Assembly (NCBI GenBank): GCA_026552955.1
Contig: JAPMTS010000047.1
Coordinates: 31,120 to 95,119, forward strand
Reading direction: 5' to 3'
DNA length: 64,000 nt
From: Candidatus Methanoperedens sp.
GTDB taxonomy: Archaea > Halobacteriota > Methanosarcinia > Methanosarcinales > Methanoperedenaceae
Shown: one piece after another, positions 1 through 64,000 of the stretch
Layout of the letters: every line of letters begins with the position of its first letter
Position numbering within the stretch: the first letter of the stretch is position 1
Position numbers and translations under genes: made by a program
The notes under the pieces: generated by a model
Told to the model about the DNA's origin: nothing
Database searches by the model: none
The model's input: only the letters and a program-made list of their open reading frames with translations

Positions 1-180
1 TTCATCAAGACAATCCTCAAAAACATTGGCTTTAATATCAGCAATTCTTGAAAGTTCATTTATTTCATCAGGGGAAGGATTTGATACCCATATCCATGTA
101 AGTGGAGAATCTAACGTAACATTCTTATAATCTTCTTCTATTACCCTGTTATCTTTCAGATAATATGAATGAACGGTCAT
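1..180 (-). CDS. CorA-family divalent cation transporter, N-terminal fragment
   Basis: Only the first 60 codons lie in the window; the gene runs off the left edge. The reverse-strand frame starts with ATG at 180 and reads MTVHSYYLKDN, followed by a WIWVSNPSPDEINELS stretch that matches the usual start of the cytoplasmic domain of CorA Mg2+/Co2+ channels (a W-[IV]-x-[LV]-x-NP-[ST]-x-[ED]-E pattern) and then an acidic helix start ending EDCLDE. The pore helices and the GMN motif would be outside the window, so the assignment rests on the N-terminus alone. It is divergent from the membrane protein at 263 with 82 bases between the two starts. Confidence 0.6.
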   Translation of the reverse strand, partial: MTVHSYYLKDNRVIEEDYKNVTLDSPLTWIWVSNPSPDEINELSRIADIKANVFEDCLDE

Positions 181-262
181 TTTTGATTAATGATTTCAAA
201 GGTTTATTAGAATATTCCCCGCAATTCTTATTTAGTGTGAGAGCAAGTATCGGTGGGATTTC

Positions 263-1285
263 ATGGAAAGGTTCAAATCGAGAAATATTCTGATCGTATT
301 TTTTATTGGGGCGATAATTTTTACGATTTTCGCCAATGAAATCGGATTTGAAAAATTCTTATATTTAATAAATAATGTCAATAAACCATTACTTCTTCTT
401 GCGGTATTCTTCAATTTATTGAATATCGTAACTTTCACGATCACATGGCGATACCTGACTCCTGTGAAGATCAGCTTTTACAGATTATTTAAATTCTATA
501 TGGCAGGGACATTTATCAATAACATCACGCCATCATTCGGGACAGCAGGTGAACCTGTAAAAGCCATGTTCCTGGGGAAAGAGACAGGAATAAGTAAAGC
601 TGAATGTTTTGCTGGGGTTGTTTCGGTCAGGATGCTCAATATGTTTCCATTTCTGACCATCGGGATGGTGGGTGTCTGGTTATTGTTCTCCAATCCCGCA
701 ATAAAACTTGGTTTCTGGGCGGTCGCAGGATTGGGATTTTCTATAGGACTTGCGTTTTTGATCTTCGGTCTAATAATCTATTTTTATATAAGAAAAGATC
801 AGCTATCTTCATTTGTGCATACATCCATCCGGTTTTTTGCGCCGTTTATCGGATTGGTGAAAAAAGGTTTTGATCATAAGTCATATGTTGCTGCTGTTGA
901 TGAATCTATTAACTCTTTCCATGGGGGTTTAAGGAATATTCGCCAGGATAAGAACGCCCTTGGAAAGGCAATTCTGTACTCATATCTTGGATGGATTTTT
1001 GACATACTTGCTATTTATATGGTGTTTCTTTCCATAGATGAAACTCATATTCATATCAGCGTATTGATCATTTCCTATACTATATCCATGATAAGTGGAT
1101 GGCTCCCTCTTTTCCTGCCAGGAGGACTTGGAATTGTTGACGGTACTATGGCAATACTTTTCATCTATGGAGGCGTGCCGGTGGAAATGGCCGTCCTTGC
1201 AACACTTCTTTACAGGCTTGCATCTTATTGGTTCAATACTCTCTTGGGGGCGTTCTATTTCTGGATCGTACTAAAAACCAGATAG
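263..1285 (+). CDS. Flippase-like membrane protein (UPF0104 / lysylphosphatidylglycerol synthase TM-type)
   Basis: A 340-residue polytopic membrane protein of the family first described as the transmembrane half of bacterial MprF; archaeal members are stand-alone and usually sit near glycosylation genes. Family marks are visible: an NNITPSFGTAGEPVKA stretch near residues 90-105, the following VSVRMLNM segment, and a C-terminal LPGGLGIVDG loop before two last helices. About eight hydrophobic helices can be counted. The family is thought to move lipids or lipid-linked compounds, but the substrate cannot be read here. ATG at 263 is the first start in frame. Its end overlaps the convergent ATP-grasp gene by 15 bases. 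Confidence 0.75.
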   Translation: MERFKSRNILIVFFIGAIIFTIFANEIGFEKFLYLINNVNKPLLLLAVFFNLLNIVTFTITWRYLTPVKISFYRLFKFYMAGTFINNITPSFGTAGEPVKAMFLGKETGISKAECFAGVVSVRMLNMFPFLTIGMVGVWLLFSNPAIKLGFWAVAGLGFSIGLAFLIFGLIIYFYIRKDQLSSFVHTSIRFFAPFIGLVKKGFDHKSYVAAVDESINSFHGGLRNIRQDKNALGKAILYSYLGWIFDILAIYMVFLSIDETHIHISVLIISYTISMISGWLPLFLPGGLGIVDGTMAILFIYGGVPVEMAVLATLLYRLASYWFNTLLGAFYFWIVLKTR

Positions 1286-2167
1286 ATCCTCTTTTGTAAA
1301 AGTAAAATTGCCATTTATTTCCACGTGATCGGGAAGATCCCCGAATCTTGATTTTAATATCAGGTCAGCTATTTGATCCTCCATCACTCTTGATATACCT
1401 ATTATTGATGATGTTGGTCTGGGATTGACATCTATTACATAAGGCCTATCACCGAGCACAATGTCCACGCCTGCGTAACCCCGGCACCCAAGGACCCGGG
1501 CGGTTTTTTTTGCCACATCTATTATCTCTTCATTCCTTTCACAATGATAGGGAACTATTCCTCCTTTGTAAGAAAAATTCTCCCCGGTTTCGATCAACTG
1601 CCTGTTAACTGTAAGTGGAAGCTGTGTTTTTCCGGTAATTAAACTTACACTCAGGTGTTCCCCTTCAATGAATTCCGTAGCGATGAAACCCGCTTTCAAT
1701 TCGCCTTTCTTTTTCCTATGTATACCTTCCGAAGCACAGCCAAATCGTGGTTTTATAACGAAATCCCCTTCATATTCCCCTTTCCCAATAGTGTGCGGGA
1801 CGGGTATGTTCGCATGAGAAAGAGCTAACGTACATTCTAATTTATCTGCGCAAAGACGTATCGAATCGGAAGGGCAACCGAGATTCTGTGTATTTTTCTC
1901 TATTATTTCAGTCAGGTCCCCGAGAATTTCATCAGGTGCAATAACTAAAGAAGCATCACATTTTCTTGATAATTCCATGAGCGTCCCCTCAAATCCGGTT
2001 GTTATGACAGCCTTTCCTGCTTCAAGTTTGATACCCCTGGAAGGATACATTACCTCATGGCCGCATGCTACAAAGCTTCTCACAAGAGTATGAAGCATTG
2101 CTTTTCCCTCAAGCATGAATTCCTCGATGCCCGCACCCACAGCATACTCTGCCAGAAGTATTTTCAT
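1271..2167 (-). CDS. mfnD: ATP-grasp ligase, probable tyramine--L-glutamate ligase (methanofuran synthesis)
   Basis: 298 residues with an ATP-grasp fold. A conserved start, MKILLAEYAVGAG, is followed by the EGKAM segment; KPRFGCASEGI near residues 140-155 is the ATP-binding lysine and glycine-rich loop; EFIEGEH follows; and the C-terminal RGYAGVDIVLGD...VIDVNPRPTSS carries the Mg2+-binding Asp/Glu/Asn set. The N-terminal pattern and length are those of the archaeal carboligase group (COG2232 type) that includes MfnD, which joins glutamate to tyramine in methanofuran synthesis. Neighbours do not confirm this: it is the last gene of a minus operon after queH (26-base gap). A different amino-acid ligase of the same group is possible. 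Confidence 0.55.
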   Translation of the reverse strand: MKILLAEYAVGAGIEEFMLEGKAMLHTLVRSFVACGHEVMYPSRGIKLEAGKAVITTGFEGTLMELSRKCDASLVIAPDEILGDLTEIIEKNTQNLGCPSDSIRLCADKLECTLALSHANIPVPHTIGKGEYEGDFVIKPRFGCASEGIHRKKKGELKAGFIATEFIEGEHLSVSLITGKTQLPLTVNRQLIETGENFSYKGGIVPYHCERNEEIIDVAKKTARVLGCRGYAGVDIVLGDRPYVIDVNPRPTSSIIGISRVMEDQIADLILKSRFGDLPDHVEINGNFTFTKEDLSGF

Positions 2168-2193
2168 GGTTTAATGTAATGGATTGGGGGATA

Positions 2194-2733
2194 TTAAAAC
2201 TGCGGTTTCTTTCTGAAATACCGCTCTTTCTCACTGAAGATGCATCCACAATATTTTTGCATATAGAGTTCGAGAGTCTTTGATATATCACGGGATTCCT
2301 GATATCCTTTCCTGAAATCCTCATAATAGAACTCTATACCGGATTCGTCTGCTATTTTTTCCCCTGTCTTGATAATAGTTTCATGTTTCTGGTATGGAGA
2401 AATGAGAAGCGTGGTCGTAAAAGCATCAAAATCAAGCTGTCCTGCAATTCTTGCAGTTTTATTAAGTCTCTCTTTATAGCAGAATTCGCAGCGTTCTTCT
2501 GCGGCAAGTGCCTGGCGCAGGTAGTTTTCTATGTCGTAATCATTCTCGTAAATTACCCGAGTTCCCTTTAGTTCCACATATTTTTCCAGGGATACCAGGC
2601 GATTTCTATATTCCTGGTAGGGATGGATATTAGGATTATAAAAGAAAGCGGTTACATCATGCCCTTCCTCCAGCATTCTTTTGTGCGGGTATGTAAAACA
2701 TGGGGCGCAGCAAACATGGGTGAGAATTTTCAT
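2194..2733 (-). CDS. queH: Epoxyqueuosine reductase QueH (DUF208)
   Basis: 179 residues spanning the whole DUF208/QueH family. The defining cysteines are present: the vicinal pair C8-C9 in THVCCAPC, C82-x2-C85 in RCEFC, and a YCGC near the C-terminus. QueH binds an Fe-S cluster and reduces epoxyqueuosine to queuosine in tRNA in bacteria that lack QueG. In archaea the expected 7-deazaguanine tRNA modification is archaeosine, so an archaeal member may act on another substrate or on salvaged queuosine precursors. It lies 6 bases after the small membrane protein at 2740-2967 and before the ATP-grasp gene, in one direction. Family assignment is secure; biological role is not. Confidence 0.8.
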   Translation of the reverse strand: MKILTHVCCAPCFTYPHKRMLEEGHDVTAFFYNPNIHPYQEYRNRLVSLEKYVELKGTRVIYENDYDIENYLRQALAAEERCEFCYKERLNKTARIAGQLDFDAFTTTLLISPYQKHETIIKTGEKIADESGIEFYYEDFRKGYQESRDISKTLELYMQKYCGCIFSEKERYFRKKPQF

Positions 2734-2739
2734 AATCTA

Positions 2740-2967
2740 TTATTTGCAGCCTTTTTCATTCCATTCTTTTCCGTATTTAATTCCCCAGGAAGCCCACATC
2801 GCTCCAAGAATTGCTATCGCTACAAGTATAGCGACCAGAATAACGGCGATCTTCTGGAAGAGACTGAATGAAATAGCGAAAAATGCGACATAGATTATTG
2901 AAAAAATCAACAATCCGAATAAAACAATTATTGATACAATCACCCTTGAACCAAGTCCAGGCGGCAT
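2740..2967 (-). CDS. Small two-helix membrane protein of unknown function
   Basis: 75 residues. Two strongly hydrophobic helices (about residues 8-30 and 37-60) are joined by a short loop with FQK, and the tail is charged (KYGKEWNEKGCK). The first residues, MPPGLGSR, leave almost no cytoplasmic domain. No catalytic motif is visible. It starts the minus operon that continues into queH six bases later, which supports it being a real gene. I do not recognise the family. Confidence 0.6.
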   Translation of the reverse strand: MPPGLGSRVIVSIIVLFGLLIFSIIYVAFFAISFSLFQKIAVILVAILVAIAILGAMWASWGIKYGKEWNEKGCK

Positions 2968-3311
2968 GTCTTGATTTTCACTCTGATCCGTATAAATTCA
3001 CCTCATTCCATTTGTTTATGCAATAGTGTCCCTTTCCCACTCCTGCAATAAAGAACATATCTCTGATACCATATAAAATTAACTTGGTGCCAATTACTTC
3101 TTATGAAAAAACGAAAACATACCAGAAGATAATAACATAATCCAAAACAGGCAAAACTATATATTGGGAGTTCACTATTATCAGCACAGTTAACTTTTAA
3201 GTAGAAAATTATTCTTAACTTTTATAAAGTTGTGTTTGTAGCTCTTAATTGTTTTAAATATAAATTAAAGAGGTTAGAAAGAAAAAGCAATTACGCTTTT
3301 TCATAAAAATT
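2968..3311. other. 344-base intergenic region with helicase promoter
   Basis: AT-rich divergent region between the small membrane protein (minus) and the DEAD-box helicase (plus). A good archaeal TATA-like element, TTAAATATAAAT, lies at 3253-3264, about 50 bases before the helicase ATG. A perfect hairpin at 3281-3302 is listed separately. No further ORF of credible composition was seen. Confidence 0.5.
3281..3302 (+). promoter_or_regulatory. 8-bp stem-loop just upstream of the DEAD-box start
   Basis: GAAAAAGC (3281-3288) and GCTTTTTC (3295-3302) form a perfect 8-bp stem with a 6-base loop. It ends 9 bases before the ATG at 3312. With TATA at 3253-3264 the transcript should begin near 3283, so this hairpin would sit at or near the 5' end of the mRNA. 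A role in control of the helicase is inference. Confidence 0.45.
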
Positions 3312-4520
3312 ATGGAAAGTTTTAAAAATCTGGGCATTTGTGAGCCTGTTTTGAGATCAATAAAAGATGAGAAGTTTGAAAGTCCCAGTGAAATCCAGGA
3401 AAAATCGATTCCTTTGATCATTGCAGGGAAAGATATTATCGCCGGGTCTGCAACAGGATCGGGAAAGACGCTTGCATTTGCGTCCGGTATATTGAAAAAT
3501 GCTGAAAAAGGACGAGGGATCCAGGCGCTTGTCCTGACTCCCACAAGAGAACTGGCTGAGCAGGTCGCCCAGGCTTTGGCTAAATTTTCAAAGTACAAAC
3601 CCCTGGAAATCATTGCAGTCTATGGCGGTGTGGGAATTAATCCCCAGATCAGGGGATTGAGGACAGCAGACGTTGTTGTAGGAACACCTGGCAGGTTGCT
3701 TGACCATATCGCAAGAAATACTCTTAGATTGGGCAAAGTAACAACACTCGTTCTTGACGAAGCAGACCGGATGTTCGATATGGGATTCAAGGATGATGTG
3801 GAAAAAATTATAAGAAAATGCCCTGAGGAAAGGCAGACACTTTTATTTTCGGCAACCATCACAAAAGAAGTTGTCCTGCTTTCAAAGCGTTACATGCAAA
3901 AACCGCTTCAGGTTTCAGTAGATTCTTTTGTTGATCCCAAAAAACTTATACAGACATATTATGATGTTGCAGATGAGCAAAAATTCTCTTTGTTGCTTCA
4001 TCTGTTAAAGAATGAAAGTTCAGATCTTATAATGGTTTTCTGCAATACGAAGAGAAATACCGACAAAGTCACAAAAAACCTGGTCTTTTCAGGTATAGAT
4101 GCTCTAGCGATCCATGGGGGCTTAACCCAATACAAGAGAAATGATGTAATGCAGCGATTCCATACCGGGAAATTCTGTGTCCTTGTCTGCACAGATGTAG
4201 CTGCAAGAGGGCTTGATATTCGCGGTGTTTCCCATGTTTACAATTACGATATTCCCAGAGAGAGCAAACAGTATATCCACAGGATCGGAAGGACTGCAAG
4301 AGCAGGAGCCCAGGGAAAAGCCATAAATATCCTTTCAAGAACTGATTATGATAATTTTGGCAGAGTATTGAAAGAAAATGATGTGGAGATAACAGAAGAG
4401 ATATTGCCTGCTTTTGAGAAAGCTGCAATAAGGAAGTCAGAAAGAAGGCCAACCAGGCCCATTATTAGAAAGGCACAACCTCATAACAGGAACAGAAGAC
4501 GGCAGGGAATTTCAGTCTAA
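3312..4520 (+). CDS. DEAD-box ATP-dependent RNA helicase
   Basis: 402 residues with every core motif in order. The Q motif region ESPSEIQEKSIPLI is near residues 23-36; motif I ATGSGKT at about 47-53; PTRELAEQ; TPGRLLDH; motif II DEAD at about 149-152; SAT near 180-182; FCNTKRNTDKV; TDVAARGLDI; and HRIGRTARAG near 323-332. It unwinds short RNA duplexes using ATP. The tail of about 60 residues is basic (RRPTRPIIRK, NRNRRR), a likely RNA-binding extension. The size is that of a minimal DEAD-box protein such as the cold-induced DeaD-like proteins of methanogens. ATG at 3312 gives the full Q motif. It is monocistronic, with its own TATA box and a 5' hairpin. Confidence 0.93.
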   Translation: MESFKNLGICEPVLRSIKDEKFESPSEIQEKSIPLIIAGKDIIAGSATGSGKTLAFASGILKNAEKGRGIQALVLTPTRELAEQVAQALAKFSKYKPLEIIAVYGGVGINPQIRGLRTADVVVGTPGRLLDHIARNTLRLGKVTTLVLDEADRMFDMGFKDDVEKIIRKCPEERQTLLFSATITKEVVLLSKRYMQKPLQVSVDSFVDPKKLIQTYYDVADEQKFSLLLHLLKNESSDLIMVFCNTKRNTDKVTKNLVFSGIDALAIHGGLTQYKRNDVMQRFHTGKFCVLVCTDVAARGLDIRGVSHVYNYDIPRESKQYIHRIGRTARAGAQGKAINILSRTDYDNFGRVLKENDVEITEEILPAFEKAAIRKSERRPTRPIIRKAQPHNRNRRRQGISV

Positions 4521-4940
4521 TCCATTTCCCAATCCAATTCATTTTTTTAGTGATGTAGCCATTCAAACCATTATCATCAGGTTATATATAATAAAAATTC
4601 CACTTTGGGGTTAAAGAACGAAATAAAACAATCATGAATCTTTTTTAACTCAAAAAACTCAATAAATTGTAGGTATATTTAAATTAATAAATGATATTTG
4701 AATGATTTATGGGTCGGATAAATGCGATGGATGGAAAAATACTCATAATGATAGTAAGTATATTAATCCAAATGTATAATTAAAGGCGCATTTATATACC
4801 TTCAATGTATTGAATATGATAAATATTAACCAAAAAAGAAGTGGTAGTAAATGATTATTACCAGAAAATCCAAGGATAATTATTTAAAATTTGTGACAAA
4901 TATATTTCTGCATAGCATTTGCCATATGAAGGTTCAATAG
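4521..4940. other. 420-base intergenic region with promoter
   Basis: Very AT-rich. A TATA-like element (TTTATATA) lies at about 4789-4796, in front of a possible 29-codon ORF (4851-4940) that abuts the glycosyltransferase start. Apart from that short frame, nothing coding or structured was recognised. Confidence 0.5.
4851..4940 (+). CDS. Possible 29-residue leader peptide before the glycosyltransferase
   Basis: ATG at 4851 opens a 29-codon frame ending in TAG at 4938-4940, and the ATG of the next gene follows at once at 4941. A GGT-containing weak ribosome-binding sequence precedes it by about 6 bases. The peptide has no recognisable motif. A stop directly touching the next start is typical of translational coupling, but a frame this short can arise by chance in AT-rich DNA. 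Confidence 0.22.
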   Translation: MIITRKSKDNYLKFVTNIFLHSICHMKVQ

Positions 4941-5855
4941 ATGACAATAACAGCGATTTTACCTGCTTATAATAAGGAAGTACACATAGGTACCCTGGTA
5001 CTTCAGACAAAGAAACATGTTGACAATGTACTAGTAATTGATGATGGTAGTTCTGACCGTACGGGAGAGATGGCAAAACTTGCCGGTGCAAAAGTGATTC
5101 GCCACACCAGGAAAATGGGAAAAGGTGCAGCGCTCAAGTCGGGTTTTGAATATGTTGGGCGAAATGGAGCGAAAGTCATTGTAACTATGGATTTTGACAG
5201 TGAGTATAACCCCGATTATATCCCGACCCTTATAAATCCCATACTCAAAGGAGAAGCAGACGTTGTAAACGGTAGTTGGCAGGTGAAACATAGTGGAAAA
5301 AAATTACATTTTTCCCAGTTCAAAGGGAAATACAGTATTGATAATGTTCTAAATTCTAATCCAAGATTATCCACAACCGACATGCAAAGCGGAATTCAGG
5401 CATTTGCCAGACATACTCTAACCGCATTCAAATTCAAATCCAACGGGAACACTAATGGAAACGATATGCTAAATGATGCTGCAAATGCCGGATTGAGAGT
5501 GAAAGAGATAGAGATAGGAGTGAAACAAAGTGTTGACTGCACGACACAAAATGATCGGAAGCATGTTCTTAAAACCTTGGTAAGAATGCTTGAAGATATT
5601 GAACTTTGCAGGCCGTTGTATTATTTGACAATCCCCGGAATGGTATGCACTATTATTGGCATGGGATTGGGATTGGATATTCTAAAAGATTTTTTTATAG
5701 GAGAGACTTTGAGATTTTGGCCTATGCTTTTTATGATAGTTTTGACACTATTGGGTATTTTCATGGCTTTCACAGGCATCATACTGCATTCGGTGTCAAG
5801 GCTGATCAATGAGAACAATAAGACAAAACATGCAAACAGTAGAGGAATTCCATAA
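4941..5855 (+). CDS. Family 2 glycosyltransferase, membrane-anchored
   Basis: 304 residues. The GT-A domain starts at the N-terminus (ITAILPAYNKE), with a nucleotide-sugar DDGSSDRTGEM motif near residues 35-45, the KGAALKSGF segment, and a metal-binding DFDSEYNPDYI motif at about 90-100. It ends in two hydrophobic helices (about 226-246 and 255-283). This layout is that of dolichol/polyprenol-phosphate sugar transferases (DPM1/AglJ-like), which load a sugar onto a lipid carrier at the inner membrane face. It is the first gene of the plus-strand group with archaeosortase and EpsI (14 bases to the next start), suggesting a role in modifying surface proteins. The sugar donor cannot be read. Confidence 0.85.
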   Translation: MTITAILPAYNKEVHIGTLVLQTKKHVDNVLVIDDGSSDRTGEMAKLAGAKVIRHTRKMGKGAALKSGFEYVGRNGAKVIVTMDFDSEYNPDYIPTLINPILKGEADVVNGSWQVKHSGKKLHFSQFKGKYSIDNVLNSNPRLSTTDMQSGIQAFARHTLTAFKFKSNGNTNGNDMLNDAANAGLRVKEIEIGVKQSVDCTTQNDRKHVLKTLVRMLEDIELCRPLYYLTIPGMVCTIIGMGLGLDILKDFFIGETLRFWPMLFMIVLTLLGIFMAFTGIILHSVSRLINENNKTKHANSRGIP

Positions 5856-5869
5856 AAAAGGTTTTTAGA

Positions 5870-6685
5870 ATGAATTATCTTTTAATTGTATTCATCGGGA
5901 TAATAGGAGTTTTCTATTATAATACAGTTGGATGGATGTTTGAGTCGTGGATGTATAATGACTATTATTCACATGGATTTATAGTACCTATAGTATCAGG
6001 ATATATTGTATGGAAAATGAGACCTGTTCTTGCATCTGTGGAAAAGAAAACATCACAGGGAGGTCTTTGGCTTTTTATAGCAGGAATAGTTCTTCAGGTA
6101 ATCAGCATGGTATGGACCATAAGATTCCTGTCAGGCATATCTTTTATAGTGACCCTTGCAGGTGTCATAATATATTTGTTTGGGTGGGATTTCATGAAAA
6201 AAATCAAATTTCCATTCCTTTTCCTGTTATTTATGATACCATTTCCTCTTGTGGATATCATAGCATCTCCCGCACAAACTTTTTCAGCATTTGCCTCTAC
6301 AAATATCGCAAATCTTATTGGAATACCGGCCCGGTTAGAAGGATTGGTCATAACCATTCCAGAAGGATCATTTGAGGTGGGTATTACCTGCAGCGGTATA
6401 AATTCAATAATATCATTGTTAACGATCGGAGCCCTCTTTGCTTTAATTCTGGAAGGCAGTAGATCAATGAAGTTAACGATCCTGGCATCCGCAATACCTC
6501 TTGCCATGGCAGGGAATATTCTCAGGATCACATCAGTATTGGCAGTTTCAACGGTGTATGGGCAGACCGCTGCAATACATTATTTCCATGATTTCTCAAG
6601 TCTTGTTTTTTTCAGCTTTTCCTTGATATCTTTATTTCTGGTTGGGAGGTGTTTCGGACGGCTGCAGTTCAAAAAAATCTTTTAA
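5870..6685 (+). CDS. Exosortase/archaeosortase family transpeptidase
   Basis: 271 residues, about eight membrane helices. The family signatures are all present: YSHGFIVPIVSGYIVW in the first helices, FPFLFLLFMIPFP, then the catalytic cysteine C174 in ITCSGINSI, arginine R219 in GNILRI, and histidine H240 (or H237) in HYFHDFSS. Exosortases cut C-terminal sorting tails of exported proteins at the membrane outer face and attach the product to a new anchor. The sequence and the EpsI partner that overlaps it by 37 bases resemble bacterial exosortases more than the archaeosortase A type at 48-49 kb. No obvious substrate tail lies next to it. A conserved ATG with a purine-rich leader precedes it. 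Confidence 0.88.
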   Translation: MNYLLIVFIGIIGVFYYNTVGWMFESWMYNDYYSHGFIVPIVSGYIVWKMRPVLASVEKKTSQGGLWLFIAGIVLQVISMVWTIRFLSGISFIVTLAGVIIYLFGWDFMKKIKFPFLFLLFMIPFPLVDIIASPAQTFSAFASTNIANLIGIPARLEGLVITIPEGSFEVGITCSGINSIISLLTIGALFALILEGSRSMKLTILASAIPLAMAGNILRITSVLAVSTVYGQTAAIHYFHDFSSLVFFSFSLISLFLVGRCFGRLQFKKIF

Positions 6686-7443
6686 TAATGATAGGCATAT
6701 TGCTCCTTTCATATGTTTCCGTATTATTGCTATCCCAGGAGGATATTACTGATTACACTGTTGCAGACACCGAATACTGGCGTGAGAGCGTGAATCGCCT
6801 GATGCTAAAAACCTCATATGACTACAACAATGAGGAAGAAGTAAAAGCATTTCCAAAAACTATCGGAGAATGGAAAGGTTCTGATTATAGATATCCTGAT
6901 GGAATATATAAACTCTTAAAAGCCAAAGTGCTTCTGAGCAGGACATACACAAATAATGATGGGAATTTGGTATGGATGGACATTATCAATAGTAAGGTTG
7001 GAGAAAGTTTCCATAAGCAAAGAATTTGTGTAGAAGGAGCAGGCTGGAAAATAAATAAAGAAAGCATAGCTGAGTTCAAAATAGGAGAATCCACAAATCT
7101 TTTTGCAAAATTGCGCGCTAATAGACTTGATTATAGTAAAAAAGATCAAAAACAGATAATGATTTACTGGTTCATGTTCGAGAAATTAGGGGCAAAAGAT
7201 TCGGTTGCCATGATCCGTATAACTTCTCCTGTTACCACAAATGAGACAGATACATATAATTTGATCACAGGTTTTGTGGAAGATAATTTATTCAGGACTA
7301 TGTATGATCAGGTAGGCCAGGAGAACAGTACAGTAGCAGAGAATATCATGAATACGTATGGGAATTTAGGCAAAGTGGCCATAGCAATGGGAATACTTAT
7401 ACCCATTGGCATCATTTTTGCGGGTATTAGGCTAAAGAATTGA
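6649..7443 (+). CDS. epsI: EpsI-family exosortase-associated protein (DUF3485)
   Basis: 264 residues: an N-terminal membrane helix (about 12-29), an extracellular domain, and a second hydrophobic segment near the C-terminus. EpsI hallmarks are visible: FPKTIGEWKG near residues 65-74, and SFHKQRICVEGAGWKI near 121-136, matching the H-x3-x-C-x3-G-W pattern of the family. EpsI proteins accompany exosortases, either as separate genes or as a C-terminal fusion; their exact role is unknown. The long frame begins with GTG at 6649 inside the sortase gene. An ATG at 6688, two bases after the sortase stop, would give a protein beginning at the membrane helix and is a fair alternative start. Confidence 0.8.
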   Translation: MFRTAAVQKNLLIMIGILLLSYVSVLLLSQEDITDYTVADTEYWRESVNRLMLKTSYDYNNEEEVKAFPKTIGEWKGSDYRYPDGIYKLLKAKVLLSRTYTNNDGNLVWMDIINSKVGESFHKQRICVEGAGWKINKESIAEFKIGESTNLFAKLRANRLDYSKKDQKQIMIYWFMFEKLGAKDSVAMIRITSPVTTNETDTYNLITGFVEDNLFRTMYDQVGQENSTVAENIMNTYGNLGKVAIAMGILIPIGIIFAGIRLKN

Positions 7444-7458
7444 AATTACGATGTATTT

Positions 7459-7692
7459 ATGAGTATAATATCTGCCATATCAAACGTTCAGACTTCATTT
7501 CCTGTAGAGACTATCAATCAAGGCGGTGTAATGGCTACTCTATCCCTAATTGTTTCCCTTTCCATAGCACTCCTGATCTCAGACTCAAAATACTGGAACA
7601 ACTGGGCTTCAAGTACTCTTAATACATGTTCCATTGCTCTTCTTATAACGATCGCAGTTATCCTGATAGTAAAGATCATCTTGATACTATAG
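7459..7692 (+). CDS. Small membrane protein of unknown function
   Basis: 77 residues. Two hydrophobic helices (about 26-41 and 55-77) are separated by a short polar loop with KYWNNW. It begins 15 bases after the EpsI gene and runs in the same direction, so it probably belongs to the sortase operon. It overlaps the end of the convergent CPBP gene by 17 bases. No known motif is visible. Confidence 0.5.
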   Translation: MSIISAISNVQTSFPVETINQGGVMATLSLIVSLSIALLISDSKYWNNWASSTLNTCSIALLITIAVILIVKIILIL

Positions 7693-8428
7693 GTAGAATA
7701 CCAAATAAAAATACATTTGCAGTCCCATGAATTATCAGGATGAAGGGAAAACTCCTTGTTTTCTGGAATATAAAACCCAGAACTACCCCGAAAAATGTGG
7801 CGAATAATATCTCATCCATAAGGCCATATCCGGAATGCATTATCCCGAAAAGCCCGGCGCCATACAAAACTCCTTTATTGGCACCAAACACAGATTGAAG
7901 CCTTGTCTGCAATAATGACCTGAAGATGAGCTCTTCTATAGCCGCTACAAAAATGAACATCACAATGGAGATCAGGAGAATATTCTGAATTTTCAAATTC
8001 GTTATTAGAGCGACCGGGTCAAGTATTTTGAATTCAAGCATCGCCATTGCTGCGGCGATCAATAATGCTAAAGGTATGTACAAATACCATCGATTGAAAT
8101 TAATACCTATATCTTTTGAAGTGATATTCTGCTGCTTTGTCACATAATATATGGATATGAACATAACACCGTATACCAGAGGATACCAGAGCAGTTTGGT
8201 GGTAAAGAATTGAGGCATAGCAAGATTCAATATCCGCATCTGGAGTAACAATAAAAGGATTTGAATCAGGTTTTTGTTCTCTATAGATAAGTCGCTGAAT
8301 ATCAGGGCGAGTGTGATCGCCTGAAGGTTGATTACATGCAATGCGAGGCCAATATAAACATGTCCCGATAACATCATAATTTCCCCTGCAGCTATTCCCA
8401 GTATCGGAAGATAGATTTCATTTTTCAT
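7676..8428 (-). CDS. CPBP-family intramembrane metalloprotease (CAAX protease-like)
   Basis: 250 residues, about eight helices. The catalytic pattern of the Abi/CPBP family is complete: E165-E166-x3-R170 in EELIFR, F-x3-H198 in FGIMHSG, and H234-x3-N238 in HGTANVF. These enzymes cut membrane proteins inside or near the bilayer. Roles range from CAAX processing to bacteriocin tolerance; in archaea most are uncharacterised. Its start overlaps the DUF1616 gene by 4 bases (ATGA), so the two are translationally coupled. The position beside archaeosortase genes suggests processing of surface or sorted proteins, which is inference. Confidence 0.82.
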   Translation of the reverse strand: MKNEIYLPILGIAAGEIMMLSGHVYIGLALHVINLQAITLALIFSDLSIENKNLIQILLLLLQMRILNLAMPQFFTTKLLWYPLVYGVMFISIYYVTKQQNITSKDIGINFNRWYLYIPLALLIAAAMAMLEFKILDPVALITNLKIQNILLISIVMFIFVAAIEELIFRSLLQTRLQSVFGANKGVLYGAGLFGIMHSGYGLMDEILFATFFGVVLGFIFQKTRSFPFILIIHGTANVFLFGILPIVSR

Positions 8429-9288
8429 TGGCTAACATTCACCCACAGGTGCAGATCACGATACGGCGAGGCAAAATCATCATCTTTGAAAAGCCAGAAT
8501 TCAAGCTCCATTTCATTTCCTTCTTTGTTAGGCACAAAGGAGATGTAATTTTCCCATGTTGTATTGTGATCCAGGTAGAACGTGTTATCATTTAAAATTT
8601 CTGTATCAAGTACCACTTTAACCGTATAGTTCACACGGGTATATTCATGATTTACCACACCTACAAGAACATCAACATTAGAACCATATTTTAACTCTGT
8701 GGGGTAATATTCAGCTTTCCCTTTCGGACCCAGGATATAAAATTCCGTGAATTTTTCACCAATTTTTGGCGTTGTTATTACAAAAATCATCATTCCAATC
8801 GCCAAAACTATCGACAAAATAAGTATCCATGCAAGCACCTTTTCTGATTTGCCTTTGGACGCATTGAATTCTTCCATAATAATTTTATGGATCAAATCGA
8901 ACGGTACACAGAACCTCTCATCTTCAGGAATTCTTGCCTGCCTGAATACGGCGATGAAAATAAATAGTATTGTAAAAATGCAAAGTATCAGCAATATCGT
9001 TAATAGTCTTGTATTGAAAGTGAAATTCAATAATAAACCAAGAAGGGGTACTGAAGCTATGCTCAGGCTGAAACTTAATGCGAGACGTTCTATTCCTTCA
9101 AGTTCAAACTTGTTTGGCAGCAATACTGCCATCAGGACATAGCCTGGTATGAAGAGGAATATCGGTATACTCAAAACGAGTGTGATAAAAGTCTCACTTA
9201 AATTAGGATTAATAACAAAAATGAGTGTGAGAATTGCCCATATGAGCATAACTAATAAATCTAAAGGAAATCTATATTTTTTTTTCAT
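8425..9288 (-). CDS. DUF1616 membrane protein
   Basis: 287 residues. There are four N-terminal helices with LSIPIFLFIPGYVLMAVLLP and LERLALSFSLSIASVPLLG-type stretches that mark DUF1616, a cytoplasmic loop of about 50 residues, one more helix near 150-172, and an exported C-terminal beta-rich domain (TEFYILGPKGKAEYYPTEL and on) ending in LHLWVNVSQ. Archaeal DUF1616 proteins recur near S-layer glycosylation and sortase genes; the function is unknown. First gene of a two-gene minus unit with the CPBP protease. Confidence 0.75.
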   Translation of the reverse strand: MKKKYRFPLDLLVMLIWAILTLIFVINPNLSETFITLVLSIPIFLFIPGYVLMAVLLPNKFELEGIERLALSFSLSIASVPLLGLLLNFTFNTRLLTILLILCIFTILFIFIAVFRQARIPEDERFCVPFDLIHKIIMEEFNASKGKSEKVLAWILILSIVLAIGMMIFVITTPKIGEKFTEFYILGPKGKAEYYPTELKYGSNVDVLVGVVNHEYTRVNYTVKVVLDTEILNDNTFYLDHNTTWENYISFVPNKEGNEMELEFWLFKDDDFASPYRDLHLWVNVSQ

Positions 9289-9594
9289 TAAAGTATACCG
9301 TTAAAATTGTAGGTTAAACTGATATGCAAATATATATATTTATTTTTTTGGAGGGGACTGTTGCATAACATTAGATTTTTTTTTCTATTCCTATTAATCT
9401 TTCATAAATCTCCATGATATAATTAATATGATACTTAACATCATTATTATTTATTTATGTGCTTGAGTAAATATATATATACTAACGCGTATTGTAGAAC
9501 GCATGTTATTAAGGTTATTTAAGATCTTGAATCAAAACGATTATGAACCTGGAGTTCATAGAAAATTTTTTAGATTGGCATAAGGTGGCTCTAA
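9289..9594. other. 306-base divergent promoter region
   Basis: AT-rich DNA between DUF1616 (minus) and the second glycosyltransferase (plus). A TATA-like run ATATATATAC is at about 9471-9481. A 26-codon frame (ATG 9503, stop 9581-9583) lies between it and the GT2 start, followed by a GGTGG ribosome-binding sequence at 9584-9588 that serves the ATG at 9595. The short frame is either a leader or chance. Confidence 0.45.
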
Positions 9595-10530
9595 ATGATA
9601 TCCATAGTAGTTCCTTTTTATAATGAGGAAGAAAACATAGAAATTCTGCATTCTGAATTAAGCGATATATTGAAAAAGATGGAGCGGAAATATATTATCA
9701 TTTTCATAGATGATGGTTCCACAGATAACACCTTCAAGAACATGCAGAAGGTTCGAGAAAAGGATAATAATGTCAAAATAATAAAGTTCAGGAAGAACTT
9801 TGGACAAACCGCAGCTCTCAAGGCCGGATTTGACCTGGCTCAGGGGGATATTGTTATCAGCATGGATGGCGACCTGCAGAACGACCCTGCGGATATTCCC
9901 AAGCTCGTCGAAAAGATCGAGAAGGAAGATTATGATGTAGTTTGCGGGTGGCGCGCTGATAGAAAAGATACCATCTCCAAGAAAGTCACATCCAAATTCG
10001 CGAATTTACTGAGGAAAATGACCACCGGTGAGGTGATACATGATTCAGGATGCACGTTTCGGGCATACAAGATCAAATGCGTAAAGGGTCTGGACCTGTA
10101 TGGGGAAATCCACAGGTACATTCCTGCAATGCTGTTGTGGAGGGGCTACAAGATCGGCGAGGAAAAAGTTAAACACCATCCGAGGAAATTCGGCAAAACC
10201 AAGTATGGCCTCCTAAGAATCGGGAAGGGTTTCCTTGATTTGATAGTCATAAGCTTCTGGCAGAAATATTCAGTCAGACCCATCCATGTTTTTGGGGGAT
10301 TGGGGCTGCTGCTGGGTATCTCAGGAACACTTATAGGGGGATCTATGGGTGTTGAGAGGCTGTTATTCGGGAAAAGTCTTTCTGACAGGCCCCTGTTTTT
10401 ATTGGCTGTTTTGATGGTGATCATTGGCGTACAATTTATAGTATCAGGGATTCTCGCAGATATTATGCTCAAGGTTTATTATGGGCAGAATGAGAGAAAG
10501 AACTATTTGACTGAAAAGGTTATCGAATGA
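9595..10530 (+). CDS. Family 2 glycosyltransferase, GtrB/DPM1-like
   Basis: 311 residues. The GT-A domain has IVVPFYNEEENI at the N-terminus, FIDDGSTDNT near residues 38-47, FGQTAALKAGFDLA, the metal-binding MDGDLQNDP near 88-96, and a C-terminal HPRKFGKTKYG segment. Two C-terminal membrane helices complete the GtrB type, which transfers a sugar to undecaprenyl- or dolichyl-phosphate. The start is supported by GGTGG 6 bases upstream. It opens a tightly packed operon of five genes ending with the flippase at 16016; the next gene overlaps it by 4 bases. Confidence 0.9.
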   Translation: MISIVVPFYNEEENIEILHSELSDILKKMERKYIIIFIDDGSTDNTFKNMQKVREKDNNVKIIKFRKNFGQTAALKAGFDLAQGDIVISMDGDLQNDPADIPKLVEKIEKEDYDVVCGWRADRKDTISKKVTSKFANLLRKMTTGEVIHDSGCTFRAYKIKCVKGLDLYGEIHRYIPAMLLWRGYKIGEEKVKHHPRKFGKTKYGLLRIGKGFLDLIVISFWQKYSVRPIHVFGGLGLLLGISGTLIGGSMGVERLLFGKSLSDRPLFLLAVLMVIIGVQFIVSGILADIMLKVYYGQNERKNYLTEKVIE

Positions 10531-11654
10531 GAATATTGATGCTGAATAATGAGTATCCTCCATTGGGAGGGGGCGGGAGCAATGCCTGTAAATATATATT
10601 AAAAGAATTTGCAGCTAAGGATCTTGATGTGGATGTTGTAACTTCATCTTCTTCTAACACATTTGAAACGGAAAAAATTGGGGATACTGTCAACATTTAT
10701 AAACTGCCTATTAATAAAAAAGATATTCATTACTGGACCCAACGAGAGATAATTACCTATAGCTGGAAAGCGAATAAATTTATTAAGAAATTGATAGAAG
10801 AAAAAGAGTATGATGTTTGCCATGCCTTCTTCGGTATCCCTTGCGGAGCAATTGCCTATTTGTTCAGGAAAAAAATCCCGTATATTGTCTCCTTGAGAGG
10901 CTCCGATGTGCCAGGATTTAATAACAGGTTCGGCTTCGAATATGTCTTTCTAAAACCCATCATAAGATCCATCTGGAAAAGAGCAGGGGCAGTGGTTGCA
11001 AACAGTAAAGGATTGAAAGAGCTAGCTTTATTAACCTCACCAGCTCAGGAAATAAGCGTTATTTATAATGGAATTGATGTTTCGGAATTTAAACCGGATC
11101 TTGATAGAACGAATGACGGCGATATGCTAAGGATCGTGTGTGTCTCCAGGTTGATTGAAAGAAAGGGGATCAAGTATTTGATCGAAGCTATTGGAAAATT
11201 AAAGGATAAAAATATAAAATTGGTCCTGGTAGGAGAGGGAAACCAGGAAGAAGAGTTGAAGAAATTGGCGCAGGATCTTGGCATTTCCGAGATAGTGGAT
11301 TTTAAAGGTTATATTTCCCACGATAATATTGCCGATATTTATAAAAACAGTGATGTTTTTGTTCTGCCCTCACTGAATGAAGGTATGAGCAATGCTTTAT
11401 TGGAGGGTATGGCATCAGGTCTTAGTGTCATTGTTACTGATACTGGCGGGACGGTGGAGCTTATGGATGGAAATGGTATTATCATACCCATGGGCGATTC
11501 GGATGCGATCGTAAATGCAATTCGCAGGATTATGGATAATCCGGACGAAAGAAAGAGGATGAATATTAGAAGCCGGCAAATTGCGGAAATGATGGATTGG
11601 AAAGCGGTCGGAGAATCCTATTTGAAGTTGTATGAAGATGTGATACTCAAATGA
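10527..11654 (+). CDS. Family 4 glycosyltransferase
   Basis: 375 residues of GT-B fold. The N-terminal half starts MRILMLNNEYPPLGGGGSN, typical of GT4. The C-terminal half has VCVSRLIERKGIKYLI, LVLVGEGN, SDVFVLPSLNEGMSNALLEG (the E-x7-E donor-binding motif) and a DGNGIIIP segment. It transfers a sugar from an activated nucleotide donor to the growing surface glycan. It overlaps the preceding and following genes by 4 bases each (ATGA), so expression is coupled. The acceptor and sugar are unknown. Confidence 0.9.
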   Translation: MRILMLNNEYPPLGGGGSNACKYILKEFAAKDLDVDVVTSSSSNTFETEKIGDTVNIYKLPINKKDIHYWTQREIITYSWKANKFIKKLIEEKEYDVCHAFFGIPCGAIAYLFRKKIPYIVSLRGSDVPGFNNRFGFEYVFLKPIIRSIWKRAGAVVANSKGLKELALLTSPAQEISVIYNGIDVSEFKPDLDRTNDGDMLRIVCVSRLIERKGIKYLIEAIGKLKDKNIKLVLVGEGNQEEELKKLAQDLGISEIVDFKGYISHDNIADIYKNSDVFVLPSLNEGMSNALLEGMASGLSVIVTDTGGTVELMDGNGIIIPMGDSDAIVNAIRRIMDNPDERKRMNIRSRQIAEMMDWKAVGESYLKLYEDVILK

Positions 11655-12739
11655 AAATCCTGCATGTTATTGATCACATGGGTTTGGGGGGGGCCCAGAC
11701 AATAATAAAAGGAATTTTTGAAAAGGAAACAAACAATGAAAATATTTTTTGTTATTCGCTGAGGAATAATAAAATACGGGTTGAAGTGAACCACCATAAT
11801 GTTTATTCACATGCTGGTTTTTCTAAATTCAACATCATATCCCTTTTTGAACTGAGGACTCTTGTAAAGGATCATAATATTGATATTTTGCACTGTCATT
11901 TGCCAAAGTCCATGTTTTTTGGATACTTATTGAAATTATTATTTTTCAAAAATATAATACTCATTTTTCATGAGCATGGAAGTATTTTTCAGAATCGTTG
12001 GTGGTACAGGCAGTTTATCAAAAGGACTCAGGACAAAGTTGATCTGTATATAGCCATATCAAAAGCAACACAGAAGCAGCTTATCGAAAATGCAGGAATT
12101 AAGGAAGATGAAATAAAAATTTTGTTAAATTTTGTGGATCTGGAATATTTCAGACCGCAAACAACGAACCGGCTGGAGGAACGAAGAAAACTCGGCCTTG
12201 ATGATAATGATTTTATTCTTGGTTTTGCAGGGAGGCACATAGAAAGAAAGGGATGCCATGATTTAATTCTTGCCCTGGGAAAACTGAAACATTTGGAAAA
12301 TATAAAGTTGCTCATTACCGGAGACGGACCTAAAAAAAAGGAAAATATAAAATATGCTAATAAATTGGGATTAGAACGAAATATTTTCTTTCTCGGATAT
12401 ATCCCGGATATCAGATGGTTATATTCGATCATTGATTGCTTTGTGATTCCATCCCACTGGGAGCCTTTTGGCCTTGTTGCATTGGAAGCCCATGCTACAG
12501 GAGTCCCGGTCATCTCTTCGAATGTAGAGGGATTAAATGAAGTAGTTTTTGACGCTAAAACCGGTTTTTTATTTGAACCAAAAGATCAAGAAGACCTGGC
12601 AAAAAAAATAGAATTACTATACCATAATGAAGATTTGAGGAGGAAAATAATTGAAAATGGGTTGAAGTCTGCTGGAAATTATTCTTTGGAAAAATATTTA
12701 ATGATATTGGAATCAATATATTGTGGCTTGAAGGAATAG
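11651..12739 (+). CDS. Family 4 glycosyltransferase
   Basis: 362 residues. N-terminus MKILHVIDHMGLGGAQTII is the glycine-rich acceptor-side start of GT4 enzymes. The donor-binding half carries FAGRHIERKG, LLITGDGP, DCFVIPSHWEPFGLVALEA (E-x7-E) and GVPVISSNVEGLNEVV. It differs clearly from the preceding GT4, so the two probably add different residues to one glycan. The start overlaps the upstream gene by 4 bases. Confidence 0.9.
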   Translation: MKILHVIDHMGLGGAQTIIKGIFEKETNNENIFCYSLRNNKIRVEVNHHNVYSHAGFSKFNIISLFELRTLVKDHNIDILHCHLPKSMFFGYLLKLLFFKNIILIFHEHGSIFQNRWWYRQFIKRTQDKVDLYIAISKATQKQLIENAGIKEDEIKILLNFVDLEYFRPQTTNRLEERRKLGLDDNDFILGFAGRHIERKGCHDLILALGKLKHLENIKLLITGDGPKKKENIKYANKLGLERNIFFLGYIPDIRWLYSIIDCFVIPSHWEPFGLVALEAHATGVPVISSNVEGLNEVVFDAKTGFLFEPKDQEDLAKKIELLYHNEDLRRKIIENGLKSAGNYSLEKYLMILESIYCGLKE

Positions 12740-12748
12740 GTAATAAAA

Positions 12749-14752
12749 ATGATTCAGTTATTAAATAAAATAAAAACAGAATTATATCTCAAGGAACTTT
12801 TTATTAAGCATGAAATTTCCCCGAAGGATAAAGATGTTGATATTTTAATTTCAAAATCTGATTTCGCATGCATAAATTTTCCTTCAAATTACAAACTGAT
12901 AAATCTTTCAACTTATAACAACCATTTTATATATGTTCGTTTTGATGCGATCGATCAAAGCTTTATAAAAATTGATTTTATTATCGATGGATTGGATTAC
13001 TGCAATGTTGTGAGTTTATCACTCGGGAAACTCAAGAAATCGTCCAGAATGATTACGAATGGTATTTTTGTTCTTGGAGATGAATATATCTATTTAGATA
13101 GATATTTGGGGTATCTGTTTTTTCCCTGGAAGAGCAAAAGAACATATTCCTTTTTGGAGAATAATGTTCAACCAACCATGTTCATATTGAATGAACTCAA
13201 ACATTTTAGCATCAAACAGTTAGAGATCAACGACACTAAAAAAATAAGATCCAAACTTATTAGAAAAAAAATATATAATTATACAATTTATCATATCAAA
13301 AAAAAGATCTTCAAGTTGAGGCAATTAAATAAAAAATTAATTGTTGTTATTATGGGCATAGACGGTGCAGGAAAAACAACTTTGATCAGGGAGTTAGAAA
13401 ATGAATTGTCTGGCATATTCAATGTAAGTACCACCTATATGGGATGGCATGATTTCTATTTGTGGCCTATAAGGATTTACAGGCATTTTAAATATAGACA
13501 TATAGATAAGAATAAAACAAAATCTATGACAGATTCCGTCAAGAGGGTCGCATCATTTGAAAATATTATTATATTTATTGAACTTTATAGTAGATATTTA
13601 AAAAGCGTATTAAATTGGAATACGGAAATTGTCTTGTTTGATAGATATTTTTATGATTCTATTGTCCGTTCAAAAAATCATTTATTGGAGACTCTGTTGA
13701 TTTCTCTTGCACCAAAACCGGATTTATTTATCCTGCTTGACGCACCAAATGATGTGCTTTATGAACGAAAGAAAGAAATTAGTATGGGGAGAATAAAGTT
13801 ATTGAAAGAGTTGATTTATTCCAAAAATTATCTGAAACCAATAATCATTGACACCCATGAAAACGATATTTTCACCTGCATAAAGCTTGCGAATACATAT
13901 ATCTACCAGAGTTTCAATAAAAATGCTTCTTCAAATAAGGGATCCAACACATTTTTTGTCCTTAAGAATAATAAATACATAGTGAGAAACAACGCAGAGG
14001 CATTTTCCCTTTTTTACTCATATTTTTTATTCAGGCCGCGATTCAAAATAAACACGATCAAAAAAATCATTTTTGTTATGGATCGGTTTTTCCTGGAAAT
14101 TTTGAAACTATGTTTCACTCTGAGAATACACCATCTTCTCCCTTTGAAGAAACGCCTGGATGAGAATTTCCTGATAAAGAGGACCGGCAAAGGATCCTGG
14201 CCATGCTCCATAGAGTTATACAAAGACAATGACAGGTACCATATAATCAAGATTTTTTCCGATAAAGATTCATTTGAAAAAGAGAGATCTTTTTTAGAAA
14301 AATATTATTTTAATGAATCTTCTATTAAATTTCCGGAGTATGATATCCTGGGGAACAACCAAATACGATATGAATTCATTCCTGCACCAAACCTTGCAAC
14401 ACAAATAAGATCAGGATATCGTAATTTTTCGGAACTAATTGATCTTTATAAAAAAATTTGCACCTCTTTAGATATGTTATACGAAGAGCAAATAGGTTTG
14501 ATCCATGGTGATTTAACTCCTGATAACATATATTATTATAAAAACAATATATATATAATAGACTACGCTGATTCACATGTCTTTGACAGAGATTATGATA
14601 AATTCATCTTATTGAAAAGGTTGATCAGTGATTATTCCGGAATTGAAAATAAGGAACTTATCGAACAATTTGCTGTTTTTGATATATCAAAAATAAAATC
14701 ATTTGAGATGCATTACCAACATTTATTAGCAATTAAACATCCCTTAACATAA
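12749..14752 (+). CDS. Three-part protein: nucleotidyltransferase-like, thymidylate kinase-like P-loop, and protein/sugar-kinase-like domain
   Basis: 667 residues. Residues 1-190 resemble the NTase-like region found in front of P-loop kinases in polysaccharide clusters, with a DVDILIS acidic motif near 28-34. A central P-loop NTPase has Walker A GIDGAGKTT near 202-210 and later FDRYFYDS and LFILLDAP stretches like thymidylate kinase. The C-terminal part has HGDLTPDN near 585-592 and IIDYADS near 603, equal to the catalytic loop and metal-binding Asp of Kdo/RIO/aminoglycoside-type kinases. All three motif sets look intact. The likely role is phosphorylation in glycan or lipid-carrier metabolism, inferred from position between a GT4 and the flippase. 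Strongly AT-rich codons compared with the housekeeping genes suggest the island was acquired. Confidence 0.65.
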   Translation: MIQLLNKIKTELYLKELFIKHEISPKDKDVDILISKSDFACINFPSNYKLINLSTYNNHFIYVRFDAIDQSFIKIDFIIDGLDYCNVVSLSLGKLKKSSRMITNGIFVLGDEYIYLDRYLGYLFFPWKSKRTYSFLENNVQPTMFILNELKHFSIKQLEINDTKKIRSKLIRKKIYNYTIYHIKKKIFKLRQLNKKLIVVIMGIDGAGKTTLIRELENELSGIFNVSTTYMGWHDFYLWPIRIYRHFKYRHIDKNKTKSMTDSVKRVASFENIIIFIELYSRYLKSVLNWNTEIVLFDRYFYDSIVRSKNHLLETLLISLAPKPDLFILLDAPNDVLYERKKEISMGRIKLLKELIYSKNYLKPIIIDTHENDIFTCIKLANTYIYQSFNKNASSNKGSNTFFVLKNNKYIVRNNAEAFSLFYSYFLFRPRFKINTIKKIIFVMDRFFLEILKLCFTLRIHHLLPLKKRLDENFLIKRTGKGSWPCSIELYKDNDRYHIIKIFSDKDSFEKERSFLEKYYFNESSIKFPEYDILGNNQIRYEFIPAPNLATQIRSGYRNFSELIDLYKKICTSLDMLYEEQIGLIHGDLTPDNIYYYKNNIYIIDYADSHVFDRDYDKFILLKRLISDYSGIENKELIEQFAVFDISKIKSFEMHYQHLLAIKHPLT

Positions 14753-14753
14753 A

Positions 14754-16016
14754 ATGAGTCTTTTTAATCATTTGAAGAATAAATTAATTAAAGAAACCCT
14801 CTGGGGTTTTGCAGCAAAAGGAATATCATTTGTTTTATTTATGGCACTCAATATATTCCTTGCAAGAGTACTTGGGGTCGAAGATTTTGGCTTATGGTCT
14901 TTTTTATTCGCAATTATTTCAGGTATTTTTTTGATCTCAAATTTTGGGATTAATGCTTCCGGAAAATTTATCGCACAGTATAACAGCACAGACGAATTAA
15001 AAAATGTAATTATAAATAGTTTTAAACTAAGACTGGTAATAAGTACTCTTTTTGCACTTTTGATCTTCTTTGGTTCCAAAACAATAAGCGTTCTTGTTGG
15101 CCACCCTGAATTCGAAATTCTATTAAAATATTCTGCTCCTCTGGTTTTTTCGATGGGATTTTTAGAATATTTGAAAACTGCTTTTGGAGGGCTGCATAGA
15201 ATAAAATATAATTTTATTGTCAATGTTTTGGAATTTGGATTTAAATTCCTTTTTGTTATTCTTTTGTTCCAATTTTCAAAAAATCTGATCAATATCGTTA
15301 ATGCCTTTAGTTTGGCTTCATTTTTGACCATGGCAATTGGTTTATCATTGTTATATTTTAAGTTTTATATAAAGATTGATCATTCAACAAATATTTCATC
15401 CTCATTGGATATTATTAAATATGCGATTCCTTTATTCTTCACAAGCATTGGATCTGTTATAGCAACTGAAATAGATACAGTTATGCTTGGCCTATATTCT
15501 TCAAATTATGAAGTAGGGATATATGCAGTTGGAAAAAATATCGTTAATACGGTACCTCAAATAAGCCTGGCAATCGCTATGGGTACAATGCCTGTTTTTG
15601 CTAAAATAAATAATGACAATAAGGAGGAATTAAAACAGTTATTTTTTAAAATACTGAGAATCAATACCTGGCTTATGGCAAGCATAACTATAGGTATAAT
15701 ATTTTTATCCGGATTCTTGATACCGTTAATATATGGTGATAAATATGCTGGAGCAGTTTTTCCATTACAAATTTTGACAATATTTCTTGTAAGCCGTTCT
15801 TTCCTGATATTTCTAAATCTGTTCCTTGATTATCAGGGATTAGCCAAAAAACGATTATTTAACTCGATAATTTCCATGATTTTAAACATTATTCTGAACC
15901 TGATATTAATTCCGAGATATGGCGCAGTGGGAGCTTCTATTGGAACTTCTATTGCATATCTACCCTATGTTATTTTAAATTGGCTTGAAGCGAAAAAAGT
16001 TCTGGACGCAAAATAG
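14754..16016 (+). CDS. Oligosaccharide flippase (Wzx/MOP superfamily)
   Basis: 420 residues with 12 or so helices. The N-terminus KETLWGFAAKGISFVLFMALNIFLARVLG is split over helix 1-2 as in polysaccharide-transport proteins, followed by FGLWSFLFAIISG. Central ATEIDTVMLGLYSSNYEVGIYAVG is the typical signature of the MOP/Wzx family. The C-terminal helix pair ends RYGAVGASIGTSIAYLPY. It should flip lipid-linked oligosaccharides from the inner to the outer face. It starts 1 base after the previous stop and ends the glycan operon; a 143-base gap separates it from the convergent cytochrome operon. Confidence 0.88.
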   Translation: MSLFNHLKNKLIKETLWGFAAKGISFVLFMALNIFLARVLGVEDFGLWSFLFAIISGIFLISNFGINASGKFIAQYNSTDELKNVIINSFKLRLVISTLFALLIFFGSKTISVLVGHPEFEILLKYSAPLVFSMGFLEYLKTAFGGLHRIKYNFIVNVLEFGFKFLFVILLFQFSKNLINIVNAFSLASFLTMAIGLSLLYFKFYIKIDHSTNISSSLDIIKYAIPLFFTSIGSVIATEIDTVMLGLYSSNYEVGIYAVGKNIVNTVPQISLAIAMGTMPVFAKINNDNKEELKQLFFKILRINTWLMASITIGIIFLSGFLIPLIYGDKYAGAVFPLQILTIFLVSRSFLIFLNLFLDYQGLAKKRLFNSIISMILNIILNLILIPRYGAVGASIGTSIAYLPYVILNWLEAKKVLDAK

Positions 16017-16159
16017 GGATGCTCTTAATGTTATGGAATTTGAGCTTCTGGAAGGGCTTCTTTTAGATTTTTAAGCTATCTTATCAGTAGGCTCATGTCT
16101 ATAAAAAGCACAGGGGAAAGTCATTCCAGAGCTGCAATGAAACGACTTTCGTTTTTAAA

Positions 16160-17254
16160 TTATTTCCCGTTTTTATTTGCCTTTCCTGTCGCGTGACAAT
16201 CCGAACAGAATTTTGGTCGATGACAATCGCTGCATACTTTGCCTATCAAAACCTGTGACTTATGAGTATTTATCCAATTGCTGGGATGATCACTCTTATG
16301 ACAGGTGCTACATAGATTTTCCTTGATATGAGGAACATGTTTTACGTCAGAATGACAAAAATAACATGCGATCTTATTATTTGTGACATGGTTCGTATGT
16401 ACCATACCGAAATCATCATATTTTGCCACCCTCTCAGGTTTATAATGACATGAAATGCATTTATCCTTGGAAACAATATCATTCGCTCCGATAGATATAT
16501 TTGTATGACATAGCAGGCAATTAGCTCCACGGTCTATATGGCTTGTATGATCAAAGTTTGTATAGTTCCTTGGAGTTTCGGTTGGAGGACCGTGACAGGA
16601 TGGACAACCGGAAATCGATAAATTATCGGAAACATCCCTGAAATGGCATGTAAAGCAGGTAGATGTTGTTACCACGATGTGTCCTTTTTCTTCTTGTTCC
16701 ATATTGGGATGACATTGGACACAGGTCGGATCTGATACCGATTGATGTTCTTTCATGCCGATAACAAGCATGGAATGGCAGCTTGTGCATGTTAATTGTA
16801 TAGCCCTATTTGGTTTTAGCAAATGGTTCTTATGACTGAAGTTGACACCTGTGAATGGAACCTCGGTTGAAAAAATTCGATCTTCATGGCACAAGAGGCA
16901 GTTTTTATCCATTACTTTAGCATATAAATTTCCTGAATATTCTTCCACAGTGGTCTCATAACTATAGAACTGCATAAGCCCATTTAGTTTCCCTTTTACA
17001 TGGCCGATTATACCCGGTTCATAATGGCATTCCACACATTTTACGGTAGTATGTGATGAAGTCCTCCATGAATCGTAATAAGGCCTCATTATATGACAAT
17101 TCTTGCCGCAAAACGCCGGATTTTCAGTGATCTCCAGCATTTTTGCAGAAATTACTAATGTAACTGAAAGCAATATGATTAATACAATAATAATAGGAAG
17201 TTTATATCTTGAAATCCTATGCTTAATAACATCTATAAGTGATATTTTATCCAT
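16160..17254 (-). CDS. Membrane-anchored multiheme c-type cytochrome, NapC/NirT-like N-terminus
   Basis: 364 residues. A single N-terminal membrane helix (about 19-39) is followed by FCGKNCHIMRPYYDSW, resembling the first-heme region of NapC/NrfH quinol-oxidising cytochromes but with three residues between the cysteines. I count 12 CXXCH motifs plus this CXXXCH, so up to 13 hemes. The region after residue 60 is built of repeated CXXCH units with spaced histidines that may be distal ligands. It probably takes electrons from the membrane complex encoded upstream and passes them outward. Its SD region (GGTGAAGGG) overlaps the stop codon of the preceding gene; gap 6 bases. Last gene of the operon. 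Confidence 0.88.
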   Translation of the reverse strand: MDKISLIDVIKHRISRYKLPIIIVLIILLSVTLVISAKMLEITENPAFCGKNCHIMRPYYDSWRTSSHTTVKCVECHYEPGIIGHVKGKLNGLMQFYSYETTVEEYSGNLYAKVMDKNCLLCHEDRIFSTEVPFTGVNFSHKNHLLKPNRAIQLTCTSCHSMLVIGMKEHQSVSDPTCVQCHPNMEQEEKGHIVVTTSTCFTCHFRDVSDNLSISGCPSCHGPPTETPRNYTNFDHTSHIDRGANCLLCHTNISIGANDIVSKDKCISCHYKPERVAKYDDFGMVHTNHVTNNKIACYFCHSDVKHVPHIKENLCSTCHKSDHPSNWINTHKSQVLIGKVCSDCHRPKFCSDCHATGKANKNGK

Positions 17255-17260
17255 TTCCCT

Positions 17261-18235
17261 TCACCGTTTTCTAATAAGATATAAAACTGCAAATATTCCC
17301 AGAACTAAGGTTATCCCAAATCCTGGAACAGAAGGTGCAGTTGGTTCAGCGTTACTTAGTTTGCCTTGCGCTTTCTTAGCCGAATCTATCCCGACTTGAA
17401 TTTGCCTGTCAAAATCTTTTATATTGAAACTATGCCACAATGATGGAACATCCTTCATAATAGCTATTGCTTTATCAAGATCATTTTGGGATGAAACAAT
17501 ATCTTTTCCTTTTGCCTTTGCATCAGAAACAGAATTTCTTGCTTTTCTGATTTCTTCTTTTAATTCATCCGCTTTTTCAAGTGCAAATTTTGCATCTTTT
17601 GGAATATTTGCACTTGAGACCTGGTCTTTTGTATTGTGGCAAACACTGCACAATGGTGTGATTTCAGATGCATGCAATACTTTGAAACTATGCGGTTGAT
17701 GGCAATTTACACATGATGGCGCACGTGATTCGGCTCTTAATCTTTGATAATGCATGGTATTTTTAAAATGATCCAATTCTGTTGCATGGCATTTTCCACA
17801 TGTTTCAGGAATATTCTTAAAATAAATCGGACTTTGCGGATCACTTATATTCTCAATGGTAGAATGAGCCCCTTCTATTGTATTTATTTCCGTATTGCCT
17901 CCATGGCATGCATCACAGGTAACAGAATAGTCCGAATGACTTGAATCAGACCATTGCTGGAAATTATCAGACGCTTTTTTCCTTATTATGTCTTCATGAC
18001 ATTCAAGTGAACAAGATATATTTCTTTCGGTATGATTCGATCTAATATCATTGAATCGTAATTGCTCATTCGTAAAAGGTGATAAACTCTTATGGCAATT
18101 AATACATGAATTATTTAAAGCTTCATAATCAGCTGCTCCTACTGGGGCGATCAAGAAAATGATAACTATTAATAATTTTTGTGCAAATCTAAAACTATTC
18201 ATGTATGAATCTGGTTTTTTATCTCTTGGTGACAT
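17261..18235 (-). CDS. PGF-CTERM multiheme cytochrome c
   Basis: 324 residues. There is a signal peptide (about 17-34, ending VGAAD), then five CXXCH sites (CINCH, CDACH, CGKCH, CVNCH, CSVCH) and one CSLECH with three spacer residues. An alpha-helical charged region (about 205-285) follows, then a C-terminal VPGFGITLVLGIFAVLYLIRKR-type tail: PGF motif, hydrophobic helix, basic end. That tail is the PGF-CTERM signal recognised by archaeosortase A, predicting cleavage and lipid anchoring outside the cell. It is a clear paralogue of the protein at 20937-21905. An internal ATG (codon 12, at 18202) would give a more standard signal peptide. It follows NrfD after 237 bases containing hairpins. Confidence 0.85.
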   Translation of the reverse strand: MSPRDKKPDSYMNSFRFAQKLLIVIIFLIAPVGAADYEALNNSCINCHKSLSPFTNEQLRFNDIRSNHTERNISCSLECHEDIIRKKASDNFQQWSDSSHSDYSVTCDACHGGNTEINTIEGAHSTIENISDPQSPIYFKNIPETCGKCHATELDHFKNTMHYQRLRAESRAPSCVNCHQPHSFKVLHASEITPLCSVCHNTKDQVSSANIPKDAKFALEKADELKEEIRKARNSVSDAKAKGKDIVSSQNDLDKAIAIMKDVPSLWHSFNIKDFDRQIQVGIDSAKKAQGKLSNAEPTAPSVPGFGITLVLGIFAVLYLIRKR

Positions 18236-18370
18236 TTTTTCTTTTCCGCCGTTATTGTGATTTGAATTAATATTTTTTAATGCCAGAACTATGTACCCGT
18301 TTTTTATTCTGTCTTTCTTGCTATGACGTGATGATTCAATACAATAAAAAGTTTGCGATTATTTTAACAT

Positions 18371-18455
18371 GACATCACAAAATCAAAATCGATGTCTTTT
18401 TCCAAATATTCATGAGACACTAGGCCTTTCCTGGCATCTGTGCGTCTCATGAATA
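18371..18455 (-). promoter_or_regulatory. Two stem-loops between nrfD and the downstream cytochromes
   Basis: A perfect 12-bp inverted repeat has arms at 18407-18418 and 18444-18455 (TATTCATGAGAC and its complement) with a 25-base loop. A second, GACATC/GATGTC, lies at 18371-18376 and 18391-18396. Both fall in the only large gap of the minus-strand cytochrome operon. No U-rich tract follows in the transcript, so an mRNA processing or attenuation element is as likely as a terminator. Confidence 0.5.
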
Positions 18456-18472
18456 CTGATTCGACAAATTAC

Positions 18473-19642
18473 CTAAGACGGTTCTTCTTCCATATCTTTC
18501 CACGGTGGCAGGATAGATGTTACAACCAGCAATATTATGAATGGGAGAATAAATATTATTAAAGCCGGTAAGATACCTTCCTGGCTGTAGAAAACAGGTA
18601 CATATGTAAGTGTTCCGCTCAGGCTTTTTGAAATTTCTTGCCCTCCGATCACTACATTCCATCTCATGGCAAATACGCCTATTACCACAAAGATAGATGA
18701 TATGGATATCATGTAAAGCTTCAGCGTTTCACGGTTCTTTATTAAACTCACCATAAGTAATAGGACGAAAGGTATGAATATGCCAAGTGTCAGTTGCACA
18801 CCATAAAAAGTAAATCCGATCTTATCCGAAAGGAGCCTGTTAATGATATCAATATCTTCACGTGAGGCATATTTCATGCTAACTATCTCAAGTAATTCCA
18901 ATGTTACATCCAGGATCAAAAAAATCCACAGGTAATGTGCAAGTGATTGAAGACATTTATGGTCAATTACATGTTTGCGTATTTTCATTGCCGCAATATA
19001 TAATAAGATCAATAACGCTATCCCTGATACTATAGCCGACATGAGGAAAATGATCGGCATAAGGGGGGTTGACCACCATGGGTTTGCCTTGATACCGCCG
19101 AATATAAAACCCACATAACCGTGCAAGAATGCTGCCGAGGGGATACCGATTATAGCAAGTTTCCTGGCGAATTTTTCATCATCATGCAATGCTTTTTCAG
19201 AAATATCAAATGAAAACAGGGCAAGACTTGAATATAATAATTCCTTCCATCCATGAGAACTAAGAGCTTTATTCACAATATCTTCCCTGAAGGAAAGCCA
19301 TATCTCAAGCACTACGATGGTCAGATAGAATGAAAATATATAGCCAAAACCTGACATTGCAGATGTCAGATGTGGAGTGAACATGATCTCAATTCCACGC
19401 TCCGGACGTCCAAGATGAACGAGCAGAGGCAGCATTGCAACAAGCAGGAATGACAATGCCGTAAGAAGTGCAAATCTTGCTACAGGCTTGATCTCCTTCT
19501 TGCCAAAAACATGGTATAATGATGAAGCAATGAAAGCACCTGCTACCAGGCCTGTAATATAAGGGTACAATACTATCAATATACTCCATTGTATTTCGGA
19601 TTCATTGGGATAAACATAACCCCATATCAGATTCTCTAACAT
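18473..19642 (-). CDS. nrfD: NrfD/PsrC-family membrane quinone-interacting subunit
   Basis: 389 residues with about ten membrane helices. The N-terminus (WSILIVLYPYITGLVAGAF) matches the start of NrfD/PsrC proteins, and HLGRPERGIE after helix 2 is the family's conserved LxRPER-type loop. NrfD subunits bind (mena)quinone or methanophenazine-like carriers and couple with a 4Fe-4S subunit. Its ATG overlaps the last base of the 4Fe-4S gene, so the two are coupled. With flanking cytochromes the unit resembles Qrc/Act/Nrf-type quinol:cytochrome c oxidoreductases. The direction of electron flow cannot be read from sequence. Confidence 0.88.
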   Translation of the reverse strand: MLENLIWGYVYPNESEIQWSILIVLYPYITGLVAGAFIASSLYHVFGKKEIKPVARFALLTALSFLLVAMLPLLVHLGRPERGIEIMFTPHLTSAMSGFGYIFSFYLTIVVLEIWLSFREDIVNKALSSHGWKELLYSSLALFSFDISEKALHDDEKFARKLAIIGIPSAAFLHGYVGFIFGGIKANPWWSTPLMPIIFLMSAIVSGIALLILLYIAAMKIRKHVIDHKCLQSLAHYLWIFLILDVTLELLEIVSMKYASREDIDIINRLLSDKIGFTFYGVQLTLGIFIPFVLLLMVSLIKNRETLKLYMISISSIFVVIGVFAMRWNVVIGGQEISKSLSGTLTYVPVFYSQEGILPALIIFILPFIILLVVTSILPPWKDMEEEPS

Positions 19643-20427
19643 TATCTCACTTCCCGGTCTAAACCGATATAGAATACCTTGGGCTTTGTACCAAGATCGG
19701 GTTTAAGAAGAGTGATTCTTTCTTCATCCATTATTTTCTTTACTTCGCTTGTATTATCCTTCAGGTCTCCGAATTTTCGTGCTCCTGTGGGGCACGCCTG
19801 AACACATGCTGGTAATAAACCTTTAGTAATTCTGTGGTAACACCACGTGCATTTGTCTGCTGTTCCCTTCTCGGTATTAAAGTACCTGGCACCATATGGA
19901 CATCCCTGTATACAATACCTGCAACCGATGCAATATTCATAATCCACCAGTACAACACCATCTTTTGTCGTATACGTTGCACCTACCGGACAAACCTGTA
20001 CGCATGGGGCATTATCACAATGATTGCATATTTTCGGTACATAGAAAGCCTTTTTTATTTCTTCGGCGGGAATGTCATCCTCAAATCCTTCTATTCCCCC
20101 ATCAGGTGAATCAATTTCAACTTCTTCCTCTCTGGTTTCATTTATTGTTTTCTTCACCCGGTATCTTTCAATCCATGTCCTGTAAACTTCTTCATCAAAC
20201 GGCACTTCATTTTCCATTTTACATGCACTGGCGCACATTCCGCAACCTATGCATTTGCGCGTGTCCACCACATAACCCCAAAAGTGTTTCTCCCAATCAT
20301 ACCCTTCAGGGGGATTTTCAGCCGCAATACCTTTGGTGAACATTGATTCTACGATTGCAGTTCCTGAGGCCGCACTTATTATAATTTTGCATCCGATCTT
20401 AGTAAAATCTCGTCGTGTAATATCCAT
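19642..20427 (-). CDS. Tat-exported four-cluster 4Fe-4S protein (NrfC/HybA-like)
   Basis: 261 residues. A twin-arginine signal (TRRDFTKIG near residues 4-12) precedes a hydrophobic stretch, so the mature protein acts outside the membrane. Four Cys groups follow the DmsB/NrfC order: CIGCGMCASACKMEN, CNHCDNAPCVQVCP, CIGCRYCIQGCP, and CTWC...CVQACP, consistent with four cubane clusters. An acidic insertion (ETREEEVEIDSPDGGIEGFEDD) sits between the first and second group. It would pass electrons between NrfD and the cytochromes. A good SD (AGGAGG region at 20433-20438) precedes the ATG. Confidence 0.9.
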   Translation of the reverse strand: MDITRRDFTKIGCKIIISAASGTAIVESMFTKGIAAENPPEGYDWEKHFWGYVVDTRKCIGCGMCASACKMENEVPFDEEVYRTWIERYRVKKTINETREEEVEIDSPDGGIEGFEDDIPAEEIKKAFYVPKICNHCDNAPCVQVCPVGATYTTKDGVVLVDYEYCIGCRYCIQGCPYGARYFNTEKGTADKCTWCYHRITKGLLPACVQACPTGARKFGDLKDNTSEVKKIMDEERITLLKPDLGTKPKVFYIGLDREVR

Positions 20428-20439
20428 ATTCTTCCTCCT

Positions 20440-20889
20440 TTAATCGAACCAGGGTTTATGCGGATTATGGCAATAGACGCATCTTAGATCCTCGCCATGA
20501 GCTTCTGGATCGATCTGCGGGAAGGTTTCAGGCCTTGATATCCGCTTGAAGTGGCATTTACCGCAATAATCTCGTGAATCATCAGCTGGTGTTAATGGTT
20601 CCCTTGCATTAAGAACATGTTTTTGCGCAGGGCTGTGGCATGTTTCACAATTCACGGTCTTATGCCGGTCCTTCACCCATACTGTGTAAATATTTTCATG
20701 ACAGTTCTCTTCTCCACAGCTTATAGAACCCGCATAATTTACCGTGAGATTTCTAAGTTCTTTTACAGAATCACCCCTGTACCATCCATATTGCCCGAAT
20801 GATTCAGGGACAACCAGGGATCTTACAAAAATAAAAGCAATTATTATAAGAGCTAATATAGTAAAAGCTCTTTTTAAATGTGGCTGCAT
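20440..20889 (-). CDS. Small membrane-anchored multiheme cytochrome c
   Basis: 149 residues. One N-terminal helix (about 9-27) is probably uncleaved and acts as an anchor. Heme sites are CETCH, CGKCH and CVYCH, plus CGEENCH with four residues between the cysteines, which may be a fourth heme. The conserved VWVKDRHKTVNC segment resembles small cytochromes of NrfD-linked complexes. It lies 12 bases upstream of the 4Fe-4S gene. Probably the electron-transfer cytochrome subunit of the complex. Confidence 0.82.
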   Translation of the reverse strand: MQPHLKRAFTILALIIIAFIFVRSLVVPESFGQYGWYRGDSVKELRNLTVNYAGSISCGEENCHENIYTVWVKDRHKTVNCETCHSPAQKHVLNAREPLTPADDSRDYCGKCHFKRISRPETFPQIDPEAHGEDLRCVYCHNPHKPWFD

Positions 20890-20936
20890 TACTTATCACC
20901 TTTCCATGACAGGATATCGTTCATCATTGACGGCCT

Positions 20937-21905
20937 TTATTTCTTTCTCAGAATATAGAACACGGCCATTAGCGAAATTATTCCGGTAATACCCATAAAT
21001 CCTGGCAATCCCGGTGCTGTGGGGATTTCAGTCGGCACAGGAGCGGGTTTCACGATGTCCATGGCATTTTTTATTTCCGAATTCGCTGAATTTATTACAT
21101 CCTCAAAATGAGTGAGATTGAATTCATGCCACATTGGCGCAAGATCTCCAAGCGTTTTGAGTGCATTATCTGTATACTTTTCAGCTGTCGCCACATCAGT
21201 TCCATTCTTCTTTGCCCAGAAAATATCCTGTCTGGCATTATCAATATTGAATTTCAATTTATTTACTTTTCTTAGCATATCTTCTGCTTTTAATGGTATG
21301 TCATAAGGCGCTACTTTCTTATAAACAGAATGACAGTTCCCGCAGGAGTTCCTGAAATCTTCAGGATTCATGATTGTGAAGGTATGGGGGATATGGCATG
21401 TTGTACATGTTGGGGCGAGCTGCAAAGATTCAAGTTTCTTGTAATGAGTACTATTTTCAAAATTATCCAGTTCTTTTGAATGGCATTCACCGCATGTCTT
21501 TGGAACATTGGTATAATAAACAGGGCTTTCAGGGTCGGTATTGTTCTTGAAATTTATATGTGCTTTTTCTTTGGTGGCCTGTTTCGGGTCGCCTCCATGG
21601 CAGGCATCGCATGTGACTCCTTTCAGGGCGTGGACAGATTCCGACCATTGCTGGAAATTAGCTGTGGCCAGCTGTCTTACCCGGTCTTCATGGCATTCCA
21701 GGGAACAATCGGCATTCCTTTCAAGATGCTGGATCCTTATCTGGTTAAACCTTTTTTGTTCTTCAATAAATGGTGTCAAAGTCTTATGACAATCCACACA
21801 TGAATTTTCAGAAGCATTCACAGCAGGAAAAAACACTAAAATTTCTGCCAAAATTATAAATACAATTAAAAATCTATTAAATGATATCATTCGCATTTTA
21901 TTCAA
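20937..21905 (-). CDS. PGF-CTERM multiheme cytochrome c, first gene of the operon
   Basis: 322 residues. A signal peptide ends near VNASEN (about residue 31). Heme motifs are CVDCH, CDACH, CGECH, CTTCH, CGNCH and the spaced CSLECH. A charged helical region precedes the PGF-CTERM tail (LPGFMGITGIISLMAVFYIL then RKK). It matches the paralogue at 17261-18235 over nearly the whole length, including the CSLECHED and CDACHGG contexts, so the operon carries a duplicated surface cytochrome. The two may be alternative or successive electron carriers. The upstream region has four CGTTTT repeats around a TATA-like sequence. Confidence 0.87.
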   Translation of the reverse strand: MNKMRMISFNRFLIVFIILAEILVFFPAVNASENSCVDCHKTLTPFIEEQKRFNQIRIQHLERNADCSLECHEDRVRQLATANFQQWSESVHALKGVTCDACHGGDPKQATKEKAHINFKNNTDPESPVYYTNVPKTCGECHSKELDNFENSTHYKKLESLQLAPTCTTCHIPHTFTIMNPEDFRNSCGNCHSVYKKVAPYDIPLKAEDMLRKVNKLKFNIDNARQDIFWAKKNGTDVATAEKYTDNALKTLGDLAPMWHEFNLTHFEDVINSANSEIKNAMDIVKPAPVPTEIPTAPGLPGFMGITGIISLMAVFYILRKK

Positions 21906-21910
21906 CCTTC

Positions 21911-21960
21911 CGTTTTAAACACTTACGTTTTGCTTTATATCGTTTTAAACTTATCGTTTT
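21911..21960 (-). promoter_or_regulatory. Tandem CGTTTT(AAAC) repeats at the cytochrome operon promoter
   Basis: CGTTTT starts at 21911, 21926, 21941 and 21955, spaced 15, 15 and 14 bases; the first and third are the longer CGTTTTAAAC. On the minus strand they flank a GATATAAAG TATA-like box (about 21935-21942) just before the ATG at 21905. Spacing and placement fit repeated regulator sites overlapping the core promoter. Confidence 0.5.
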
Positions 21961-22084
21961 TTCTAATTTCAACTAACCCGTTATTTTCTTATTTATATCT
22001 TTTGGTTTTGTTTTTTTTGGGGATTGTCCAGTTTCATTTTTTCCAAATCATTTATTTAAATAAAAGACATTAAAGCCACTCATC

Positions 22085-22765
22085 ATGAAGAAAACTACCC
22101 ATAATCCCAAGCAGGCCGCCGGGGAACAGGCAGCCCGGCTTGTAAAAAACAATATGGTCGTAGGGCTTGGCACGGGTTCCACAACAGCTTATGCGATAAA
22201 AGAACTGGGACGGCAAATAGCCAATGGCCTGAAGATCCAGGGTGTTGTGACATCATACCAGTCAGCATTCCTGGCTGTCGAGAACGGTATCCCGCTTACA
22301 ACACTTGATGAGCATCCTGTCCTTGATATTGACATTGACGGTGCAGACCAGTTGGCAAATTTCATAGCAATAAAAGGCGGAGGAGCGGCTCATTTGCGGG
22401 AAAAGATCGTAGCTGAGTCAGCAAAAAAATTTGTTATAATATTGGATGAATCAAAAATGGCCGATGTTTTGAGTCATTCAGTTCCCCTTGAAGTCATACC
22501 TTGTGCCCGTAAACTTGTAGAAAGAAATATCGCCATACTCGGCGGAAAAACGAAAGTGAGGATGGGTGTTAATAAGGATGGGCCTGTCATCTCGGATAAT
22601 GGAAATTTCATTATGGATGCAGATTTCGGGTATATCGATGACCCAGTATCGTTAAATAAAGAGCTTTCGTATTGCACCGGCATTGTGGAACACGGTATAT
22701 TCACCAATGTAAATATGGTTTATATAGGCAAAAAAGACGGAACTGTCGAAATAAGGGAAGCTTAA
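22085..22765 (+). CDS. rpiA: Ribose-5-phosphate isomerase A
   Basis: 226 residues, full length for RpiA. The phosphate-binding GLGTGSTTAYAIKELG is near residues 28-43, catalytic IDIDGADQ near 80-87, KGGGAAHLREKI near 97-108, and LDESKM follows. It interconverts ribose 5-phosphate and ribulose 5-phosphate. It has its own promoter (TATTTAAATAAA at about 22054-22065). The stop overlaps the stop of the convergent gene: both genes end inside the same TTAA at 22762-22765. Confidence 0.95.
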   Translation: MKKTTHNPKQAAGEQAARLVKNNMVVGLGTGSTTAYAIKELGRQIANGLKIQGVVTSYQSAFLAVENGIPLTTLDEHPVLDIDIDGADQLANFIAIKGGGAAHLREKIVAESAKKFVIILDESKMADVLSHSVPLEVIPCARKLVERNIAILGGKTKVRMGVNKDGPVISDNGNFIMDADFGYIDDPVSLNKELSYCTGIVEHGIFTNVNMVYIGKKDGTVEIREA

Positions 22766-23937
22766 GAACCTTTAATATTATTCCCAAAATCCTCATTCCC
22801 AAGGTTCTCACTTACTTTACTTCCATTTTTTACCCTGACTTCAGGCCATATCCTTACCATTGAATTTACCGTCACTTCTTCCCCGATAATAACTCTCGGT
22901 CCAATGACTGTGCCTGTTTCCAGTATGCATGAATCTTTTACTTTAGTACCGTTATCGATAATAGCACTTGAAACGGCGGTATTTGAGCCGATCTCAACAT
23001 TATTGAATATATATGAAGAAAGGATCCTTGAGTTGTTGCCAATTTTACAATTTGAGCCGATCGACGTGTAAGGACCGATCAGGACTTTGTCCCCTATAGT
23101 CGTGTTTTCCCCGATTACAATAGGGCCTACTATAGCGGAATTTGAACCAAGGGATACATCATGTCCGATATCGATGGGACCTGTTACTCTTGCATCCCTG
23201 ATGTTCAGGCGCCCTGATATTTTTGTACCCGGCATCTGTTCAAGCATCCATCTGCATGCTTCCCTGTAAGCCTGCGGATTCCCTATATCTGTCCACTTTC
23301 CGTGCACAAGGAAACCATTGATGTTTTCGCCTTTTTTCATAATATCCGGAAAAAGGTCTTTTGCAAAATCGTATTTCTTTTTGGGGATCCATTTCATTAC
23401 CTCTGGATCGCAAACATATATCCCGGTGCTTGCAAGATTACTGAATATTTCCCCGGGCCCTGGTTTCTCAAAGAACCGGTTTATCCTGTTATTTACATCA
23501 AGATCCGCTATACCATAATCGCGCGGGTCATCAATGGGTAAAAGACCTATGGTCACAAGTGAATCGTTCTTATCATGGAAACGCACAAATTCACGAAGTT
23601 CCAGGTCCATCACATGGTCTCCTCCTACGACCATGAAAGGTTCACCTTCAAATAGCTCTTCGGCGTTCTTTACTCCCCCTGCTGTTCCCAGCTTTTCCTT
23701 TTCATGCACGTATTCTATATGCACTCCATACATGCTTCCGTCACCAAGTGCGGCTTCAATTTCTCCTCCCAGATAACCAAGTGTAAGCACGATATCATTG
23801 AAACCCTCGATAGCCAGATGTTCCACAAGATGGACCAATGATGGCTTGTTCAACAGGGGGATCATAGGTTTTGGCCTATCAAAAGTTAATGGACGAAGCC
23901 TTGTTCCTTCGCCGCCGCACATTATGCAAGTTTTCAT
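22762..23937 (-). CDS. Sugar-phosphate nucleotidyltransferase with left-handed beta-helix domain
   Basis: 391 residues. The N-terminal nucleotidyltransferase carries the signature CGGEGTRLRPLTFDRPKPM, the second lysine region FFEKPG near residue 155, and GGDHVMD at the metal site. From about 235 on, hexapeptide repeats ([IV]G-x4 pattern: VSLGSNSAIVGPIVIGENTTIGDKV is one run) form a beta-helix. This is the archaeal mannose-1-phosphate guanylyltransferase / glucose-1-phosphate thymidylyltransferase group. It would supply activated sugars to the glycosyltransferases of the window. The exact nucleotide and sugar are not deducible. Confidence 0.88.
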   Translation of the reverse strand: MKTCIMCGGEGTRLRPLTFDRPKPMIPLLNKPSLVHLVEHLAIEGFNDIVLTLGYLGGEIEAALGDGSMYGVHIEYVHEKEKLGTAGGVKNAEELFEGEPFMVVGGDHVMDLELREFVRFHDKNDSLVTIGLLPIDDPRDYGIADLDVNNRINRFFEKPGPGEIFSNLASTGIYVCDPEVMKWIPKKKYDFAKDLFPDIMKKGENINGFLVHGKWTDIGNPQAYREACRWMLEQMPGTKISGRLNIRDARVTGPIDIGHDVSLGSNSAIVGPIVIGENTTIGDKVLIGPYTSIGSNCKIGNNSRILSSYIFNNVEIGSNTAVSSAIIDNGTKVKDSCILETGTVIGPRVIIGEEVTVNSMVRIWPEVRVKNGSKVSENLGNEDFGNNIKGS

Positions 23938-24024
23938 TAAAGCACCTTTTTGGAATTGGTATGGGAGTATATAGATATAAGTAAATATAGATATCTTTAC
24001 ATTGTGCCGATATAATTCACGATT

Positions 24025-25968
24025 CTAAACCATTGAACTGAAGATCACTCTTGAAACGACGGTCGTAACCGTGAAAACCATTATCGACATAGGCAGCCTC
24101 TGGCCCAGATCATACATAAATTGGGGTTTATCATCACCATACTCTATTCCACCTGCAAACCGTGTGAGGATTATCACCAGAAGGATCATATAGATTCCTA
24201 CCACAAGCAGGAAAATATCCGGGGAGACGCTCTGTGTCATTCCTGTTCCTGCTTCTTTCATAAAATCCCCTATATTATATTCTTCAGGCAAATTCCGGGA
24301 CTCTTTTGAGATATTGTGTAATATCTTCTGGATCACCTCCGAAAGAGCAAGCGTCACGCCTGCGATAAGGGGGGCAAAAATGATGGCAGTTGAACCCATA
24401 GTAGAGGTGACATCATATAATGACCTTCGGATATTTTTTTCCACATTCTGCAATTCCTTAAGATGATCTGCGATCTTTATGATCGCCATACCTGCTGCCT
24501 CATGGCTTCTATGAACGCTCCGGGTGAGAAGTTTCATTATCGTATGTACCCTATCCGAGTAAATATCCTTGAATGCCCCATATTCCTCATTGAAAATAGC
24601 GCCATGCAATGTTGTCCGCATGGATGAAAGATTTTTTGCAATATCTGCAAAAGCTTCCCCTATCTTTGATCCTTTCATAGTATCGGAAGTATGTACAAAA
24701 GCTTCCTCTGCCGACCTTCCTTCGGAAATCCTTCGGCCAAGTATGAACATAGCGTCAGCAAACTCATTTTCGATTTGTTTTATATCGTCGCGTATTTTCT
24801 TATAGGGCGTATATACCCCGAGGCAATATATCGTGATCATCGCAGTTAGAGCCCACACGACCGGGAAAGTGGGCAATACTAATCCATCCATAGCTTCTGT
24901 CGATATGATATTGAACGGATTATAAAAACCAAGGAGAATATACCCTGAAGAACCTATTGCTGCCCCTGCTATCAATGTAACAATAATAATATTTTTCCTG
25001 GTCGAGATATTATTAGAAAGTTCAGGATGTCCTGCTGATATGTTTGGCGGTGAAAAAGTGGCAGGACGCTGTAATAAAATATACTCCGAATAGAAAAAAG
25101 TAAAAAGAGGTAATCCGATATCGTAAATTATAACAAGGGTCACAGTATCCATCCTTACCCCGACAATGCTTACTGCCGGGATCAATGCTACAAGGGCAAG
25201 AGGGATCAATATGAAAATCGAGTACAGGACATAGGTAGGGGTCTTAAGCTTGGCTGCAAACGCATCCATCATGGTTTTTGTTCCCTCAAGAACTATATCA
25301 AGTGATTTGTTAAGAGTCATGATCCTCTGGGCTTCATCAGGTTCACTGTTAGAACTTTTCACGAGATGGAGCGAACGCTTGAAATATTCACTGTTTTTAC
25401 CCCACTGGTCTGCAAATTCGATAAGCGCTTCATCTATATTGCTATATACGCGAAGATGGATGTCCCAAATTAATTTTTTTAAGTCCTTTGCCAGCGGCCG
25501 CAGGGAATTATCAGCTGCGAAAATTATGGCTCTTTCCATATTTGGAACAAGCTTCATTGACATAACGATATAACTCTGGATTTCCGGAATATCACCAAGT
25601 GTGTGGATTTTTATGAATTTTGCATGAATTTTAGGATATTCACTCAAATAAATCATTGCAGCTATGGGAACTATTGCAGTGAAAACGAGGATAAATAGTA
25701 TCGAATTTCTTTCATATGTGGAAATGTTGAATATAATTATATCAAGACTTATCAATAAAATGAATAAAAACAGGCTGCATGTATATGAAAGTATATGTGT
25801 TTCCCATGGCTCCAGATCAAAACCTGAAAAATTCATTGCATCAAGGAACTCTTTGCTCACGGTCTTTTCGCTTTTTTTCTTGTATTTATCAAGATCGCCA
25901 ACAATCCAGCTAAAGTGTTTCACTGAAAAACAGCAGGCACGGCAATAAAAATTCTGATGGTCATCCAT
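24025..25968 (-). CDS. Type II/IV secretion or pilus platform protein (GspF/TadC-like), duplicated
   Basis: 647 residues with two GspF-type halves, each with a cytoplasmic helical domain followed by paired membrane helices, as in archaeal TadC/PilC. Typical sequences are IPEIQSYIVMSMKLVPNMERAI in the first half and EFADAMFILGRRISEGRSAEEAF in the second. It forms the membrane platform on which the ATPase assembles pilin-like subunits. It starts 10 bases after the ATPase gene. The N-terminus has a C9-x2-CC cluster (FYCRACC). An alternative start at the MNFSGFD methionine would remove it. No pilin or prepilin peptidase gene is in the window. Confidence 0.85.
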   Translation of the reverse strand: MDDHQNFYCRACCFSVKHFSWIVGDLDKYKKKSEKTVSKEFLDAMNFSGFDLEPWETHILSYTCSLFLFILLISLDIIIFNISTYERNSILFILVFTAIVPIAAMIYLSEYPKIHAKFIKIHTLGDIPEIQSYIVMSMKLVPNMERAIIFAADNSLRPLAKDLKKLIWDIHLRVYSNIDEALIEFADQWGKNSEYFKRSLHLVKSSNSEPDEAQRIMTLNKSLDIVLEGTKTMMDAFAAKLKTPTYVLYSIFILIPLALVALIPAVSIVGVRMDTVTLVIIYDIGLPLFTFFYSEYILLQRPATFSPPNISAGHPELSNNISTRKNIIIVTLIAGAAIGSSGYILLGFYNPFNIISTEAMDGLVLPTFPVVWALTAMITIYCLGVYTPYKKIRDDIKQIENEFADAMFILGRRISEGRSAEEAFVHTSDTMKGSKIGEAFADIAKNLSSMRTTLHGAIFNEEYGAFKDIYSDRVHTIMKLLTRSVHRSHEAAGMAIIKIADHLKELQNVEKNIRRSLYDVTSTMGSTAIIFAPLIAGVTLALSEVIQKILHNISKESRNLPEEYNIGDFMKEAGTGMTQSVSPDIFLLVVGIYMILLVIILTRFAGGIEYGDDKPQFMYDLGQRLPMSIMVFTVTTVVSRVIFSSMV

Positions 25969-25978
25969 ATCTTACCCA

Positions 25979-28333
25979 TTAATCCAGCCGGTTTTTTTCC
26001 ACAAAATCATGATACCAAACCATCCACCTGTCAAGAACTTCCTGGAAATCCACTTTTCCTTTATCATCCTGCATTCTATCAAAGTAAAGGCAAAAAGCAT
26101 TGTTTGCTTTTATTACCATGTCTGATTCCACGAACCTGGGATGTTCCAGGCCAACTTTTGCGATTGTTTCTTTGATCACAGCGCGCATCTTTATATTCAG
26201 GGATGCTTCATCGACGCTCATACCCCATTTATGAGCGATCTTCCTTACAAGCTCTGATCCTCCCCTGTCCAGCAAATCAGTAGCTATGAGCTTATCGTTG
26301 ACGGCATCAAATACCATTATATCGTTGAAAATGTCATCTGCGTCTGGATGTTCTTCCCATTCTCCGCCGGTCACCTCCGCTATTTCCACAACTCTTTTTT
26401 TCTTTTTCATTGTTCCGCTGATTCTTACGTTCTGTGCTACAACGACAGCATCCGTCGCCCTGAAAGATGCTGCTGGAACCCCAAGGCTGTTGACTATCCG
26501 TTCGAATACCGCTCTTGTGGAAGCGCCGTGGATGGTACCGATGACAGAATTACCGGCAGCTCCAACCTGCATCGCCTCATACAATACTTTTACTTCAGGG
26601 CCTCTCACTTCCCCGAGTACAAGAGTAGCATTTCCCATCCGAAGGGCAGCGCGAAGAGCCGTTTCCGGATTTACTTCGATGTTCGTGCCACCCACAGCGG
26701 CCTTTGTGTTCATTCCCTGGATCTTGCAGCCAAGTTTCTGCAATTTTTCAATGGGAAGCTCAGGAGTATCTTCAATGGTCAATATCCTGTATTTCTGGGG
26801 TATTTCAAGAAGCATGGCGCAAAGGAGGGATGTTTTTCCCGAACCGACACCACCTGTGACAAGAATAGAAGACTGGCCGTCCATCAGGAAACTCAATAAA
26901 CCTGCAGCCAGCGGAGTTATCGAACCTGTGTTTATAAGTTTCGGAAGCGTCCATGGATTTCTCGCATGTTTCCTGAAAGCGTAAGCAAGACCGCCCGATG
27001 ATAACGGATCCCCAATTACTGATACTCTTGTCTTATACTCCGAAAGGTCCATATCAAGTACCGGATTTGCTTCCCCGAATGGTCTTCCGCTTATCGCCCT
27101 GAACCGCGTTATCATTGAATCGATATCATCCTGTGATAAATAGATATTTGAAGAACATTCTTCTCCATCAACTACGACATGAACCGGATTTATGTCAGCC
27201 GGGGAATTCACATAAATGTCTGTAACGCGTTCATCAGAGAGCACATCTTCCAGTATCCCCAATCCTGTAGTATATTTTGCCAGGATATCAGATAATATAT
27301 TAATTTCTTCCGGTGTGAGTTTTAGATCTTTCTCACGAGCCTCTTCTGAAATCAATTGTATCCCAAGCTTTTCGAAATATTCCCTGGAATTGGCAGATTC
27401 TGCAAAATTGATATTCTTTGGCCTGTGTCTCATCAATTTCTTCCTGGCCGTTTCTATGACCTCCAATTCTATTGGGTGCATGTTATTATATTCACCAGGA
27501 ATTATGAAATAAAAGCTTTCAGGCCGGTCAGTCAGCTTATAGATCGTAATCGGCATGATTCTTCCATCCGATCTTTGTACTTCATATCTTTCAAGAAATT
27601 CCGTATTCGATGGCGGGGATATATAGATCCTTGAGGTGGAAAAGCCGGGCCTGACAAGCGATTTTATATTCCCGTAATAATCCTGACCTGGCATCCGGCC
27701 ATTTATCCGGTCTGCCAGTAAAGGTACACCAGAGATCATTTTTTCCAGTAATGAGAGAAAATAGATCCTGCATGTTTCGGTTCCAATTTCAAATCCAATA
27801 TCTGACAGGATTGGTCTTTCAAGATCCGGGATCTTCCCTCTTAATTCCAGATACGCTTTTACCGGATCGGATGTACTTGAATCTATTATGGGAAGAAGCC
27901 ATTCTTTCCATTGTTTTACATTTATTTCACATTCTTTCCCATTGTTTGAATTTTTATAATTGTTGATATTATAGATGAATCGCGCAAGTGAATAAAGAAA
28001 ATCCAGATTTTCCATTTCATAGTCCCTTTCAAAAAGATGAGACATAACAAGGCGGTTCGCCCTGGGTTCAGAATTCAGTATTTGAAAAATATATTCCCTG
28101 CATGTTGAATCTGTGATGGATGAAGAACCTGATCTGCAGTTCTTGCAGTCAAGAATTATAATACGCTGGTTTTTGTATTTTCGAACCTTATATGAACAAA
28201 TTTTTTTTTTGTGGTTCTTTTTTAGTGCCAATGATTTAATTGCGTCTAATATTGATGCAGCGCTCATCACTTTCTTATCGGCTTTTTGTATATCTTTTTT
28301 TAATATCAAATTATTATTTATGATTTCACTCAC
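25979..28333 (-). CDS. Type II/IV secretion system ATPase (TadA/GspE/PilB family)
   Basis: 784 residues. The C-terminal half has Walker A TGGVGSGKTSLL (about 490-501), the Asp box TIEDTPELP, Walker B VLGEVRGPE, and the His box GTIHGAS. VTDIYVNSPADINPVHV marks the N2 domain typical of this family. The first 170 residues are unlike bacterial homologues and hold a C-x2-C-x10-C set (DCKNCRS...STCRE). It powers assembly of pili or secretion filaments with the downstream GspF-like partner. A TATATAAA-type promoter (about 28362-28371, minus) precedes it. Confidence 0.9.
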   Translation of the reverse strand: MSEIINNNLILKKDIQKADKKVMSAASILDAIKSLALKKNHKKKICSYKVRKYKNQRIIILDCKNCRSGSSSITDSTCREYIFQILNSEPRANRLVMSHLFERDYEMENLDFLYSLARFIYNINNYKNSNNGKECEINVKQWKEWLLPIIDSSTSDPVKAYLELRGKIPDLERPILSDIGFEIGTETCRIYFLSLLEKMISGVPLLADRINGRMPGQDYYGNIKSLVRPGFSTSRIYISPPSNTEFLERYEVQRSDGRIMPITIYKLTDRPESFYFIIPGEYNNMHPIELEVIETARKKLMRHRPKNINFAESANSREYFEKLGIQLISEEAREKDLKLTPEEINILSDILAKYTTGLGILEDVLSDERVTDIYVNSPADINPVHVVVDGEECSSNIYLSQDDIDSMITRFRAISGRPFGEANPVLDMDLSEYKTRVSVIGDPLSSGGLAYAFRKHARNPWTLPKLINTGSITPLAAGLLSFLMDGQSSILVTGGVGSGKTSLLCAMLLEIPQKYRILTIEDTPELPIEKLQKLGCKIQGMNTKAAVGGTNIEVNPETALRAALRMGNATLVLGEVRGPEVKVLYEAMQVGAAGNSVIGTIHGASTRAVFERIVNSLGVPAASFRATDAVVVAQNVRISGTMKKKKRVVEIAEVTGGEWEEHPDADDIFNDIMVFDAVNDKLIATDLLDRGGSELVRKIAHKWGMSVDEASLNIKMRAVIKETIAKVGLEHPRFVESDMVIKANNAFCLYFDRMQDDKGKVDFQEVLDRWMVWYHDFVEKNRLD

Positions 28334-28520
28334 TCCATGATCTGACTTGCAGTGGACTTTTGTTTATATAAATTTATCCTGGACAATATATAATAATTAT
28401 TACTATTATTATAATATAAATTGCAATTATTATGATTATAACAAGTATTTACACTATAAAATAATAACCAACATATTAAATACTATCAGCCGCCTACAAA
28501 ACTTCTTGCAGGGGATATGA

Positions 28521-29813
28521 TTGATGAATTCCATAGACGAAATAATCCCGCGTGATTTAAAAAGATCAGGTGTCACCCATAAACAATACGTAATCGGCAG
28601 AAGAGATTCCAACACAAGCCTGGGTACGCTTGAAGTGGGAAGATACCTGGCTCTTGACAGATCAATGGGTTCACGGGTTCATATGGATGCATTAAGACCC
28701 CATGCCATACTCATATGCGGCAAACGCGGATACGGCAAGTCCTATACAATGGGACTAATAATCGAAGAGCTGGCAACACTTTCACCTGAAGTCAATGTTG
28801 CTGCTCTTGTTGTTGATACAATGGGAATATTCTGGACGATGCGCCATCCAAATAATAAAGAAAATGAAATCTTATCAAAGTGGGATTTTACTCCAGAGGG
28901 GATCAATGCAGAACTCCTTGTTCCGGCGGGAAGTCTTGAACATTATAAAAAAATGAATATTGAGGCAAAGCCGTTTTCAATTTCACCCCATGAACTCTCA
29001 GGTTATGACTGGTGTTCATTGTTTGGTTTTGATCCCATTAGCCAGATAGGTGTTTTCATTCTGAAAACGATTGACGGGATAAAAGAAAGAACATCCGGAT
29101 TCTCATTAGTGAATATAATCGATCATATAACCATAGATGGGGAGGAGGATGCGACTTTGCGAAGCGCTGCAAAGAACTATTTCCGATTTGCCATTTCATG
29201 GGGGATATTTCATGAAGACGGGATAATCATTTCCGATATTATCCAGAAGGGAAAAGTGAGCATCCTTGACCTGAGCTCGATTGATAACCAGAATATCAAG
29301 GCAATTGCCGTTAAGATACTTGGCTCCAAAATTTATAATGAGAGTATAAGATCAAGAAGAATATATGAAAAACGGGAAATGGGAGAAAATCCTCTCAATG
29401 AAGTTTTCCCCCTGGTCTGGATGTTTGTGGACGAAGCTCATTTATTTTTACCCGTTAATGGAGAAACCCCTGCAACAAGCATCCTTGTGAATGAATGGTT
29501 AAGACAGGGAAGACAACCCGGCCTTTCAATAATTCTTGCAACCCAGAGGCCTGCTGCACTTCATTCCGATGTCATTTCGCAAAGTGATATTATAATCTGC
29601 CACCGTATCACCGCGCAGGATGACATAAGCGCCCTTGAAGCTGTTCGTCCCACATATATGAAAGAGAGAATAGGCGATTCCCTAAAAAAGATGGGAACAG
29701 AAAAAGGAGTCGCTTTCATCGTTGATGATAATTCGGAATCCGCTCATATTGTCCGGATGCGCCCGCGGAAAAGCTGGCATGGAGGCGATGAACCAAGCGC
29801 CATCAACCTATAA
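28521..29813 (+). CDS. HerA-like ATPase (FtsK/HerA superfamily, DUF87)
   Basis: 430 residues. A short N-terminal beta region (LGTLEVGRYLALDR) resembling the HAS barrel is followed by Walker A CGKRGYGKSYTMG at about 66-78, Walker B MFVDEAHLFLP near 300-310, and the sensor-like SIILATQRPAALHSD. HerA normally pumps or resects DNA with NurA/Mre11/Rad50, but none of those genes is nearby. It is divergent from the secretion ATPase with 187 bases between starts. A solitary HerA-type motor could act in DNA processing, conjugation-like transfer or defence; the sequence does not decide. Confidence 0.82.
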   Translation: MMNSIDEIIPRDLKRSGVTHKQYVIGRRDSNTSLGTLEVGRYLALDRSMGSRVHMDALRPHAILICGKRGYGKSYTMGLIIEELATLSPEVNVAALVVDTMGIFWTMRHPNNKENEILSKWDFTPEGINAELLVPAGSLEHYKKMNIEAKPFSISPHELSGYDWCSLFGFDPISQIGVFILKTIDGIKERTSGFSLVNIIDHITIDGEEDATLRSAAKNYFRFAISWGIFHEDGIIISDIIQKGKVSILDLSSIDNQNIKAIAVKILGSKIYNESIRSRRIYEKREMGENPLNEVFPLVWMFVDEAHLFLPVNGETPATSILVNEWLRQGRQPGLSIILATQRPAALHSDVISQSDIIICHRITAQDDISALEAVRPTYMKERIGDSLKKMGTEKGVAFIVDDNSESAHIVRMRPRKSWHGGDEPSAINL

Positions 29814-29815
29814 TT

Positions 29816-29980
29816 TCATCCTTTAATCCTGCTTATGCTATATATGTTATAATCCAAATTCGGCGCAGTTTTTCTGCATATATGTTTAATAAACCGTTCT
29901 GCTTCCTGTTTTGATGCAAATCCAGTTGCTTTCCCAGTGTCCCATTCAACTATAATTCCGGCTGTAGTTTTTTTTGTCAT
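29816..29980 (-). CDS. 54-residue conserved-looking small protein
   Basis: A reverse-strand ORF begins with ATG at 29980 and has a strong SD (GGAAGGG, 5-11 bases upstream). It ends with TGA at 29816. The peptide begins MTKKTTAGIIVEWDTGKATG and continues with a charged amphipathic helix (SKQEAERFIKHICRK) and a short strand. Own TATA-like TTTAAATA near 30020. Balanced composition, SD and promoter argue for a real gene. Function unknown. Confidence 0.55.
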   Translation of the reverse strand: MTKKTTAGIIVEWDTGKATGFASKQEAERFIKHICRKTAPNLDYNIYSISRIKG

Positions 29981-30087
29981 TTAACCCTTCCTCACTAGTA
30001 CATACTTAGCAGTTTAGCTATTTAAATTTATCTAAATAAAAAAATAATAATTATCATGGTCATCATGTAAATTTATGTATACTGTTA

Positions 30088-30161
30088 CGGGCTCGCCGGG
30101 ATTTGAACCCGGGTCCTAGGCTCCGGAGGCCCAAGTACTATCCGGACTATACTACGAGCCC
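30088..30161 (-). tRNA. tRNA-Arg (anticodon CCG)
   Basis: A full cloverleaf can be folded on the minus strand. Acceptor GGGCTCG pairs with CGAGCCC; the D arm is GTAT...GTAC with A20; anticodon stem TGGGC/GCCTA encloses loop CTCCGGA (anticodon CCG); variable loop GGAC; T stem CCGGG/CCCGG with loop TTCAAAT. A20 and C35 are the usual arginine identity bases. CCA is not encoded and no intron is present. The first 15 bases also encode the last codons and stop of the DUF92 gene. Confidence 0.93.
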
Positions 30162-31529
30162 ATAATAAAGTAAACCGGAAATGACAGCTCCTGAAATAGT
30201 TGCAAGAAGGTTTACACCATTATTTGTGAGATAACCTTTCTGTTGAAGTGTCGCACCAAGCACACTATCGATGTTCGTGCCGATAAATCCTCCTGCTATC
30301 ACAGTAAATACGAGGGAAAGATCTATCGGGATCAATACAAAGGCAAGAAGTGCTATAACCGATGCGCCGAATAATGACGCACCTTCACCCAGGATCGAGA
30401 CTGCGCCGTCCGTACCTGGCCTTGCTTTCGTAAAGGTCGTTATCATTCTTGGCTCACCTTTATAAGTCTCGCCTATCTCACTTGCCAGGGTATCACCGCA
30501 TGCGGTTGCCACTGAACCAAGATACGCTGCCATCAGTACCTGCCCATGAGATGGAAAAATCCCATATGAAAGAGCCAGTGCAAGGGCAGCGAGGGAGTTA
30601 CTGAAAACATTCTTATATCCGCGGACTCCTCCTTTTCCCTGGGCTATCCCATAGGCCATTTTAAAATTATATTTGTAACGGGTAAACATACTGCCAAGCA
30701 AGAAAAAAGCAAGTAGGATAAAGAACCAGTTAATATCGCTTGATATTATTATAACTACCCCGAGCAACGTTGCAGAAAGCATGGCGGATACATCGGCAAC
30801 ACGCGCCCTGTATGATAGATAGCCAAGCACAAAAGAAAATAAAAGCACCTTCATAAGGTATAAAGTATCCACATTGTATCCGAACATATAGAAAAGCCAC
30901 ATAACCATTGCCGAGCCAAAAGGAATAACGATATTATCTTCATCCTTTGTCATAGATTCAAGAAGAGCCCCGGTAAGGGCCCCAATAACGGAAAGGAATA
31001 TTAGCATTCCGACAGGAACATACAGGGTAAAGCCTGATATCCATACTCCTGAAATTAAAGCAAAAACACTCCCTGCTATCAGGAAAACGATACTTGATTT
31101 TGCGGAATAGACTTTATGGCTGCTTTGCCTGTCATCCGGGTTTTGTTTTTTTTCTTTTTCAATAATGTGGATGATATCCGCAATGCCATCGCCAAATGTG
31201 GTAATAGCAAAAGCAGCCCCTATAATAAATATTGGGAATTTATTCACTCCCGCACTATCTACTCCCACTATAAGGCTGATAATAAGAAGAATTGCCATAG
31301 TCATAAATAGCTGAATTATCCCTACAAGCTTCCCAGCTCTAATATCCGATTCCCTTGCAAAGAAACGGAAAACTGATGAATCCGGGGAAACGACAGAAAG
31401 AAGGATCGAAGTCATAAGAAACATAAAAGCTAGAATAAAATGGTTTGCATTGAAAAAAGGAAAAAATAGGACAAGCAACCCAAGAAGAATATAAATGATC
31501 TGTTTCTCATATTCCTTTATCGGCCACAT
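30147..31529 (-). CDS. DUF92 integral membrane protein with dolichol-kinase-like N-terminal half
   Basis: 460 residues, about 12 helices. The C-terminal half is DUF92 (TIGR00297 type), with ACGDTLASEIGETYKGEPRM and RPGTDGAVSILGEG. The N-terminal half has FGDGIADIIHIIEKEKK, like the GDxxA motif of Sec59/dolichol-kinase and phytol-kinase families. DUF92 relatives in plants (VTE6) phosphorylate prenyl phosphates. Next to two cis-prenyltransferase genes, a role in making or recycling polyprenyl phosphate is a fair inference. The stop (TAG) lies 15 bases inside the tRNA-Arg. Confidence 0.75.
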   Translation of the reverse strand: MWPIKEYEKQIIYILLGLLVLFFPFFNANHFILAFMFLMTSILLSVVSPDSSVFRFFARESDIRAGKLVGIIQLFMTMAILLIISLIVGVDSAGVNKFPIFIIGAAFAITTFGDGIADIIHIIEKEKKQNPDDRQSSHKVYSAKSSIVFLIAGSVFALISGVWISGFTLYVPVGMLIFLSVIGALTGALLESMTKDEDNIVIPFGSAMVMWLFYMFGYNVDTLYLMKVLLFSFVLGYLSYRARVADVSAMLSATLLGVVIIISSDINWFFILLAFFLLGSMFTRYKYNFKMAYGIAQGKGGVRGYKNVFSNSLAALALALSYGIFPSHGQVLMAAYLGSVATACGDTLASEIGETYKGEPRMITTFTKARPGTDGAVSILGEGASLFGASVIALLAFVLIPIDLSLVFTVIAGGFIGTNIDSVLGATLQQKGYLTNNGVNLLATISGAVISGLLYYGLVV

Positions 31530-31544
31530 TTATTCTCTGAAATG

Positions 31545-31562
31545 GTATTTGCAGGCAAATAC
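31545..31562. promoter_or_regulatory. 18-base palindrome in a 61-base divergent promoter
   Basis: GTATTTGC at 31545-31552, AG, and GCAAATAC at 31555-31562 form a perfect 8-2-8 palindrome. It is placed between the divergent starts of the DUF92 protein (31529) and the NgBR-like subunit (31591). A dimeric regulator controlling both genes would explain it. Chance occurrence is possible. Confidence 0.45.
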
Positions 31563-31590
31563 TTTATCCTTATACCCCATGTAGAGGGCG

Positions 31591-32244
31591 ATGGGATTTA
31601 TCTCAAGTATATACGAATGGAACCTCAAGACAAAGATAAGAAAAATGAATGTGCCACATCATATTGTCCTTGCACTTTCCGAAAATGATCTGTTTTCCGA
31701 CAAGAATTACCTCAAATTACATTCCTTTGCTTGCTGGTGCAAAGATATGGGGATCAAGACCGTTACCATTTATATTAGTATAATCGATGTGGATACACTC
31801 ATAAGCAATAAGATATGCAGTAAATTATCTACCCAGATACCGCTTGCACTCAAGGACATCACATCGAATATTAATATTATTAAAAGAGGGGACAAAGAAA
31901 TCAGAAAACAGATTACGAATGATATGGTTCTTGATATCTCACTTGGTTATAGTGGAAAGTATGAGTTGATAAGGGCATTGAAAGAAATCATGTCCCAGGT
32001 AAAAGAGGGAACCGTATCACCTGGTGAAATAAATGAAGCTGTGATCGAATCCCACTTATTATTCAAATCAGAACCTGATATCGTAATCCGGGCAGGAGGA
32101 AAACGATTAACGGATTTTCTTATATGGCAGTCGGTTTATTCGGAGCTCTATTTTACAGATGTGAACTGGCTGGATTTCAGGAAGGTTGATTTCTTAAGGG
32201 TATTAAGAGATTTCCAGAGACGTCAACGAAGATTTGGAAAATAA
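31591..32244 (+). CDS. Non-catalytic cis-prenyltransferase subunit (NgBR/Nus1-like)
   Basis: 217 residues, homologous to undecaprenyl diphosphate synthase but without its active site: where UppS has MDGNRR, this has LSENDL (S30 at the place of the catalytic Asp). The C-terminal RAGGKRLTDFLIWQ and SELYF that form the RxG loop at the dimer interface are well kept. This is the division of labour seen in eukaryotic DHDDS/NgBR, and I recall a heteromeric cis-prenyltransferase being reported from Methanosarcina mazei. It converges on the catalytic uppS 35 bases away. The start follows a GAGGGCG SD. Confidence 0.82.
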   Translation: MGFISSIYEWNLKTKIRKMNVPHHIVLALSENDLFSDKNYLKLHSFACWCKDMGIKTVTIYISIIDVDTLISNKICSKLSTQIPLALKDITSNINIIKRGDKEIRKQITNDMVLDISLGYSGKYELIRALKEIMSQVKEGTVSPGEINEAVIESHLLFKSEPDIVIRAGGKRLTDFLIWQSVYSELYFTDVNWLDFRKVDFLRVLRDFQRRQRRFGK

Positions 32245-32279
32245 GGTCAGTTGAATAAGAAAGGGGAAAGCCTCCTTGG

Positions 32280-33224
32280 TCACCATTTGATCATGTTGTT
32301 CAATACCACGTTGCGATATGCAAGTTCGTGGAGGATCTTTACAACTTCTTCTTTCGGAATTGTCAGGGATTTCCTTGATATCCGAATCACATCTTCCACT
32401 TCCACCTTGCCGTAATAGCTTAAAAGTCTCACGACACGCATGATTGTGTTCTTTTGTCTCTCGTTTTCTCGTGTCTGGAACGTGCGAATCGCACGAAGAA
32501 GGTCAATTCTTCGAAACTCCGGCCAGAAAGGGGCACAAAAATACGCAGCACACTCATTACCATTTGCCTGCCAGGGTAGGAAATTGGATATCCTTTCATC
32601 CCCCCCCGTCCTTATTATAAGATCCACATATGGGACAGGGCCGCTTGAAGGATATAAATTATTGGAAATTGTACTTTCATTAATATCCTTAAGTGACAAT
32701 TCGCCTTTTTTAACTTTCCAGGCCATCTTCTGTGCAGCATCCACAAGTTCCTGCCTCCCACCATAAGCAAGGGCCACATTTAGATACACGCCATCATAAT
32801 TTCTTGTGATATCCTCAGCATGTCTTGCGGATGATTTAAGCGCTGGAGGAAGCTGTTCTATATTCCCTATCACCCTCACCCTCATACGGCGTTTGTGTGT
32901 GCGTTCATCCAGGCATATTTTATCAAACTTGATTCCGATAAGTTCAAAAAGCCTGCCTTTCTCGACATCATTCCTGTCAAAATTCTCTGTGGAAAAGGCG
33001 TAGACTGTTAACTGTTTGATCCCGAGGTCAAAACTCCAGTCAAGGACCTTTTCTGTTGTGTCGGCTCCTTTAAAATGACCATAATATTGCGCCAGGCCAT
33101 GCCTTTTTGCGAACCGCCTGTTGCCGTCCATTATAATAGCAACGTGCGCCGGAACTGGTTTGTCCTTTATTTCATTGGCAAGCATTACCTCATAACTACT
33201 ATACAATAATCCCGTTAAGCTCAA
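32280..33224 (-). CDS. uppS: Cis-prenyltransferase catalytic subunit (polyprenyl diphosphate synthase)
   Basis: 314 residues. The catalytic motif IIMDGNRRFAKRHG has Asp at position 33, followed by GHFKGADTTEKVLDW, TVYAFSTENFDR and IIRTGGDERISNFLPWQ. It condenses isopentenyl diphosphate into a long cis-polyprenyl chain that becomes the lipid carrier for glycans. The usual SELYF segment after LPWQ is replaced by NECAAYFC, which may reflect pairing with the NgBR-like partner rather than itself. A C-terminal extension of about 60 residues (VVRLLSYYGKVEVEDVIRIS) looks like a small winged-helix-like domain and is longer than bacterial UppS. Confidence 0.92.
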   Translation of the reverse strand: MSLTGLLYSSYEVMLANEIKDKPVPAHVAIIMDGNRRFAKRHGLAQYYGHFKGADTTEKVLDWSFDLGIKQLTVYAFSTENFDRNDVEKGRLFELIGIKFDKICLDERTHKRRMRVRVIGNIEQLPPALKSSARHAEDITRNYDGVYLNVALAYGGRQELVDAAQKMAWKVKKGELSLKDINESTISNNLYPSSGPVPYVDLIIRTGGDERISNFLPWQANGNECAAYFCAPFWPEFRRIDLLRAIRTFQTRENERQKNTIMRVVRLLSYYGKVEVEDVIRISRKSLTIPKEEVVKILHELAYRNVVLNNMIKW

Positions 33225-33265
33225 TCTATCACTGGTGTCACTTACAGTATGAGAAGTATTTAAAT

Positions 33266-35539
33266 TTACCCGAAATCTTGCAGTTTGCGCTGTTCCTCCA
33301 GTTTTTCTTCCGGTGGTGGAGTTGTTCCTATCTGCATTAAGACCTTTAGCGCAACTTTTGTACCTATTAACTTTGCAACTCTGGCCGGCTCAGAAACTCG
33401 CAGCTCCTCCATGTCTCTTATCCCTGAATCAAACAACTTGCGCGCGCGTACCCTTCCAATACCGCGTATCTGTATGAGGTCAAGAAGCTGGGGACTTGCC
33501 CCGTACTCAACACGTTTTTCAAGTTCTCTTGCTTTACCCGCACAACGTCGTTTTTGAAATTCTCCCAGTTGGGCCATTGAATGGACAAGCCATAGCGTGG
33601 TCTCGGAAAGCGCCCTGATATCTCCTTCTCCTATACCGAATTTTTTCACGATATCTTCTTCTTTTTTCTCATTTATCCAATCAAGCATAACACATGCTGT
33701 CTTGACCTGTGAGAGGAACCATTCGTAATCGACTTTGAATTGGGGCGGTATATACAAGAATTCGCTATGGTGGTCCATGATAAAGTCACTTAGCCAATTG
33801 TAATCATTTGAGCGCAGATACAGCTGGCGCATATCGGGTGTTGTTGCCAGCAGGTGAAGAAGGGTGAGTTCAGTATAATCTAATCCTTTCTCATCGATTT
33901 TCTTCATCCCTTCAATGATCAATGATGCTGAAAGCGGATCAATATACAGGCGAGAGACCATTTCACCCAGCCGTGTGATAAAAAGTCCTTCTTTTTGTAT
34001 TATCATTTCCTTTTCACCAAGGAAACCTATGATATTATCGATCATTATCTTGAGGCTCCATGGTTCCTGCTGGGTCGAATAAAAGGTGGCCCGTATGAAT
34101 TCCATCAATTCATTCATATTCCTTGCGTATCCCGTGGCGATTATGGAAAGGATGTGTGTTCGTAATGCGTTTTCCGAGCCGAGTTTCGACCAGATATTTT
34201 CAGCACCCGCAAGTACATATTGCTTCATGAGTTCATCCCGTTCATCATATGTTTTTGCGACAAGCACTGATTCACCATAAGGGTCAAGTCCCGGCCTTCC
34301 TGCCCTTCCAGCCATCTGCTTGTATTCAAGAACAGGTATAGGCACCTGGCCAAAATTCACATCATAACGCCTGTATCCCTTTATTATGACCCGCCGCGCC
34401 GGCAGGTTAAGCCCTGCCGCAAGCGTGGGGGTCGATGATATTACTTTGATAATCCCATTCCGGAATCCCCCTTCTATGAGCTTGCGCTGCTCGGAGATAA
34501 GACCAGCATGATGGAAAGCGCTGCCATTTTCGACACACATTGCAAGTTTTTTTGCCGTATCCACTTCACTTGTTTCCCTGACCTGGGCTGCAATAACATG
34601 CAATTTTTCCTTTGCATCATGATCCAGCAGGTTCGATATTGACACTCCAAGGCGCCCCGCCATACCTTCGGAGTTCTTCCGGCTGCTTTCAAAAACAAGG
34701 CACTGTCCCCCCTCTTTGATAGTATCGGAGACAAGCGATATGGCGCTGTCTTTATGAAATTCTCTTATATGACGCTGGCTCCTGTCGCCAAATGTGATTG
34801 CTTCCCCGAAAAAGACTCCTTCTTTTAATCCGATCGGGCGCCATTCGCTCACAACAAGTTCTGCGGTCAGCCATTTTGCCACTTCCCACGCATTGCCGAT
34901 AGTTGCCGAAAGCGCTATTATTTGCGGATTTTGTTTCATTAATTTTGCCAGCACTATTTCAAGTGTTGGTCCGCGATCAGGCGAATCAATGAGATGAACT
35001 TCATCTGCTATCACTACCGTTATCTCATGCATCCAATGTGACTTATTTCGAAGCAGAGAATCCACTTTTTCAGAAGTAGCGACTATTATATCAAAGTTTC
35101 CCAGCCACTCATCGCGGGAATCGAAATCACCCGTTGCGATCCCGGTCGATACTGCTCGCCCATCGCTTTTCTTAATTGCTTCAAAATCCAGGAACCGATC
35201 ATATTTTTCACTGGCCAGAGCGCGCAGGGGTACGATATAAAGGGCTTTTCCTTTTTCAGATTCGTCCAGGACGGATTGCAGCATAACAAATTCTGCAAGG
35301 AGGGTTTTGCCTGATGCTGTGGGTATGGCAGCAACGATATTCTTGCCTTCAAGAAGCCCTGCATCAATGGCAGCAGATTGCGGGGGGTAAAGGGATGTTA
35401 TGCCTGAATTTAGGTAAAATTGTTTTACAGGAGCGGGCAGGTTAAGGTCTTGAATTTTTATCCTTTTTTCAGGAGTTTTAATAATTTTATTTGCAGGAAT
35501 AAAACCAACATCGTGAACGGGTGTTTTTTCGGAAACCAT
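33266..35539 (-). CDS. hel308: Ski2-like DNA helicase Hel308
   Basis: 757 residues. Motif I AIPTASGKT (about 73-81), DEVH box ADEVHLIDS, SATIGN, motif IV-VI region with AAGLNLPARRVIIKG and QMAGRAGRPG, then a winged-helix and ratchet domain, and a C-terminal helix-hairpin-helix (LIQIRGIGRVRARKLFDSGI). Hel308 is the archaeal superfamily 2 helicase that unwinds lagging strands at stalled forks. Size and domain order are normal. Its upstream region holds a large inverted repeat (35565-35638). Confidence 0.93.
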   Translation of the reverse strand: MVSEKTPVHDVGFIPANKIIKTPEKRIKIQDLNLPAPVKQFYLNSGITSLYPPQSAAIDAGLLEGKNIVAAIPTASGKTLLAEFVMLQSVLDESEKGKALYIVPLRALASEKYDRFLDFEAIKKSDGRAVSTGIATGDFDSRDEWLGNFDIIVATSEKVDSLLRNKSHWMHEITVVIADEVHLIDSPDRGPTLEIVLAKLMKQNPQIIALSATIGNAWEVAKWLTAELVVSEWRPIGLKEGVFFGEAITFGDRSQRHIREFHKDSAISLVSDTIKEGGQCLVFESSRKNSEGMAGRLGVSISNLLDHDAKEKLHVIAAQVRETSEVDTAKKLAMCVENGSAFHHAGLISEQRKLIEGGFRNGIIKVISSTPTLAAGLNLPARRVIIKGYRRYDVNFGQVPIPVLEYKQMAGRAGRPGLDPYGESVLVAKTYDERDELMKQYVLAGAENIWSKLGSENALRTHILSIIATGYARNMNELMEFIRATFYSTQQEPWSLKIMIDNIIGFLGEKEMIIQKEGLFITRLGEMVSRLYIDPLSASLIIEGMKKIDEKGLDYTELTLLHLLATTPDMRQLYLRSNDYNWLSDFIMDHHSEFLYIPPQFKVDYEWFLSQVKTACVMLDWINEKKEEDIVKKFGIGEGDIRALSETTLWLVHSMAQLGEFQKRRCAGKARELEKRVEYGASPQLLDLIQIRGIGRVRARKLFDSGIRDMEELRVSEPARVAKLIGTKVALKVLMQIGTTPPPEEKLEEQRKLQDFG

Positions 35540-35564
35540 ATTTTATCCTATTATCAGAGGATAA

Positions 35565-35638
35565 AACAACGAACTTATACGAACTGAAACGAACTCCAGC
35601 AACGTGAGTTCGTATGGTGTTCGTACGTGTTCGTTGTT
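35565..35638. repeat. Large imperfect inverted repeat with repeated ACGAAC units
   Basis: Arms of about 32 bases: the left arm begins AACAACGAAC (35565), the right arm ends GTTCGTTGTT (35638). Matching blocks of 10, 7 and 8 bases are separated by small mismatches; the centre is CAGCAACGT. Each arm has three (T/A)ACGAAC units. It lies 26 bases upstream of the hel308 ATG and just after the HepT gene, so it could be a terminator, operator array or small mobile remnant. Confidence 0.55.
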
Positions 35639-35650
35639 AATTTTTTCATA

Positions 35651-35706
35651 CCAGGACGCACAGAGCACTGAGGATTGTTTCTTTTCTCTGTTCTCTCTGT
35701 GGTTTT
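35651..35706. repeat. CACAGAG-type short repeat region
   Basis: The minus strand reads ACCACAGAGAGAACAGAG, then CTCAGTGCTCTGTGCGTCC. This resembles the CCACAGAGAACACAGAG...CTCTGTGCGTCC sequences scattered in many bacterial and archaeal genomes near toxin-antitoxin and accessory genes. It directly follows the HepT stop. Confidence 0.4.
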
Positions 35707-36054
35707 TCATTCCCCATCCTCTAAATCATTTAAGATTTTACGAATTTCAGGTTTTAACTGCGGAATGACATCTTTGATCGTAGCCCACACAATTTCATAC
35801 TTTACGCCAAAATAAAAGTGGACAAGCTTATCCCTAAACATTGCCATTTCTTTCCATGGGACATCAGGATACATTTGCCTTATATTTTCTGGAATATTCT
35901 TAGTAGCTTCGCCAATTATTTCAAACTTCTTAATTACAGCACTTGATTTTTCATCATTCTTCTTAAAGTCCTCAAAATCCACGCCTGTTACAAACCTTTC
36001 TATTGAAGACATCGCCTCTAAAATATCTTTCAAATACAGTTTATGGTCCCTCAT
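35707..36054 (-). CDS. hepT: HEPN toxin HepT (DUF86)
   Basis: 115 residues, all-helical HEPN domain. The ribonuclease motif R-x4-H-x-Y is intact as R74 DKLV H79 F Y81. KKFEIIGEATKNIPENIR is the typical DUF86 helix. HepT is the toxin of the HepT/MntA system, held inactive when MntA adds AMP to the tyrosine of the motif. The gene overlaps mntA by 4 bases (ATGA). Complete by length. Confidence 0.88.
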   Translation of the reverse strand: MRDHKLYLKDILEAMSSIERFVTGVDFEDFKKNDEKSSAVIKKFEIIGEATKNIPENIRQMYPDVPWKEMAMFRDKLVHFYFGVKYEIVWATIKDVIPQLKPEIRKILNDLEDGE

Positions 36055-36347
36055 AAATAAACAGCCTCTTTCAAAACTTGCTCTTTGATTTCTTTTCTAA
36101 TTGTGTCAAAGGGTACGACATCAACTTTGATGCCTATTCTTTCCTCCAGAAAAAGTGAGAGCCCGACAAAATGTATAAGATTCGCCCCTTTTTCAAACTC
36201 CACAAGAACATCAACATCGCTTCCCCCATGTTCTTCTCCCCGGGCATAAGAACCGAAGATCCCCCTGACTTTTGCTTTATACCTATGCCGAACTTCATTA
36301 TTAGCCTGTTTCAGGATATTTAAGATATCTTCCTTTTTCATATTCAT
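36051..36347 (-). CDS. mntA: Minimal nucleotidyltransferase antitoxin MntA
   Basis: 98 residues. It has the MNT motif G-S-x10-D-x-D: G32-S33 in FGSYARGEE and D44/D46 in SDVDVLVEF; the third acidic residue is probably in the KVDVVPFD strand. These proteins AMPylate and neutralise the HEPN toxin encoded next. The order mntA-hepT with a 4-base overlap is the standard arrangement. Probably a horizontally mobile module, as suggested by the repeats on its downstream side. Confidence 0.88.
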   Translation of the reverse strand: MNMKKEDILNILKQANNEVRHRYKAKVRGIFGSYARGEEHGGSDVDVLVEFEKGANLIHFVGLSLFLEERIGIKVDVVPFDTIRKEIKEQVLKEAVYL

Positions 36348-36518
36348 CCACTTTTGTATTCAATTCTGGCAAAGCCATCAACTTATTAACAACTAGTATT
36401 TGTTTGAAACATATTTTACGAATAACAATACATAGCCTTTGTATTGTATTTAAAAATTCGCTTTTGCGCAGGTCTCAAAAATGATTAAATATCCTCCTGT
36501 TCATTCTAATGCCATATT

Positions 36519-37982
36519 ATGGCGCTTACAAAAGACACAAATCTCACAAACAATGAAAAGCGGGTTTTGCTGGCACTTTCAAAAAAGGACGGATTTTCAC
36601 CGGAAGACCTTGCTGCAGCCTCGGAATTAAATATAGAAGCTACCATGCAATCCGCTTTCATGCTGGCTGAAAAAAACCTGTGTGAAGTAAAAGAAACTAT
36701 CACGACTATATACAACCTTACAAAAGAAGGGGAACAATATGCCCAAATATCACTTCCTGAACGGCAGGTCATGGATTCGATAAAAGCGCCTCTCTTGCTT
36801 TCAGACCTGAAAAAGAAATTCCCGCCGCATATGGTGGGGATCGCCCTTGGCTGGCTTCGAAAGAAAAACTGGGTGAAAATAGAAGGCGACAGGATCATTC
36901 CCCTGCAGAAAGCAGAAATCGGGGAAGATGAGACCATACTTTCAAAACTCAAGAAAGGCCCGCTTTCAGATATCGGGGAGGCTGTCAGGGACCTGATCAA
37001 ACGGAACCTGGTCGAAAAAACAGTGAAAAAGAGCCGGATCATAATAATAACAGCAGAGGGAAAAGCACGTGCAGAAGGTGGTTTGACCATTGAAGAAGAA
37101 ATAGCGCAGCTAACACCCACTATAATCACAAGTGGTTCATGGAAAAACGCGCGGATTCGCCCCTATGATATCCATACCCGGATTCAACCGATATATGGGG
37201 CAAAACTTCATCCCTACCGGCGCTTAATAAATGAGATGCGGCAAATTTTCCTTGAGATGGGTTTTACCGAGATAAAAGGGGACATCGTTCAGAGCTCATT
37301 CTGGAATTTTGATGCCCTTTTCCAGCCGCAGGAGCATCCGGCCAGGGAAATGCAGGATACATTTCATCTTGCCACCGAATGCGATCTGCCTACAGAATAC
37401 ATTAAACCGGTGAAGGAAATGCATGAAAACGGCGGCGGCATTTCCCGCGGATGGGGGGGCAAATGGAGTGAAGATGTTGCCCGCAAACAAGTGCTTCGGA
37501 CTCATACGACTGCAGTAACCATAAAATACCTCGCAGATCATCCTGACACGCCTGTCAAGGCTTTCTGCATCGACAGGGCATACAGGCGCGAAGCCATTGA
37601 TCCCACCCATACCCCTGAGTTCGAACAGCTGGAAGGTGTGGTGATGGATAAAGACGTGAGCTTCAAGAACCTTCTTGGCTGTCTCACAGAGTTCTATCAC
37701 AGGATGGGTTTTGACGAAGTACGTTTCAGGCCGGGATATTTCCCCTACACTGAACCAAGTGTTGAGCCTGAGGTATATATCGAAAGTAGGGGAAAGTGGG
37801 TCGAACTTGGCGGAGCCGGGGTATTCAGGAAAGAAGTCACCCTTCCGCTTGGCATAAAACAGCCTGTGCTTGCGTGGGGGCTGGGAGTAAGCCGCGTTGC
37901 AATGCTGCGCCTTGGACTTAAGGATCTGAGGGAATTATACCAGAGCGATATCGACTGGCTGAGGAAGAGTCCGGTGATTTGA
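36519..37982 (+). CDS. pheS: Phenylalanyl-tRNA synthetase alpha subunit
   Basis: 487 residues, archaeal/eukaryotic type with N-terminal winged-helix domains (about 1-180) followed by the class II core. Motif 2 ([25 protein letters not shown]) is recognisable near 345-370, and motif 3 ([16 protein letters not shown]) near 450-466; [10 protein letters not shown] is typical of PheS. It charges tRNA-Phe together with PheT, which is not in the window. A TTTAAAAA promoter element is at about 36449-36456. Confidence 0.95.
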
Positions 37983-38273
37983 GTTGATATGATGCAGCAA
38001 AATGGCTTTTGAGTCTCCAGGACGTTGAGGGAAAGATTGTTCCTCCACCTTATACTGCCTACTTCATAATGATTCGCGATAAGTTAACTATCATCCTATA
38101 AGGATTCTGTCGATAATTTTCGATATAAAGAGAACTTAAAATTTAAAACGAGATCATCTTACAGTAGATAATTACGAGATGTCAAAGAGGGGGGTATAAT
38201 TAAAATATAAATTCTTATACCTTTACATTATTATATCTTGTAATCATAAGCATTATATACTGTATTTGATATT

Positions 38274-38525
38274 ATGACTATTATGTCATATGGAAAAATC
38301 ACCTTTGCAGGTAGAATAATAGCAATTAGGGGGTGGATGGTATTAATAGCTACACCTTTAATGTTTTCTGCACTTTTCCTTTTTATTGATAGAAATATAA
38401 GTGGATTATTACTTTTTATTGGTATGGGTATTTTATGTGCATTCGTTTATGCATTTCTCAATGGGAGGGATTCAGATAACGGTGAATGGGGTCAAAATAG
38501 TAGGCGGCGTTGCAATTATAAATAA
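38274..38525 (+). CDS. Small putative membrane protein
   Basis: 83 residues. Two hydrophobic helices (about 18-37 and 43-62) follow a short basic segment; the tail is polar with RDSDNGEWGQNSRRR. A TATATAC element at about 38252-38258 precedes it closely, and a small inverted repeat GGTATAA/TTATACC (38193-38221) lies upstream. No family recognised. Isolated between pheS and purA in AT-rich DNA, so the call is cautious. Confidence 0.4.
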   Translation: MTIMSYGKITFAGRIIAIRGWMVLIATPLMFSALFLFIDRNISGLLLFIGMGILCAFVYAFLNGRDSDNGEWGQNSRRRCNYK

Positions 38526-38549
38526 ATTGTACATATAAGCTTTTGAATT

Positions 38550-38615
38550 CTTAGGGTAAAGTTTGGGTAAAATCATTTTAACCTAAATAACCATTAATAA
38601 TATTCGATTACATTG
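38550..38615. repeat. Dispersed 66-base repeat, copy A
   Basis: It begins CTTAGGGTAAAGTTTGGG and ends CATTG. It aligns with 54177-54241 with about ten differences and one indel, far from any shared gene. The core GGGTAAnGTTTGGGnAAAA also recurs at about 54827-54847. Confidence 0.6.
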
Positions 38616-38636
38616 TCAAAAATAGTGTAGTCATCA

Positions 38637-38695
38637 GGCGCCTAATAAAAACGATGGTTCGAAGGAGACTGAGGGTACTAAAGGCATTAGGCGCC
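38637..38695. repeat. Perfect 10-bp inverted repeat, candidate structured RNA or site
   Basis: GGCGCCTAAT (38637-38646) and ATTAGGCGCC (38686-38695) enclose 39 bases that are purine-rich (GGTTCGAAGGAGACTGAGGG). The high-GC stem stands out from the surrounding AT-rich DNA. It could be a terminator, a small RNA or a binding/integration site; no known RNA family was recognised. Confidence 0.45.
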
Positions 38696-38987
38696 CAATC
38701 CTACAGCAATATTAATGATGATTTGATAGTATTTAATATTAACTGATATATTATTTAATATAAATAATTATTATCATCATTATCATATATCAGATCCAAC
38801 ATGTTTACCATTAATTATCATATCATTTGTCCATTCTTCAAATGGCTTAAATTTTTTCATTGGATTCAAATACATCGCATAACTCGGTTGAATTTTTTAA
38901 ACCGTTACACTTTTGCCATTGAAGGAATTTATTACGCACAATAGGTAAAAAAGGTTTAAAATACATATAATTAACTTAGAAGGTAAT

Positions 38988-40253
38988 ATGTTCACAATAA
39001 TCACAGGCGCACAGTTCGGGGATGAAGGTAAAGGAAAGATAGTGGATATGATGGCTTCAAACTATGATATTGTCGCACGGTTCCAGGGTGGCGATAATGC
39101 GGGGCATACCGTTGTGGCTGAAGGCAAAACGTACAAACTGCATCTGATTCCATCAGGTGTGCTTTTTGGTGCGCGCCTCCTGATAGGGCCTGGGACTGTG
39201 ATGAATCCCGGGGTTTTGATGGAAGAGCTTGCCATGCTTTCCAGAAATGGCGTGGAAGTGCCGCCATCAAAGCTTGGCATCGATGCTAAGACAAGTATTA
39301 TAATGCCGTATCATGTTGCGCTTGATGGCCTTCGTGAATCAAAGCGCGCCGTGAAAATCGGGACGACGAACAGGGGGATCGGTTTTGCCTATGTGGATAA
39401 AGTCGGGCGGGAAGAGATACAGATGGCGGATATTGCTGATAAGGACCGTTTCATGAGGAAAATCGAAGAAATAATCCCCCAGAAAGAAGCAGCGATAAAA
39501 GAAATGGGTGGAGATCCCGGGATCGCGCGTTCAGGACTTGAAGATTATCTTGAGATCGGTAAGAAATTAAAACCTTATATCACCGATGTTTCAAAAGAGA
39601 TAAATCAAGCTTTAAGGGAAGGTAAAAAAGTCCTCGCTGAAGGTGCACAGGGGACGCATCTGGATATAATCCACGGGACTCAAAAATTCGTTACCTCTTC
39701 ATCTACTATCGCAGGTTCGGCGTGCGCGGCGCTGGGAGTCGGCCCGACAAAAGTGAATAACGTGATCGGAATAATAAAGGCCTATATAACACGCGTTGGA
39801 GAAGGGCCTCTTCCCACCGAACAGAAGAACCAGGTAAGTGAGCATCTCCGGGATAAAGGCGGCGAATTTGGAACTACCACAGGAAGACCAAGAAGATGCG
39901 GCTGGTTTGACATGCCACTGGCGCGAAAATCCATCAACCTCAATGGATATACATCCATGGCTCTTACCAAACTCGATGTACTTTCAGGCCTTGATCCATT
40001 GAAGTTGTGCATCGAATATGATCTGGAAGGAAATACAATGAAATATATGCCCGAACTTTCCGATGATGTTGCAGGATGCAAACCTGTATATATGGAAATC
40101 CCGGGATGGCATGAAGATATTTCAGATACCGTGAGTTTCGTTGATCTTCCTGAAAATGCCAGGCTCTATGTTGAATTGATCGAAGAATTGATGGGTGTGG
40201 AAATTAAATACATTTCTGTGGGGCCGGGCAGAAAGCAAACTTTTATGAAATAA
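38988..40253 (+). CDS. purA: Adenylosuccinate synthetase
   Basis: 421 residues. The N-terminal P-loop-like GAQFGDEGKGKIVD contains the catalytic Asp; GGDNAGHTVV, GTTNRGIGFAY, GAQGTHLDIIHGT, and TTGRPRRCGWFD near 300-311 are all present. It joins IMP and aspartate using GTP in AMP synthesis. Full family length. Followed by cdc48 after 25 bases. Confidence 0.96.
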   Translation: MFTIITGAQFGDEGKGKIVDMMASNYDIVARFQGGDNAGHTVVAEGKTYKLHLIPSGVLFGARLLIGPGTVMNPGVLMEELAMLSRNGVEVPPSKLGIDAKTSIIMPYHVALDGLRESKRAVKIGTTNRGIGFAYVDKVGREEIQMADIADKDRFMRKIEEIIPQKEAAIKEMGGDPGIARSGLEDYLEIGKKLKPYITDVSKEINQALREGKKVLAEGAQGTHLDIIHGTQKFVTSSSTIAGSACAALGVGPTKVNNVIGIIKAYITRVGEGPLPTEQKNQVSEHLRDKGGEFGTTTGRPRRCGWFDMPLARKSINLNGYTSMALTKLDVLSGLDPLKLCIEYDLEGNTMKYMPELSDDVAGCKPVYMEIPGWHEDISDTVSFVDLPENARLYVELIEELMGVEIKYISVGPGRKQTFMK

Positions 40254-40278
40254 CAACCAGATATTAATATAGGGTAAT

Positions 40279-42546
40279 ATGGAAAAATCAGTCAGGTTAA
40301 AAGTAGCTGAGGCAGACCAGAGAGATGTGGGAAAGGGAATCGTCCGGATTGATGAAAAATTCCGGAACATGATAGGTGTCAATATTTTTGATGTTGTTGA
40401 GATAAGAGTGGAGCAGCATTCAACATCTGCGGTGGTGGGAAGAGCATACCCGCAGGATGAGGGGCTCGATGTCATAAGAATGGACGGGCTTATACGGACA
40501 AATGCAAGGACAAGCCTGGGAGAATATGTGGATGTTCTTAAAGCAGAGTGGAAAGAAGCAAAAAAAGTAACGCTTGCACCCGTTATAAAGAATATCCACA
40601 TTTATGCGCCAAGTGAAAGCCTGAGTGCGATTTTTCATAACAGGACGGTCTCAAAAGGAGATATCATATCCACGACCAGCGTGAGGCGGCCCAGGGAATC
40701 ATTCGGCTCGGATGTCATGTTCGAGCAGGTATTCCCGGAATTCTTTGGGGGTTCTTTCGGGCTTGGCGAGATAAAATTGCATGTTTTTTCAACATCACCG
40801 GGTGGGATAGTCAAGATAACCGATGTCACAGAGATAGAACTCCTTCCGGAGGCTGTTGAGCTTCCAGCTGAACTGCCGGAGGTAATGTATGAAGACCTGG
40901 GCGGAATAAAACCTGCCCTGAGTAAGATCCGTGAAATCATTGAATTGCCTCTTAAGCATCCGGAATTATTCAACCGGCTGGGTATCGATGCGCCAAAAGG
41001 AGTGCTTCTCCACGGGCCGCCGGGAACAGGAAAAACCATGCTTGCAAAGGCTGTGGCGAACGAAAGCGAAGCATATTTTATCACGATAAATGGCCCTGAA
41101 ATAATGTCAAAATATTACGGGGAAAGTGAACATAAACTTCGTGAGGCATTCGATGTGGCCGAGAAAAATGCTCCTGCGATCGTCTTTATAGATGAAATAG
41201 ATAGCATTGCCCCAAAACGCGCTGAAGTGACAGGCGAAGTAGAGCGCCGTGTCGTGGCTCAGCTTCTTTCGCTTATGGATGGCCTGAAATCAAGAAAGAA
41301 CGTGATCGTTATTGGCGCCACGAACCGTCCCGAAGCTCTTGACATGGCGCTTCGAAGACCCGGCAGGTTTGACCGTGAGATCGAGCTTCGAGCGCCAGAC
41401 AGGGAAGGCAGGCGTGAGATATTCCAGATCCACACCCGCGGTATGCCCCTTACCGAAGATGTTTCCCTGGACAACCTTGCTGACCGCACACATGGGTTCG
41501 TTGGCGCGGATATCGCGGCATTATGCCGTGAGGCTGCAATGACCTCTCTTCGAAGAGTTCTTCCTGAAATTGACCTTGAACTGAAAGTCATTCCCAAAGA
41601 TACACTTGATAAACTTATTATTAAAGGTTCGGATTTTGAAGATGTAATGAAGGAAGTCCAGCCCTCAGCACTTCGTGAGATCGTATTTGAAGTGCCAAAT
41701 ATTTCATGGGATGATATCGGAGGGCTTGAGAATGTCAAAGAGCTACTTTCCGAGGCTGTAGAATGGCCGCTTCGTTATGGTGAATCTTTCAAACGGATTG
41801 GAGTCCAGGCCCCAAAAGGCGTTCTCCTCTATGGCCCACCGGGCACTGGAAAGACTCTTCTGGCCAAAGCAATCGCCAATGAGAGTGAGGCAAATTTCAT
41901 AACTGTCAAAGGCAGTGACATATTATCAAAATGGTATGGTGAATCCGAAAAACATATAGCTGAGATTTTCAAGAAGGTTCGCCAGGTGGCGCCTGCAATA
42001 ATATTTCTTGATGAGCTTGATGCGATTGCGCCAGTAAGAGGATCTGCCGAAGGTGAACCGCATGCTACGGAGCGAATAGTAAACCAATTGCTTTCTGAAC
42101 TTGACGGGCTTGAAGAACTGGTTGGTGTCGTGGTCATAGGTGCCACTAACAGGCCAGATATAATCGACCCGGCACTATTGCGGCCGGGAAGGTTTGATGA
42201 GATGATACTTGTACCTGTTCCTGATCCCAAGACAAGGTCTGAGATATTTAAAGTCCATACGAAGAAGATGGCGCTTGCACAGGATGTGAATCTTGGGGAA
42301 CTTGTGAGGATAACCGAAGATTTCACAGGCGCGGATATTGCCGCAGTATGCAAGAAAGCCGGACGCTTTGCGATGCGTGAGAACATAAACGCGAAAGAGG
42401 TAAGCCAGAAACATTTCCTTTCTGCTACCGGAGAGACCGGGCCCTCGGTAACTCCTGATATAATGAGCTATTATGAACGAATAAAGGATGAGTTGAGAAA
42501 GAAACGCTCAAAGCAGATAGAAACGAGTCCAGGGATTTATGGATAA
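40279..42546 (+). CDS. cdc48: CDC48/VAT AAA+ ATPase
   Basis: 755 residues. The N-terminal substrate-binding double-psi barrel (about 1-180) is followed by two AAA modules. D1 has Walker A GPPGTGKT at about 246-253, Walker B IVFIDEIDSIAPKR and the arginine-finger region RRPGRFDREIE. D2 has GPPGTGKT at about 519-526 and IIFLDELDAIAPVRG. It unfolds proteins for the proteasome and remodels complexes. The C-terminal tail is short and charged. Nine bases to the next gene suggests joint transcription with the radical SAM enzyme. Confidence 0.96.
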   Translation: MEKSVRLKVAEADQRDVGKGIVRIDEKFRNMIGVNIFDVVEIRVEQHSTSAVVGRAYPQDEGLDVIRMDGLIRTNARTSLGEYVDVLKAEWKEAKKVTLAPVIKNIHIYAPSESLSAIFHNRTVSKGDIISTTSVRRPRESFGSDVMFEQVFPEFFGGSFGLGEIKLHVFSTSPGGIVKITDVTEIELLPEAVELPAELPEVMYEDLGGIKPALSKIREIIELPLKHPELFNRLGIDAPKGVLLHGPPGTGKTMLAKAVANESEAYFITINGPEIMSKYYGESEHKLREAFDVAEKNAPAIVFIDEIDSIAPKRAEVTGEVERRVVAQLLSLMDGLKSRKNVIVIGATNRPEALDMALRRPGRFDREIELRAPDREGRREIFQIHTRGMPLTEDVSLDNLADRTHGFVGADIAALCREAAMTSLRRVLPEIDLELKVIPKDTLDKLIIKGSDFEDVMKEVQPSALREIVFEVPNISWDDIGGLENVKELLSEAVEWPLRYGESFKRIGVQAPKGVLLYGPPGTGKTLLAKAIANESEANFITVKGSDILSKWYGESEKHIAEIFKKVRQVAPAIIFLDELDAIAPVRGSAEGEPHATERIVNQLLSELDGLEELVGVVVIGATNRPDIIDPALLRPGRFDEMILVPVPDPKTRSEIFKVHTKKMALAQDVNLGELVRITEDFTGADIAAVCKKAGRFAMRENINAKEVSQKHFLSATGETGPSVTPDIMSYYERIKDELRKKRSKQIETSPGIYG

Positions 42547-42555
42547 TGGGGATTT

Positions 42556-43575
42556 ATGATAAAGGAAGGGGTTCTGTTCGATGAGCTTCCGGATAAAAAG
42601 GTAAAATGCAATGTTTGCTCACACAGGTGCACTATCGGTGATAGTAAGCTGGGGATATGCAGGACAAGACAGAATAAGAATGGGAAACTCTACACGCTGA
42701 TATATAATACTGTTTCAAGTGAAGCTGTTGACCCTATCGAGAAAAAGCCCCTGTATCATTTCCTGCCCGGAACACTTTCGTATTCTTTGGGCACAATAGG
42801 ATGTAATTTCAGATGCCAGCACTGCCAGAACTGGAACATTTCCCAGGCTTCAGTTGTTGATTCCCATACAATTGAAATTGCGTCTGAAACTGCCATAAAG
42901 AGGGCGTTAGCGTCCGGTTCCAAATCTATCGCATGGACATATAACGAACCTGCCATCTGGCATGAATATACTTTTGACAGCGCAGTGCTTGCGAAAAAAG
43001 CGGGATTAAAGACGATATATGTGACCAACGGTTACATCACCCCGGAAGCGCTTCGAAGAATTGCGCCGTATCTTGATGCATTCCGTGTCGATATCAAATC
43101 ATTTTCCGAGGATTTCTACAAAAAAATATGCGGCGCAAGGCTTGCGCCTGTGCTTGAATCTACAAAGCTGGCAAAGGAATTGGGCATGCATGTAGAAACC
43201 ATAACTCTTATTATTCCCACAAAGAATGATTCCAGAGAAGAGATAACGCAGATTGTGAAGTGGGTGCATGATAACCTTGGCGAGGACACTCCCATGCATT
43301 TCACGAGATTCCACCCCATGTATAAGATGGATGACCTGTATCCAACACCCATTGACACTCTTGAGATGGCTTATGATATCGCAAAGAAAGAGGGGATGAG
43401 GTTTGTGTATCTGGGGAATGTGGGGGAGCATAAGTATGAGAACACCTATTGCCCGAAGTGCAATACCCTGCTGATCGACCGTGTGGGTTTCAGGGTGAGC
43501 GCTATTAAAGTAAAGGATGGGAAATGTCCGGAATGCGGGGAAGAGATATCGATGGTGGGATTGGGGAATGAGTAA
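42556..43575 (+). CDS. AmmeMemoRadiSam-type radical SAM enzyme (COG1180)
   Basis: 339 residues. The radical SAM motif C-x3-C-x2-C is in GTIGCNFRCQHCQNWNISQ near residues 79-97. N-terminal CNVCSHRCTIGDSKLGICRTR is typical of this group, and TWTYNEP marks PflA-like activases. The C-terminal 60 residues add a zinc ribbon (CPKCNT and CPECGEE). In archaea it usually goes with Memo and AMMECR1 proteins in an unsolved system; those partners are not in the window. Family firm; reaction unknown. Confidence 0.88.
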   Translation: MIKEGVLFDELPDKKVKCNVCSHRCTIGDSKLGICRTRQNKNGKLYTLIYNTVSSEAVDPIEKKPLYHFLPGTLSYSLGTIGCNFRCQHCQNWNISQASVVDSHTIEIASETAIKRALASGSKSIAWTYNEPAIWHEYTFDSAVLAKKAGLKTIYVTNGYITPEALRRIAPYLDAFRVDIKSFSEDFYKKICGARLAPVLESTKLAKELGMHVETITLIIPTKNDSREEITQIVKWVHDNLGEDTPMHFTRFHPMYKMDDLYPTPIDTLEMAYDIAKKEGMRFVYLGNVGEHKYENTYCPKCNTLLIDRVGFRVSAIKVKDGKCPECGEEISMVGLGNE

Positions 43576-43597
43576 TTGACTCTGATATTGAAATCTT

Positions 43598-43828
43598 TTA
43601 TTTTTCAGCACTAGGAGTAACATCCTCTTCCAGTATCAGTGCTCCCACATAATTGCAGCTCTTGCACTGGTACTGATATCCCATTTTTAAGCCCATATAA
43701 TATGTGACATCAGTGGATCCGCAGATGGGACAGACAAGTATCCTCCTGCCATGCGGCCTCTTTAGTTCCTCCAACATCTCTTTTTCAATGGCTTCTAAGT
43801 CATCTTCAGTCACGTTTCTTTTTCTCAC
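43598..43828 (-). CDS. Small zinc-ribbon protein
   Basis: 76 residues. A charged N-terminal helix (EDDLEAIEKEMLEELKRP) precedes a C2C2 ribbon, CPICGSTDVTYY...CKSCNYVGALI, with spacing typical of archaeal rubredoxin-like/TFIIS-like ribbons. A nucleic-acid or protein contact is likely. The start faces the operator at 43886-43902, which could also act on this gene. Confidence 0.72.
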   Translation of the reverse strand: MRKRNVTEDDLEAIEKEMLEELKRPHGRRILVCPICGSTDVTYYMGLKMGYQYQCKSCNYVGALILEEDVTPSAEK

Positions 43829-43885
43829 TTATAATTGTCGCTTTCATATCTCCTTCAAAGCCCAATGCCAATGTAAATTAATTAC

Positions 43886-43902
43886 TTTACAAGCGTTGTA
43901 AA
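43886..43902. promoter_or_regulatory. TTTACA-N5-TGTAAA operator 1
   Basis: TTTACA (43886-43891), AGCGT, TGTAAA (43897-43902). A TTATATA box overlaps its right edge (43903-43909), so binding would block the promoter of the gene at 43997. One of five such sites between 43.8 and 52.3 kb. Confidence 0.65.
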
Positions 43903-43996
43903 TTATATAGTTTGCGCTTTAAAAAATTAATGTTGAGAATATCTTCAAAATTTAAAGTAAAATGACCAACTACAAAATTAATCCGGAGAATTAAAA

Positions 43997-44191
43997 ATGG
44001 ACTGCTGTGGAAAAACGAAAGGTACGGATAAAGATATAATAAAAGAAAAAATAGGCAATGAAAAGCCTGCAAGGGAAAATACCGGTCCAGCAAGCGGGGA
44101 TATGGATTCCGGCATGGATTCAATGATGGATTTTGGCCGCGGTTCATATACGAAAAGCTCGCGATTATTTTCTTCTCTTTTTGATCATTAG
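43997..44191 (+). CDS. Small Cys/Met-containing protein under operator control
   Basis: 64 residues starting MDCCGKTKG, with a vicinal CC at positions 3-4 and a Met/Asp-rich middle (MDSGMDSMMDFG). A GGAG ribosome-binding sequence is 9 bases upstream. No family recognised. The CC start, Met-rich segment and the TTTACA-N5-TGTAAA site at its promoter suggest metal binding, possibly copper, but this is inference from composition and context. Confidence 0.5.
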   Translation: MDCCGKTKGTDKDIIKEKIGNEKPARENTGPASGDMDSGMDSMMDFGRGSYTKSSRLFSSLFDH

Positions 44192-44365
44192 CAATAAGAT
44201 AAGCGATACCTTTTCTGAATTAGGGAAGACTGAGTGCTAAATCAGTCAGGCGCAGAGTTTAAAACAATATTGCCACATATTTCGATGTCTAAAGAAAATT
44301 GTCCTTTTCTTTTTGCATTTTTAAACCACAACCCACATAAAAAAGGATGATGTATTAGTAAATTA

Positions 44366-44667
44366 GTGGCCGGAAAAAACACTACTTTTTTTCCGCACTC
44401 CTATATTCCGGTCACACCTATCCCATCAATTCTTCTGGTACTGTTTATTCAAATATATCAGACGTTTGAGACCCCTCCACGGCTGATTTCTGAGATCGTT
44501 GTATTCAGGAATGATGGTGAAGAGATATATTACACTAAAGATAACCATACATTCTTTGCCAACCTGAACTCTCGGAAGAATACCAGAAATTGATGGAAGA
44601 ATACAGGCAGAAAATCATCCGTATTTGTATTGAGATCGATAACTTAAAAAATAAGAATAATATATAA
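44366..44667 (+). pseudogene. Frameshifted remnant of an unknown small gene
   Basis: A GTG-started frame (44366-44593) has plausible coding sequence only in its later part (EIVVFRNDGEEIYYTKDNHTFF). After about 44562 a different frame takes over and reads PELSEEYQKLMEEYRQKIIR and on to a TAA at 44665-44667, with amphipathic helix character. A single-base deletion near 44560 would explain this. A 9-bp hairpin (CGGAAAAAA/TTTTTTCCG, 44371-44395) overlaps the putative start, so the true 5' end is unclear. The intact family is not recognised. Confidence 0.4.
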
Positions 44668-44747
44668 ATATTTATTTGATTAAAAAAAATTGGTTGTTGA
44701 ATACTTTTATGTACTCATAATTAACTATTTATCATGAGGTTAAACAT

Positions 44748-44981
44748 ATGCAATTGGGAATGATGAATGGCTTTGGTTCCGGAATGGGCTCAGGGATGTG
44801 GATTTTTGGCTTGATATTCTGGATACTGATAGTAGCTGGGCTTATATTGCTTATCAAATATCTATGGGAAGGTGGTGGAGCAAGAAAAGAAGAATCAGCG
44901 CTTGATATCTTAAAGAAAAAGTATGCCAGGGGAGAGATAAGTAAAGAGGAGTTCAACGAAAAAAAGAAAGATATTTTATGA
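44748..44981 (+). CDS. SHOCT-domain membrane protein
   Basis: 77 residues. A Gly/Met-rich start (MQLGMMNGFGSGMGSGM) leads into one membrane helix (about 18-43), then a SHOCT domain, ALDILKKKYARGEISKEEFNEKKKDI. SHOCT modules are short oligomerisation motifs common in small proteins of metal and stress clusters. GAGGT SD upstream. Together with the DUF305 gene 31 bases on, it forms part of the metal-related group. Function unknown. Confidence 0.78.
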   Translation: MQLGMMNGFGSGMGSGMWIFGLIFWILIVAGLILLIKYLWEGGGARKEESALDILKKKYARGEISKEEFNEKKKDIL

Positions 44982-45012
44982 AATAACAGGGAGTACGAAA
45001 GGGAGATAAGAT

Positions 45013-45660
45013 ATGGATAATAAAAAACTTGGATTATTAGCTGTTATCATGATTGCCGTGGGCATCGCCGGACTGTTTTTTATTTATGGTGCAAATCCTG
45101 AATTGAGCGGATTCGGTGGGATGGGAAATTGCGGTATATTTGGTTGGAGTGATAATAGAAGCTACGGTGGCATGATGGGTTCTTCGATGATGGGCAATAT
45201 GGATCGCCACTTTATTGAACAGATGATCCCGCACCACAATGATGCAATCCTCATGGCGGAAATTGCGCTTAAACAAGCGGAACATGAAGAAATAAAAGGA
45301 CTTGCAGTTAACATCAGTCGCACACAGAGCGAAGAAAACGCGATGATGCGCGAATGGTACAAATCATGGTATGATAAGGATGTGCCAGTTGATTCTTCGT
45401 CAATGGGCATGGGCAGAGGCATGGGTGGCATGATGGATGATGGAACCGATATTAAGACGCTAGAGAACGCAAAGCCGTTTGATAAAGAGTTTATCGAACA
45501 AATGATCCCCCATCATCAGATGGCGATAATGATGGCGACGATGCTGCTTCAGGGAACAGACCGCAAAGAAATGAAAACTCTCGCCCAGGCGATCATTGAT
45601 GCCCAGAGCCGAGAAATTGGCCAGATGCGATTGTGGTATCGTAGTTGGTATGGGGAGTAA
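45013..45660 (+). CDS. DUF305 protein, two HH motifs, Met-rich
   Basis: 215 residues. An N-terminal helix (7-25) is a signal or anchor. The motif FIEQMIPHH occurs twice (67-75 and 160-168), each followed by an Ala/Met-rich helix and a late REWY/RLWY segment, so there are two DUF305-type four-helix units. The linker is Met/Gly-rich (MGMGRGMGGMM). DUF305 proteins are found in copper and heavy-metal clusters and the His pairs are likely metal ligands. The extracytoplasmic location fits a periplasmic-like metal-binding role. Confidence 0.82.
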   Translation: MDNKKLGLLAVIMIAVGIAGLFFIYGANPELSGFGGMGNCGIFGWSDNRSYGGMMGSSMMGNMDRHFIEQMIPHHNDAILMAEIALKQAEHEEIKGLAVNISRTQSEENAMMREWYKSWYDKDVPVDSSSMGMGRGMGGMMDDGTDIKTLENAKPFDKEFIEQMIPHHQMAIMMATMLLQGTDRKEMKTLAQAIIDAQSREIGQMRLWYRSWYGE

Positions 45661-45701
45661 AACCAGGTTTTCCAATCCTTTGGTTGGTCAAGATAGGGTA
45701 C

Positions 45702-45718
45702 TTTACATTAAACGTAAA
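45702..45718. promoter_or_regulatory. TTTACA-N5-TGTAAA operator 2 (one mismatch)
   Basis: TTTACA (45702-45707), TTAAA, CGTAAA (45713-45718). It is embedded in a longer perfect repeat, GTACTTTAC at 45698-45706 and GTAAAGTAC at 45714-45722. It lies 32 bases before the YHS gene. Confidence 0.6.
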
Positions 45719-45750
45719 GTACAAATACAGTAAAAACAATAATAAGAGAT

Positions 45751-45957
45751 ATGAGAAATATGCAGATAGACCCAATTTGTGGAATGCAGGTAGATGAAAA
45801 TACAGCACAGTACACATCAGAATATAAAGGGAAGACCTATTATTTTTGTGCACCCGGATGTAAGAAAGCATTTGATTCTGATCCCGAAAAATACCAGAAG
45901 AGCGGCCCTGTGGGTACGATGGAGAAAAAAACCATGGTGGAAGTTATGGTGAATTAA
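45751..45957 (+). CDS. YHS-domain metal-binding protein
   Basis: 68 residues, almost all one YHS domain: DPICGMQVDENTA, then YYFCAPGCKKAFDSDPEKY (C10, C28, C32). YHS domains occur in copper-transporting ATPases and as free small proteins that bind copper or other soft metals. Here it is a free form with a short C-terminal tail. Its promoter holds operator 2. Probably a cytosolic metal chaperone or buffer. Confidence 0.85.
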   Translation: MRNMQIDPICGMQVDENTAQYTSEYKGKTYYFCAPGCKKAFDSDPEKYQKSGPVGTMEKKTMVEVMVN

Positions 45958-46000
45958 AATATAATTCATACAAAATTGAAAATAAAAACGAAGGAGTTAC

Positions 46001-46426
46001 ATGAGAATATCTGGAATTATAATAGCGCTTTTGATCTTGATCACAGCAGCGGTTAGCGGGTGTTTATCGGGCAAAGAACCTGCCGCTGGAGTTCCCGCTT
46101 CTACAGATAAAACATCTACAGTGGATTCAACTGAAGCGAAAGTAAGCTCAGAAGCAGGAGTGACTATCACTGCGGTGGATCTTGGCAATAATGCCTTTGA
46201 TATTAAACTCGACACACATTCAGGATCACTGGATTATGATATGGCCAAATTATCCTATATCCGCGATAGCAAGGGCATTATAATTAAACCGGAGTCATGG
46301 GACGGAGGCATAGGAGGACATCATTTTGAAGGTACACTGAAATTCCCGGAATTTGATGATAGCTCTGGTTTTGAACTCGTTATCCAGGATGTTGCAGGAG
46401 TGAAAGAGAGAGTCCTGAAATGGTAA
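46001..46426 (+). CDS. Predicted lipoprotein of a metal-cluster family
   Basis: 141 residues. The signal peptide ends in a lipobox, VSGC at about 18-21, so Cys21 would carry the lipid. A Ser/Thr-rich linker is followed by a beta-rich domain with AVDLGNNAFDIKLDTHS, DMAKLSYIRD and SWDGGIGGHHFEGTLKF. The GGHH motif could bind metal. I recall similar domains near copper-related genes, but no function is assigned. Strong AAGGAG SD. It overlaps the next gene by 7 bases, starting an operon that runs to 49961. Confidence 0.7.
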   Translation: MRISGIIIALLILITAAVSGCLSGKEPAAGVPASTDKTSTVDSTEAKVSSEAGVTITAVDLGNNAFDIKLDTHSGSLDYDMAKLSYIRDSKGIIIKPESWDGGIGGHHFEGTLKFPEFDDSSGFELVIQDVAGVKERVLKW

Positions 46427-46917
46427 ATAAAATGTCAACGGGCATCAAAAACCTGTTAAGAAATCCCTTTGTTTTCGGGGCAAGTGCAGGAATGCTTGTG
46501 GTTCTTTTCAATATCTCGATCGCTTCCCTTGCCGAAGGATCGTTTGAGCAGGGATACCAGGTATTTCTTTCTAACGGAATATTTGTGTATCTGATCCCTC
46601 TTGCAGTCGGCGTGCAGATGGGGCTTTTCAGGTATCACAGGAATAGTACAACCGGAAATATAGCAGGCTCGGAAAAAATGGGTATGGCAGGTTCAGCTAC
46701 TTCATCGCTGACGATGGTGGCATGCTGCCTGCACCATGTGAGCGATATTTTGCCCTCAATTGGTTTGATCATTGCAGCATCATCGTTCCTCATCAAGTAT
46801 CAAGACACAATAATAATTGCCGGGCTCCTTGCCAATGTCGCTGGAAGCATCTACATTGCAAGAGCGATCATAAAAGACAGGGCGGTAATTGCAAAAGTGG
46901 AAAAAATCGCAGCCTGA
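46420..46917 (+). CDS. Membrane protein with CC-x-HH motif
   Basis: 165 residues, about four helices. The most striking segment is MVACCLHHVSDILPSIG: C102-C103 and H105-H106 at a membrane boundary, a plausible soft-metal site as in MerT-like or copper-handling proteins. It overlaps the lipoprotein gene by 7 bases. Function unknown; metal transport or sensing is inferred from motif and neighbours. Confidence 0.65.
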   Translation: MVNKMSTGIKNLLRNPFVFGASAGMLVVLFNISIASLAEGSFEQGYQVFLSNGIFVYLIPLAVGVQMGLFRYHRNSTTGNIAGSEKMGMAGSATSSLTMVACCLHHVSDILPSIGLIIAASSFLIKYQDTIIIAGLLANVAGSIYIARAIIKDRAVIAKVEKIAA

Positions 46918-46926
46918 GGAAAAAAA

Positions 46927-47526
46927 ATGAAAAAAACTCATCGTGTATTTGCAATCGTCCTTATCATAATGCTGGCGGCATCACTTCTATATTTATCTGA
47001 CTCCAGGAAAAGCATCTTCACAGATAAAGTGGGTGATATGACCCTTTCCGGATACGATACTGGAGATGGGGCGGCGCAGCAGATATCGAAAATGAATGGT
47101 ATCAAGGACATACCTCTTGAAAAAGCTTACTCGGCAGTGTACAGTAGCAATAAGGGCATCATGCGCATCTGGGTGGCAGAGGCTTCAGACCATAATGCTG
47201 CGAGCGATGCTTTCAATGCAATGAACTCAATGCTGGGCGGCCCATCGGGAAATGATGAGCATGGAAACTCAGGCGATATGGGGGATATGGGGTCGGGAAA
47301 CATGGACAGTAATATGGATATGATGAACTTGACCAAATCCGTAAAACTGGATATAATGGAGTTTGAAAAGCCTGATGTTTATGTGATGAAAGAAAATAAT
47401 GTCATAAATTATTATTATTTTAAAATGAATTATAACAGGGGAAGAGTTTATTGGATAATTTTTGATTCACCTGATCTGGATTATCAGATATCGATCGTGA
47501 AGCAGGCAGTAATGGATATATCGTGA
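46927..47526 (+). CDS. Exported Met-rich protein of unknown function
   Basis: 199 residues. An N-terminal helix (8-25) serves as signal or anchor. The first domain (about 38-105) has AAQQISKMNGIKDIPLEKAYSAVY. A Met/Gly/Asp-rich linker near 112-138 (GDMGDMGSGNMDSNMDMM) resembles copper-binding Met motifs. The C-terminal strand region ends VKQAVMDIS. It sits 9 bases after the CC-HH membrane gene. Family not recognised. Confidence 0.6.
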   Translation: MKKTHRVFAIVLIIMLAASLLYLSDSRKSIFTDKVGDMTLSGYDTGDGAAQQISKMNGIKDIPLEKAYSAVYSSNKGIMRIWVAEASDHNAASDAFNAMNSMLGGPSGNDEHGNSGDMGDMGSGNMDSNMDMMNLTKSVKLDIMEFEKPDVYVMKENNVINYYYFKMNYNRGRVYWIIFDSPDLDYQISIVKQAVMDIS

Positions 47527-47530
47527 GGCT

Positions 47531-48313
47531 ATGAAAAAATTCTTAAGCAATCTTATTGCAGCCGGATTCATTTTGCTCATGGCTTTAGCTCTACTTTCAG
47601 GCATATCAGTGCTTCTTGGCTACGAAAAACTTGGCAATATAGAAGGTGGGGGGCATCATTTATTTACAGGGTATGCTTACGGCAACTGGGGAGCAACACT
47701 TCTTAGCATTGGGATTTTTTCTGTCTTTGTGCTCAGCTTCCTTACTCCCCTGAAGAAGCAGAACTGGCGTACCCTGGGAATATATGAAGCGTTCATAATA
47801 GCGCTGTTTTCGGAGATGTATGGTTTCCCACTTACGATATATGTTCTCTCTGCGCTTTTCGGCCTGAACCTCTCTTTAGGACATGCACAGGGACACCTGC
47901 TTGGAGTTCTTATTTCTAATGCAGGTTTAATGAGTATGGAAGCTTCCTGGGCGCTTGTGATGGTAACAAGCAGCGCGGTTATATTCCTGGGACTATTCCT
48001 GATGTCAAAGGGCTGGAGCAGCATTCACTCAGGAAATGGAGAACTGGTGACCGATGGCATTTACAGGTATGTCAGGCATCCTCAGTATCTGGGCCTTATA
48101 GTACTAACGATCGGGCTGCTGATCCAGTGGCCCACCATAATCACACTTGCAATGTGGCCAATTCTTGTTTTAATGTATTACAGGCTGGCAAAAAGAGAAG
48201 AAAGAGAAGCGATAGAGGCTTTCGGTGGAATATACGAAGAGTACATGCTGCGGACACCAATGTTGTTACCATCCTTGAGAAAGAAGGGTATGGAAAACCA
48301 GGTGATATTATAA
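47531..48313 (+). CDS. Isoprenylcysteine carboxyl methyltransferase family protein
   Basis: 260 residues, several helices. The C-terminal catalytic region of the ICMT/PEMT family is clear: GIYRYVRHPQYLGLIVLTIG binds S-adenosylmethionine, and REEREAIEAFGGIYEEYM completes the motif. Such enzymes methylate carboxyl groups of prenylated proteins or lipids. It is followed directly by an archaeosortase gene, so a role in modifying sorted or lipid-anchored proteins is conceivable but unproven. Starts 4 bases after the previous stop. Confidence 0.82.
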   Translation: MKKFLSNLIAAGFILLMALALLSGISVLLGYEKLGNIEGGGHHLFTGYAYGNWGATLLSIGIFSVFVLSFLTPLKKQNWRTLGIYEAFIIALFSEMYGFPLTIYVLSALFGLNLSLGHAQGHLLGVLISNAGLMSMEASWALVMVTSSAVIFLGLFLMSKGWSSIHSGNGELVTDGIYRYVRHPQYLGLIVLTIGLLIQWPTIITLAMWPILVLMYYRLAKREEREAIEAFGGIYEEYMLRTPMLLPSLRKKGMENQVIL

Positions 48314-48324
48314 CATTAACGCTA

Positions 48325-49122
48325 TTGGTCTCGCTCGTATTTCTGGTCATTGCATCGTTCCTTCCGAAATCCTTTAATTCAAGGTTCATCTTTGCTGGTT
48401 CCGGCTGGATATTCCTTGCAATATACTGGTCCGGGCAACTTGGGAGTTACATTGAGCTTAAGGATTATGTTAATATCATCCTGGTAATCGCCGCAGCCTT
48501 TGCATCCTTATTTATAGCATATATAACATTCCAGGCGAAGGATAAAAATGATACAGGCGACTATGAAGTGTTTATTTCCTTATCAAGGGCAGCATCTATT
48601 AGCGGTTTGGTATATTTCCTGTTTGCGGAGGTAGAATTATTAAACAGATGGATAATATCAACGGTCGCAGGACAGGGAACATGGTTGATCGGGAAATTCG
48701 ATTTTCCTGTTACGAATGTGGCATGGAACCAGCTTGCAGTAAATGGCCTGGTCGTTGAAATTATACTTGCCTGCACAGCGATCGAAAGCATTGCCCTGTT
48801 TTCAGGCATAATTTCTTCAGCTTCCAGTGCGACTTTAGGACGGAAGGTCCAGGTGTTTATGATATCCGTGCCTGTGGTGTATGTGCTGAATATTATCCGC
48901 GTCTCTTTTACAGCCTCAGCCTATGGATTAAGCTGGTTTGGCACACCTGATGAAAGTTTTCATATTTCAGAGCATTTTATTACAAAGGCAGGCTCGTTGC
49001 TGGCTTTATTGTTAATTTCTTATTATGTTCTGAAAATGCTGCCAGAGGTTGCCGATATGTTAGATGATATCTTGAATATGATGAGAACAGAATTTCATAG
49101 ATTTATATTAAAGTTATCATGA
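48325..49122 (+). CDS. artA: Archaeosortase A-like transpeptidase
   Basis: A membrane protein with the archaeosortase triad: catalytic Cys in ACTAIESIALFSGI (TGC 48772), Arg in VLNIIRVSF (CGC 48898), His in HISEHFITKAGSL (CAT 48961 or 48973). The RKVQVFMISVPVVYVLNIIR context is typical of archaeosortase A, which processes PGF-CTERM proteins and transfers them to lipid. The start is uncertain: the frame is open from a GTG at 48127 inside the methyltransferase gene, but the added residues are basic and unlike the family. TTG at 48325, 12 bases after the methyltransferase stop, gives a start at the first helix. Likely substrates in the window are the cytochromes at 17261 and 20937. Confidence 0.78.
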   Translation: MVSLVFLVIASFLPKSFNSRFIFAGSGWIFLAIYWSGQLGSYIELKDYVNIILVIAAAFASLFIAYITFQAKDKNDTGDYEVFISLSRAASISGLVYFLFAEVELLNRWIISTVAGQGTWLIGKFDFPVTNVAWNQLAVNGLVVEIILACTAIESIALFSGIISSASSATLGRKVQVFMISVPVVYVLNIIRVSFTASAYGLSWFGTPDESFHISEHFITKAGSLLALLLISYYVLKMLPEVADMLDDILNMMRTEFHRFILKLS

Positions 49123-49961
49123 AGTTGGATCTGGTCGATTTCATAAACAGGAATTATATTGAGGGGATCATCAGCGATACGAGTTATAATCATTTTGACA
49201 TGATCACATATGTCATTATTTTATTTGCCGGTGTATATGGAGTTTTAAAATTACTGAATAAATTGAGGATCAAAGTTGATGAGGATTTTGTCATGGCTAC
49301 GATCCCTTATATTTTCATGGGTTCAGTTTTCAGGGTAATCGAGGATGCAGATCTTCTGAAGCCGCCTGTTAAATACTTTTTCATTACACCGCTTATTTTC
49401 TTTGTAGTCTTTGCAATATGTTTTGGAATACTTCTCCTCACAAAATATCTTGAGAAGATCAAGAAGATAAGGAACTACATTCATGCATATGCAATTGCTG
49501 GGGTCGTATTATCGTTTGTAGGGATTGCTATCCTCATTTATTTTGGTTCTTATAACTGGAATCCCGGTATCCTGATATATAGTCTTGTACCAGCCATAAT
49601 ATTGACCGAAATCGTTAAAAGAATATCTCCATCGATCAATATGACATATCTTCGAAGCAGGATGTATTCATTTGCGATATTTTCATTTCTGCTCGATTCA
49701 TTCACAACATATATTGGTGTTGACTTATTTGGTTACATAAACAAACATCCTTTCAGTTCGTTCCTGGCGTCCATTTTTGGAACAGGGGCAGTGCTGATCC
49801 CTCTTTCCTTGATTTTGGCCATATTGATAGTCTTTCTGCTTGAAAAGGATTCCAGGGAAGATCATAATGAAGATGAGAAATACATATTGACATTGACTTT
49901 AATTGTCCTTGGTTTCTCAATGGGTGCCAGGAATTTACTGGCGATGACTTTTTGGATTTAA
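49119..49961 (+). CDS. DUF63 integral membrane protein
   Basis: 280 residues, about eight helices. The N-terminus (DFINRNYIEGIISDTSYNHFDMITYVIIL) and IPYIFMGSVFRVIEDADLL after helix 2 match DUF63, an archaea-specific family. It overlaps the archaeosortase by 4 bases (ATGA), which ties the two together. Function unknown. The last helix has GFSMGARNLLAMTFWI. End of the operon begun at 46001. Confidence 0.78.
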   Translation: MKLDLVDFINRNYIEGIISDTSYNHFDMITYVIILFAGVYGVLKLLNKLRIKVDEDFVMATIPYIFMGSVFRVIEDADLLKPPVKYFFITPLIFFVVFAICFGILLLTKYLEKIKKIRNYIHAYAIAGVVLSFVGIAILIYFGSYNWNPGILIYSLVPAIILTEIVKRISPSINMTYLRSRMYSFAIFSFLLDSFTTYIGVDLFGYINKHPFSSFLASIFGTGAVLIPLSLILAILIVFLLEKDSREDHNEDEKYILTLTLIVLGFSMGARNLLAMTFWI

Positions 49962-50073
49962 TGTTTGTTCATCATCGTTTGTTTACGGTTTTCTTGCCCT
50001 GTACAGGGAAAGTGTTCCAAAAAGCGTCATGAACCTTGCGGTAGGAATTCCTGTCCATACTTTAATTCCTTTA

Positions 50074-50673
50074 TTAAACCTTTGAGAAAAGTTTAGTATA
50101 TTTCTTTTCAAACTCTCCCTGGCATGTGGTGCAGCAAAAGAAATAGTCTTTGTCGTCAAATTTCTTTTTTACAGCGTCTCCTGTCATTTTCTTATCACAA
50201 TAAGAACATGTCAGGGTTATACTGGAAGAAGCCAGGGGGATAGTTGAATCCTTTGTGAATGCATTTTTTACGGATAATATGCGGATGTTATTCACATCAG
50301 TAAGATTTATCCTTTCCTGTATTGCAAGGATCCGCCGCATATCTCCTGCTACCCTTGACACTATAGCTGTGTCAGAATCAGAGGTTACATACAGTTCCTT
50401 AACCTCTTCAAGCCCCCGGAGCTCTTGCGTTATCCTGCTGACTGCGCCCGGCTTTGCATTTACAATTAGTATCGCTTCGGTTATTCCCAGCTTATTGTTA
50501 TCGATATCTATGGTGAATTTCCTGATAACCCCGAGTTCAAGCATCCTGTCTACACGGCTCTTGACCGTGGGAATGCTTGTAAGACAGCACTTTGCTATTT
50601 CCTGGAATGATTCCCTGCTATTGCTCTGCAAATAGGCCAATATCTTTACATCGAGATTATCAAGTTCTATCAT
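50074..50673 (-). CDS. Lrp/AsnC-family regulator with C-terminal TRASH metal-sensing domain
   Basis: 199 residues. There is an N-terminal Lrp helix-turn-helix (DVKILAYLQSNSRESFQEIA...PTVKSRVDRMLELGVI), a central RAM/AsnC-like ligand domain (about 62-135), and a TRASH domain with C156-x2-C159 and C180/C181-x2-C184. This architecture is that of archaeal copper-responsive regulators (CopT/CopR type). It is preceded 6-22 bases upstream by a TTTACA-N5-TGTAAA site, implying autoregulation, and the same site recurs at four other places in the cluster. The metal is inferred, not shown. Confidence 0.88.
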   Translation of the reverse strand: MIELDNLDVKILAYLQSNSRESFQEIAKCCLTSIPTVKSRVDRMLELGVIRKFTIDIDNNKLGITEAILIVNAKPGAVSRITQELRGLEEVKELYVTSDSDTAIVSRVAGDMRRILAIQERINLTDVNNIRILSVKNAFTKDSTIPLASSSITLTCSYCDKKMTGDAVKKKFDDKDYFFCCTTCQGEFEKKYTKLFSKV

Positions 50674-50678
50674 AGTAG

Positions 50679-50695
50679 TTTACATACAATGTAAA
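50679..50695. promoter_or_regulatory. TTTACA-N5-TGTAAA operator 3 (regulator autoregulation)
   Basis: TTTACA (50679-50684), TACAA, TGTAAA (50690-50695), ending 6 bases from the regulator's ATG. Binding would cover the transcript start or leader of the regulator gene. Confidence 0.7.
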
Positions 50696-50813
50696 CATAA
50701 GTACTTAACGATATTCTTCCTCACTATCTCCTTATAATAACTGGGATATAACCAAAAATCAAGAAATGAACGCAATATGAATTGGTCACAACTGAGTTTC
50801 AGGGTTGTAAAGA

Positions 50814-51746
50814 CTATATTTCTAAAATTTGCTCATCCCGCGATTTTTCTGCTTCGCCAGGGTATATTCCTGCCGTTATAGACTGATATACAACCTCCTT
50901 GTTGAAATCCTCTAATTTCAAGCGGTCGAGGCAGCTTCCAAATCGCTCTCCAATATTTGTATGGTGCTTTGACCATTCGATTATTTTTCTAAATACAGCG
51001 ACTGTTTCTTGAGCTGTATTTACTTCTATAAACTCCCTTCCATGTCTTGGATTTCGTCCAACTTTTCCACCAATGAATATCTTCAGTCCTCTCCTACCTT
51101 CAAAGATAAGCCCTTCTGGACATGATCCAAGACAATAGCCGCAGAGTTTGCATCTATTCTGAAGGATGCTTGCTTTTCCATTTTCCACCAAGATAGCTTT
51201 CTGGGGGCATATTGTGGTACAGGCTCCACATCCCGTGCATTCAGTAGATATTGCTGGTCTTATTACGCCCATTACTCCAATATCGTTTTCCTGGGGCTTT
51301 GCACAAGCATTGGGACATCCTGCAATTGAGAATTTCATTTTTACAGGCATATCCTCACAAAAAAATTCCTTGTCCAGCAGGATTCCGAGGCTGTAGGTAT
51401 CGATTATACCATGACAGCATTCATGGTTTCCCGGGCATGCAACGATATTCCGGACGCGTGATCCAAAAGATCCCGGCGGTGTACAGTTGGATTCCAGTTC
51501 TTCCGTGATTATGTCGAGATAATCGATACTGATATCCGGGATCTGGATACCCTGGCGGGTAGTGATGTGTATATACCCGCTGCCGTATTTTCTGGCGATA
51601 CCGCTGATTCCCTGAAGCTGTTCTGATGTAACATTACCACAGGGAATGCGGAGTCTGACCGCAAAAAGGTCTTTTTGTCTCTGTTTCATATATCCAGATT
51701 TCTTTAAAGTTGCTAAGTCAAGTTCTTTCAGTCTCATTATGTACAT
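50814..51746 (-). CDS. Siroheme sulfite/nitrite reductase-like protein with two 4Fe-4S clusters
   Basis: 310 residues. The siroheme/[4Fe-4S] ligands are C-x5-C (C104, C110) in ACPGNHECC and C-x3-C (C144, C148) in AGCPNACAK. Residues 170-209 insert a ferredoxin domain with CTGCGACTTICP and CKLCGYCLGSCP. This short single-subunit form is the archaeal Dsr-like/Fsr C-terminal type, which reduces sulfite, nitrite or an unknown substrate. A truncated ccdA lies between it and the operator-bearing promoter at 52167. Start at 51746 or the second ATG at 51737. Confidence 0.85.
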   Translation of the reverse strand: MYIMRLKELDLATLKKSGYMKQRQKDLFAVRLRIPCGNVTSEQLQGISGIARKYGSGYIHITTRQGIQIPDISIDYLDIITEELESNCTPPGSFGSRVRNIVACPGNHECCHGIIDTYSLGILLDKEFFCEDMPVKMKFSIAGCPNACAKPQENDIGVMGVIRPAISTECTGCGACTTICPQKAILVENGKASILQNRCKLCGYCLGSCPEGLIFEGRRGLKIFIGGKVGRNPRHGREFIEVNTAQETVAVFRKIIEWSKHHTNIGERFGSCLDRLKLEDFNKEVVYQSITAGIYPGEAEKSRDEQILEI

Positions 51747-51808
51747 GATGGAAAGTTATATTTAATATTGATTTTGGTTTAAAATTTGAAAGTTTCTCCT
51801 TTAATTTA

Positions 51809-52125
51809 TTAAATTTTTGAAGATTTTTTTTTGAAAATGTGAAAAATATAAGAAAAGGCAGTGGCATAGACTTCTCCATAGAATCTTAAATTCCATAAAT
51901 AATCAGTATATGCTCCAAATGTGACACCAAAAGCAGATACCAATACCCCCATCATCGAAAGCTTACAGTTAAGCCCGATATGATAGCAAGAGGCTGAAGC
52001 CTGTGCCCTCCGGAACCTGAAAATATAACTGGTACAGGCGGAAAGCAGCAGGGTTTCATGATCGTAACTATTCCTGCAAAAAAACCATAAATATTGAAAG
52101 TTCTGATGGTTGCATTTGATTTTTT
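51809..52125 (-). pseudogene. Truncated, frameshifted ccdA-like (DsbD transmembrane) remnant
   Basis: The minus strand encodes YGFFAGIVTIMKPCCFPPVP, then SGSGGHRLQPLAIISGLTVSF before a stop. After one missing base the next frame continues MMGVLVSAFGVTFGAYTDYL. Together these match the first two helices of CcdA, the membrane thiol-disulfide carrier used in cytochrome c maturation, with its PCC cysteines. The similarity fades afterwards and the frame ends at 51809, far short of a full protein. No good start codon remains upstream. Confidence 0.5.
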
Positions 52126-52166
52126 AACCTGCCTATTTATTGACTTTTTGAGAAACTATATCCTAC

Positions 52167-52183
52167 TTTACATATGGTGTAAA
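52167..52183. promoter_or_regulatory. TTTACA-N5-TGTAAA operator 4
   Basis: TTTACA (52167-52172), TATGG, TGTAAA (52178-52183). It abuts the BRE/TATA of the downstream gene on its upstream side. Confidence 0.7.
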
Positions 52184-52185
52184 CA

Positions 52186-52196
52186 AAGTATAAATA
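52186..52196 (+). promoter_or_regulatory. TATA box of the polyferredoxin gene
   Basis: AAGTATAAATA at 52186-52196 predicts transcription from about 52217. It lies between operators 4 and 5, whose centres are 54 bases apart. Confidence 0.6.
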
Positions 52197-52220
52197 CCCG
52201 GAGGTACATGATATATTTAC

Positions 52221-52237
52221 TTTACACTATGTGTAAA
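52221..52237. promoter_or_regulatory. TTTACA-N5-TGTAAA operator 5
   Basis: TTTACA (52221-52226), CTATG, TGTAAA (52232-52237). It is placed at the predicted start of transcription, 16 bases before the ATG at 52254. Together with operator 4 it brackets the core promoter. Confidence 0.7.
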
Positions 52238-52253
52238 TATGGAGTAAAACAAA

Positions 52254-53912
52254 ATGAATCAAAAACTATTGATTTTAAGTGTGATTTTATTATTGTTTGC
52301 ATTGGCTTTACCCGCGAATGCGAATGAAATGGATAATATGAGTACAAGTGACTCAAACACAATGAACATGGATCAACCTGACGCAGGACATGGCACGGAA
52401 GAACCTGCTGCCCCCCATAGTGCGGGTGGGGATGTGAACTGGTATGCGATAGCATTATTTGTTGCCATAATTGGAATTGCGGGATATTATACTTCAAAAA
52501 CAGAAAAACTCAGGAAGATCAATTTCCTGAATTATCCAACGTTAAAATCTCTTCTTAAAAGTCGCTGGTATCCCCTGATTTTCGTGTTGCCTACGATGAT
52601 AATATTCGCAATAATCGTGATACAACTTTTCTTTGGCAGTGCCGAAGCATCTTCAAATTTTGGCTCCATCATGATGTGGATATTGCTCTGGCCCATTTTA
52701 CCCGTCCTTTTCCTGCTGTTCGGGAGACTGTGGTGTTCTGTCTGTCCCCTTTCACGAGTGAGCGATGAAGTGCAAAAAAAAGTGGGCATGCACAGGAAAG
52801 TGCCAAAATTTCTTCAGACGTATGGTGTCTGGATCATTATATTCGCATTTCTTGTAATAACATGGTCTGATGTTATCTTTGGTGTTGTTGAATCTCCTCT
52901 TAATACGGGAATTCTCTTATTATTCATATTAATAGGCGTGGTTTTCATGGGAGCAGTATATGAAAAGAGAGCATGGTGCCGTTATTTATGTTTCCTTGGC
53001 GGACTTTCAAGTAACTATTCCATGAGTTCAGCACTTGAACTCAGGGCAGATAGCGAAATCTGCAAGACCTGCAAGACGCCTTTATGTTATAAGGGGGATG
53101 GAAAAACAGAAGGCTGTTCGATGTTTGAATATCCAAGGACCATGGATTCCAACCGTGCCTGCAACTTCTGCTCTAATTGCATAAAGACCTGTGATCATGA
53201 TGCAATAAGAATAACCCCGCGTCCACCCACAAGCGAACTCTGGTTCATCAAGAAACCGAGGTTTGAAGAATCATTCCTTGCCACTGCTTTGATCGGGATC
53301 GTTGTAAGCCAGACGATGATAATGCTTGAGGTATGGGAACCTTTCATGCACTGGTTTGAAAATACCACTGGCATCACGAATTTCACTGTTGCCTGGACAT
53401 TGATCTTTGCTGGGGCAATGTTAATACCGCTCTTGCTTATGCTGGCCGCAAGTTTTGTTTCAAGCAGGATGTCAGGAGAAACATCGAATTCCAGTATAAT
53501 ATCCGACCAGACTGCAAAATTGGGCGAAGGAGCGAGAAATTCAGTTGAAACGACTATGTCCAGTTTCAATCGCTATGGGTATGCTCTTATTCCCCTGGGG
53601 CTTGGAATACACCTTGCGCATAATGCCAAGCATTTCCTTGGTGAAGGTTTTGCTATATTTTATAGTTCGGCGTCTCTTGTGGGATGGAATATCACAGGGA
53701 ACCTGTCCATATTAAACATGCCTACGATACAGGTTATCCAGTATATTCTTTCGATACTTGGGGTCCTGGGCGCCATATATACGGCATATAAGATATCCAC
53801 GAATAATCCCAATTCAAGGTCATCCGTGTTGCCTTATATCGTATTGATATTCATGTTCGGCATCATAGCACTGTGGATGTACTCTATACCCATGGCTGCG
53901 CGGGCGCACTAA
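52254..53912 (+). CDS. NosR/NapH-like membrane polyferredoxin with Met/His-rich exported N-terminus
   Basis: 552 residues. A signal peptide ends near ANANE (about residue 24), followed by a Met/His/Asp-rich stretch (NTMNMDQPDAGHG) likely to bind copper. The membrane part has the C161-x2-C164-P and C242-x3-C246 pairs of the NapH/NosR/CcoG family. Soluble cysteines C270/C273/C278/C288 and C303-C306-C309-C313 can hold two 4Fe-4S clusters. More helices follow to the end, including LGIHLAHNAKHFLGEG. It probably moves electrons across the membrane for a metal-dependent process. Two TTTACA-N5-TGTAAA operators surround its TATA box. Confidence 0.82.
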   Translation: MNQKLLILSVILLLFALALPANANEMDNMSTSDSNTMNMDQPDAGHGTEEPAAPHSAGGDVNWYAIALFVAIIGIAGYYTSKTEKLRKINFLNYPTLKSLLKSRWYPLIFVLPTMIIFAIIVIQLFFGSAEASSNFGSIMMWILLWPILPVLFLLFGRLWCSVCPLSRVSDEVQKKVGMHRKVPKFLQTYGVWIIIFAFLVITWSDVIFGVVESPLNTGILLLFILIGVVFMGAVYEKRAWCRYLCFLGGLSSNYSMSSALELRADSEICKTCKTPLCYKGDGKTEGCSMFEYPRTMDSNRACNFCSNCIKTCDHDAIRITPRPPTSELWFIKKPRFEESFLATALIGIVVSQTMIMLEVWEPFMHWFENTTGITNFTVAWTLIFAGAMLIPLLLMLAASFVSSRMSGETSNSSIISDQTAKLGEGARNSVETTMSSFNRYGYALIPLGLGIHLAHNAKHFLGEGFAIFYSSASLVGWNITGNLSILNMPTIQVIQYILSILGVLGAIYTAYKISTNNPNSRSSVLPYIVLIFMFGIIALWMYSIPMAARAH

Positions 53913-54176
53913 GAAAACATCAGAGAACAAGAAACACAGGGATTTAGTAAATCTTCTGTGCTTCCTTTTTTTCTTTAAAACAAATATTATCTGACTAATA
54001 TTGCAAATGGTGATTTAATTCGAGTCAGGCACTTGATCCTCATGTCAATAGAGAACGATTTAGAGAAGAATGGTGGTCTGACCAATGCAGTTGTATTAGA
54101 TTGCAAAATGATGCAATCATAATGCTGACATTATACCGACTGAATATCTTGACAATATCGCTTTCACGAAATATAG

Positions 54177-54241
54177 CTTAGGGTAATGTTTGGGAAAAAT
54201 CATTTAAACCTAATAACCATCAATATTATTCGGTGGTATTG
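54177..54241. repeat. Dispersed 65-base repeat, copy B
   Basis: It begins CTTAGGGTAATGTTTGGG and ends GGTATTG. It aligns to 38550-38615 with about ten differences. It touches the left arm of the long inverted repeat that follows, so the two may belong to one element. Confidence 0.6.
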
Positions 54242-54248
54242 AAAAAAG

Positions 54249-54422
54249 CAGGTTGAGGAGTGGGTGGTTTATACATTTCAATAGTGGAATAGCAAACATA
54301 AAACATTTTTAATAAATATAAAAAAAGTTTATTGCAATCGTAAATCTTAAATATCATATATGATTAAATGAAAAGTAATGGGCAGGAAATTTTTTTTAAG
54401 ATACCACCCACTCCCCTACCTG
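54249..54422. repeat. 174-base element bounded by a 19-bp inverted repeat (MITE-like)
   Basis: The left arm CAGGTTGAGGAGTGGGTGG (54249-54267) and the right arm at 54404-54422 match at 17 of 19 positions when inverted. Beyond the arms a weaker match (GTGGTAT on both sides) continues the pairing. The interior of 136 bases is AT-rich and non-coding. Confidence 0.55.
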
Positions 54423-54480
54423 TCCATTATACCACTATAATCGAATATACGAATGTATATTGGGATAGTCACCAAAGCTG

Positions 54481-54663
54481 TCACTTTATTCTCGTTATCT
54501 TTGCAGGCTTATATTTCATCATTTCTCCGAGAAGATTTTCGCCAGTTACAACCTTGACTCCGTCTTTCATCCATAGGACGAATATTTTTTGTATGGCAGC
54601 TATGGATTTATGACTATTCATTCCATCGAACATAGCCTTGGCTAATCCTTTATCTAATATCAT
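54481..54663 (-). CDS. Small protein of unknown function
   Basis: 60 residues, beginning MILDKGLAKAMFDGMNSHKS and ending in a basic stretch (YKPAKITRIK). Composition is balanced and helical; an AAGGTG ribosome-binding sequence lies about 11 bases upstream. The reverse frame overlapping it is poorer. No family recognised. It is isolated in a repeat-rich region, so it may be a remnant of a larger gene. Confidence 0.45.
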   Translation of the reverse strand: MILDKGLAKAMFDGMNSHKSIAAIQKIFVLWMKDGVKVVTGENLLGEMMKYKPAKITRIK

Positions 54664-54936
54664 TTTATTTTCACACCTTTTTCTTATAATTTTTAGCTAT
54701 TCCAGAAGGTTGGATTCATTTTTCAGAAGGAAGTCAACAATGTAATTCCATTATCATGTCACTATTTATGAAACTTCTAAACATTATAATGATAATATTA
54801 CATATAAATATTTCGGCATGTTTGGGCAATGTTTGGGGAAAAAGATATATATAGATTAGAAAAAAAATATAAACACAAATTTCAGGAATGACCTGAGAAG
54901 CTTAAAACTGTACCAAATATTTTTGATAAGCGACAA

Positions 54937-55215
54937 TCACAGTTTTGACTTCTCATTATCAAAAGAATAGAGACTTTCTGCGATATTATTTGAAATTAAA
55001 TATAAATCAGGGTATCCAAGGTGGTTTTTCATAATCATTCCATGTTTGACCAGGACCTCAAGAAGATGCCCGATGGTTTTATAATCCATATTCAAAGCTG
55101 TTGCCAATTGATTAACGTTATAAGTAAGACGTTTCAAGATTAATGCCCGGGTCTTTCCTCCATGTGTTCCTTCAATCAGATAGCATAAGAGCTTGTTTTA
55201 TTTTTTGGATTTCAT
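54937..55215 (-). pseudogene. Winged-helix (ArsR-like) regulator with an early nonsense codon
   Basis: From ATG at 55215 the frame reads MKSKK, then TAA (55198-55200), then NKLLCYLIEGTHGGKTRALI, RLTYNVNQLATALNMDYKTI and LEVLVKHGMI. This is a well-kept archaeal wHTH domain whose first conserved helix lies after the stop. Translation from the internal TTG at 55137 would lose the first helix. So the gene is either dead, read through, or starts at a non-standard codon. The wHTH family is clear; its targets are unknown. Confidence 0.6.
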
Positions 55216-55479
55216 TAATTTTTGTTTAAGAGAGTCTTTTGTCTGCTCTTCTGCTTTTTTTGCGTAAAAAAAAACACCCTTTTTGCGCAGGTTTATTCAG
55301 TTCTCCAGATTCGGAATGGCTATTAACTCCAGTGTGATAGCCAATGCCATCACTCACCCGATATCCATGTTTTCAATACATCAGAGATACATCTCATATC
55401 CTTCATGTCTGGGAGAGAGTCTGTACTCTTACAGACATAGATTAGCTTTATCAGCGTTCAGTCAAAGTAGAACCAAACC

Positions 55480-56004
55480 ATGGAAATTAAAGTAATTAGA
55501 AGCCCGGACAGGAAAAAGACCATTCAAGCCAGGATGGTCGAGGACACTCTTCATGTATATCTCCCTCTTGGAATGCAGCATGAAGAGGAAAGAAAAATCA
55601 TCGAAAAAATGAAAAAGAAAATCGATAAAAAAATGCATAAAAAACAAATCAATAATGACGATTATCTTATAACCAAGTTTGATGAATTCAACGTCAAGTT
55701 TTTTCAGGGGAAGCTGAAGGTCAATTCCATTGAATTTGTTACAAATCAAGAGAGGGTGAACGGCAGTTGTACACCGAACAAAGGCACAATTCGGCTATCT
55801 CACAAACTTCTGGATATGCCGAAATGGGTTCTGGAATATGTTATTATGCATGAGATGACCCATCTGGTTTATCCCAACCATTCAAAAGAATTCTGGGTGA
55901 AGGTTAGCGAATATGAATATACTGAGAGAGCCAGAGGATTCTTAATGGCTAAAGGAATGGAGATAGAACAAATTGAGAACAATGGCGATAAAAGCAGAAA
56001 ATAA
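55480..56004 (+). CDS. YgjP-like zinc metallopeptidase (DUF45)
   Basis: 174 residues. The zinc motif HEMTH at about 127-131 (IMHEMTHLVYPNHSKEFW) with a third His in NHSKEFW fits the YgjP/DUF45 (SprT-like) fold. The basic helix KKKIDKKMHKKQ is at about 45-57, before GSCTPNKGTIRLSHKLL. A protease or zinc-binding role is probable; bacterial relatives act in restriction or repair contexts. Start at 55480 follows weak purines. Separate from polC by 52 bases, in convergent orientation. Confidence 0.82.
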   Translation: MEIKVIRSPDRKKTIQARMVEDTLHVYLPLGMQHEEERKIIEKMKKKIDKKMHKKQINNDDYLITKFDEFNVKFFQGKLKVNSIEFVTNQERVNGSCTPNKGTIRLSHKLLDMPKWVLEYVIMHEMTHLVYPNHSKEFWVKVSEYEYTERARGFLMAKGMEIEQIENNGDKSRK

Positions 56005-56056
56005 TCTTTTTACCCAATATCTAAACAAACTAACCATGGTTTTTCATCTTTTATAA

Positions 56057-59000
56057 TCACATGAAATCCGCCAGCCCCTTCTGCTTCACCTTATCGCTCT
56101 CAAACAGCGACCTCATCTCGATCTCAAGCAGCTCAAGCCTCTGCTTCGTGTAATGCCGCACATTGTACTCATCCGCAATGCGCAAGCTGGTTTCAAGATA
56201 CTTCCTCACCGAGCCCTCGTGCACGGTAAGTACGATATTCCCGCCGCACCTTGGGCATGTTCCCTGCAGGGGCGGGCGCCTGTATTTGGCATTGCATTTT
56301 GTGCACCTCACCTTTTGTTTTGAGAAAGAGCGCAGATTCCCGATAAGGTCGGGCAGGAAATGAGAATTTATAACACGCTCAGCAACATCTTGTGGGTCAA
56401 CTGCTTTTATTTTCCTTGCAAGCCCAAGCTGAGCCTCCATTTTTTCAATCATTGTGCCCAGCGTCTTGTATGCGCTGTTCCTTGGCCCGGCAGCGATATT
56501 TGCTGTATCGTGGGTGAATCCGAAGCCTTCATACTGGGCAGGCGTACCCAGCCTTCCACTGACCGTATCCATGATCTTGACCAGGTCTTTTGGATTTGTG
56601 TACTTGAGCGTGGCTTCAAAGAACTCAAGTGGATACTGAAACAGCACATCAACGTTATGCGCTTCCTTATCAACCTCATTGGGATCGATACGCGACGTCA
56701 GGACAAGAGGCGCATCCATCTGCCCGCCCCGCCTGTCGGGAAGATATGAGCGCGAGAAATTCACGAGGCCGTCCATCAGCAGCATCACGCAGTCCTCGTC
56801 GCCGTCGCACTGGAATGTGGTAATTCCCGAGCAGATGAAACTGTGATGGGTATCGACTGTCAGATTATACACATATTTATCCGGGGAGTTTATCTCTTTT
56901 TTTTCCACAATTTTATCGATGAACACGTCTTCATCAAAACTTGTTCTCGCACCGCCTTTTTTAGGCAGCCATTTATTAAGCAATTCTTCAGCATGTTTTT
57001 GCTTTTCACCGAGGAAGCCTATGTCTTCTATGAATTTTCCAGCTTCGCTGCCATATATCCCTATGTTATACGAATCTTCATAGATAGAGTGTTTGATCCC
57101 GGAAAACATCAGGAGGTAGGACACAGCATCTATAAGCCATTTATTTACTGAAGTTACATTCACCTCTAAAGTGCTCATCAGGGAACATGATCCATCCCTG
57201 GTAAAATAACCTCTTAGAAATGCATTTATCTTATCTTCTGGAAGAGAATAGATAACGTTCGGAATCCTTTTTATTTTCTCGTCAGTTATCGAAAGCAGGT
57301 CATAATTCTCTTTAGATTCGATAGGTGGTTTTTTAATGTTCCAGGGTATCAATAATTCATCTGCATCCTGCGCCTTCACTTTTTCTCCTGTCCTATCCGG
57401 GAACAGATGATCTTTAGTTACGACTATCTTCCTGCCGCTTTTCGTTTTTATTTCTATCAGCTTTTCAGGAGAAACATGTTTTGAAACATGGGTTATATCC
57501 GCCAATTCGAATTTTTTTGTTTTTATGTTGAAAGCAAATGTCTTCAGACCCTTAACCTTGTTGTATTGCGTTCCGAAATCATCTTCTTCTCTTTTGTCGG
57601 TAAGATTGAGTTCAACAAGCTCGCGAATCGTCAAAAGTTCAAAGTTATCTCCTCTCTGAACCAATACTTTTTCATCCCCATGAAAGCAGTTTCGCCGCTT
57701 GGCTGCATGGAAAAAAGGATGGGCATAGCCAACAGACGCCGTGGTAAAGCCCACAAGGCGGGCTAGCACTCCCGCTGATGTATGGGGGGCTAAGCCTATG
57801 ACCAGTTTCCCGATCAGGTCATCGATCTTGTCGATATTATAATAAGATTCGACTTTATAATATCTCGTCAAAAGGTCATCTATGAAATGTGCAGTCTTTA
57901 AAAGATATTCGGCGCAATCTTTTGAAACAACAATGTCCTGCACTTTAAGTTCAAGGATCTGGGTCTCATCCGTAAGCAGATTCCCGAATGTGTCATTCAC
58001 ATAACCCATTTCCTTACATTTCGACACCGAGACGCCGAGTTCCCCGGGTTTGATATGCGTAAGAGGCATATCCGATAGGTCATACCTCACAGTCCCGTCC
58101 TTGAACATCACCACATCATGCTTTGCCCTGAGCACCCCTTTTTCTAATGGTTCAGGCGTCTTGTTTTTTGAAGTAAGGCCAAGAACGCCTTTGGGTTTGA
58201 AAACATCCCTCTCCCCGAGGTTATCAAGCGCTCTTTGGTATTCCGATATGAAATCAATATCCATTTCAGTGACAGACGTAGTCTCTTTTTTGCATTTCGG
58301 GCATAGTGGTTTATCGACTTCTATGCCGCATGACTGGCATTTAAGAAGCGGAATTGTGAATTTTCCGCATGAACACCTGTTCTTGAAAGTCCTGCTCTTG
58401 CATGCCGGACATATGCGCTGGCCAATTTGAACGTTTATTGTCCCCACTTTTCCTTTCTGGTAAGTAAGTCCTGTCTGGAACTCACTATTCTTGAATTCAT
58501 TATTTTTCTCTTTGCTAATATCCTCATCATCCACGAAATCTTTCACATCTACAAGGGATCGCCTCTTTCCTCCGGCTCCACCTATCGGGAAAAGCACATG
58601 CGGCGCGGGTTTCATTTCACGCTTATCGGATTTTTCGGGACGTCCCATTCTCGCGCCGATCCTTATGGGAGCACGCGCCCTGATGGTTATCCTGCTTGTT
58701 TTAGAGACGGTATCCAGAATGTTGGCCCCCATAACCAGGGAAGTCTTTTTAAGAGTCATATCAAGGCCAAGACATCTCATAAGAGGGAGCGGTTCTTCGA
58801 TCACAACCTTCTTTTCACGGACGATATGGGGGACAAGAAGAACTTCAAGAATGTTCTTTATTTTTTCATCCAGTGCAAATGAGAGCCTGTCAGAATATGT
58901 CCCATTTTTTTGGATGTATTCGAACAGCTGGGAGAACTCCTCAATTGAAATATCATGCCACAGGTATGTATATTTTGGATGCAGCGGCACGTTAAATTTA

Positions 59001-60376
59001 TCTGATAAAGAAAGCGCTTTTTCCTGGTCAGGATTCTTAAGGTTGCCAAGCTCCTTTATTGAAGTTTTTGCCATAAGTTCCTGAATCCACCATTCAAAGC
59101 AATAGGACGAGGGCACAAGAGGGTGGTTATTCTCCAGGAAATCGCCGAAATTTATCAGTATCTCTCCGATATCAAGGATCTGCTTCACAGACGGGCGTAT
59201 TTTTTGGGCTTCCTCTGCTGTCTTAATACTGAGAACATCTCCATTGAAAAGGCGAACTGTGGGGCCATCGATGGTATCAACTGGTGCTATACCCGCTGCT
59301 TTTCCCGGCCGCTCCACCTTTATCTGGGTGCCCGCCGCAATGAAATCATCCATCATTACCATTGTAGCGGGACTGATACCCGCAGCTGCAAAACTCGTGT
59401 TCCTGCCCCTGCCATACCTTAGCCTGAAACCTCCCGGTCTTGAGGGATAGGAAAAAACAGGCCGTCCTGCTATCAGGTCCTGCAGGTACTTGTCCTTTGG
59501 TTTTAATTGCGCAGAGGCATCATCGGTTTTAACTGTAACTACGAATTTATCAAGCCAGTCCCATCCTTCCAGTTTGAGCTTATCCACATGCTTTTTCACT
59601 TTTGGCGCCTTAAGAGCAATACCTTCGGCAATGACAAGCGCCATGCCGCCACGTATTCTATTGGTCTCGATCCTGGGGAGATCCCGCCTGCCTTCCACTT
59701 CAGCTTCCTCTGTTGGTTCGCCGTCAATGCATATGGGGCAGTTCCTGACAATGAGCCGGATCTCATCATCCGACGGAAGATACTGCAAATTCGCCACGCG
59801 CCTGTATGCTGTGATCTCTTCAACATATCTCTCAACTTCTTCAGGCCGCGGGACAAAACGCGCGATCCCCAGGTTCGCCCGCACATAATCGGCAGCCAGC
59901 ACCGATAGCGCCTGGGCGGTGCCCCCGGCGCTCCTTATCGGGCCGGCATAATATATCCTTATATAATCGGTGCCATCATCGTTTTTTGCCAGGTCTATCT
60001 TGGCGATACCTTCTATAGGCGCAGCCACCACACCTTCCGTAAGGACTGCCATTGCTACCCTTACTGCAGCTTCGATGGCATCCCTGTTTGATTCGAAGTT
60101 TTTGATCTCACCTTTTGCAACAGCAATTGCCACCTGAAGAGCCGCTTCCTCACGCGACATCGTAGTTTCAAGTTCCCTGAGCTTTTTTGCCACTCCTTCG
60201 ATAGAAAGAAGTTTCTCAACCCTGTCTGCAAGGTCTTTTGCGATTGGTATTTCGATCGTCGGCATCGGGTCTGCGCCGTTTGCGCGGGCGCGGTTTGCAT
60301 GCTCGATAGCGCGGTATAGCTCAGTTTCAAGCGTGCTAAAATAAGCAAGCATTGGATCGCTTGCGGCGAATTTCAT
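56057..60376 (-). CDS. polC: DNA polymerase II (family D) large subunit DP2, with intein
   Basis: 1439 residues as translated, about 1146 after removal of the 293-residue intein. Extein features include [17 protein letters not shown], the zinc cluster [32 protein letters not shown], the catalytic NCDGDED (split by the intein) and the C-terminal zinc site [22 protein letters not shown]. Family D polymerase is the replicative enzyme of most euryarchaea. The gene overlaps carB by 4 bases. The C-terminal LADFM and [11 protein letters not shown] are usual. DP1 is not in the window. Confidence 0.96.
56810..57688 (-). other. Intein at the catalytic site of DP2 (PolII allele)
   Basis: 879 bases, 293 residues. 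It starts with Cys1 in [13 protein letters not shown], has block [14 protein letters not shown], and ends [21 protein letters not shown] split before |CDGDED. The last residue is Gln, not the usual Asn, and the penultimate His is replaced by Phe; the +1 residue is Cys. The endonuclease region keeps one DOD motif ([11 protein letters not shown]) and a following SYLLMFSGI segment, while the first LAGLIDADG block is not seen, so homing is probably lost. Splicing residues look usable. Confidence 0.88.
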
Positions 60377-63300
60377 TTATGGTACTCACCCAACGATTTT
60401 ATCGTGATCTCACCTTTGTTCATCGCTTCGATCGCATCAGCGGCAGCAAGTGCAGCCTGAATAGTTGTTATATAAGGCACGCTGAAATCAACAGCTGCAC
60501 GCCTTATCTGGAAACCATCTTTAACAGTCTGCTTGCTTGTTGGCGTATTAATAATGAGATCTACTTTTTTATTATGGATAAGGTCTACAACATTCGGTGA
60601 ACCTTCACTTACCTTCTTTATGACATCGATCTTGATCCCTTTTTCAACCAAAAATCGCGCTGTTCCTCCCGTACCCAGAAGATAAAGACCTGCATCCTGC
60701 ATTTTCTTTGCAACAGTAACGATATTCTCTTTATCGGTATCACGAATGGAAAGAAAGACTGTACCCGACATTGGAAGTTTATTATCCCCGGCCCACTCTG
60801 CCTTATAGAAGGCTTTTCCGAAATCGTAATCTATACCCATCACTTCACCTGTACTTTTCATCTCAGGCCCAAGAAGCGGGTCGGCGCCAGGTAATTTATC
60901 AAAAGGCAAAAGCACCTCTTTTACGGAAACATGTTTCGGGGTGATATCACCAATTATCCCGAGTTCTTTCAGGGTGTGCCCCACCATTACCCTGGCAGCG
61001 ATCTTGGCAAGCGGAACACCTGTAGCCTTGCTCACAAATGGGATCGTGCGGCTTGACCTGGGATTCGCTTCAAGAACATAAACTATCCCATTCTTTGTCG
61101 CCATCTGGATATTCAGTATCCCCACCACATTGAGCGCAAGAGCTATTTTCTTTACATAATCACGAACAATAGCGATGATCTCAGGTTTGAGGGACTGCGC
61201 TGGTATAACGCAGGCGGAATCTCCGGAATGGATGCCAGCTTCTTCAATATGCTCCATTATCGCACCGATCAGCACATCCCTACCATCGCAAATGGCATCC
61301 ACATCAATTTCAACGGCGTTATCAAGAAAATCATCGATCAGCACTGGATGCTCATTGGATACTTTTACGGCTTCTTTCAGGTAGCGGTCAAGGTCGCGTT
61401 CATCATATACGATTTCCATGGCCCGTCCGCCCAATACATATGATGGGCGCACAAGTACGGGATATCCAATCCTTTTGGCTTCATTAAAAGCCTGTGAATA
61501 ATTGATCGCGCATCCTGCTTCTGGCTGGAATATCCCAAGGTCTTTCATCATGGCATTGAACCGCCCCCTGTCCTCAGCGATATCCATGTTATCGGGCGTG
61601 GTTCCCAGGATGACTGTATCAAGATCAGTTCTCCTTTCAAGTTCTTTCTTAAGGGGTATTGCCAGGTTCACTGATGTCTGTCCCCCGAACTGCACCATTA
61701 CACCATAAGGACGTTCCCGATCTATCACATTCATGACATCTTCAAGGGTCAGGGGCTCAAAAAATAATTTGTCTGAGGTATCGTAGTCAGTAGAAACGGT
61801 TTCAGGATTATTGTTCAATATATGGGTCTCAATACCCTCTTCACGAAGAGCTGATACCGCATGAACCGTACAGTAATCAAACTCAATGCCCTGCCCGATG
61901 CGGATCGGACCTGAACCAATGATAAGCACTTTCTTGTTATTCGAAGGCGATGCTTCGCATTGTTCTTCATAAGTTGAATAATAATATGGCGTTGCAGCCG
62001 CAAATTCTGCTGCGCATGTATCAACCATCTTATATGTAGGAATTATCCCCTTGAGCCTTCGCATATCATTGATTTCTTCACGGCTCTTTCCGGTCAAAAA
62101 TGCTATTCTCTCATCGCTCAAGCCCATACGTTTGGCTTTCTTCAGGTTGTCCGGGGAGAGGTCTGCTTTCACTTTATCTTCAATATCGATAATATTTCGG
62201 ATTTTCTGGATGAAGAACGGGTCGATACTGGTAATTCGTGATATTTCTTCATCTGGCATGCCATCACGTAATGCCTGGTAGATGACGAACAGGCGTTCAT
62301 GCGTGGGATGGCGCAGGATATCAACTATCTCATCTTTAGTCCATTCCTTGAACCCGAAGTTCATATCCACTTCAAGTGAACGTACCGCTTTCTGGAGCGC
62401 TTCTTCAATAGTGCGCCCGATGGCCATTACCTCACCTGTGCTTTTCATGGCAGTTGTGAGATGCTTATCCGCTGTCACGAATTTATCAAATGGCCAGCGC
62501 GGTATCTTGACTACTGTGTAGTCGATGGTAGGTTCAAAAGACGCAGGAGTTTTTTTAGTGATATCATTGGTTATTTCATCAAGTGTCATTCCAATTGCGA
62601 TTTTTGCGGTCATGCGAGCTATCGGATAACCCGTTGCTTTTGAAGCCAGCGCGGATGAGCGCGAAACACGCGGATTGACTTCTACGATCCTGACCTCGTC
62701 ATCGCGAACAGCGAACTGGATATTGCATCCACCTTCTATTCCAAGAGCCCTTATGATCTTAATTGAAGTACTGCGAAGTCTCTGGTGGTCAGTATCCGAG
62801 AGCGTCTGGGAAGGTGTTACCACGATCGATTCACCTGTATGAATGCCCATGGGGTCGATGTTCTCCATATTGCATATGACGATACAGGTATCGTTTCTGT
62901 CACGCATGACCTCATACTCGAATTCCTTCCAGCCTATAATGCTCTCTTCTATCAGTACCTGCCCGATCCTTGAGCGTTTAAGACCCCTTTCTGTTATTTC
63001 GAGTAGCTCTTCTTTTGTATAGGCAATACCCCCTCCTGCGCCGCCAAGAGTGTATGCGGGACGGATAATGAGCGGAAGACCCAATTCTTCGATAAGGGCC
63101 AGGGCTTCATCAAGTGTGTTCACTGCTTTTGAGCGCGGGACTCTTTCGCCAATGCTTATCATTTTTCTCTTAAAGAGATCCCTGTCTTCCGAGTCCTTGA
63201 TCGCTTGCAAGGATGTCCCCAGAAGCTCAACGCCGAATTTTTCCAGCACACCCATATCCGCAAGTTCAGTTGTGATATTAAGGCCGGTCTGCCCCCCAAG

Positions 63301-63567
63301 TCCCGCAATTATGCCATCAGGCCGTTCTTTTTCTATTATCTTCGCCACGATTTCGGGCTCAAGGGGCTCTATGTAAACCGAGTCTGCCATGTCGGTATCT
63401 GTCATAATGGTAGCAGGATTGCTGTTGACCAGAATGACTTTTATTCCTTCTTCTCGAAGGGAACGGCATGCCTGACTGCCAGAAAAATCAAATTCTGCCC
63501 CCTGTCCTATCATTATGGGGCCTGAACCTATAAGCAGCACTTTTTTGATGTCGGATCTTTTTGGCAT
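60373..63567 (-). CDS. carB: Carbamoyl-phosphate synthase large subunit
   Basis: 1064 residues with two ATP-grasp halves, each starting with a Rossmann-like [25 protein letters not shown] motif. [15 protein letters not shown] in the final 130 residues belongs to the MGS-like regulatory domain. It makes carbamoyl phosphate for arginine and pyrimidines together with CarA, which is not in the window. The longer frame begins at 63597, but the ATG at 63567 has an AGGAGG-type site 4-9 bases before it and gives the family start, so it is preferred. Confidence 0.95.
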
Positions 63568-63571
63568 TTTT

Positions 63572-63576
63572 CCTCC
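63572..63576 (-). promoter_or_regulatory. Ribosome-binding site fixing the carB start
   Basis: CCTCC on the plus strand (GGAGG in the mRNA) lies four bases before the ATG at 63567, and no comparable site precedes the upstream in-frame ATG at 63597. Confidence 0.75.
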
Positions 63577-63627
63577 GTTTTTCAGGCTTAATGGCAAGAT
63601 GTCCTATTAATTGTATCCTTTGTTCCC

Positions 63628-64000
63628 TTATAAGGGTATATTTCCAGTCAATACGGATTTTGGTTCAATATCATATTCATCAAAGATCTCACCTACAAGC
63701 TCTTCCAGGATATCCTCAATTGAAACCAATCCTATGACCTTCATATTATTATCCACGACTATTGAAATACTCATTTTCTTTTGCTGGAGTTCCTTAAGAA
63801 TTGAAGAGATCTCTTTTCCTGCCTTGACAATCTGCAATGGACGCAAAATCTGGAAAACTTTTGTTCTTGGGAGGTCATGGTCTTTGAACTTCAAAAAATC
63901 TTTGGCATAGATCATACCCGTGATATTATCGAACTCTTTCCTGTAAACAGGTATTCTCGAATGACCCGACTTATTGATCAAATCAAGTGCAATATCAAGT
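63628..64000 (-). CDS. CBS-domain protein, C-terminal part (CorC/HlyC/CNNM-like)
   Basis: The frame runs off the right edge and ends at 63628. The visible part has the tail of a CBS pair: SGHSRIPVYRKEFDNITGMIYAKDFL, then KKMSISIVVDNNMKVIGLVSIEDILEELVGEIFDE. This repeated IPVY...GI/L-x-DIL pattern with EELVGEI is characteristic of CNNM/CorC proteins, which follow a DUF21 membrane domain. The C-terminal transporter-associated domain seems absent, as only about 14 residues follow EELVGEIFDE. Probably a Mg2+/Co2+ transport or export protein. Confidence 0.78.
   Translation of the reverse strand, partial: LDIALDLINKSGHSRIPVYRKEFDNITGMIYAKDFLKFKDHDLPRTKVFQILRPLQIVKAGKEISSILKELQQKKMSISIVVDNNMKVIGLVSIEDILEELVGEIFDEYDIEPKSVLTGNIPL

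Follow-up and report, generated by a model that had tools for sequence, protein, structure and literature searches.

A putative NrfD-type menaquinol oxidase with a PGF-tailed hexaheme cytochrome, and a separable cytochrome pair, in Candidatus Methanoperedens

The window analyzed here, a whole stretch of 64,000 nucleotides from Candidatus Methanoperedens sp., carries six respiratory genes. The first four (the core) are best read, with a probability of roughly 70% for the explanation as a whole, as an Nrf/Psr-type menaquinol:cytochrome c oxidoreductase that lacks a terminal reductase and in which the hexaheme cytochrome cytA is anchored by archaeosortase A (ArtA), the other two genes, cytB and c13, forming a second, separable module. 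Gene content, heme and cluster ligands, synteny, the presence of sortases and the retention of a PGF motif in cytA but not in cytB were read from the sequence; the direction of electron flow, the order of the carriers, the processing of the tail and its anchoring are what we infer.

Gene organization and synteny

Six open reading frames (ORFs) on the minus strand at 16160–21905 were confirmed and, read from 21896 to 16160, they give the order cytA, small cytochrome, iron–sulfur (FeS) protein, NrfD, gap, cytB and c13 (Table 1). For cytA, the ATG at 21896 is probably the start rather than the TTG at 21905 given by the ORF caller, because the sequence GGAAGGT lies 8 nt upstream of this ATG and would abut the TTG. 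The stop codon of the FeS protein gene overlaps the NrfD start, and NrfD and cytB are separated by a gap of ~240 nt that holds a 12-nt perfect inverted repeat. A sigma-70 promoter scan, with a model that does not cover archaeal promoters, gave counts equal to those of shuffles.

Relatives were chosen for carrying cytA, and the synteny fractions thus describe cytA-bearing loci; among these the core order cytA–small cytochrome–FeS–NrfD was kept in 25/25 fetched loci, so that the search for the same operon in Methanoperedens genomes suggested in the preliminary description was positive. Overlapping antisense frames aside, no gene other than these six recurs in most of the 25 loci. cytB and c13 were adjacent in 29/29 fetched loci, and the pair directly followed the core in 18/25 loci plus two more contig fragments and lay away from it in seven genomes. 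The genes that had been described as a respiratory operon are present, but the gap with its inverted repeat and the occurrence of cytB–c13 elsewhere in these seven relatives make it more likely that they form two units, the core and cytB–c13, rather than one.

Table 1. Features of the respiratory cluster and the archaeosortase A gene in the window.
Feature	Positions	Strand	Evidence
cytA, hexaheme c-type cytochrome with N-terminal signal helix and C-terminal PGF tail	20937–21896	-	Motif counts, orthologue alignment
PGF-CTERM-like tail of cytA (PGF, hydrophobic helix, RKK)	20940–21005	-	Orthologue conservation, HMM score
Small membrane-anchored tetraheme cytochrome	20440–20889	-	Heme motifs, conservation, synteny
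Tat-exported ferredoxin-like protein with four [4Fe-4S] clusters, NrfC/TtrB/DsrO-like	19642–20427	-	PF13247
NrfD-like integral membrane quinone-interacting subunit	18473–19642	-	PF03916
Perfect 12-nt inverted repeat in the NrfD–cytB gap, marking the border of two modules	18407–18455	.	Sequence and synteny
cytB, hexaheme paralogue of cytA with C-terminal hydrophobic tail	17261–18235	-	Motifs, pairwise identity
PGF-like tail of cytB	17264–17326	-	Orthologue comparison, HMM score
c13, NrfH/NapC-like N-terminus, single membrane anchor, C-terminal multiheme extension	16160–17254	-	Profile matches, motifs
Archaeosortase A homologue (model match 48325–49101)	48127–49122	+	TIGR04125

At a loose threshold the hexaheme family was found in 33/34 Methanoperedenaceae genomes, and at E<=1e-20 in 32/238 genomes of the class, all 32 being within Methanoperedenaceae. 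No relatives were found in viral contigs. Gammaproteobacterial relatives (~28% identity) have the heme domain in common and no PGF-type tail.

Subunits and heme ligands

The NrfD, Tat-exported 4Fe-4S protein and small cytochrome of the preliminary description are all present. Specifically, NrfD matched PF03916 with 163.7 bits (E=1e-47) in a Pfam search, NCBIfam agreeing on its identity, and is 78–99% identical across 25 relatives, and the FeS protein matched PF13247 in Pfam (E=1.3e-29), its assignment as a four-cluster ferredoxin being supported by both Pfam and NCBIfam, with the RR of the Tat motif in 27/28 alignment rows (96%) and 16 cluster cysteines that are 100% conserved. The cluster thus has both the NrfD membrane subunit and the exported four-cluster FeS subunit of such a module. 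The N-terminus of c13 matched TIGR03153 (E=8.7e-20) with 71 bits, below the equivalog cut-off of 134, so that c13 is not NrfH itself; its profile matched residues 40–124 of NrfH (2j7a_C, E=7.7e-4), and it has the N-terminal helix and the NrfH-type heme region expected of a NapC/NrfH quinol dehydrogenase. The AlphaFold model of c13 was unusable (pLDDT 37) and that of cytA was fair (72); a Foldseek search of the cytA model against the PDB gave no significant match, the fold matches listed being hydroxylamine oxidoreductase and related multiheme enzymes.

cytA and cytB are paralogous (41% identity) and each has five CXXCH motifs and one CX3CH, the small cytochrome has three CXXCH and one CX4CH, and c13 has 12 CXXCH and one CX3CH, where shuffles expect 0.15 CXXCH. 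The irregular motifs look like genuine heme sites in the alignments, since all of their cysteines are kept without or almost without exception in 26–30 orthologues, and counting them gives six hemes for cytA, four for the small cytochrome, six for cytB and 13 for c13, the last in agreement with the 13 candidate motifs of the NapC-like cytochrome described before. A count of CXXCH motifs only gives three hemes for the small cytochrome, four being likely. In c13 all 26 cysteines are 100% conserved, and the 13 motifs and 13 distal histidines are invariant in 30 sequences; in the small cytochrome the eight cysteines and the distal histidine are invariant in 27 sequences, with four further histidines kept plus one near the N-terminus. 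cytA has 12 motif cysteines, six motif histidines and six further histidines that are invariant in 26 sequences, and in cytB the six motif histidines and six others are invariant or nearly so in the orthologue alignment. With six motif and six other conserved histidines in each protein, all six hemes can be bis-His, as suits electron transfer and not catalysis.

C-terminal tails of the hexaheme cytochromes

Both window tails read PGF followed by a hydrophobic stretch and a basic end, and with 12.2 bits for cytA and 10.5 bits for cytB both fall below the Pfam PGF-CTERM cut-off of 18.8. Among the cytA orthologues P is kept in 25/26, G in 26/26 and F in 26/26 within a variable linker, and 11 of the 26 matched TIGR04126 weakly, down to E=7.7e-4. 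In cytB, PGF is present in 7/30 sequences including the window copy, the others having PGI, PGV, PGA or no PG. Two further paralogues, cytC and cytD, keep the F in 26/28 and 28/28 sequences, respectively, and their tails in this genome exceed the Pfam cut-off.

Archaeosortase A was found in 34/34 genomes of the family. Two copies above the cut-off are present in this genome, and the one in the window, ~27 kb from the cluster, scored 208.7 bits against TIGR04125 (cut-off 75) and contains the ACTAIES and NIIR motifs. An invariant PGF and an archaeosortase A in every family genome together make cytA a credible PGF-CTERM protein and ArtA substrate, with cleavage and lipidation predicted; with a tail below the curated cut-off, the curated classification is not claimed, only that the tail would work like one. 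In Haloferax, according to the title of ref. 11 in PMC7157517, permuted PGF blocks ArtA cleavage and lipidation. cytB probably has no genuine lipid-anchoring tail, its PGF not being kept by selection. Of the two paralogous cytochromes with PGF-CTERM tails and archaeosortase-type processing that had been proposed, the paralogy stands and the processing is well supported for cytA, and it is not for cytB.

The closest competing explanation, in which this family's ArtA also accepts PGI, PGV or PGA, so that cytA and cytB are both substrates and both lipid-anchored, draws on the PGF of the window cytB, on the retention of P in 18/19 and of the first G in 16/19 cytB orthologues, and on two cytC copies that read PGA. 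It is unlikely given that F is kept in only 7/30 cytB sequences as opposed to 26/26, 26/28 and 28/28 in the paralogues from the same genome set, that the closest cytB orthologue, 88% identical, has PGA, and that TIGR04126 is absent from the top 25 families by number of matches among cytB orthologues. The genome also encodes ArtC and an EpsH-like exosortase, and cytB may therefore be cleaved by one of these other sortases. A second ArtA type reading PGI or PGV tails was considered and found unsupported, as the single-ArtA relatives G009 and G027 (two genomes only) are also without the cytB PGF.

It could also be argued that the tails of cytA and cytB are plain single membrane anchors with no archaeosortase processing in either, since both score below the HMM threshold and an ordinary stop-transfer anchor likewise consists of a helix and a basic end. 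This is distinctly improbable for a PGF that is invariant in cytA amid a variable linker and helix, that is nearly as conserved in cytC and cytD with copies above the cut-off in this genome, and that occurs alongside archaeosortase A in all 34 genomes.

A family of four paralogues

Downstream of cytC and cytD come genes for Rieske, cytochrome b and subunit IV-like proteins, with mqnE nearby. In a tree of sequences from which the tails had been removed, the paralogues separate, and cytB, cytC and cytD each form one side of a branch; the root given by a bacterial outgroup falls inside cytA, where a long-branch effect is possible. That the four paralogues are spread over two kinds of quinol oxidase suggests an acceptor family common to both, and the retention of PGF in cytA, cytC and cytD but not in cytB, within the same genomes, provides an internal control on whether archaeosortase processing belongs to the electron route. 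A tentative synthesis, which we rate somewhat below even odds, is that cytA–D form one lineage-specific hexaheme family serving as a common acceptor docked to unrelated quinol oxidases of the NrfD and Rieske/cytochrome b types. In three members archaeosortase A would release the protein from its membrane helix and add a lipid; the fourth, with its 13-heme NrfH-like partner, would have lost the signal and stay fixed, so that processing would separate mobile from fixed carriers.

Proposed electron route

In the preferred reading of the core as a quinol oxidase, menaquinol would bind NrfD in the membrane and be oxidized there, and the exported FeS protein would relay its electrons through four [4Fe-4S] clusters to the membrane-anchored tetraheme cytochrome, from which they would reach the hexaheme cytA with its bis-His ligation. 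The C-terminal helix of cytA would be cut at PGF by archaeosortase A and a lipid would take its place, leaving cytA on the outer leaflet under the S-layer, from where it may hand electrons to other multiheme proteins and to extracellular acceptors. cytB and c13 would provide a second quinol-oxidizing entry point of the CymA/NrfH type, in which cytB, as the hexaheme partner of c13, stays held by its uncleaved helix. A respiratory electron-export role, as proposed in the preliminary description, is for cytA well supported by these sequence features. The tails had also been taken to hold electron carriers at the cell surface; a protein anchored by ArtA sits under the S-layer, on the outer leaflet of the cytoplasmic membrane, so what the tails speak for is an acceptor of the quinol oxidase close to the membrane rather than a carrier at the outermost surface. 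Crossing of the S-layer needs other proteins, and S-layer multiheme fusions have been proposed for this step (PMC9012536). The futalosine-pathway gene mqnE is present in the genome, which supports menaquinone only and not quinol oxidation activity. No published biochemistry was found for this complex, nor any biochemical proof in the literature of the route by which electrons of ANME archaea leave the quinone pool for acceptors outside the cell.

NrfD/FeS modules are common to Qrc and Hmc, as the NCBIfam resemblances indicate, and in both of these electrons flow from cytochromes to the quinone. The complex might by analogy run in reverse in vivo, carrying extracellular electrons through the cytochromes to menaquinone. 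This has little probability in an expected methane oxidizer, which must dispose of menaquinol electrons, and what is by gene content the same operon (NrfD, 4Fe-4S protein, cytochromes with 3 and 6 hemes) shows, according to Leu et al. 2020 (PMC7082337), high expression when Ca. M. manganicus has Mn(IV) as its external acceptor. The least probable reading is a terminal reductase for nitrite or another substrate, of the Nrf, Psr, Phs or Ttr type and with a catalytic subunit. The NrfC/NrfD/NrfH-like subunits and a weak likeness of cytA to NrfA would recall such a system, but the flanks of the cluster in 25 relatives show no recurring molybdopterin, NrfA or other catalytic subunit, PF02335 (NrfA) gave partial matches and no full-length one in the whole genome, and bis-His ligation is possible at every cytA heme. 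Without an encoded catalytic subunit and a full-length NrfA in the genome, the cluster is read as an electron-transfer module, not a terminal reductase.

Comparison with known systems

Gene content suggests that the core of the window is the operon of Leu et al. A later paper by these authors (PMC7327174) lists five conserved menaquinone:cytochrome c oxidoreductase groups; their NrfD groups have the same NrfD, 4Fe-4S protein, 3-CXXCH cytochrome and hexaheme cytochrome in one operon of the same organisms, and the available parts of the text make no mention of a PGF tail, of the CX4CH fourth heme of the small cytochrome or of a separable cytB–c13. Another NrfD cluster, with 7-heme cytochromes, is upregulated on electrodes (PMC10874420) and differs from the window core in gene content. 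Small multiheme cytochromes with PGF tails had already been noted in ANME in 2017 and 2022 (PMC5244752, PMC9012536). What this analysis seems to add is the contrast between the cytA and cytB tails, the common family of four paralogues and the cytB–c13 module as a separable unit; no papers stating any of these were found in a partial coverage of the literature.

The NrfBCD proteins of the Nrf system likewise combine an NrfD membrane subunit, an exported four-cluster FeS protein and an outer-side multiheme cytochrome, whereas the window cluster is archaeal, has no NrfA and has a hexaheme acceptor with a sorting tail. The N-terminus of c13 resembles CymA, NrfH and NapC in its one membrane helix and NrfH-type heme region, but c13 goes on to a total of 13 hemes and has cytB as its partner. 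cytA shares with the PGF-CTERM proteins of archaeosortase A the PGF, the hydrophobic helix and the basic end, in a genome where ArtA is present, and differs from the curated members in scoring below the cut-off and in being a respiratory cytochrome rather than an S-layer glycoprotein.

Sortase-related genes and further loci

The exosortase encoded in the window matched TIGR02602 in a profile search with 170 bits vs a cut-off of 105.55, and its gene lies between a glycosyltransferase gene, which precedes it, and the EpsI-like gene. The genome hosting this bacterial-type enzyme is archaeal and also holds two copies of archaeosortase A (ArtA) and one of ArtC. The partial archaeosortase A matches outside the window, each in its own short open frame, are possibly the remains of a broken third copy.

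Features in the window and on contigs C11, C22 and C40 of the same genome (G000)
Feature	Location	Strand	Locus or basis
EpsH/XrtA-like exosortase, bacterial type, EpsI-like gene next	window 5870-7443	+	TIGR02602
Small siroheme sulfite/nitrite reductase-like protein with ferredoxin domain	window 50814-51746	-	
Candidate DNA polymerase II large subunit, putative intein	window 56057-60376	-	reading of translation
Rieske/cytochrome b neighbourhood	C11:3290-8983		L068
Two partial archaeosortase A matches, both short	C22:20660-20906		L011, L012
Second NrfD, FeS protein and Tat-type protein	C40, L221:7525-12588		L221

The product that we take, from its translation, to be a DNA polymerase II large subunit appears to contain an intein. 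The siroheme protein resembled sulfite reductase subunit C, scoring under that family's cut-off. The second NrfD locus, without cytochromes and with an adjoining Tat-type protein of 1073 aa, looks like a molybdopterin-type reductase operon. At the Rieske/cytochrome b locus, two PGF-tailed hexaheme cytochromes share a single neighbourhood with an mqnE-like gene and with genes for a Rieske protein, cytochrome b and a subunit IV-like protein; this neighbourhood probably corresponds to the noncanonical bc complex that Leu et al. described.
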